A DNA stretch of 64,000 nt. Origin: Corallium rubrum. Lineage: Eukaryota; Cnidaria; Anthozoa; Scleralcyonacea; Coralliidae. The stretch is taken from contig OZ036000.1 in the NCBI GenBank assembly GCA_964035015.1, forward strand, positions 3,406,599 through 3,470,598, in the 5' to 3' direction. Below the pieces are notes generated by a model. That model made no database searches, was not told where the DNA came from, and saw only the letters and a list, made by a program, of their open reading frames with translations. Positions 1-64,000 of this stretch are shown piece after piece (the stretch's first letter is position 1; every line of letters starts with the position of its first letter). Made by a program: the position numbers and the translations under genes.

Positions 1-888
1 TTTTAGTTTTTCTTTATTAAAATGGGTAAATTAATCTTCACAGCAATTTTTTATATCTTAGCCAGCGTATAGATCATTTCACTCAACAACGCCATGCACT
101 AAAACCATTACATTATTATATCATATTTGTACTCAATAGTAAAAAAAAAGATGCTATTCATTTATTACTCTGAATCGCGCATCGTCTGGCGTTAGCCAGA
201 ATAAAATACTAAAGACCAATTCGGACACTGAGGAAAGAGTCTTCCAATTCAAATAGCTTATAATATAGAAAATCTTCACACAAAATTAACTGCAAGTTCA
301 AAACCTCACTACAAAAAAATATATCGATTTAATATATGGTAGTTTAAATGACCTTGCAAAACTTTATTTATTTTTAAATGGTTACTGTGAAGACCCTCGC
401 ACGTTTAAAACAATTTGTCTCAAGTGCAACTCTGTTCGGAGTCTCACTGACCCAATTTCTTGTTGTATGTAATTATGCATGTAATACTTATAATGCACTG
501 TAATTTTATTGTTCATAGTTATCTCTCTATATATCCTTTGTATGTTTAGGGCCCACAGTAATTGGCTAACGCTGTTGTGGTTCCCCTGCCATTGTTAAAC
601 CTGCTGTTATTTATATATTTATTTCTATGTATGTTACATATGGGGAAGTTAATAAAATAAAATAAAAATAAGATAGGTCTCACGCGCGTTCTGAATTAGG
701 ATGAAACTTATATTTGATTTTCATCGGCATGACATATAAGGTTGAAGCAACCATGAAAGCCCAAAGCTATATATTAAGTTATGTTATAATATTATACTCT
801 GTCTATTGTAATAAAAATTAAATTTTTGGACTTTCCAACCTCATTCGCAAGCAACTCTGTGGGCTCTTATGGTGAAGAGGTGAGAAAA
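1..888. other. Intergenic, no gene seen
   Basis: No coding region is supported. At about 165-225 there is a fragment of the dispersed palindromic repeat described at 10154-10366 (GTCTGGCGTTAGCCAGA core). The stretch at 540-672 ends in an A-rich (AAAAT)n tail and looks like the 3' end of a LINE, but no reverse-transcriptase reading frame precedes it. Confidence 0.4.
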
Positions 889-1100
889 ACTTGGGTGGAG
901 TGGGCAAACATGGGTGGAGTGAGCAATCTTGGGTGGAGTGAGCAATCTTGGGTGGAGTGAGCAATCTTGGGTGGAGTGAGCAATCTCGGGTAGAGTGAGC
1001 AATCTTGGGTGGAGTGGGCAAACATGGGTGGAGTTGGCAATCTTGGGTGGAGTGGGTAATCTCGGGTGGAGTGAGCAATCTTGGGTGGAGTGGGCAAGGT
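889..1100. repeat. 19-bp minisatellite
   Basis: About eleven tandem copies of a 19-bp unit (TGGGTGGAGTGAGCAATCT and variants). Two overlapping reading frames on the minus strand are products of the repeat, not genes. The sequence just after it (GTGTCACA ... TGCACAGAGTT) recurs at about 23858-23896. Confidence 0.85.
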
Positions 1101-2232
1101 GGTGTCACACAATAGCCACAAAGTGCACAGAGTTGCCTGAGGAGTAGGCTAAAGGTTGTTGTCACATTTGAGGCAGCCCTTCACTTGCGTGATAGTAACT
1201 TCTAGTATTATAACTTGCCATGGAGCGCTCGCTGATCGCGCGTGTGCATGTGACATGTTTGTCATCATAAAAAGCTGAGAAGTTCAGGATAAACGAATTT
1301 GGGAGTGTGAATTGAAAATGCAAAGTGAATCCTGCGGTCGCAGCCTGATGTTATGGATTGAAATAAGTTTTATCCCGGCGCTGAACGCGTCAGCTGACAG
1401 CCAATTAGTTTATGGTTGTCATTACTTTGGGCAGAAAACAAACAAAAACACCATTGTTAAGAGTAGTAACATGCGAGCACAGACGTTCTAGGGGGAGTGA
1501 CCAAAACTGAGAAAATCAAAAGAGGATTTGTGATTCTCAATCGTCGTGAAAGGTAGTTTGCCAAAATACTCGTTGTGTATTAAATATGCCAAATTCTTCG
1601 AATATACAAAACTTAGCGAGGACTTCAGTTCAAGCATGAAAAGTTCCAGCTTCACGTGAGAAAAATATATCTCATATGTAATATGACAGCTTGACGACGT
1701 TTTTCGAAGCGCAACCGGAAGAAGCAGACGGAATATAGTGGTAGACTTGGAAAAAGTTTTAAGTCTTCCTCCGCCAAAAAGGGGACATTGGGATTTTCGG
1801 TGTTGCGGTATTTTTCGTGCGGTATTTCAGTAACTTTGTCGCTTCGGTACGATATTCGGTTTTACCCATTCTACCAACTGCGGTATTTCACGATTTTTTT
1901 GCGGAATGTCCCCCTCCAAAAATAGCCCGAACTTTGCCTTGAAATGTCGCCGCATTTATAAATAGCACAATTTTTATACATTTGGCCTTCCAGCTTTGCC
2001 TGGGTAGGCGTTACAGTCTACAACTGAGTACTGACTGCTGCTATATAGTTTGCTACTGACTGGCTACTGTAACTGCTACAGAGGCAGACTTCAGCTGCGC
2101 ATTTGTTGGTTAGATAGCTGCAAATCAATACCTTCCTTCTCAACATTCCACCCGACTATATAAACTATACCTTTCTCTATCTTTTTGTTGTGTTGAACGT
2201 GTTTTCGCTTTTTCAGCCTTCCTTGCTATATA
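1101..2232. other. Intergenic, no gene seen
   Basis: No reading frame with recognisable content. About 1360-1395 resembles one arm of the foldback element at 29319-29545 (TTTTATCCCG followed by an AACGCGTCA motif). Confidence 0.3.
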
Positions 2233-2600
2233 GTAAACCTTCGTCACTAGTAAATCTTCCTCACTAGTAAACCTTCCTCACTAGTAAACCTTCCCCACTA
2301 GTAAACCTTCTTCACTAGTAAACCTTCCTCACTAGTAAACCTTCTTCACTAGTAAACCTTCCTCACTAGTAAACCTTCCTCACTAGTAAACCTTCCTCAC
2401 TAGTAAACCTTCTTCACTAGTAAACCTTCCTCACTAGTAGTAGTAAACCTTCCTCACTAGTAGTAGTAAACCTTCCTCACTAGTAAACATTCACTCAGTA
2501 AACCTTCGTCACTAGTAACTGCCATCTTCAATAGTAAACCTTCCTTACTAGTAAACTTTCCTTCACTTAGTAAACCTTCCTCATTAATAGTAAACCCTCC
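2233..2600. repeat. 17-bp minisatellite
   Basis: Roughly twenty tandem copies of TAAACCTTCCTCACTAG with C/T variants and two short TAG-TAG-TAG expansions. The array decays towards its 3' end. Confidence 0.85.
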
Positions 2601-3911
2601 TTCTGGGTGGTAATCGTACATCCGCACCCTTCCTCAAACTGCAGTAGTATATCTGCTAAGTGCCAGACGCTATTTACATTGATACAACTTCTGATATCGC
2701 TTATCGCGGAGCACAATCCTTAAATTAATCCAAAACCAAACAAACAAAAACGATGCCGTGTTTATCTCCCAAATGGACAAGATTGCAGCGATAGATTAAC
2801 AGCAAATTAAAAACGAGAATTTGCCGACATAAACAAACAAAGTAATTTCCAATATTTTAAAAGGAAACACTGGAGGCTATATGCTCTGCAGTTTATGACT
2901 AAATTATGAAGAACACAGACCAACGTTGAAGAGTCAAAGGCGTTCCTTGACTAGGGATCACAGCTGAGATTTAAATGTAGATTTTACAGGGGAGGAAAAC
3001 CGGGAAAAAAACAAAAAACGAAGCACAATACTTCCCGACGGAGTGGACATGCATAGCGGAAAACTACACCCGCCCAACAGTCGGAAGGGAGGGCGATTTT
3101 ACTAAAACAGTCTGCAATATTTTATATATAGTAAAAACATCGCGTGCACTGGAAACTGGAAACCTTAGCCAAAAAAGAAACTACGTCATTCACCAATATT
3201 TCGTGACTTCAACGCCCAAGATAACAGCAAGGAACGCAAAGTTTCTGCTACTCAATCTGATTATTCAGTCATTACGTCAGTTCACTTCAACAATCAATAA
3301 AATAAGAATGTACAGCACGCAACAAGAAAAACCAAGCCTATAGACAGCAGTTTAATGGACGCCACTCGTCCGCTGACCGCATGAGAAGAGAAGGTGTCTA
3401 TAGGGTTATAGTGGGGTCGAGCCTTCAGTCTTTGACAAAGATAAGTGCATGGATAAGTGCATGACCAAGTCATTATTATATACGGTTCAATTATTAAAAC
3501 TACAAATATAAACCATGTACAATATTTACAAGAGCAAAATACACATCTGTCAGACATGGTGAACAACAGGTTTTATAACTCATAATCATGTGAAACCAAA
3601 CTTTTGGTGAATCTACACCGACGTTATAGCGTATATATTGCATGCATAAAGCAACTATAAAACTGACCGGGATCCCGCTTGCTTCAATCGACGGTATCGT
3701 ATAAACACGCCCCAATACTGAAAGGAACCAGAGTATTCAGGAAAATGCCATGATTCTCAGAAGAGGATTAAACACTCAATCTTGTGAGAACGGACATCTT
3801 GAGCGTTAATCTAGCATTTAAAAGGTTAATCCCTATTTGAGAATTTGGTCCTGAGTACTTAGTGCTTTTTTTCTAGGTGTATTTGCTATTAAACGTCCCG
3901 CTCGATTTAGT
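2601..3911. other. Intergenic, no gene seen
   Basis: Apart from the SINE fragment at about 2950-3055, I see no coding or repeat structure. Short open frames on the minus strand at 3294-3715 have no recognisable protein features. Confidence 0.35.
2950..3055 (-). mobile_element. SINE fragment, same family as 9303-9720
   Basis: Read on the minus strand, this matches the central domain of the 5S-like SINE at about 9440-9540: GGTTTTCCTCCC-like, then a gap, then ATCTCAGCTGTGATCC. The order and spacing agree, with substitutions. The 5S-like head is missing. Confidence 0.55.
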
Positions 3912-4431
3912 ATCATGTTTGCGGGAATTTCTTTTGTTGTCCCGCCCGTTGACGTCAAACTGGGTTTAACGATTAGTAAAAATTGTCTTCGATAGTGATA
4001 GAGTGGGAACGTGGAAGACTGTGTGTCCTAATTGTAGGAGTATTGGCAGACCTTTCTGCTGCTGAAAATCTGTATTCTCGCAAATCTCTAATTTTATGTC
4101 AGTTTCTTTATTTTAGTAGTGTATGCGGGGGTTGGCCTAGTTGGGACTTAGAGTCCGTTCGCTAGCCCCTAAGGGCCTTATCTAACTCACTTACCACTTT
4201 TGTTGTTTGTAACGTATTGTAACTTGTCTTTTTTATTTTATTGTATTGTATTGTATTGTATTGTATTGTATTGTATTGTATTGTATTGTATTGTATTGTA
4301 TTGTATTGTATTGTATTGTATTGAGTGAGTTTGATTAAAGCTTCTGTGATTGTATTGAAGTCAGAAATGAATTTCAATGAGTGAATGAGGTATATTAGTT
4401 GTTAACAAAAGAAATTCCCGCAAACATGATA
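3912..4431. mobile_element. Foldback element around a pentanucleotide array
   Basis: Near-perfect inverted arms lie at about 3912-3940 and 4403-4431 (ATCATGTTTGCGGGAATTTC and its complement). Between them is an unrelated-looking stretch with the TTGTA array. There is no transposase frame, so it is probably a non-autonomous inverted-repeat element. Confidence 0.5.
4229..4323. repeat. (TTGTA)n microsatellite
   Basis: About nineteen near-perfect copies of TTGTA, preceded by a T-rich tract. The motif is one base away from the CTGTA arrays at 44738, 59663 and 61641. Confidence 0.9.
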
Positions 4432-5045
4432 TAATAGCCATAAAAAACTCCAAACTTTTTCTCAGTTGTGCGAAGGATAATAGGATTACTGTGTCTCGAA
4501 TTTTTGGACACTCGACCACTAATTTCGAAGTTTTCAAGAATCCTAATGGGTTATATTACTGTGATTTAAACGAATAAACTATTTTGTTTGATAACACTAC
4601 GGACACTAGTGTTACTTTAATCATTTAACTCCCAGACTGGCCAAAATTGACCTCTTTTGTTATTTTACTTTAAACGCCAGATAATTTGAACACTTTAGTT
4701 TCTCTTTTGGTGTCTGGGTGAAACCAAGAATTTAGTCATAGTTATTTTGGTAGAAATCACTTATCTTTGGAGAAGTTGTTATCTGAATTTCAAAGAATAA
4801 TTTTTAGGCGTTTGAACGCAGTATGAATGTGTGATATATACCGGGGGGTGACGTTTACTAAACTGTAATGCTTGTAGCTTTGAATATTACGGTGAGAATT
4901 TCGTCCAAACGGTCGGGTCGCGAGACAAAACACTGAATAAAAGCGAAATAGCGTTTAATTAAACGCTATTTCGCTTTTTGTAGAATTAGTGATAGTTCTT
5001 GCATTTTCGCTCAGAAAAAATAAAACGAGAATGTCTAGTTATCGA
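4432..5045. other. Downstream flank of the CREB3-like gene
   Basis: Probably holds the 3' untranslated region of the minus-strand gene that stops at 5046. It contains one perfect 40-bp palindrome. I could not place a confident polyadenylation signal. Confidence 0.35.
4939..4978. repeat. Perfect 40-bp palindrome in a probable 3' UTR
   Basis: Twenty bases beginning AAAAGCGAAATAG at 4939 are followed at once by their exact complement, with no loop. It lies 67 bp beyond the stop codon of the CREB3-like gene, so the transcript would carry a 20-bp hairpin. Confidence 0.85.
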
Positions 5046-8000
5046 TTATTTGCTAAAAGAGTATTCTTTCGTAAAGCCATCATCGTTCGTATTTCTTCCA
5101 TCGTCAAAAGAAATCGAAGGCGCTTTCGGGTAACTGTCCACTTCTGGTTTGTCTTTACTGAAGGAGAATACGACACTGAATGCACGAAGATAATGTGAGA
5201 TGTTTAAGCTGCTCGATGGTTCGCTTTCTTCCTTGTATTCAAGTAAGGTTCTGGAACGAACTGCAAGGAAATCATTCAAGTATTAATCGGACGTAAATGA
5301 GCGACAACACCAGGTGCAATAGTCAAGACCTTGTACAATAACAAACCATTGCAGTGTGTAACATGCTGCGCATTGGGCAAGATCATTGTGAGACAAGTTG
5401 CACGAACCATTGCAGTGTGTAACATGCTGTGCAATGGTCAAGATCATTGTGAGACAAGTTGCATGAACCATTGCAGTGTGTAACATGCTGTGCAATGGTC
5501 AAGATCATTGTGAGACAAGTTGCATGAACCATTGCAGTGTGTAACATGCTGTGCAATGGTCAAGATCATTGTGAGACAAGTTGCACGAACCATTGCAGTG
5601 TGTTACATGCTGTGCAATGGGTCAAGATCATTGTGAGACAAGTTGCATGAACCACTGCAGTGTGTACCATGCTGTGCAATGGTCAAGATCATTGTGAGAC
5701 AAGTTGTACGAACCATTGCAGTGTGTAACATGCTGTGCAATGATCAAGATCATTGTGAGACAAGTGAACCATTGCAGTGTGTAACATGCTGTGCAATGGT
5801 CAAGATCATTGTGAGACAAATTACATGAACCATTGCAGTGTGTAACATGCTGTGCAATCAGCAATGACCAAGATCGTTGTGAGACAAGTTGTACGAACCA
5901 TTGCAGCGTGTAGCATGTTGTGCAAGTTGCGCGAACCAATGCAGTGTGTATAACATGCTAACTAATGGTCAAGATCATTGTAAGACAAGTTGCACGAACC
6001 ACTGCAGTGTGTACCATGCTGCGCAATACTCAAGAACATTGTGAGACAAGTTGCATGAACCACTGCAGTGTGTACCATGCTGCGCAATAGTCAAAATCGT
6101 TGTGAGACAAGTTGCATGAACCACTGCAGCGTGTACCATGCTGCGCAATACTCAAGAACATTGTGAGACAAGTTGCATGAACCACTGCAGTGTGTACCAA
6201 GCTGCGCAATACTCAAGAATATTGTGAGACAAGTTGCATGAACCACTGCAGTGTGTACCATGCTGCGCAATACTCAAGAACATTGTGAGACAAGTTGCAT
6301 GAACCACTGCAGTGTGTACCATGCTGCGCAATACTCAAAATCGTACTCACATTTCCAGTTGAACTTACCAGGTAAGGTGGTGTAACTGTCAGCAACAGCG
6401 TTGCCTTTTGGTGAGTGAGAAGTGGAGTTACTGAAGGGAAAAGCTACCAAGGCGAACGCCAAGAACAAAACCAGGATACAAGTACTTGTCTGTTTTTTAC
6501 TTGTGTTCGACGTCGCAACGAGTTCTTGTAATTTTTTTAGTTGCTCCAGTAGAGACTTGTTCTGCTCTTCGAGATTGTCGACTTTTTTCTGTAAGACTCG
6601 GTTTTGGTCTGTACAACTTTTCACTCTAATCATAATGACAAAGACAATAGCTATAAGAATTATAAACAACAACAACAGCAGCAACAGAAGCACTATCTGC
6701 ATTAACAGCAGCATCAGCATCAACAGCACTAGTACCACCATCAGTAGCAGCAGCACCACCAACAACATCAACAACAACAGCACCGCTATCAACAGCAGCA
6801 GCACCACCAACAACATCAACAACAACAACAGCACCACCACCAACAACACCACCACCACCACCAACAACAACAACAGCAGCAACAACAGCAGCAACAACAG
6901 CAGCAACAACAGCACCACCACCACCAACAGCATCAACAACAACACCACCACCAACAGCATCAACAACAACAACAGCACCACCAACAGCATCAACAACAAC
7001 AGCACCACCAACAGCATCAACAACAACAGCACCATCAACAGCATCAACAACAACATCACCACCACCAACAGCATCAACAACAACAGCACCACCACCAACA
7101 GCATCAACAACAACAACAGCACCACCAACAGCAGCAGCACCACCAACAGCATCAACAACAACAGCACCACCAACAGCAGCAGCACCACCACGAAAAGAGC
7201 ACCACCAACAGCAGCAGCACCACCACGAACAGCATCAACAACAACAACAACAGCAGCACCACTACCAACAGCAGCACCACTACCAACAGCAGCACCACTA
7301 CCAACAGCAGCACCATCATCAACAGCAGCACCACCACCACCACCACAAACAGCACCACCAACAGCACACCTCCACCACCAACAGCACCTCCCCACCTCCA
7401 CCACCAACAGCACCTCCCCACCACCACCACCACCACCAATACCTGAATTCAAGGCCATCTATGTATTCCTTTTTCTTTTTGCGACTTTCTTGGGCAGAAA
7501 CCTGAAAAATTGATGATACACAAACCAAATATTAGACAAATTATTTTAACCAAAAATAAAATTTTCAGTACAAAATTGACCAAAACCAAAAAGGGCCCAG
7601 CATACCTTGTTCTTAATTTTTCTTCGTACTTTCTTCAATATTTTTTCTTCATCCTTTTTGTTGTAGAAATGTAAAGTTAGGATTTAGTTTGATGGCAGCA
7701 AATGTAAAATAATGCAAAAGATTGCTTAACACTAAACAACTTCTGTAAAAACAATAAATAATGAAACAGAACAACACAAGAGTAGACCAACATTTACTTC
7801 ATTTTTTGTACTTACTGCAAGTATATATATTTGTGAAATTCATTAATAATTCATGATTTTGCAGCCAATCCAATTTCAGAAATTACATCACATGTATACC
7901 CCTGTAAACCCCATACAAACCACTAGTGCTTGTAACTAATTAGCATCTCAATATGATTATCCCAAAGGGATTTTTACTATTTATTCATTTCACAAGTTGT

Positions 8001-8103
8001 TTACAACACTCGCGTCCTTGTTGTATTGAATATACAATCACTCGCCTTCGGCTCGTGATTGTATAATTCAATACAACACGGCCGCTCGTGTTGTAAACAT
8101 TAC

Positions 8104-8164
<61 letters not shown>

Positions 8165-11100
8165 GTTGGTATATACAGTATGAAGAAATTTATGCTCATA
8201 AATAAGTTTTGTGGAAACAATTATCACCATGAAAACTTTCAAAGAATTAAATTTATGCTTCACGTTACAAAAACCCATATAAATGAGAATATGCCGTAAT
8301 GTACTTACTTTTGTTAAAGCCAAATTTGTTGGTAAAACATGGCCTTCCTCCTGCAAAAGTTTTCTTTCTTCTTCACTGATTGATAACTGTTCTTCCTGTT
8401 AAAGAAAACAGTGCAGTACACATGTAAGTTTTCCCATTCTTATTCAGCTCTGGTTAAACAATGAAACCTACCTTAGTTTTCATCACTGTTTTCACAGGCA
8501 GACTCAGAGCAGGTCTGATTTCTGTGATGACAATTGGAGTGACCGTTGCTGTGGTTTTCAATACTTGTAAAGATGACAATGGTTTAGGACAAGGTGGTGA
8601 AGTAGAGACCACAGGTGGTGGTGGTACACTTGAATTGTCATCGGCAACTATACCATCATCAGTTATCTCCATAAAGCTTTCAAGATCTAGTGTACTGTTG
8701 CTAGTATTATATGGAGTTGTACTTTCATCACCAAGTTCTGGGAAATTACCAAAATTTTTGCAGTCTAATCCATCAAGGAAGGATAGGTCAATATCTATAG
8801 GGTATAAATAAGGTATAACATCCTACTAGTGTAAACTACAATGTACCTTAACCCATTCCTGTCTGAGCTGGCCAAAAACAGACCCTTTTTACTCGGTGCA
8901 GCAAATAATTTTACTAATCGAAGGAAGAACCCTCAAACATCCTAGGTAGCAATGGGCATGACTCATTAACCCTTTCCCTACTGTCGTGACCTTTTAGTAT
9001 TTTACTTACTCTGGCTAATGGCAGACGATTTTACTCGTCAAGGGGAGAACTCCAGTAAGGAAAGGGTTAAATACATGTACCATATTTTCTGGGTGATAAC
9101 CCGCACGGCGTATAACCTGCACAGCAACAAAAATGTCATTTTTGAAAAATAAATCAGCATATTACCTGCACCATCGGATAACCCACAGCTGCTAATAATA
9201 GGTTTGGGCAAGGGAGCACACCAGACTGACTTGAATTTCTTCTTTGTTCAGCATTCCTTCATTTATGTTCAGCCATTTTGAATAATGCAGTATATATCAT
9301 TAGTGTTTGGGGAGCACGGGTGGTGTGTGCTGTTAGCGTGCCAATAGTTAAGCCCGGTTAGACGGGGTTAGTACTTGGATGGGTGACCGCTTGGAAATGA
9401 CCCCGTTGTCCAGCTTGGACTCATGTGAGTAGAGTTGTAGTTGATCTCTCCTGTGCTTCGAGGGTTTTTCGCCGGGTTCTCCGGTTTTCCTCCCTCCATA
9501 AAATCAACACCTAACATCTCAGCTGTGATCCGTGGTCTGAACTGTGTCGTTGGCGGCTGCTTCGAGCGCCTTGATATGCCTCGACACGGCCACGTTGATC
9601 TGCGTCCTTTGCAATTCAGCCACTGGCTGCAAGTAAGGATGATTAGCCCCCAGTCCTTACTTACTTACTTACTGTATCGCAGGTGTGGCTACGGTGTTCT
9701 GAAAATGAAATAACCAGGCCGTAGCCTATGCCTGCAATACACTAATGAATATACCGCATTATTCAAAATGGCTGAATATAAACGAAGGAATGCAGAACAA
9801 AGAAGAAGAAATACAGGTCAGTCTGGTGTGCTCCCTTGGTTTGGGACCACAAAATTTTAAAAAAGTACAGTACCAGTAGTTGAAAGATGAAAGTAGAAAC
9901 CTTGGTCTCCAGTCTTCATGATGGCGTCGTCTTAAGAATTCAACAGATTACCTGCACCACCCTATTACCCGCACTAATTATGTTTCCTAGCAAAATTAAG
10001 AGATAACCCACGGGTTATCGCCCAAAAATATGGTACAGTAATTTTATGGAATTCAAAAGTAAGGTACAGTAGATCCCACAGCAAGTAAATGTGATACAGC
10101 CAGTAATATCATTTGATACAGTTCTAATGCATTTCTAGCAAGGCAGGCATTGTTAACCCTTTATCGCCCAGTGACCACTCCATTGACGAGTAAAATCATC
10201 TGGTGTTAGCCAGAGTAAAACACTAAAGACATCGTTGGGCGATAAAGGGTTAACCGAGATAGTCTATTAACCCTTTATTGGCCAGTGGCCACTCCATTGA
10301 TGAGTAAAATTGTCTGGCATTAGCCAGAGTAAAACACTAAAGACATCGTTGGGCGATAAAGGGTTAACAGTATGTGAGAATGTCTAATATGCATTCTTAA
10401 AATAATGTTCAACTCACCTAAGTCAAAAGTATTGAATGATCCTTTATCTGTAAAGTCAAGATCAAAATCATCTAATCCCATAGGACTGAGAGCCATTCCT
10501 GAGTCTGAGGATGTGTCACTAGGTTGGGGCGAGGTGGTACCTAACAATAAATCATCTGGTGACATAGTATTTATACCCAATAACATATCTTTCTCTTCTG
10601 GTGACATAGGACTAATATCCAATAACATATCTTTGTCTTCGAGTGACATAGGACCAATGTTCATCAGAGATGTAAGAATATCATAAGTATGATCGTGATT
10701 GACTTTAGATGTCTAAATTGAAAATGAAGAAATAACAAATGGAAACTTTCAATTTACTTCTTTCATTTGAAAATTTCAGCCCAGGTATCCATTTTACAAG
10801 GATTTTATCGGAAGCCCGGGCTGAAATTTCAACCCAGATTTTATCGGAGCCGGGCTGAAATTTCAACCCAGTTAGCCAGGCTGAAAATCTCCATGTAATC
10901 AGCCCCTAAATTGTTCTGAAAAACCATCATTCAAAAATTTTGACAGAAATATTTTGTTGCAGTATTCTTGCTAGCAATGTTAAATAAACACCACTTAATG
11001 TATAAGAAATTTCACAGCAGATAACAAAATTATCATAATCTAAATTTCAGTACTTGAATGTAGATATTATTTTGTTTTGTTTTGATGATAGAATGTGTTT

Positions 11101-11609
11101 GGGTTACCATGTAACGACCGCTTGCGAACAAAAATGCTATATAAATGTTAATTTGAAATAAAACCAAGAGTCCAAGACGAAGAAAGATTTCAAATAACAC
11201 ACATATTGATCACAGAGCAACTACTAAACCACAATTTAAAGTGATCGATGTTCTTATTTATAAGAAAAGAGTAAAATTACACAAGTAGAGCCTAGCATAT
11301 CATATTTAAACAAAGGGGCCATTCACGAGTTGCAAAACACACTCGACTATCGCTTTTACCATGAAACAAATAAACAACATCAGATATTAAAAACATAAAC
11401 TTAAAGAATACATTTTCTAAATTAAAAGAAGAGAGCTAAAAATGTTTCAGATTCAAAAAATAAACATTTTTCTAATCACAGAAAATATGACAGATATTTC
11501 ATGGGGTCGTGACGTTGCATTTCGCTTCGCTATATTCTTTTCTGAGCGTTCTGAAACATTCTATTTAGTAGATTAGGTATTGCTTTTACACTTATTGTAC
11601 CTGTGCCAT
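5046..11609 (-). CDS. CREB3/CREB3L-like ER-membrane bZIP transcription factor
   Basis: CREB3-family proteins are held in the ER membrane and cut in the Golgi by S1P/S2P to free a nuclear bZIP activator. Exons, in transcript order: 11601-11609, 10418-10712, 8472-8794, 8309-8395, 7606-7653, 7443-7501, 6369-6625, 5046-5260; all phases close, giving 430 aa. An acidic, Ser/Pro/Asp-rich activation region (about 4-209) leads to the family stretch EEGHVLPTNLALTK. Then come the basic region [28 protein letters not shown] (about 245-272), a leucine zipper to about 309, and one membrane segment CILVLFLAFALVAFPF (about 323-338). A lumenal S1P-type site RSRTLL lies at 361-366. The basic region has Val (255) where the family usually has Gln. 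Family CREB3 is firm; the paralogue (CREB3, 3L3 or 3L4) is not resolved. Confidence 0.9.
5338..6340. repeat. 61-bp minisatellite filling CREB3-like intron 7
   Basis: About sixteen tandem copies of a 61-bp unit. Copies up to about 5940 carry AACCATTGCAGTGTG and mostly CAATGGTCAAGATCATTG. Copies after about 5990 carry AACCACTGCAGTG and mostly CAATACTCAAGAACATTG. The array fills nearly the whole 1108-bp intron, ending 28 bp from exon 7. Confidence 0.9.
6655..7440. repeat. CAA/CAG/CAC trinucleotide tract filling CREB3-like intron 6
   Basis: Nearly 790 bp of interspersed CAA, CAG, CAC and occasional ATC triplets. It lies exactly between the exon coding the basic region (7443-7501) and the exon coding the zipper (6369-6625). 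It keeps long frames open on both strands (poly-Asn/Thr/Ser, poly-Leu/Val), which are artefacts. Sense-strand splice ends AG|GTATTG and ATTAG|A are clear. Confidence 0.9.
7999..8098. mobile_element. Short foldback element (CREB3-like intron 4)
   Basis: A 100-bp inverted repeat opens with GTTTACAACACTCG and closes with its complement. The loop TCGCCTTCGGCTC is of the type also seen at 56607-56757. Confidence 0.7.
8102..8162. repeat. (TA)n microsatellite
   Basis: About 30 TA dinucleotides directly next to the foldback element at 7999-8098, in intron 4 of the CREB3-like gene. Confidence 0.9.
8847..9068. repeat. Dispersed palindromic repeat, two diverged copies
   Basis: Two diverged, adjacent members of the TTAACCC...GGGTTAA family, with the internal blocks TTTTACTC and CTGGCTAATGGCAGA. 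They lie in intron 2 of the CREB3-like gene. Confidence 0.6.
9076..10033. mobile_element. Long foldback element (CREB3-like intron 2)
   Basis: Arms at about 9076-9300 and 9750-10033 are inverted copies of each other. Matching blocks include GTACCATATTTT, GATAACCC, GGGAGCACACCAGACTGAC and TTCAGCCATTTTGAATAATG. No transposase frame is present. A 5S-like SINE occupies the space between the arms. Confidence 0.7.
9303..9720 (+). mobile_element. 5S rRNA-derived SINE
   Basis: The block at about 9349-9410 matches the 3' half of animal 5S rRNA: GTTAAGC, then GGTTAGTACTTGGATGGGTG followed by ACCGCTTGGAAAT. This includes the internal promoter (C-box) region. It is followed by a SINE-like central domain (CGGGTTCTCCGGTTTTCC, ATCTCAGCTGTGATCC, GGCGGCTGCTTCGAGCGCC) and a (CTTA)n tail near 9654. 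SINEs with 5S heads form the known SINE3 class. Two more fragments of the body lie at 2950 (-) and 51121 (+). Confidence 0.7.
10154..10366. repeat. Tandem pair of ~100-bp palindromic repeats
   Basis: Two nearly identical copies (10154-10252 and 10267-10366) begin TTAACCCTTTATCGCCCA or a close variant and end in its complement. The core is GTTAGCCAGAGTAAAACACT. Related copies are at 165, 4620, 8847, 18778, 31600, 37640, 43660, 44350 and 52140, and as an expanded array at 32310-32936. Confidence 0.8.
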
Positions 11610-12615
11610 TCCGATCGACGTTGAAAAATGCGTTGATTACCGTTTCTTTCCTCTCAAATAACACAGCCACTGTTTCTTTGCCACAAACCTTCTACGCAAC
11701 AGTCGAAAGTCCTTCCCGGAGGTTTACCGCTGACCACATGGGAGCGCTTCTGCGTATATACGATATATATAGCAACATTACGTCATTTACGTTACGTCAT
11801 TTGTGATATTCGCCAACTGACCAAGTTTGACGTGGCAACCTTCCAACATTAACATTAGCGGGAGTGGACTGGGGAGGCTTGGATACCAGGGATTCTTTTG
11901 CATCTTATTACAGTAGTAATATTTAGCATTTCACTCAATTAAACTGCATGTTCTAAATTTCATGTGTAAGAATTTATACATTTTAAGAAAAACTGAAACC
12001 AGTTGCAAAAATGCAACATCAAGATGAATCAAACCCACGACCATGCAATACTAGTACAGTGCTTTGACCACCAAGCTACACAGGTTGTGGTCAACAGTTA
12101 CATCAACAAATTCTGTATATATGATGGTGGTAATGCTGATAAAGAATTGAGGGTTTTCTGCATCACTCCCTGGATTAAATCAGTTTCTAGAGTAGTACTT
12201 AAAAACTTTGTGAAATATGTATAGAATTTTTAGTTGCTGAAAAAAGCACTTTTACCACTGATCAGTGGTTGTTGCTTGCACAAGTGCAATACATCTGTGT
12301 GGGGAGGACAACTCTAAATCTCTAATGTTGCACAACACTGACCAGCTATTGTAGTATCATGGGCTCATAATTATCAACTACAGTATACAAATTTTAAAAT
12401 GTATATTAATAATTAATATTATACAATACATATAATATAATTATTCATTCTTCTGTGCATGCTGCATGTGCCTCATACATTTTTTGCACATGGATTTTCA
12501 AGTGTGCGTGAAGATCTTTGCACGCACTACAAAGTTTCCAGACTGACTGGGAACCAGGAACGCAACCTTGGATTGTCTGCATTCTGCAACTAGCAGCACA
12601 CTCTCACTTTCTCGT
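11610..12615. other. Promoter side of CREB3-like gene and 3' flank of CCDC115
   Basis: No gene is supported. It should contain the CREB3-like 5' UTR and promoter (just above 11609) and the CCDC115 3' UTR (just below 12616). A 73-codon open frame at 12003-12224 (+) has no recognisable features. Confidence 0.4.
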
Positions 12616-13281
12616 CTAAGTATTCTGAGACTTTAGTGCATTTTTCTGTTCTTTTAGCTGTTTATAAGCACCCATTATCTGCTTAATTTCACACTCTAGA
12701 CTAGCAATATCGCAGAGTAACTGACAAGACGATTTAAATTCCTGTTGACACTGACGTAGCGAAGAAGGGACTAAAACCCCAAACCATTTTAAAGGATCAC
12801 TAGATTTCTTCACAATCTTCTTATGTATAAGCTCTTCTTCTTTTTCTGCTTCGTTGGAAACCGCTAGACCTTTTTTATCGTCGTTTTTAGAACGAACTCG
12901 TCTCCTGACAAAACTTTCACGATTTTGGTCGACAACAGCCGTCTCACTTTTCTCCGGCCCAGCGCCATCTCCCTCGAAACAAAGACAAAAAACCTTCTGT
13001 TCTTTTCTAGTAATTCCCTCTTTTTCTTCCCCAGAATGTGTTAAGAAATTATCGTTTGTAAACACCGTTGTTCCGGCTCCCATATTTTTCTCTCCATATT
13101 GTAATGAGCTTACGGATTTATTTCCCATCGAATACCTTGCTTTCGACATCAAAAGATAGCCATTTTTCATAGCATTCGCTAATGCATTCCTAGCACTTTG
13201 TAGCTCTTCGAATTTTTCAAAAAATTCGCACAAAACCTTGTCTAGTTTCTCGTTGACAACTTCCAAAGATAATTCCGCCAT
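12616..13281 (-). CDS. CCDC115: CCDC115-like V-ATPase assembly factor (Vma22 homologue)
   Basis: CCDC115 is the animal counterpart of yeast Vma22, which helps assemble the proton-pumping V-ATPase membrane sector at the ER/ERGIC. The 221-aa frame is a single exon. The N-terminal coiled coil (about 1-45) leads into the family motif LMSKARYSMG with SVSSLQY (about 43-63). A long charged, variable linker follows, then the signature DPLKWFGVLVPSSLRQCQ (about 160-177), and a C-terminal coiled coil that ends at the stop. It is longer than the roughly 180-aa human protein only in the linker. The start is the first Met before the coiled coil, and the upstream DNA is non-coding. Next gene on the same strand is the CREB3-like gene, about 1 kb downstream. 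Confidence 0.88.
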   Translation of the reverse strand: MAELSLEVVNEKLDKVLCEFFEKFEELQSARNALANAMKNGYLLMSKARYSMGNKSVSSLQYGEKNMGAGTTVFTNDNFLTHSGEEKEGITRKEQKVFCLCFEGDGAGPEKSETAVVDQNRESFVRRRVRSKNDDKKGLAVSNEAEKEEELIHKKIVKKSSDPLKWFGVLVPSSLRQCQQEFKSSCQLLCDIASLECEIKQIMGAYKQLKEQKNALKSQNT

Positions 13282-13348
13282 GTTTGTTTCTTCTTACCCA
13301 GTCTCCTGCTCCAATATCATACAGTATACGCTCTCTACGAAAATGTAC

Positions 13349-13792
13349 CAGGCCCGGATTTACCGATAGGCTTACCAGGCTATAGCCTGTAGGCCCACAA
13401 TTTGGACGGCCCATGTTTTGGGACGAAAAAAAAAGATTTAGACACTATTTCAAAATTTCCCCAAACTTTATATATAACATTGTGCTCTATAACTCTACAT
13501 CTGTAAGACTGTAAATGTTGAATTTCATAAATTCGATTTGTTCTACTTTTCAAACATAATTAGTTTTCTACTTTGTTAATTAAAATACACTGTTCTTAAT
13601 TATTCTACTTCATAGAAATATTTCTTAAAAATGACGAGAAACTTTGTTAAAAAATGGGATTTCACACCTTTATATTTTGCTGTTTCAGTGACCCAAAATT
13701 CAAAAAAATTCCGGGGGACATGCCCCCCGGCCCCCCTAGAAATGTGTCGTCACACTTAGCCTGTGGGCCCAAAATTGTTAAATCCGGGCCTG
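13349..13792. mobile_element. hAT-type non-autonomous element with perfect TSD
   Basis: The ends are CAGGCCCGGATTTA and its exact complement. They are flanked on both sides by the 8-bp duplication AAATGTAC (13341-13348 and 13793-13800). Eight-base duplications and CAG-type ends are hallmarks of hAT transposons. It is 444 bp long with no transposase. Confidence 0.88.
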
Positions 13793-13800
13793 AAATGTAC

Positions 13801-15533
13801 CCTACGAAATTGATCTCTGTGCTTTTACTTTTAAGCCGGTGTAGTGCGAGAGGGTCTGGGGACGAGAATGGCTATTTGGATGAGATCAGTGGTATTTCCC
13901 AAATGGGAATTACAACTTGGAATTATCCAATGAAAACGCTGTTTAGCAAATCGCTTAACCAATCAGAAATTTCATCAAGATTATTCCACCAATCAAACGC
14001 GTTTCTTGACGCGCGGGGATTTAGATCAAAGACATCTCGCGCTGAGTATTTTCATGAGTTCCTTGGCCGTCTTCAGACCTTACAAGAACTTCGAGATGTT
14101 TGGAGAACTGGTCGTTTCTCGAAGTAAATACGAACCAAAACACGGAATTGAAGGTGTCTTTGAAAGCCTGTGGTTCATTGAGGTATAACATGTTATATTT
14201 TGTACAGTAGAGTCACTGCAGAGGACAGAGAGAGAGAGAGAGAGAGAGAGAAAGAATTTAGAGTGTCTTTGAATGGCCGCCATCGAAGCTAGAAATCGAA
14301 GGAAGAATATTTTGGTTGATAGAATGTATTCGTTTAGGGTTTTGCTTTGTATTTTAAACTAAGTTGTTGTGGTTTAGTTCGTGTATGTTTAGCTCCAGAC
14401 GAAACTCGCAATACAATGACGGCAACCGAGAAATTTTGAACTTTCAAACGAGGGTTGCTTCGATCTTGGAGAACTCGCTGATCAGCGGGTCCAACAGCTC
14501 ATAACGAAATGTCCAGAAGTGGTATTCACTCCGTTAAAAGTCGCTCTAATTTCAGCAAACATGCTTAAAACCTTTGTATAAAACTATAACTCGCTTTCGT
14601 GGGATGATTTAGGTTTAAGATATCTGGGAATTTACGCCAAAAATTCCAGATTATAAATCGGAGTATTGTATTCCCGTGAAGTGAAGGTGTGAAGGAAGCT
14701 CGCTTGCATTACGGATTGACGTACAAAAATATTGCTTAAATACTAAAAATTAGTACGTATTTGATAGTTTTAAAGCACTCTTGTACTTGTTGTTTATTTT
14801 TGAAGCTTATTACAACGAATTTGGGCCGTTTATTTCGTATTTGGGACACCAGTTGGCCAAGGGAAGGTGGTCCCACGGGCACGGGTATGCGAAACAAATC
14901 TTCAAAATAAAACAACAGAATTTTACACGTGTGCACGCTTCTGAACGTCACCAAAAAACAAGAATAAAAACTTTTGGAAGACAAAGGACGAGAAAAACTC
15001 TTGTAGTCGCAATTTGTACGCTTTCTTGGCGCTTGCCGTTGGCAGTTTCGAAAATATTTAAGAGAAACAAGGTCAGGAAGATTTCGGCGAAGTTTTTGCC
15101 ATTTTGGCCTAGTATAATTTCTTAGTTATTAAATAGGCAAATGCCAATATACAATTTACGAAAGAAAATGATATAGTATGTTATTTTAGTTTAAATTTAG
15201 TCTGTTTTTGACTCCAAGACTCCGAAAATATCCCAAATTATCGTTTTAGGCCACTTCGGTTACTGGAAACATTTAAATTTTTTTGGTTTGACTTAATAGA
15301 TGTCTTGAGCAGATTCCCATGAAGTTCTACGTGGTTGCAAATCCTTGCTTGAATTGCAACTTCCATAGGGTACTTGTACTGAGCCACTTGTATTAAGTAA
15401 GGGTTCTTTGTCTTGTTTTTGAGGTGCTAGAAAAAGAAATATCCACATATATTTTAGGGATAATTGCACTGATCAGTGTACAGTACATGTAATACAATAA
15501 TTATCTAGATGTACTGATTTGATAGTACCATTA
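13801..15533. other. Intergenic, no gene identified
   Basis: Contains a (GA)n tract at 14225-14252. Open frames at 13654-14127 (+) and 14781-15125 (+) have no motif I recognise. The first starts inside the hAT element, so it is unlikely to be a gene. The second (114 aa, basic) could be anything. Confidence 0.3.
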
Positions 15534-16350
15534 GTTTAAAGTGTCACTAAGATGAAAAATCGTCAGTCTTTTTCTGATCTAATCATAAAGTACATTAAAA
15601 ATGAGGAGGAACGGCGTTTGTGGTTTGTAAATAACTCATCTCGTTCAAGAGATATTCACGTTTTTGAAATATGCAAATTATATGGCTGATGACGTCATTT
15701 TCTCCAAACGAGCGAAATGAAAATCGTAAAATTAGGAAGATCTCTAGAAATAAACAATTGGAAGTGCTCAAATTTTGCATGCTTATAGTATTAAATAAAA
15801 TACGTTTCACTGTGGAACTTTAGTTGTTTTCGTGTTAACCGCTGGTTCCTGGCCCCCTCCAATGATAAAATTAAATATTCTTATTTATCAGCAATCAAGT
15901 AGCGTTTACTCCAGCGAATAAATGTGACGATTAGGGCTTTTGTAGGCATTGTAATTCAAACGTTTAAATCTTTCTATTTTTAAACAATGAAGCAAAAATG
16001 ATAATTCCCTTTTTAAGGTTTAGAGTAACCTGAGAGCATGCGCTTACCATGGCAATCACAAAAGTTCCACAGAGAAGTGTATTTTATTAGATACTATAAG
16101 CATACAAAGCTTAAGCACATTCTATTGTTTATTTCCAGAGATATTACTTATTTTACGATTTTCATTTCGCTCGTTTGGAGAAAATGACATCATCAGCCAT
16201 AAATTTGCATATTGCCAATTACGTGAATATCTCCTGAACGAGATGAGATATTGACAAACCACAAACGCCGTTCACCCTCATTTCAAATGTACTTTATGAT
16301 AAGATTAAAAAAAAGACTGACGATTTTTTCCATCATAGTGACACTTTAAC
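15534..16350. mobile_element. ~815-bp foldback element with ~280-bp arms
   Basis: Left arm about 15534-15822 and right arm about 16064-16350 are inverted copies with scattered differences. Shared blocks include AAAGTGTCACTA at the tip, TTTTCTCCAAACGAGCGAAA, and AAGTTCCACAG at the inner end. No coding frame. Confidence 0.8.
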
Positions 16351-17262
16351 AAAACCCTGTGTTGTCATTGATTTAAATAAAACGGAAACAACTAGTTAAA
16401 CTAATAATTAACTAATTAATTTATTTATTTAATTATAATTAATTTAGTCTAATTTAACTAATCATTGTATGGCTCATAAATTAGCAGTCCAAGATAGTTA
16501 AAGATCTAAAATTGTCGATAGGTTTTATACTAGTTAATTTTGAGTATTTGATTTAAGAACTGTTGTATCACCTATCTGGTAAAATCAATTATTTTATCTG
16601 GTATATATACATATATATATACATATATGCAGATTCAAGAATAGTTCTATAATTAATAGGGACATCTGGCACTTGGATAATGAAAACTAATTACCCCAAC
16701 TTCTCATGGGCCTTACCAACCACCCCTAATCATTTGAGAAGTAATATTTCAAACATGAGAAGCCATTTATTATCTGAGTGATTTGAACACTGAGAAGTGT
16801 GTTTAAAGAGAAATTTGAGATAAAACTTGTCTTAATTTATGGGCATTTATTACCACATTTCACAATGTCTCAGGAACTGATCCCATTATGTTTTCCTCAT
16901 GAATTATTAATGAGTTTGAGAACTTTATAAACTACAGTGATGCTAAAGAAGCTTGTGGCATGTGCAGTATTCTACAGTGCCATGTATCTGAAGCATTTGG
17001 GTTGTGTCCTCGGGTAGAAGACACAGGATGTCTCAATAATTTTTATGTATATTTACATGTAAGAGTGGACATTTGTCTTCTTTAAAGTTGGAGGTAAGGG
17101 TAATACACTGTATTAGATTTTTGGTTGAGATTAAGAACCATTATGGCATATTCTTAAGAAAGTAATGTTATATAATTGCAGTTGTGAGGTCATCTGTCTA
17201 TTGTCTCTCCTCTACCTGAGGAATGACACCCTGCATTTGATGTACTGTAAGGTGAGTGCATC
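16351..17262. other. 3' flank of MFSD12-like gene
   Basis: AT-rich DNA with a short (TATACA)-like tract near 16600. At about 16895-16922 there is a small piece of the repeat family seen at 21260 and 35395 (TTTTCCTCATGAATTATTAA). No gene is supported. Confidence 0.35.
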
Positions 17263-20200
17263 TTACACACAGGACATACCATTCGGTTTTAATAATCCAA
17301 TATCTTGTCTGAATAGCGTAGCAGTGGCCAATAATGCTACAATTGCTGCTGCTGCAGGAAAATACATCATAATATCCCGATAAAACCTTTCACAATCTAT
17401 GCAACTGCCATCACTGTTTTAACAAAATAAAAAATCAAGTTGACTGGTAACATCAGGGTGATGAGTATTTGTTATGGCACAAAGACAGAAAATTTAGCTT
17501 TGTTATAAAGAGAGTATAGCAACTGAACATATACTGTACCACTTAGGGCTGAACACTTGAATAACTTGCACAGCAATTCCATTTGCTAGCTTGTCCAAAA
17601 AACTCATAGCTCCATACACAAATGCACCAGTTTCCTAAATGTAGGAAATCTAAATTTTAGCACGATATTAACTGGGCCTGAGGAAATGCATCCAACATAT
17701 AAAAGAACATCCTTGAGAAGCTATACAATAGGAACTTTAAGATTCAGACAACAGACTACGGCTACGGTAGAAAGTTTGACAGTGATATTAATGGTGGTGT
17801 ATTTATACATTCAAATTTCAAGATACATTATCGCACGGATTCGCCATGTTCTTAAATTCCTGAAGAGATACACTTGTTCAATCTATGCTAGTTGTGAGAG
17901 TAAGGTTACGCTTTCCCAAGGCTTCTGTAGTGATTCAGGTTCCACGTTGTCTTTACAACGTAAAAATGGTTTTTCTACGTTGTCAACAGAGTCATGACGG
18001 CATGAAAATTACTCTCGGGACCTTCATTTACAAAAGTTCTTTGTATATGACATGAAATTCTACTGTTCAAACACGTTGCCGTAGTCGTTGTGTTTTCTTA
18101 AAGTCCCTACTTGCAGGGCTGGAGCTACGTAGGGTGTGTGACCCCCCCCCCCCCCCCCCCCCCCCAAGAAATGTCTTTTTAGTTCCAGTTGGCAGACAAC
18201 ACATTTCAGTTGGCAGCAGGTGAGTGTCCAGATTCAGAAAATTTCACATCCATTGCTTATCTTGCATTGGTTGTGTTCCTCCTATAGACCACTTTCATAA
18301 TGGTGACTATATTGAATATTCTTTTATGTGCATTTTAATAAACCTTTCTAGCCTCGTTTGTATGTCTGCAATTCAAAAGAATCTTTGTTTGATAACGGGG
18401 CTAAGAAGGCTCTCATTATCCCCCCTCCCATACAAAATGTTCTAGGTACAGCCTTGTTATATATGCAGTAAAGACAGATTGTATATTAATTAGTTGTGAC
18501 TTACCACATTTTCACCAATTAAGTTAGCCAACATTGCTAAACATGTTACCAAACACAGTGAACCTCCAACTCCCAGGAGCACTGCAAAGCCATAAACCTG
18601 GTTATTCTCTTTTTGTAACTTCCAACACCAAACGCTAAATAACAATATCAACATGAGAGACAGTGTGGTAACATTAGTGCTATCTTGGTGTGTTTCACTA
18701 ACAGACATTAAGGTGAGGTACTATGAGCAACATTTTATAAATTAATATATTTATTAATAATGTAAAAATATTTGTTTAACCCTTTATCGCCCAACGATAG
18801 TATTTTACTCTGGCTTAACGCCAGATGATTTTACTCATCAATGGAGTGGCTACTGGGCAATAAAGGGTGAATACACAAATTGTAAAATTAACTTATTTTA
18901 TTACATTCGTTGTCTCCTTACCAGTTGCCCAATATGATAAAGAGACCAAGTACATAGGTTAACTACAAAAGGTAAGTTATATAATTATTTATACAGTCAA
19001 ACTGGATGTTCTCTAGCTAGCTAGTGAGCTTTAAACAAATTGCGGTGTGGTGTCATTAATACGACTGATGGGGGTTGCGTTGTATATTTTAGATTACCTC
19101 TGATATGAACACAATTTTCTCAGATGCTATTCTATATGATTTTTTAAAATTTACATATGAGCTTGCATGCTAATTTGCAATCTTGCACTGCAAGATTGTA
19201 ATGTTGATTGTCAATTTGGCTTGAGCAAACTTGCAAACATCGATCTCGTGAAGATTCCTCACTGTACATTCCTTTAAAGGTTCATCATTCTTTTGAGTAA
19301 ATATACATGCAAATTTATGTTTAAAATATTACTGTTGGTGGGTTACGATAGTGTGTTCAAATGGTAGTTCAAGTAATTAGAAATGTTGAATTTTGGAAAT
19401 AAATATTCCTGAAACACTTTGTGACTTTGCTCATGGCAACTTGTCAATCAACATTGCAATATATGTTGCGTGGGAATATTGCAATGTAGCTCGCAAGAGA
19501 ACACCCGCTTTGACTAATATATATATACTTGAATCAGTATAAATTTAATAGAATTATTACCGTTAATATTAATTGAATTATAACTTACTTTCTCACCGAG
19601 ATGAACATTTAAAGGTTTGGCAGCAATGGCAGTAACAAAACCACTGACAAACACAATTAGTGGGACAGTTGCAATTATTTCCTATATTCAAGCAAATAAT
19701 CATGATCAATTATTATTCTGCATAATTTATTGTTAAAGTAATGAATATTTAAAACATGAGCAGCAGGGTTTTATCAGATTTAAAACATGAGGTGATTAGT
19801 GCTGTGCACCGGAGGGCCTGTCAGCCGGAGCTCCAGCCTATTTTGCCAGAGCCGGAGCTGGAGTTTGTTCAGCTCTGGCAAAACTCCGGCAGCACTTACA
19901 GAGGATTTCTCATAACTTTTGCCGATTGTGTTCTGAAGTTCGTTCGTTATTTCTGAAGTTGGTGATGAACTTCGCAAGTTAGTTGGGAACTTCCGAACTT
20001 CCAAAGTTCGTAACTTCGGAAGTTCGTTGTTCACAGCATCATTTCAAAGTTCGCTGTTGAAGGCATAGAGTAAATATTCGAAAGACCCTGGGTACAAGGT
20101 TGTGAGGTGTTAAAATCAAAAACAAAGATAGTGCTTGTGCTTCCACTTTGAAATGTGAAATTGCTGTAAAATTTCCATTAAATTTCGAATTTTCCTCAGA

Positions 20201-23200
20201 TGCCGGAGCTGGAAATTTTCTGCCGGAGCCGGAGTTTTTTTTGCCGGAGCCGGAGTTTTTTTGGCCGGAGCCGGAGGTGATACCCGAGTGTTTTAGATCT
20301 GATAAAACAGGTTATACTGTACCTTACTGTGAATGTTTTAAATAGCTTCAAAATAGCTTTCAACCCATTTGGTAATTAACCTCATAATTGGCATAGTAAG
20401 TTTGAAAAATAACGTTGTCTAAGCCAAGAAAATCAAAGCTATTAAGTTTATGTAAATCAGGAGGTTAATTTCTTTATGCACCTACCAATGTTAGGCCGGT
20501 GGGGAGGAGGCAGGGCAGGGGGGTGGGATTTGATACAAAGATAAATCCCGCGAGTAAGGAATTTGACGAGCGTAGTCCCGGGGGCTAAAATATTTGACGT
20601 ACATTGACTGCTTCCGAATTTTCGATCACTTCCACTAGAGCCTGTGTTCTTTTTGGACTTGGATCGTATTTTATATTTGAAAAGTAAGTCATTTATTTAC
20701 ATATCCTTTAATACGCTTTGCATAAAACTGAAACGAGTGGTTGACAAACGCTGTATATGTCACTAAGGGAAAATTTTAAGTACGAATGTCAAATATCATG
20801 TCTGTGTCGTCAGAGCAATTCTGTTTATATAAATCTATTTTAATATTTTAATAATCTTGTTTTTGATGCTTATTACGTAGATGAAAGCACTGAAGGTGTG
20901 GAATGCCGACAGGACAATCAGAAAAGTTATTGTAAAACTGTCTATATGAAGTTCTGATTTATAGATTTAATTCAAATCAATTGTGTTTTATTGTTTGTGG
21001 TGAACTGTGAACTGGTAGTACACATTGTATAAGTGATTAAAATTTGTTTCAATGCATTTGAGTATTTGCTCAGTGTGATGTCCCACAGGTACAATATTTG
21101 AAGTACAATGATGTTCCTGGGGTAGGGAATTTGACACAAAATTCTGTTTCAATGTCAAATCCCGCCCTCCTGCCCTGCCTCCCCCCCCTGCTGGCCTAAC
21201 ATTGATAGGTGCATAATATCAGATATAAAATCATGGACAATTGGTACTGATTTCCTTTGTGTTTTCCTCATGAATTATTAATGAGTTTTTGAAGAAAATA
21301 CCGTAATTATAATATAGTGAGAATTTTGTGAGAGTATTTTCATATATTTCTACAATGCAATAATTTAGTTTATATATACTGTAGTTTACCTTGTTTTGGT
21401 CTAATGAAATCTTGGTGAATAGTGGTATGTAAACTTGAGAAATATTGACAATGAGTCTTGTAGACATGTAAATAACTCCCATCTTTAACATTAGAACAAA
21501 GAATTATCTACATTAAATGAACCAATCAAATGGTTACCATATCAATGTACAGTCATACCATAAAATACCATCAAACTAATTTACCGCTAATATTTAATTT
21601 TAAAATGGTACTTCAAACTTCAAAGGAACACCTCACCTTATAAAACTGTGGTTCCTTAAACCACAATTTCCAATTCTTAGCATTTCGTTTGCTCTTTTCA
21701 TTTTTAATGAAGCAATTTAATCTTGGTTTTTCTTTTACTCCCACATGAAAGATTACCATAAACAGAAGGCCTATTCCAACTGTAATTAAGGCTAAAAGCT
21801 TGATAAAATAACATAAAATAATTATGACTACAATAAGGATATGATAACTGTAGTACGTATGTTGTGTGAGCGAGTGAGTAAATGAGTGAGGGGCCAGAGG
21901 GGTGGGTGGGTGGATGGGTGAGTGAATAAGCAAGACTATTAATAGTAATATACATTTATGTACCATAAATTCCTTATGATCCTCTGGACCAATGTGATCT
22001 GTATCTTTCAACATTCTAATGAGAATCCACATAACTACAAAAACGACAATTCCAGATCCCACAGTACAAGCATACCTATGAAGGATAGAAACTGGAATTA
22101 AATTAAGATGCTTTGCATTTTTCAGCACTTATAAATTGTAATTATTTTTAATATTGATAATATAATTGGTCTCCGATATGTACTCCAAAATGTGCAGCTC
22201 AGACAACACACGATTGTCTCATGTACAAGTTCTCTGTTTTGGCAGTATATCTAACCATAGTCAATCGAGATATGGTCTGGAAACTCAGCTAAAGTCTTTG
22301 GTCTATCTTTTTGTTCACCTTTATGCATTTTTGTGCAGGGTGCACGGTCACTGAACACATTGTATTTTAGTATAATGAACGAATTGTCCAATAGCAACGT
22401 TTCAGTTCAATCACTCAACCGTGCTATTTAAATATTAATAAACCTAAAACAAAGGTTGTGCACGGTGTAAGGTACGGTTCAACATAAAATCCCAGCTCAT
22501 TATAGGAACTTTGAAGTTTGCCGAGTTTCCAGACCATATCTCGATTGACTATGATCTAACCTTACTATATTTCGATTGTTGTTTCTACACTGCCTACGCA
22601 GCACACTGGCTTTTTAAATCTCTAAAAATTGAACTTATTTCGTGTTCCTATATTTACATATGATGTAGTACTATAGTAAGTAAGAGTTAATTACTGCATA
22701 CTTCCTGATGCACGTAATTTAGTGCAAATTTCACAAGGTTTTGTCTTCATAATGACAATTCCTTTCAATTGAATTGAATTCAGTTGGTATGGGAGATAAA
22801 GACTAGCTTACGAATAACAAAGGAAAACCACGGAAATTTGAACTACTGATAAATATCATTAAAAACTTATTTTAAAAAAATTAATATCATTTACCTTATT
22901 GCATTTAAGGTCACTTTTTCGATCTTACATTCACTTAGTTCTGGGATAAGTGCAAGATGAGATATCTGTGTCGTTGCCCAACCAAATTGAAAAATAACAA
23001 CAAATGGTACATAGTATATAAATTTAGCATACTGTTTCGTCTGTTCGGAACCCTCATCACATCCAATGCATTTTGTAAAAATAAACGGAAAACTCAAGGC
23101 GACACAACAAACTCCCACTAAATGCCATATTTTTCTTCGTCCATATTTATAATTTCCTGTTTTATCTGATTCAATGCCAACAACAGGCGTCGCTAACGCG

Positions 23201-23421
23201 TCAGCTACTTGGCCAAGGAGAAGCAGTGAACCCGCCATAACTGGACTGAATTTCACCACTTCGTGCATGTAGATAAGCAAGTAGGTGAACCAAATATTGG
23301 CGCATAAATCATTAAGAATATGACCAACACCATAACATAATCGAGTCTTCCAAGTAAGAACAACAAAATTGCCACAAAGTACTGGCGAAGGACCATCGTA
23401 TCCCCTGTTCTCGTCAGTCAT
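17263..23421 (-). CDS. MFSD12: MFSD12-like major facilitator transporter
   Basis: MFSD12 is a 12-membrane-segment transporter of lysosomes and melanosomes, linked in vertebrates to cysteine import. Exons, in transcript order: 22895-23421, 21964-22075, 21637-21798, 21390-21482, 19589-19681, 18922-18962, 18505-18634, 17540-17634, 17263-17386. Phases all close, giving 458 aa against about 480 in human. Hallmarks: [20 protein letters not shown] near the N terminus, the loop motif [30 protein letters not shown] across the first junction, [15 protein letters not shown] in the second half, and [20 protein letters not shown] near the end. The 41-nt exon at 18922 is needed to keep frame and gives [13 protein letters not shown]. 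Introns 4-6 are full of repeats. The donors are ordinary. Confidence 0.9.
18778..18869. repeat. Dispersed palindromic repeat copy
   Basis: A single ~92-bp member of the TTAACCCTTTATCGCCCA family, in MFSD12 intron 6. Confidence 0.75.
19797..20273. mobile_element. CCGGAG-rich hAT-like element nested in copy X
   Basis: Starts TAGTGCTGTGC and is flanked by the 8-bp repeat GAGGTGAT (19789-19796 and 20274-20281). Both ends are rich in CCGGAGC motifs. The expected right terminus GCACAGCACTA is missing, so the right end may be worn. A sister copy is at 43833-44349. Confidence 0.6.
20474..21218. mobile_element. Inverted-repeat element nested in copy X
   Basis: Ends are inverted copies over about 55 bp (GCACCTACCAATGTTAGGCC at the left; right end the complement with few changes). 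They include G-rich AGGCAGGGCAGG blocks and TGGGATTTGA. No transposase frame. Confidence 0.65.
22256..22553. mobile_element. 298-bp TIR element with 7-bp TSD
   Basis: Ends are CATAGTCAATCGAG and its exact complement, with inverted arms of about 33 bp. Flanked by ATCTAAC at 22249-22255 and 22554-22560. The host sequence is a dispersed repeat whose uninterrupted form lies at about 29060-29125, where ATCTAAC occurs once. Lies in MFSD12 intron 1. Confidence 0.85.
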
Positions 23422-24951
23422 ATTCCTGATATTAGTTTATTTTCACTCTCTGAACCAGTAAGTTTTGTTGAGCTACGTTGATTGAAGATTGTCCTTCCTT
23501 TGATAGGTTTCTCTTTGATCCTGTCATATTATTCAAAGTTTAACAACATTGCACTTAAATGGACTATACGCGATCATGTGTTGCAAATAAGATCATATGA
23601 TTGTGACATGACTGATGACTCACGAGACAAATTACGCAACCTCCCCTTGATTAGGACAATGCCCGTCTGCTGTGCGCACTGTACTACTTGTCATTGTCTA
23701 AACTCTACAGATTAATAACTCCGCACCGCACAAAAGAAAATGAGCCGTCTGTTGTGCGCGCTAGACATGAAAGAAAAAGCCTGCATTTTTTTCCCCTGGT
23801 AACGCCTCCTCGGCGAAGTTGTTGCCCACCCATCCAAGTTTGCCCAAGTCAGGGGGTGTCACATGGGCCACAGACTGCACAGAGTTGGCTGCAGTATAAA
23901 GCCCTAATGAGAGTAATCAAACAAGAACGTAGTCTCGGTTGCGGCTGCGAGGGAGACTAACGAGAACGCAGGTTATCGCAAGTTGCTTGTCAGTTCGCCC
24001 AGTCACGAATTTCTGTGGCGGTCGTTCGAACACCCAAATTAACAAAATAAAGGTTTCATGAGTGTTTTAAACAAGTTTTAACTTTGTCACGATACATGAT
24101 ATTTTCGGGAAATTATTCAGAGCGGTTGGCTGAGATAGCGGACAACTTGCGATGACTTGCGTTCTCGTTTGGCTTAACGGAGAGTTATTAATTTCCCGTT
24201 ACTGAGAAAACCCACTGCACAAATTAGAGAAAGCCCGAATAAATGTCGCGTCATTAGCCTTCCCTTCTCCTTTTTTAGGTTCCTCACTGGTATATAATTC
24301 TATTTCAATCAGCTATTCATGCAAATATACAACGCGAGGGGCAAATTAAATCACTCCTGAAAAAGTGCACGTGATCAAAAAGTCGTGTGATTTCTTTCAT
24401 GATTTTCTGATTTTTCTCGTGATTTTTTAGTTTTTTCATGATTTTTTTGTGATTTTTCTGAAGGTGTACGTGATTTAAATCAGTGATTTGCCCCTTGGGC
24501 TTGAAAATAGCTGGAGGCAAAAAACAATGAACATCGCGGACAAAGGCTATGTGCACACGGTAACGTTAACTTTCCAAGCGTTTTCGTATTGTTTACTGTT
24601 CTCAAGGGAATCGAGAACAATCTGCTCATTACTTGAAACAATACGAAAACGCTTGGAAACGTTACTGCGCATGTGCACATAGTCAAAGAACCATAAAATG
24701 CGCACTAACGACTGTCGCCGTCTTTTTGAGAGTCGACGAACTGGCACCTTTCAAAAATAAAGTGAAAATGTTACATGGTAGCATGGCACAGCTGGAATTG
24801 CAAATGTACACCCCATGCAATGCTTATATATACTCTTATTTATTTTTCTGTGAGTTTGAGAGTTGAGGAAAATCATCTTGACGCTTCAGTGAATTGTTTG
24901 ATGAGTTATTTCTAAGGTGATTAATCATACTTACTACAATGACGATCATAA
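23422..24951. other. 5' flank of MFSD12-like gene, foldbacks, no gene
   Basis: Should include the MFSD12 promoter and 5' UTR. Foldback arms are seen at about 23958-24172 (CGAGAACGCAGGTTATCGC against its diverged complement), about 24335-24500 (GGGGCAAAT ... ATTTGCCCC, around many TGATTTTT runs), and 24548-24681 (next entry). No coding region supported. Confidence 0.4.
24548..24681. mobile_element. Foldback element
   Basis: Opens CTATGTGCACACGGTAACGT and closes in its near-complement, with central blocks CCAAGCGTTTTCGTATTGTT inverted. About 134 bp, no coding content. Confidence 0.7.
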
Positions 24952-26099
24952 TCCCCGAGCCCGGGCGGAGGGCCGAAGGCCCGGAGCCCGGGTGAGGGTG
25001 CTAATCTCGACATGCGTGGAGTCCACTTTACACGCGAGATAAAAAGCTGAAAGCAATTCTGAAACCTGTTTATATATCTATATATATGTTATCAAATCCA
25101 CAACTTGCGCAGTTCGAATAGCAGGGTACTGGTAACTAACCTGTTAAATTATTCAAATTATTTAAATTTACGTCAGCAAATTATAATTTATAAGTTCGTT
25201 GGATGGTTGGATTACGAAATGGTTTTTCAAAGATCAAGACGAAAGAAATCTTTGCCAGAAAAAAATGGTTTCAACTAAAATGTACATTAATATTACTATG
25301 GAAAAAGACCAAAGAAAGAAGGCTAAGAAGAGATGTGGCAGCGAGAAAAAGACAACAATAAATACGACTTAAAACCACTGGAAAAAGCCTAAAAATTAAT
25401 ACGATAAAGACCGAAAACGATGCCGACCGAAGTGTAACTGAAAGAAGCAGAATGTGCCCTGAAACTGTTCAAAGCCGGTAAAGAATTTTGCTCTGGTGTA
25501 TTCTACATAACTCGAGAGGGAACGATGAAGAAATTTTGAAACAAACGGCTTTTTAGATCATGAAGAGAACTGAACGATGCCTTGTCATATTTATGTGTCA
25601 ACAACGAAAAAAGTAAGAAACCACGAACGAGAAAAACAATCCGAAAAGACTAGACTGAATTGGCAGTGTTTGTGGTCACAAAAGCAGAAGAAAGTTTAAC
25701 GGTAGGAGATTCGTATTTAACAGTTTAGCTGAGTTAAAACGAAAGAAATCTTGAAAATGAAAATTAATATAAATAATATATTGTCTAGAATTGTCTTTCA
25801 ACGCTAGGACGTTGACATTGTGTGATTTGGGTCTTTTCTTGGCCACTATTTATATATATATTTTTGAATGAAAATTTGTCATTTGGTTCATCTCGTGTTG
25901 TTTTTTTAATATTGACATTGCATGTTCTTTCGGTGTGTCAATACACGACTACAGATGAACCTTGCTAACTAATTTTCTGGGTGTTTTCTGGTCTGTGATT
26001 AATACAACAAAAAACAGAAATTAGGGGAGGGGAGGGGGGGTGTGTGTTTAAAAATGCATATAAAGCGGGCGAGGGGTTGTTGCGTTCATGTATTTCTAG
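24952..26099. mobile_element. 1.1-kb repeat family, copy A
   Basis: Begins TCCCCGAGCCCGGGC, with a GC-rich hairpin (GGGCC-GAA-GGCCC inside GAGCCCGGG), and ends GTTCATGTATTTCTAG. The same start and end define copies B (26216-27375) and C (47359-48467). Internal sequence is highly similar among the three. No intact frame is shared. Confidence 0.85.
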
Positions 26100-26215
26100 T
26101 TAGTAATATTGTTCAAGTGTAAAACATTTCCTCTTTTGACATGCAGAATCGTTTCAATATAATTTCTTTCTGCTACGCAGGACTTCACAACATCATCTGG
26201 CTACGCATCGCATTT

Positions 26216-27375
26216 TCCCCGAGCCCGGGCGTAGGGCCGAAGGCCCGGAGCCCGGGTGAGGGTGCTAATCTCGACGTGCGTGGAGTCCACTTTACACGCG
26301 AGATGAAAAGCCGAAAGCAATTCTGAAACCTGTTTATATATCTATATATATGTTATCAAATCCACAACTTGCGCAGTTCGAATAGCAGGGTACTGGTAAC
26401 TAACCTGTTAAATTATTCAAATTATTTAAATTTACGTCAGCAAATATATAATTTATAAGTTCGGTTGGGTTATGATTATGAAATAGTTTTTCAACGATCA
26501 TGACGAAAGAAATCTTTGCCAGAAAAAATGGTTTCAGCTAAAAATGTACATTAATATTACTATGGAAAAAGACCAAAGAAAGAAGACTAACAAGAGATGT
26601 GGCAGCGAGAAAAAGACAAATAAATACGATACCACTGGAAAAAGCCTAAAAATTAATACGATAAAGACCGAAAACGATGCCGACCGAAATGTAAAACTGA
26701 AAGAAGAAGGATGTGTCCTGAAACTGTTCAAAGCCGGTAAGGAATTTTGCTCTGGTGTATTCTACATAACTCGAGAGGGAACAATGAAGAAATTTTGAAA
26801 CAAACGGCTTTTTAGATCATGAAGAGAACTAAATGATGCCTTGTCATATTTAATTTAAGTTTATGTGTCAACAACGAAAAAAAGTAAGAAACCGCGAACG
26901 AGAAAAACAATCCGAAAAGACTAGACTGAATTGGCAGTGTTTGTGGTGACAAAAGCAGAAGAAAGTTTAACGGTAGGAGATTCGTATTACTATTTACCAG
27001 TTTAGCTGAGTTAAATCGGAAGAAATCTTGAAAATGAAAATTAATATAAATAATATTTTGTCTAGAATTGTCTTTGAACGCTAGGACGTTGACATTGTGT
27101 CTTTTCTTGGCCATTGTTTATATATTATATATTTTTGAATGAAAATTTGTCATTTGCTTCATCTCGGGTTTTTTTAATATTGACTTGCATGTTCTTTGGG
27201 TGTGTCAATACATGACTACAGATGAACCTTGCTAACTAATTTTCAGGGATGTTTTCTGATCTGTGTGTCATTTTAATAATACAACAAAAAACAGAAATTA
27301 GGGGGGGGGGGGGGTAGGGGGGTTAAAAAATGCATATAACGCGGGCGAGGGGTTGTTGCGTTCATGTATTTCTAG
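26216..27375. mobile_element. 1.1-kb repeat family, copy B
   Basis: Same termini as copy A and in the same orientation, 116 bp downstream of it. An 84-codon frame at 26544-26798 is broken in the other two copies, so it is probably not a gene. Confidence 0.85.
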
Positions 27376-27413
27376 TACTCTGATGAAGAGCTCCACTCGG
27401 CACGTGTCGTAGA

Positions 27414-27766
27414 CAGGGACGTAGCCAGGATTCTGAAAGGGGGTGAGCCAAAATCAAAATCAATTTTTAGGGGGGTCCGGGGGCATGCTCCCCCGGGAAA
27501 TTTTGAAATCGAGAGTCGCTGAAATGCCATTTCCTGGCTTTTGGAGGAAGATTTTACAGACTCTAAAGGTTAAAAAACGTCATATAAAATACTCAAAACA
27601 CGCAAACGTCACATAGATACTCAAAATGCATACACTCAGTAGATTGAATACACTGTTTACAGTTTATTTCCTGACACACTTCATATTGGATCAATTTTGT
27701 AGTTACATGTCTGTCGGTTTATATCAAAAGGGGGGGAGCCCCGGCTCCCCCCTGACTACGTCCCTG
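27414..27766. mobile_element. hAT-type non-autonomous element with perfect TSD
   Basis: Ends CAGGGACGTAG and exact complement, flanked by the 8-bp duplication GTCGTAGA (27406-27413 and 27767-27774). 353 bp, with G-runs and C-runs just inside each end and no transposase. Confidence 0.88.
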
Positions 27767-27774
27767 GTCGTAGA

Positions 27775-28072
27775 AACCCTGCGTTTGGTCTTCTACTCGT
27801 TGCTGGTTCAATATTCAACACTCTGGGAGTGGGGACTGTATTTTCTATACTTATTTCATCTTAATTTCAAGAATCGTTAATACTCTATATTACACTCTAT
27901 TCAATCTTTTCAATCAATCTCCTAAACACTTATCATGCACTCCTATTTATACCTAACCAATGGGAAGTTATTCAGCTAAATGTTATTCTAAACTTACACT
28001 TCAAATAAACGACAATTTTTTTAAAAGTAAATGTTAGTTCGGCAACACTTATGCCATCTTCAGTACTAAAGT
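27775..28072. other. Intergenic, nothing recognised
   Basis: Plain AT-rich DNA between two short transposons. Confidence 0.3.
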
Positions 28073-28252
28073 CTGGTTTTCATATGTCGCCGATCGTCGG
28101 CGATTTGTGATTTAGATGCATGTTAAAACGGGAAATGCAGCAGCATGTTGAGTAATAAAGAACAATGCAGAAAAACAGTGCTTTTATTCTTTTACTTAAC
28201 ATGCATCTAAATCACAAATCGCCGACGATCGGCGACATATGAAAACCAGGCT
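28073..28252. mobile_element. Foldback element
   Basis: Arms of about 55 bp at 28073-28127 and 28197-28252 are near-perfect inverted copies (CATATGTCGCCGATCGTCGG and complement) around a loop of about 70 bp. Confidence 0.8.
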
Positions 28253-28394
28253 TAAAGCCTGGTAATTGTTCAGCCAGTTTGATCCCTTCGCTCTGTTCCA
28301 AAATGCTGCCTACGCAGTCATCGGGCTATGCAGTCATTTAGTGGTAAACACATTCTGCTTCATTAATTCTTTGAACGTTTTCATGGCGATAAAG

Positions 28395-28478
28395 TAATAT
28401 AAATAAGTTTTGTGCAAACACCAAACTTAGCAAATAAATATTTTAGGTGGTGTTTCCACAAAACTTATTTATATTACA
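28395..28478. mobile_element. Short foldback, TTTTGTG-aAACACC type
   Basis: Inverted arms AATATAAATAAGTTTTGTG and complement. The same terminal motif is seen at about 8200 and 30331. Confidence 0.55.
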
Positions 28479-28510
28479 TTCTGCTTCTTCTCAGAAGTTA
28501 AGGTTTATCT

Positions 28511-28960
28511 CTGATCAATCTCTTTTGGTGAAATTTTCCAAGTCCGGCATGCTAAAATACTTGGTGTCAATTTAGACAGCCATTTAACTTGGGCCAGGCA
28601 CATTGACAGCTTATGTTCTCTTGCCAATAGTAGACTAGCATTGCTGCGTCGGAATAAACCTTTTTTAACTCAAGAATGTGCTCTTCGTTTTTATAACTCT
28701 TGCATCCATGCTAATATTATTTACTGCTCTGTTACCTGGGGTAATTGTTCTAAATCACTTCTGCCCCCTGAATTCTTCGTCTTCAAAAGCGTGCAGTCGT
28801 ATTATTTTAGAAGCCGACTATTCCACTTCTTCTGTTCTTCTTTTCTCCAAGCTTAAATGGATTCCAGTTTTTTATCTAATTAAGTTAAGGAAGCGTCTTC
28901 TACTATTCAATATATTACTTAACATTATTTTTTCCCTGTATGTATATATAGTGTATTCTA
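28511..28960 (+). pseudogene. LINE reverse-transcriptase C-terminal fragment
   Basis: Translation gives the thumb/C-terminal stretch of a non-LTR retrotransposon polymerase: AKILGVNLDSHLTW, then SLCSLANSRLALLRRNKPFL and CIHANIIYCSVTWGNCSKSLL. It then loses frame at about 28770, with partial continuation in other frames. The catalytic domain is absent. Dead, 5'-truncated copy. Confidence 0.75.
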
Positions 28961-28979
28961 AATATAGTAAGGTATGCCC

Positions 28980-29077
28980 GTTAGATATACTGCCGAAACA
29001 GAGAACGTAGGAGTCTAACGTTTCGAGCGAAGGCCGACGTTAGACTCCTACGTTCTCTGTTTCGGCAGTATATCTAA
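28980..29077. mobile_element. Foldback element
   Basis: Two exact 42-bp inverted arms (GTTAGATATACTGCCGAAAC and onward) around a 14-bp GC-rich loop. The right arm is part of the dispersed repeat that is interrupted at 22256. Confidence 0.8.
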
Positions 29078-29318
29078 CCTTACTATATTTCGATTGTTGT
29101 TTCTACACTGCCTACGCAGCACGCTACTTTTATTACACTTTTTGGTTAATACGTCTTTTCCCACGTGAAATAAAGTTTTATTCTATTCTATTCTACGCAG
29201 TCACTCTGGCTACGCACGCAGTCCATATGAGTCACGGGTATATTGTCTATTGTATTCCGTTTTATTGTTTGTATTGTATTTTATTGTGTTGCCTCGTTCT
29301 TTGAAAACCACTGCAGGT

Positions 29319-29545
29319 ATACATGGATCGCGAATGTCGACTGCGCATCAGAATGACGCGTTCTGAGTCGGGATAAAACTTATTTCAATTTATAACATTA
29401 GGCTGAGGAATTCAGTACAATGAGTTCAGAAATGAAAATGCAAATGAAAACTGCAGCTTTAGCCTGTTATAAAGTTAATTAAGTTTTATCCCGACTCAGA
29501 ACGCGTCATTCTGATGCGCAGTCGACATTCGCGATCCATGTATTG
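29319..29545. mobile_element. Foldback element
   Basis: Arms of about 60 bp (ACATGGATCGCGAATGTCGA, then AACGCGTCA/TTTTATCCCG blocks) are inverted at the two ends. No coding content. Confidence 0.75.
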
Positions 29546-29554
29546 TCTACCCCT

Positions 29555-29700
29555 AAACGCAGTCAGCTGGCTACGCCAGTCATCAGGCTATGCAGTCATC
29601 TGGCTGCGCCAGCTATCAGATGGTTATGCAGTTACCTGGCTATATATGCAGTCATCAGGCTACGCATACAGTCAACTGGCTATGCAGCCCCCTGGACTGG
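29555..29700. repeat. Degenerate 15-16-bp tandem repeat
   Basis: About nine diverged copies of a unit close to GGCTACGCAGTCATCT. Single units also appear at about 26200, 28312 and 29203. Confidence 0.6.
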
Positions 29701-29936
29701 GCTGGTTTTCGTATTAGTAAACATAATTTATAAAGAAACGAAATTAAAAGTCAAACTAATCATGGATTTTTTTTAATTTTTCTCGTAATATTTTAGCAAC
29801 TTCTACGATCTTCAAAATAAGACTAAAAAACAAAATTAATTACATTGTACATTAACAACTGACCACATCAATTGTAGTTACCAAGAAAACATTAATTGTA
29901 GTACATGGCTGGTATTAATACACAAATGTCTAGTAT

Positions 29937-38466
<8,530 letters not shown>

Positions 38467-38938
38467 GCTTGTATTTTATATATGGAAAATTGGAAATGCT
38501 TAGAATTGAGATAATTTACCAAAACACATCCACCGTAAAGAGTTTGGACTAATCGGAATTCATCGTAATACTTCGCCCTTTACAATACCTTTAGATTTTT
38601 TGATTTTTTAACATAGTAGAAACTTATAATTGGCCATTATTTTTGTATTCTGACATAACTTTTTAGGTATATTATTTATGGCTTTAAATTCGTAGAAAAA
38701 TCACGTTTCGCCAATGAATTTTTGCGTTATGACACCATATTGTCATTACAGTGGATGTTATTTTAGAGTTTCAGGCGATGACTGCTGATTCACCAAGGAA
38801 CAAAAGTCAACTCATTCTCTTTCAAATTTTTGTATTTTTAATTTATTTTTCATTTCTTTAGTGAACCATAGTTATTTAGGATGTTTCTAGTATAACAAAA
38901 GACTATTTTAAAAGGAAATTTGTATTTATTAAACAATA
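38467..38938. promoter_or_regulatory. Shared PSMA4/EFL1 head-to-head promoter region
   Basis: The PSMA4 start codon (38466, -) and the EFL1 start codon (38939, +) are 472 bp apart, so both 5' UTRs and promoters share this stretch. It is free of the transposons that fill the neighbouring introns. No TATA box can be assigned with confidence. Confidence 0.55.
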
Positions 38939-55282
<16,344 letters not shown>

Positions 55283-55439
55283 AGCATACATGTATTACAA
55301 AATTGAAGTATTAATTTTATTGTTAAAGTTATATTATAGATACATTGCTAGAAAAAAAAATTTCCAACCAAGCCTTTTAGTATTGGTACTGAACTCAGTT
55401 GCCTTTTATAATAGAAAATACAATTCTACAATTTTTACA

Positions 55440-56045
55440 TGCTACAAAACAGAGAGGTATGTGTGAGAGGGGAGGTATGTGTGAGGAACGGAATGGAAGT
55501 GAACTGGGGAAAGACGAAGATCATGGTGATGCAAGGAAAAGATGGAGACGATGAAGACTGAGTCTCGGTCACCGAGAAATAATAAACATCGGAGACGAGA
55601 GCGTGGAAGTAGTGCAGGGTTTCCAATACCTGGGTCGGATTTTCAGTAGAGATGGTGAAGATACGAAAGAACTGAGACGGAGGATGTCGAAGCTAATGGG
55701 AAGCGGGAAAGTATCGAAGACACAAAGGATAGAATTTTGAATTGTATATGCTTATCGAAGTTAAATAGTTATTAGTTAATGTGATCCAAAGAAAGGCGAC
55801 GTTTGTGGGACACATATCAAGGATGAACGATGATCGGCTGCTAAAGAGAGTGGGAGATAAGAGATGGACACCGAGAAGTGAAAAGGGGGCGAACGGAGGT
55901 CGACGCGGAGGTGACGAAGATGTTTGGACACTATACGGCTGTGAAAGAGACAGAGAGATGGAGGGAAGACATCAGGAAGAGCGAGATGCCGGAACCTATG
56001 AGAATGCAATGACGTTGCGGAGTCAACGGGGGAAACCCCAGAACT
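55440..56045 (+). pseudogene. Degenerate LINE polymerase fragment
   Basis: Pieces of a reverse-transcriptase C-terminal region in broken frames: NGMEVNWGKTKIMVM, a stop, then NIGDESVEVVQGFQYLGRIF with SRDGEDTKELRRRM. After a gap comes RKATFVGHISRMNDDRLLKRV. These match the RTE/CR1-like thumb and tail layout. Confidence 0.7.
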
Positions 56046-56606
56046 AAATTTATTTATTTATTACAATACAACATGGTTCTAAAGTATTTATTCTCTAAGG
56101 TATATTATATATACTAGTCTACAAAACTAATTTTCTGACCAAGCTTTTTGAATGGTAGAAATATATAATTCTACAGTTTTTTACAACCTACATCATGGTT
56201 TCTCGGCTATGCTGTTGGACTCTACTCTTACTTATATAAAGTTGCTACAGTATTACATTTGTATAATTATTACTGTATTGATTTTAATTTCTTTACAAAA
56301 CAATTCTCATTTGGAGCATTGACTTGTACTACAGTATCCTACATTATTGTTATATATCAAGTGTCAAAGTCCATTTTTCTAGCTCTCTGATTGGGCAAGC
56401 GGTCCAAAAATCGTAATGTTTCCTGTGTAACCCATGGCAGTGGGTATCATTACATTTATTTTTCCCTAGGGAAAAATATCAAAACCGGAAGTAGATGGTC
56501 AGGTTCAGTTTGTCTTTGTTTTCTCCAGTTTTCTTTCATTAAAAACAATGTCTGAAGATTTTACTCAACATTTTTGTTGTCATTTGACACTTAATATATA
56601 ACAAGA

Positions 56607-56757
56607 CACTTATTTACTGGTACCTCAGGAAAACAGTGTGTTTTGTGGCCCCTCGACTGCTCGTTGTTGCCCTCGGCTTTGCCTCGGGAAACAACAGCAG
56701 TCTCAGGCCACAAAAGTCAAAACACACTGTTTCCTTCGGCACCAGTAAATAAGTGTT
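56607..56757. mobile_element. Short foldback element
   Basis: ACACTTATTTACTGGTACC-type tip and complement at the right, with AAACAGTGTGTTTTG inverted. The loop CCTCGGCTTTGCCTCGG is itself palindromic. Confidence 0.8.
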
Positions 56758-57039
56758 TATTAATATAGTATGTATGTCAATTATTAACCAATTTCTATCC
56801 ACTGTAGATACCAATATTAATCCACTAATACTTAGGCCCACCAAGGGCAAATCACTCCCAAAAACCTCATACACAAAAAATACACAAAAATCTTAAAGCT
56901 GCAAAAATCTCAAAAAAATCCCAACTACTAAGTTTACGAATCACTGCATCAAATAATGGGTCCAGTTTTCCATGAGTTATGTTTGAGAATATATAGTTCT
57001 AGTTTTCTGTCAGATATGAAGTTCTAATTTTCTAAACAG

Positions 57040-58164
57040 TTAATTAAAGACATCAACTGGGCTGTTCTTTATCGACTTCACAATGGTCAGAGCAAGATTA
57101 TCACATGTATCCGCCAAGGGGATCAACATGTACTTCCCTTTACATTCAGGATCCTCGTCCAATATCTCTGTGAGTTTATTGAAAAATATCTTCACTTGGT
57201 TAAGACGTTCCTCTTCTGAAAGGACTGCGGTTTTGAGCTTTGACATATCATAGAGTGACATGAGTGGTGTGGCATACTCCAACAGGCAATAATATATCCC
57301 CTCGTATTTCTTTTCATCAACATGGTCATCCTCGGTTATGGTGATTTTATACACGGTGTGGTGATATTGTCGTTTCTGGATACCAGCCCTATTGACAGCC
57401 AGTACTGGCAAGTTCCTATGTGGTTCAATACGAGGATCACATTTATCCAATGTCTCATAGCAATAACAATTCTTTGGTAACAAGATCAACAACTTGAGTG
57501 GACAGAGGTTTTCTCTCAATTCTTGTGTAGACCTTTGGACATGTTTTTCGAGATGTGGAAGGACCAGTTTCAGGTAGCCAAAGTAATAGCTCCAAGCCAA
57601 GCCATCAGCCAGATTTTTGTTGTGTCTTTCATTCATTTCATCCCGCTCGACATCAGCTGGAACTTTAATGCCCGCTAGATAACCAATGATTGGAACTATG
57701 GTAATATTTTGAAAGAGCAGGAGAAAATATCTTTCCTCTTCCCCAGAAATAACATCTCTTATCTCCTGGTAGAAATGATAGGCCAAAAAGACAAACAACC
57801 CAAAGAAGAACGCCATAACAGTGTCGCCTATGTAGGGATTTTGAAACGAGAAGACTTTGTAAACAACTTTCCTCCAGTTGCCTTCATATCTCTCTCGCTT
57901 GTGGTAAACCTCTTCAGCCAACAGACAACTTCTTCGAAGTAATTCACCAAGAAACATGGCAAGCACAGACATACACAATAGGTACATGGCCACATCGAAG
58001 CTTTCGTTCTTCTCCAAATACGCCAGATAACCAAAGAGGGTTGATGAAGAAACGAGAAGGATTACTGTACCACAATAGCTGGCTCTGTTCTTCCGACGAA
58101 CTAGTAATGGACCGAAGCCGTTATTCATTTCTTTGGAAAAGATGAATGCTTCACTGTACAACAA
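57040..58164 (-). CDS. STING1: STING-like cyclic-dinucleotide receptor, intronless
   Basis: STING is an ER-membrane receptor for cyclic dinucleotides made by cGAS-like enzymes and triggers innate immune output and autophagy. The 374-aa frame has four membrane segments at about 31-50, 58-76, 112-132 and 146-166. The ligand-binding domain follows, with GLAWSYYFGYLKLVLP (188-203), RAGIQKRQY (259-267) and LEYATPL (295-301). Residues matching the human ligand contacts are kept: Ser162/Tyr163/Tyr167 (here 192, 193, 197), Arg238/Tyr240 (265, 267), Glu260/Thr263 (296, 299). The protein stops about 14 residues after the last helix, so the vertebrate TBK1/IRF3-recruiting tail is absent. Met13 is an alternative start. 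The gene is a single exon, unlike most neighbours, and is tail to tail with EFL1. Confidence 0.93.
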   Translation of the reverse strand: MLYSEAFIFSKEMNNGFGPLLVRRKNRASYCGTVILLVSSSTLFGYLAYLEKNESFDVAMYLLCMSVLAMFLGELLRRSCLLAEEVYHKRERYEGNWRKVVYKVFSFQNPYIGDTVMAFFFGLFVFLAYHFYQEIRDVISGEEERYFLLLFQNITIVPIIGYLAGIKVPADVERDEMNERHNKNLADGLAWSYYFGYLKLVLPHLEKHVQRSTQELRENLCPLKLLILLPKNCYCYETLDKCDPRIEPHRNLPVLAVNRAGIQKRQYHHTVYKITITEDDHVDEKKYEGIYYCLLEYATPLMSLYDMSKLKTAVLSEEERLNQVKIFFNKLTEILDEDPECKGKYMLIPLADTCDNLALTIVKSIKNSPVDVFN

Positions 58165-58298
58165 AGTCGTTCGGTTACGCTATACTAATAGTTATTTTGA
58201 ATTGCTTTTAAATCCGAAGAACGAGTTAAAACAGTAGTCTTTTCACTTAGTATCCATGACAGTTTAGAGTACTTCCGTCAGCGTCTGAGCGTTTTCAG
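58165..58298. promoter_or_regulatory. Proximal 5' flank of STING-like gene
   Basis: The only non-repeat sequence upstream of the STING-like start codon before a TIR element. No TATA box or interferon/NF-kB-type site can be called with confidence. Confidence 0.35.
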
Positions 58299-58771
58299 TA
58301 CCGCCATTTGCAGTTGAGCTTGCAGCTTGCGTTAATTAAGACGTTGTTTCATCGTTTGAAACTCTGCGTTCATTGGACCGCAACGTAGTGTTTCCAAGGG
58401 CACAACGTGACGGAGCTTTGACAGGGTTTCAATTAGTGATTAATTTGTTATTCGCGATCGTGGCGAGTAGATATTATAAAAAAATGTCTAGTAAACGATT
58501 TAGCAAGGCCAGACGGACAAATAATGTTGGGAAAGCTCTATCATGACCTAAGGAGAAGCATTATTGATAAGATATCGGAAAACGGTAGAGAAAGAGCAAC
58601 GGCGACCGTTATAACAAATTAATCACTAATTGAAACCCTGTCAAAGCTCCGTAGCAACGTCACGTTGTGCCCTTGGAAACACTACGTTGCGGTCCAATGA
58701 ACGCAGAGTTTCAAACGATGAAACAACGTCTTAATTAACGCAAGCTGCAAGCTCAACTGCAAATGGCGGTA
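58299..58771. mobile_element. TIR element with ~155-bp arms upstream of STING
   Basis: Left arm 58299-58450 and right arm 58614-58771 are almost identical in inverted orientation (TACCGCCATTTGCAGTTGAG tip). The left arm lacks 6 bp (GTTGCTA region) present in the right. About 160 bp of unique centre with no full transposase. Confidence 0.9.
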
Positions 58772-58777
58772 ATTCTG

Positions 58778-58937
58778 TTCCAAGAATTTGGGGATGTCCC
58801 TTCGGGGAGTAGGGCTCGGGCTGTGCGGGTTGTCAGTTGACATTTCATAATTTGGAAAATGTTCCCGTATATTTTATTTATTTATTGCTTTCTTTTGTGG
58901 CCCGAACATCCCCTAAATCTAAAGTATTCTTGGAATT
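58778..58937. mobile_element. Short TIR element
   Basis: TTCCAAGAATTTGGGGATG and CATCCCCTAAAT...TTCTTGGAA at the two ends, imperfect. Confidence 0.55.
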
Positions 58938-59662
58938 GTAAACGAAAACAAATCGCAGCTTTTTATAAAAGTAAATTTAACTTATAGTTCCAGCGAGTTA
59001 TTAGGACTGCAAGACAGGCTAATAAAACTGTCACTTCAATTAGCGGAAGCGACGAACGAATCGTCTACGGTCTCGCTCTACTGGTTTGAGTAGGGGTAGT
59101 ACTTCTAAACTCATATATAATAATTCACGACAAAAATTCAAAAGAAATTAAACTTTAATTATGTCTTTGTAAATAGCTTGCGCCACCGCAGACGTCGACT
59201 GCGCATGGTGTACCCGCATACAATGCTCCCATACGAGATTAGATTAGCAATTTATAACATACTTCGCACCAGGGCGTCCATAAGATATCTTATAGACGCC
59301 CTGCTTCGCACACAATACACAATTTATAGGTAATTTTATTGACAGCCACCTTATCCTGTGCCTGCTACCCAGGCTATGGCGACAGGCTTTGAGAGAGGCA
59401 AGTCTTGTACATATTCAGTAATATATTATATACATTAATTAATCACTCATTGTGTAGTTCCAAAATATATCCATAATCTCCCTCCCGATCGCACTTGAAA
59501 ATCCCAGGGGAATGGCGTGTTTGACACCAAGGTGGGTCAATGGTTGCAGTTATTTGCAACACACTTTCACCAACTGAATGTTTGGAAGTTCGATTGTACT
59601 AGCTTATGGCTAGAGACCTAATAAGCCTCATTTTTCGAGTTAAAATAAAGCTTTATTGTATT
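58938..59662. other. Intergenic, no gene seen
   Basis: Contains a near-perfect 34-bp palindrome at 59271-59304 (CAGGGCGTC ... GACGCCCTG). Ends in AAAATAAAGCTTTATTGTATT, which resembles the 3' tail of a LINE just before the pentamer array. Confidence 0.4.
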
Positions 59663-60328
59663 GTACTGTACTGTACTGTACTGTACTGTACTGTACTGTA
59701 CTGTACTGTACTGTACTGTACTGTACTGTACTGTACTGTACTGTACTGTACTGTACTGTACTGTACTGTACTGTACTGTACTGTACTGTACTGTACTGTA
59801 CTGTACTGTACTGTACTGTACTGTACTGTACTGTACTGTACTGTACTGTACTGTACTGTACTGTACTGTACTGTACTGTACTGTACTGTACTGTACTGTA
59901 CTGTACTGTACTGTACTGTACTGTACTGTACTGTACTGTACTGTACTGTACTGTACTGTACTGTACTGTACTGTACTGTACTGTACTGTACTGTACTGTA
60001 CTGTACTGTACTGTACTGTACTGTACTGTACTGTACTGTACTGTACTGTACTGTACTGTACTGTACTGTACTGTACTGTACTGTACTGTACTGTACTGTA
60101 CTGTACTGTACTGTACTGTACTGTACTGTACTGTACTGTACTGTACTGTACTGTACTGTACTGTACTGTACTGTACTGTACTGTACTGTACTGTACTGTA
60201 CTGTACTGTACTGTACTGTACTGTACTGTACTGTACTGTACTGTACTGTACTGTACTGTACTGTACTGTGCTGTGCTGTGCTGTGCTGTGCTGTGCTGTA
60301 CTGTACTGTACTGTACTGTACTGTACTG
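59663..60328. repeat. (CTGTA)n array
   Basis: About 133 copies of the pentamer, near-perfect, with a run of CTGTG variants at about 60268-60298. All frames stay open (LYCTV or QYSTV periods). Confidence 0.95.
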
Positions 60329-61640
60329 TGAAGAAATATATAGGTCCAGCAATTTTGTGTGAAATCGACCCTGATCAATTTGGAGCGATACCAAAATCCT
60401 CAACTACATTGGCAGTTATTTCTATGTTTCACAAATGGGCGCAGTCAACCGACGGAACCGGCGCTGCTGTCAGAGTCGTACTTTTTGATTATAAAAAGGC
60501 CTTTGACCTCATTGACCACCGTATACTTGTTGAAAAGATTTCTAGTTTACCTATTCCAGGAGCAATAGCACGTTGGACAATTGATTTTTTGATGAACCGA
60601 AAGCAGAGAGTCAAACTTTCCAATGATTGCCTCTCTGAGTGGGGAGAAGTTCCATCAGGCGTCCCCCAGGGCACAAAACTTGGGCCTTGGTTGTTTCTTC
60701 TAATGATAAACGATCTCAAAATCTCTGATGTTTCTACATGGAAGTATGTCGACGATACGACCGTTGCTGAAGTCGTTCATAAAGGGGAAAGTAGTCACGC
60801 TCAGGACGCTGTTGTCACTGTAGAAGAGTGGTCAAGTGTTAATAGGCTCCACCTTAATGCTGATAAATGTAAAGAACTTATAATTGACTTTAAGTCCAGT
60901 AAACAGAACTTTAATCCTGTGACGGTTAATGGGAAAAATCTACCCGTTGTTAAAAATGCCAAGATATTAGGCCTCGTCATTTCAAGTACCCTTCAATGGA
61001 ATGAGCACATCAACGAAATTATAAAGAAGGCAAATAAGCGCTTTTACTTTATTATATTATTAAAGCGTGCTAATGTAAGTGCTAAAGACATTGTGAATTT
61101 TTATTGTACAGTTATCAGGCCTATCTTGGAATATTGCGCACAGGTTTTTCATCATTCACTCCCGAGGTTCTTGTCTGATGATCTTGAAGTTGTACAGAAA
61201 CGTGCGTTAAAAATCATCTCGCCTGGAGAATCATATAATCAAATATTAGATCATTTTAATATCCCCACATTGTTTCAAAGACGTGAAGAAATGTGTTCCA
61301 AACTTTTTAACAATATTATTAACGATCCATCGCATAAACTATACCATTTATTACCTCCTAAACATGAGGCTATGCACGATCTTAGAAGTAACAGAATGTT
61401 TAATATGTTTCAAATAAATACGAACAGATTTCAAAATACATTTATTCCTGCCATGTGCAATAGTTTAGTTTAGTTTACATTAGTTTAGTTTAAATTCTAT
61501 TGTTAATGTTTCTTATACATTTGTAAATATTGTAAAGTATGTATCACTTTTAATTAATTAACATTTTAAACTGTAAATCACGCAATTCAGCCATATGTGC
61601 TGCGATGTGAATTTTTAATTAAACTATCTATCTATCTATC
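60329..61640 (+). mobile_element. 5'-truncated LINE with an intact polymerase frame
   Basis: From 60331 to the stop at 61473 there is no frameshift or stop. Motifs in order: DQFGAIPKSSTTLAV, LFDYKKAFDLIDHRIL, GVPQGTKLGPWLFLLMINDL, the catalytic box YVDD, LGLVISSTLQWNEH, VIRPILEYCAQVFHH. The 5' part (endonuclease, polymerase fingers) is missing. The 3' UTR (61474-61620) ends in (TCTA)n, which passes straight into the CTGTA array. Jockey/CR1-type by appearance. The absence of damage suggests a recent insertion. Confidence 0.9.
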
Positions 61641-61760
61641 TACTGTACTGTACTGTACTGTACTGTACTGTACTGTACTGTACTGTACTGTACTGTACTG
61701 TACTGTACTGTACTGTACTGTACTGTACTGTACTGTACTGTACTGTACTGTACTGTACTG
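61641..61760. repeat. (CTGTA)n array, downstream part
   Basis: About 24 perfect copies in the same phase and orientation as the array on the other side of the LINE. Confidence 0.95.
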
Positions 61761-62002
61761 GAAGTTCGTAGTTCGTTTTGAAGTACGCATTTGATTGGCT
61801 GCCAGAAACCAAGCAACCAATCAAATGAGTAGTTCAAAATAAGACAATAAGTCTGTGAACTACGTAACAAACCTGAAAAGTATGTTCATGCAAATTAATG
61901 TAATGGCTTCTGAATGGCTAATGAAAATCCGGGGGGTACTAGACAAGTTGCCTTATGGTTATGGGTATTTTCGGGAACTACTAATTCTCCATCATTCAAT
62001 TT

Positions 62003-62770
62003 TCACCATTCTTGTTCTTGTCCATCTTCATCATCTTCTTCTTCGTCATCTGACAGTTTCGTAAATCTATTCATTCTCTCCAGTGCTTTTTTCAAAAACT
62101 CCGCACCATCAGGTGAGAGGTCACTGGGTTTATCATCGTTGACAACTCGCCGAAGTTTCACGCTTTGAATAGCCCGAGTGAGATCATTGCCTGAGGGGAA
62201 AGCTTTCTGTTTAGCTGTCGCGGGCATTGAAGATGTTTTTTTCTTTAGCCTACCTCGAGCTAGCAATATAGCGTCCAAGTTCACTGTCTCTTCGGATAAG
62301 GAGCTTGGTTGATTGAGCATGGCTGAACTACTTGTGTCGTTTAAATTCTGCCTCTGTCCTCGAATAGCTTGTGCTAGACTTGTTGCACTGCTAGTCTCAC
62401 CTGAACGTACTGGGGGAGGGATGGGTGGAGGGGGTGGTGGTGGTAGACCAGGAGGAGGGGGTGGAGGAACTGGAGGGATAAAGGTGGTAGATGGGAACAC
62501 AATGGGTGATGAATTTTGAACTTCCTTCGGTGATTGCTCTGTACCAGGGGTGATTCTCTGAGCGTCAGGTGCTGTATCTCGACCGTTCTCTTTCTTGGAA
62601 GAGGGTAATACAGCTTGGCTTGCAGACGCTGTGTCTTTCTGAGCAATGGGTGATATTGGTGGGCTTAAAGATACAGAGATCCAACTAGAATCAGCAACGT
62701 TCTGTCCTTTCTTGCGTGTCGACGGTGGTTGATACCGGGGAGGCTTGACTACTTTAGGTTGAGCGTATTT
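62003..62770 (-). CDS. JMY/WHAMM-like actin nucleation-promoting factor, last exon
   Basis: JMY and WHAMM activate the Arp2/3 complex, and JMY also nucleates actin through tandem WH2 motifs. Only the final exon (255 codons plus stop, acceptor CCTAG|AAA) is in the window. It holds a Ser/Pro-rich linker, a polyproline profilin-binding stretch (codons about 123-145), and three WH2-like segments: SLAQAIRGQRQNL, NLDAILLARGRLKKK and DLTRAIQSVKLRRVV. A connector helix, EFLKKALERMNRF, leads into an acidic tail ending DGQEQEW. The tail with terminal Trp is the Arp2/3-binding acidic box. Three WH2 motifs favour JMY over WHAMM (two), but the paralogue cannot be fixed without the N-terminal part, which lies beyond the window end. 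Confidence 0.75.
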   Translation of the reverse strand, partial: KYAQPKVVKPPRYQPPSTRKKGQNVADSSWISVSLSPPISPIAQKDTASASQAVLPSSKKENGRDTAPDAQRITPGTEQSPKEVQNSSPIVFPSTTFIPPVPPPPPPGLPPPPPPPIPPPVRSGETSSATSLAQAIRGQRQNLNDTSSSAMLNQPSSLSEETVNLDAILLARGRLKKKTSSMPATAKQKAFPSGNDLTRAIQSVKLRRVVNDDKPSDLSPDGAEFLKKALERMNRFTKLSDDEEEDDEDGQEQEW

Positions 62771-62913
62771 CTAGGAAAAAAAACTTAACTTTAACCGAAT
62801 TTGAAAAACACAAAAGCCAACAACTGACATGAATTAAACACTTTCTAGATACAGTACAACATTTTTTCTTTAATTCATATTCTCAGCTAAAAAATGTTTA
62901 AGCTCACAATTAC

Positions 62914-64000
62914 TGTAGACGTCGCGCTACGCTGTAAGACGTTATGGCGTTACGCTACGGTATAAGACATTACACTACGTCGAAGGACGTCACGCTACGT
63001 TATAAGACATTACGCTACGTTATAAGACGTTACGCTATGTTATACGACGTTACGCTACATAAGACGTTACGCTACGTTATAAGACGTTACGCTACATTAT
63101 AAGACGTTACGCTACGTTCTACGACATTACGGCTACGTTATAAGACATTACGCTACGTTATAAGATGTTACGCTGCGTTACAAGACGTTACGCTACGTTA
63201 TAAGACGTTACGCTACGTTGTAAGACATTACGCTACATTGTAAGACGTTACGCTACATTGTAAGACGTTACGTTACGTTGTAAGACATTACGGCTACTTA
63301 TAAGACGTTACGCTACGTTATAAGACGTTACGCTACGTTATAAGACATTACACTACGTTGTAAGACGTTACACTACGTTGTAAGACGTTACGCTACGTTA
63401 TAAGACGTTACGCTACGTTGTAAGACGTTACGCTACGTTATAAGACGTTACGCTACGTTATAAGACGTCACGCTACGTTCTACGACATTACGCTACGTTA
63501 TAAGACGTCACGCTACGTTCTACGACATTACGGCTACGTTATAAGACGTTACGCTACGTTATAAGAAGTTACGCTACGTTATAAGACGTTGCGCTACGTT
63601 ATAAGACGTTGCGCTACGTTATAAGACGTTACACTACGTTATAAGAAGTTACGCTACGTTGTAAGACGTTGCGCTACGTTGTAAGACATTACGCTACATT
63701 GTAAGACGTTACGCTACATTGTAAGACGTTACGTTACGTTGTAAGACATTACGGCTACTTATAAGACGTTACGCTACGTTATAAGACGTTACGCTACGTT
63801 ATAAGACATTACACTACGTTGTAAGACGTTACACTACGTTGTAAGACGTTACGCTACGTTATAAGACGTAACGCTACATTGTAAGACGTTACGCTACCGT
63901 TATAAGACGTCACGCTACGTTATAAGACGTTACGCTAAGTTATAAGACATTACGCTACGTTATAAGACATTACGCTACATTGTAAGACGTTACGTTACGT
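62914..64000. repeat. 20-bp minisatellite with higher-order structure, runs off window
   Basis: More than 50 copies of ACGTTACGCTACGTTATAAG with variants (GTTGTAAG, GTTCTACG, CGGCTAC). The order of variants at 63221-63440 is repeated at 63682-63900, an offset of about 461 bp or 23 units. It fills the visible part of the intron upstream of the JMY/WHAMM-like exon. Confidence 0.92.

Follow-up and report, generated by a model that had tools for sequence, protein, structure and literature searches.

The window analysed here, a stretch of 64,000 nucleotides of Corallium rubrum DNA, carries a real and intact gene for an animal STING immune receptor. Its coding sequence is one uninterrupted frame of 362 codons in a single exon on the minus strand (58128..57040), with an ATG at 58128 and a TAA at 57042-57040. 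The product of this gene is a tailless STING; it probably acts in the ER as the receptor for 2'3'-linked signals from cGLR enzymes and belongs to an old family of single-exon genes.

The identity of the gene is established by two Pfam domains that lie on the minus strand and score well above their cut-offs. STING_TM (PF23417) matches residues 50-170 at profile positions 3-109 of 109 (57619..57981; E 1.4e-10, 42 bits against a cut-off of 28.1), and STING_LBD (PF15009), which is also a fold match, spans residues 172-350 at profile positions 1-175 of 182 (57079..57615; E 4.7e-51, 173.2 bits against a cut-off of 27). With these E-values the resemblance is far beyond chance. In a phmmer search of the PDB, all 60 sequences listed of the 76 matched are STING/TMEM173 or fusions (best E 6e-46); the best match is from a coral, followed by an anemone, in a database that is poor in invertebrate STINGs. 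An initial annotation had placed a STING-like gene here, and both domains bear it out; of the span that it gave, 57040..58164, the lower end is right, but the upper end falls on a TTG codon that lies 36 nt 5' of the first in-frame ATG at 58128. A tblastn search of the window revealed no second STING copy, and two pattern-based scans of viral contigs detected no viral STING relatives.

Structure prediction agrees with this assignment for the ligand-binding domain. The AlphaFold2 model from the single sequence is poor (mean pLDDT 39.9) and contains, at low confidence, four membrane-type helices (residues 15-40, 44-77, 98-123 and 129-152), which together with the PF23417 score uphold the four-helix membrane part that the initial annotation had recognised. 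When the five STING sequences of the genome were aligned as input the mean pLDDT rose to 64.2 (60-89 in blocks within residues 171-350), and the last predicted helix of the domain spans residues 345-355. A Foldseek search of the PDB with an E limit of 10 returned 298 matches, and the best 50 of these 298 are all STING. The TM-score on the target (TMt) reaches 0.87 for LBD-only chains of coral Sp-STING1 (8efm_A) and 0.83 for those of the anemone (5cfo_A); full-length STING chains give 0.47-0.52 with an rmsd of 13-16, which reflects the uncertain membrane part of the model.

The ligand pocket is well kept. Alignment equates Ser180, Tyr185, Arg247, Arg253, Tyr255, Glu284 and Thr287 of the protein with human S162, Y167, R232, R238, Y240, E260 and T263, so that all seven key residues are identical; the initial annotation had likewise described the ligand-binding residues as kept. 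Over the 24 positions compared, identity to the human protein extends to 12 (G79, S162, Y163, G166, Y167, R232, R238, Y240, E260, Y261, T263 and P264). Differences near the lid and pocket include human S241 (His256 in the window protein), N242 (His257), Q266 (Met290) and T267 (Ser291). In the membrane part, the positions of human C88 and C91, which we take to be palmitoylated cysteines, are occupied by Val92 (codon at 57853-57855) and Phe95; the four paralogues described below and human STING have Cys at the former position, and a palmitoylation-type site is therefore missing in the window copy only.

The choice of ligand may be read from two positions of the pocket. Passages of PMC9980059 associate Ser189 of Sp-STING1, together with a threonine, with 2'3'-linked ligands, and Asn178 and Ser275 of Sp-STING3 with 3'3'-linked ones; by our alignment count the second stacking tyrosine of Sp-STING3 is residue 252, given there as Y253, and the other residues agree. 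The presence of Ser180 and Thr287 at the positions of Asn178 and Ser275 in Sp-STING3 predicts that the window STING favours 2'3'-linked ligands. Published reviews disagree on the ligand in such animals: the product of Nematostella cGAS is named as 3'3'-cGAMP in one review passage and as 2'3'-cGAMP in another.

The protein ends 12 residues past the LBD match (residue 350 of 362), and a motif scan found neither the TBK1 motif PxPLRxD nor an IRF3-type [LVI]xIS in it; a vertebrate-type CTT (PxPLRxD, pLxIS) is lacking. The frame thus does stop right after the binding domain, as the initial annotation had observed, and its corollary that output cannot use the TBK1/IRF3 tail stands as well, leaving either another route or a tail-independent contact. 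STING without a CTT is described as the normal state in invertebrates and choanoflagellates in passages of PMC8204762, PMC8592570 and PMC9621439, so the absence of the tail is to be expected here and this central point is not new. The same passages report tailless STINGs of Nematostella and choanoflagellates to be competent for autophagy or transcriptional responses, and support output through NF-kB or autophagy. An oyster STING, as cited in PMC8218723, reportedly binds TBK1 without a CTT, by which a TBK1 output of the window STING is also possible. Short-motif scans detected [PSAT]x[QE]E tetrapeptides at residues 128, 200 and 304 and at least six LIR-type [WFY]xx[LIV] tetrapeptides, matches so short that they have little meaning.

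The window gene is one member of a family. A profile search with PF15009 of the whole genome (474 Mb in 312 contigs, read exon by exon) produced five STING_LBD matches from five candidates, all without internal stops and in open frames of 379-553 codons. In addition to the window gene these comprise a divergently oriented pair on contig C28 (L002:1414-2637 and L003:1003-2238, start codons about 4.3 kb apart), each a single frame with a C-terminal extension, and a tandem pair on contig C22 (L004:817-2097 and L005:895-2307, about 20 kb apart). Over long alignments, any two of the paralogues share 25-35% of their residues, L004 and L005 excepted at 66%, and in a tree of ten LBDs the window gene, L002 and L003 are unplaced with respect to the cnidarian and vertebrate clades. 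In L002 the key pocket residues are intact, with Phe for Tyr163, and in L003 most of them are present, R232 being replaced by Lys and T263 by Ile. The stretch beyond the LBD match measures 28 residues in L002 and 61 in L003, compared with 12 in the window protein; the 54 of L004 and 124 of L005 include residues that still belong to the LBD, as their match reaches only to profile position 162 of 182. Neither PxPLRxD nor the TRAF6-type PxExx[DEFYW] occurs in any of the five proteins, and the [LVI]xIS tetrapeptides of L002, L004 and L005 are located in the linker before the LBD.

Each of the five loci has a near-whole LBD in one open coding frame, and none is split by introns. The unsplit coding exon is therefore shared and probably old, which suggests that the single-exon STING coding region is ancient in this lineage; a 5'-UTR intron is possible in each of the five genes. 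Of the two explanations that the initial annotation had offered for the missing introns, an ancient single-exon locus is thereby the better supported. The other, that the window copy is a retrogene formed by reverse transcription and insertion of a spliced STING mRNA, was set aside as the main reading and is quite unlikely. In its favour, the unsplit frame lies beside a split EFL1 gene (Pfam-supported frames at 52240-52701 and 53770-54729), and a frame for an RVT_1 reverse transcriptase is found inside the window at 48376-49800. Against it, the five matches include no intron-bearing parent, the 1.5 kb downstream of the stop contain no A-run of eight or more that could be a poly(A) remnant, and about 70% of the aligned residues differ between the window protein and each of the paralogues, so that no recent parent is apparent. 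The search does see split genes, given that the Rel gene of the same genome appears as three exon-sized matches, and an intron-split STING would be expected to show up as partial matches, although a much-split gene with short LBD exons could escape a search made with PF15009 alone. A retroposition in the distant past, at the origin of the family as a whole, is possible. As to the neighbours, the description of them as multi-exon holds for EFL1, split over at least two frames, and CCDC115 is indeed the exception, with one open frame that matches profile positions 2-143 of 143; an MFS frame at 22894-23436 covers no more than the first third of its profile. Our literature searches returned no papers on intronless, single-exon, paralogous, duplicated or retrogene STING, and none on the STING lid in invertebrate paralogues with cGLR; in the literature examined, which was seen in part, no paper dealt with introns of cnidarian STING or cGAS or with intronless invertebrate STING, and the word "intronless" in PMC9438028, in the part seen, belongs to a reference title on interferon genes.

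Two further alternatives concern the missing tail. That the gene continues into unseen downstream exons which supply one is highly improbable: the in-frame stop sits after the last predicted LBD helix, the first AATAAA 3' of the stop is about 280 nt away (56756..56761, minus strand; a poly(A) role is presumed), and the frames of the four paralogues likewise end within the same exon. The window STING might instead be a sponge or dominant negative that binds ligand without signalling and leaves this to the tailed L002 and L003, a reading that is unlikely, if less so than that of a retrogene. Two traits that set the window protein apart from the other four could favour it, the near absence of residues after the LBD and the Val at the C88 position, as could the presence of a second intact STING. 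The initial annotation had named such a gene, paired with lack of expression, as grounds for abandoning its view, and one was found in L002; L003 is also an intact frame. Opposed to a purely regulatory role are the reported competence of the tailless Nematostella and choanoflagellate proteins (in the passages of PMC8204762, PMC8592570 and PMC9621439 cited above) and the four paralogue tails, which have neither PxPLRxD nor PxExx[DEFYW], so that possession of a tail is no predictor of signalling in this genome.

The preferred reading is thus that of a tailless but functional receptor. We infer that the gene is expressed, and that its product would reside as a dimer in the ER membrane by means of its four helices and would have as its ligand a 2'3'-linked cyclic dinucleotide from one of the cGLR enzymes of the genome. 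On binding, the lid would close and the protein would oligomerise and leave the ER; output without the TBK1/IRF3 tail would most likely consist of NF-kB-type transcription together with LC3/autophagy or ion leak. The unsplit coding exon would then derive from a single-exon gene from which the whole STING family of the animal descends, and not from a recent retrocopy. The Val at the C88 position, the identity at only 12 of the 24 human positions and the low confidence of the membrane model count against this reading.

The tandem pair on C22 departs furthest from a conventional receptor. Both proteins score as STING (STING_LBD 71.6 and 61.6 bits, STING_TM 46.1 and 45.1 bits for L004 and L005), and both have lost S162, G166, Y167, R232 and R238 in human numbering while keeping Y163, Y240 and E260. 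Their lid region is about ten residues shorter, seen as an 11-column gap in one alignment and as gaps of 3, 6 and 1 residues relative to chicken STING, the exact place of the gap being dependent on the alignment. For L004 against L005, a comparison of two sequences only, the membrane part (157 codons) gives a pN/pS of 0.48 (bootstrap interval 0.28-0.87) and the LBD (159 codons) one of 1.03 (0.73-1.55), and the contrast between the parts has p = 0.023 (one-sided, by shuffling codons between them). A value near 1 in the LBD is compatible with diversifying or relaxed selection while the frame has been kept open. It may tentatively be proposed, as a minority view, that the pair is a new kind of STING, with a constrained membrane part, a shortened lid, a dismantled pocket and a former ligand domain that is diversifying, and that, instead of being a cyclic-dinucleotide receptor, it would act as a decoy for pathogen factors or sense them directly, or would regulate the window STING by dimerising with it. 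Fragments resembling the first STING membrane helix lie 5' of L004 and L005 (C22, about 10394489 and 10414873; E 1.2e-7 for L005 and a weak 0.004 for L004) and are perhaps relics of further duplication. Between the two genes there is also a plus-strand frame (L008:618-1130) without a Pfam match that contains DVEENPGP, which we take to be a 2A-like motif.

Other components of such a pathway are encoded in the genome. The search for STING paralogues and cGAS-like genes, which had been proposed along with the initial annotation, yielded, besides the five STING loci, at least 30 matches to Mab-21 (PF03281, the cGLR family), three of these Mab-21 matches with an internal stop (L017-L046; nine on C1, seven on C12, four on C8, three each on C18 and C37, and the rest on C28, C15 and C53). 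A simple scan of one open frame each found the GS...EFD motif in 11 of the 30; at the other loci the motif may be in another exon, or they may encode other Mab-21 proteins. Many of the matches have long unsplit frames. There are six matches to the IRF DNA-binding domain and one to the IRF-3 association domain, and three matches to the Rel homology domain, which cluster in some 4 kb of C49 and of which one has an internal stop, are read as exons of one gene. Passages of PMC9980059 give 42 cGLRs and seven STINGs for Stylophora pistillata, and the Mab-21, IRF and Rel matches indicate that the present genome has the parts for a similar cGLR-STING network. Elsewhere in the assembly, a contig of 97 kb (C129, L047) contains one cox1 that is free of stops under the standard code, together with several cox1 pieces mostly with stops, and may be mitochondrial DNA of a symbiont or contaminant.

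The DNA upstream of the window gene is repetitive. A 473-bp foldback MITE (58299..58771), with inverted arms of 153 and 161 nt (58299-58451 and 58611-58771) that are 95% identical and with TA at both ends, lies 171 bp upstream of the STING ATG. It has 40 full or near-full-length matches in the genome, its own included, out of 211 candidates, with identities of 93-100%. The palindrome is therefore a common dispersed MITE and not part of the gene proper, and the idea that it is a duplicated STING promoter was dropped; it may nonetheless influence the promoter of the gene. The motif TACCGCCATTTGCA, with one mismatch allowed, occurs three times in the window and 80 kb of further sequence, once at either end of the palindrome and once some 60 bp upstream of L003, which is itself adjoined by a separate foldback repeat. 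Further features of the window include the reverse transcriptase frame mentioned above (plus strand; RVT_1, E 1.3e-24), a second plus-strand frame at about 60400-61473 that looks RT-like by eye, a long microsatellite of TACAG type that lies upstream of the STING gene (about 59650-60360), and other short-unit arrays elsewhere.

Considered by itself, the window gene is an ordinary invertebrate STING of the tailless type, in a genome whose cGLR-STING network is expanded. The five-member family is of more use, as one genome combines a tailless STING with its pocket complete, two STINGs that have a tail but no TBK1/IRF3 motifs, and two whose pocket is dismantled and whose ligand domain changes fast, and it would permit direct tests of the need for tail and pocket outside vertebrates.

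Comparison with known systems places the window gene among animal STINGs. Even the divergent L004 and L005 score far better as animal STING_LBD than as prokaryotic STING (PF20300; E 0.0083 and 1.8e-4, 16.6 and 22 bits, below the cut-off of 27.1), and they also have STING_TM. With vertebrate STING (TMEM173) the window protein has in common the membrane part, the LBD and the key pocket residues; the vertebrate protein differs in having the CTT motifs and the C88/C91 cysteines, both missing here, and the human gene is presumably multi-exon. The STING of Nematostella vectensis (PDB 5cfl-5cfr) is likewise tailless by the literature seen, and its LBD has the same fold (TMt 0.83) with 39% identity over the aligned domain; published passages speak of one STING homologue in that animal, in contrast to the five loci found here. 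The nearest counterpart is S. pistillata, which is described as having, like the present genome, multiple STINGs and multiple cGLRs. Its Sp-STING1 (PDB 8efm, 8gjz; PMC9980059) is 49.1% identical to the window STING in the LBD (85 of 173 aligned residues) and has the same key pocket residues, including the 2'3'-type Ser and Thr, whereas Sp-STING3 is 45.8% identical (77 of 168); the lid hairpin loop is longer in the window STING than in Sp-STING1. The seven S. pistillata STINGs are described in a passage of PMC9980059 as 54-75% identical in their LBDs, compared with 27-41% among the five described here, except for L004 and L005 at 54%.
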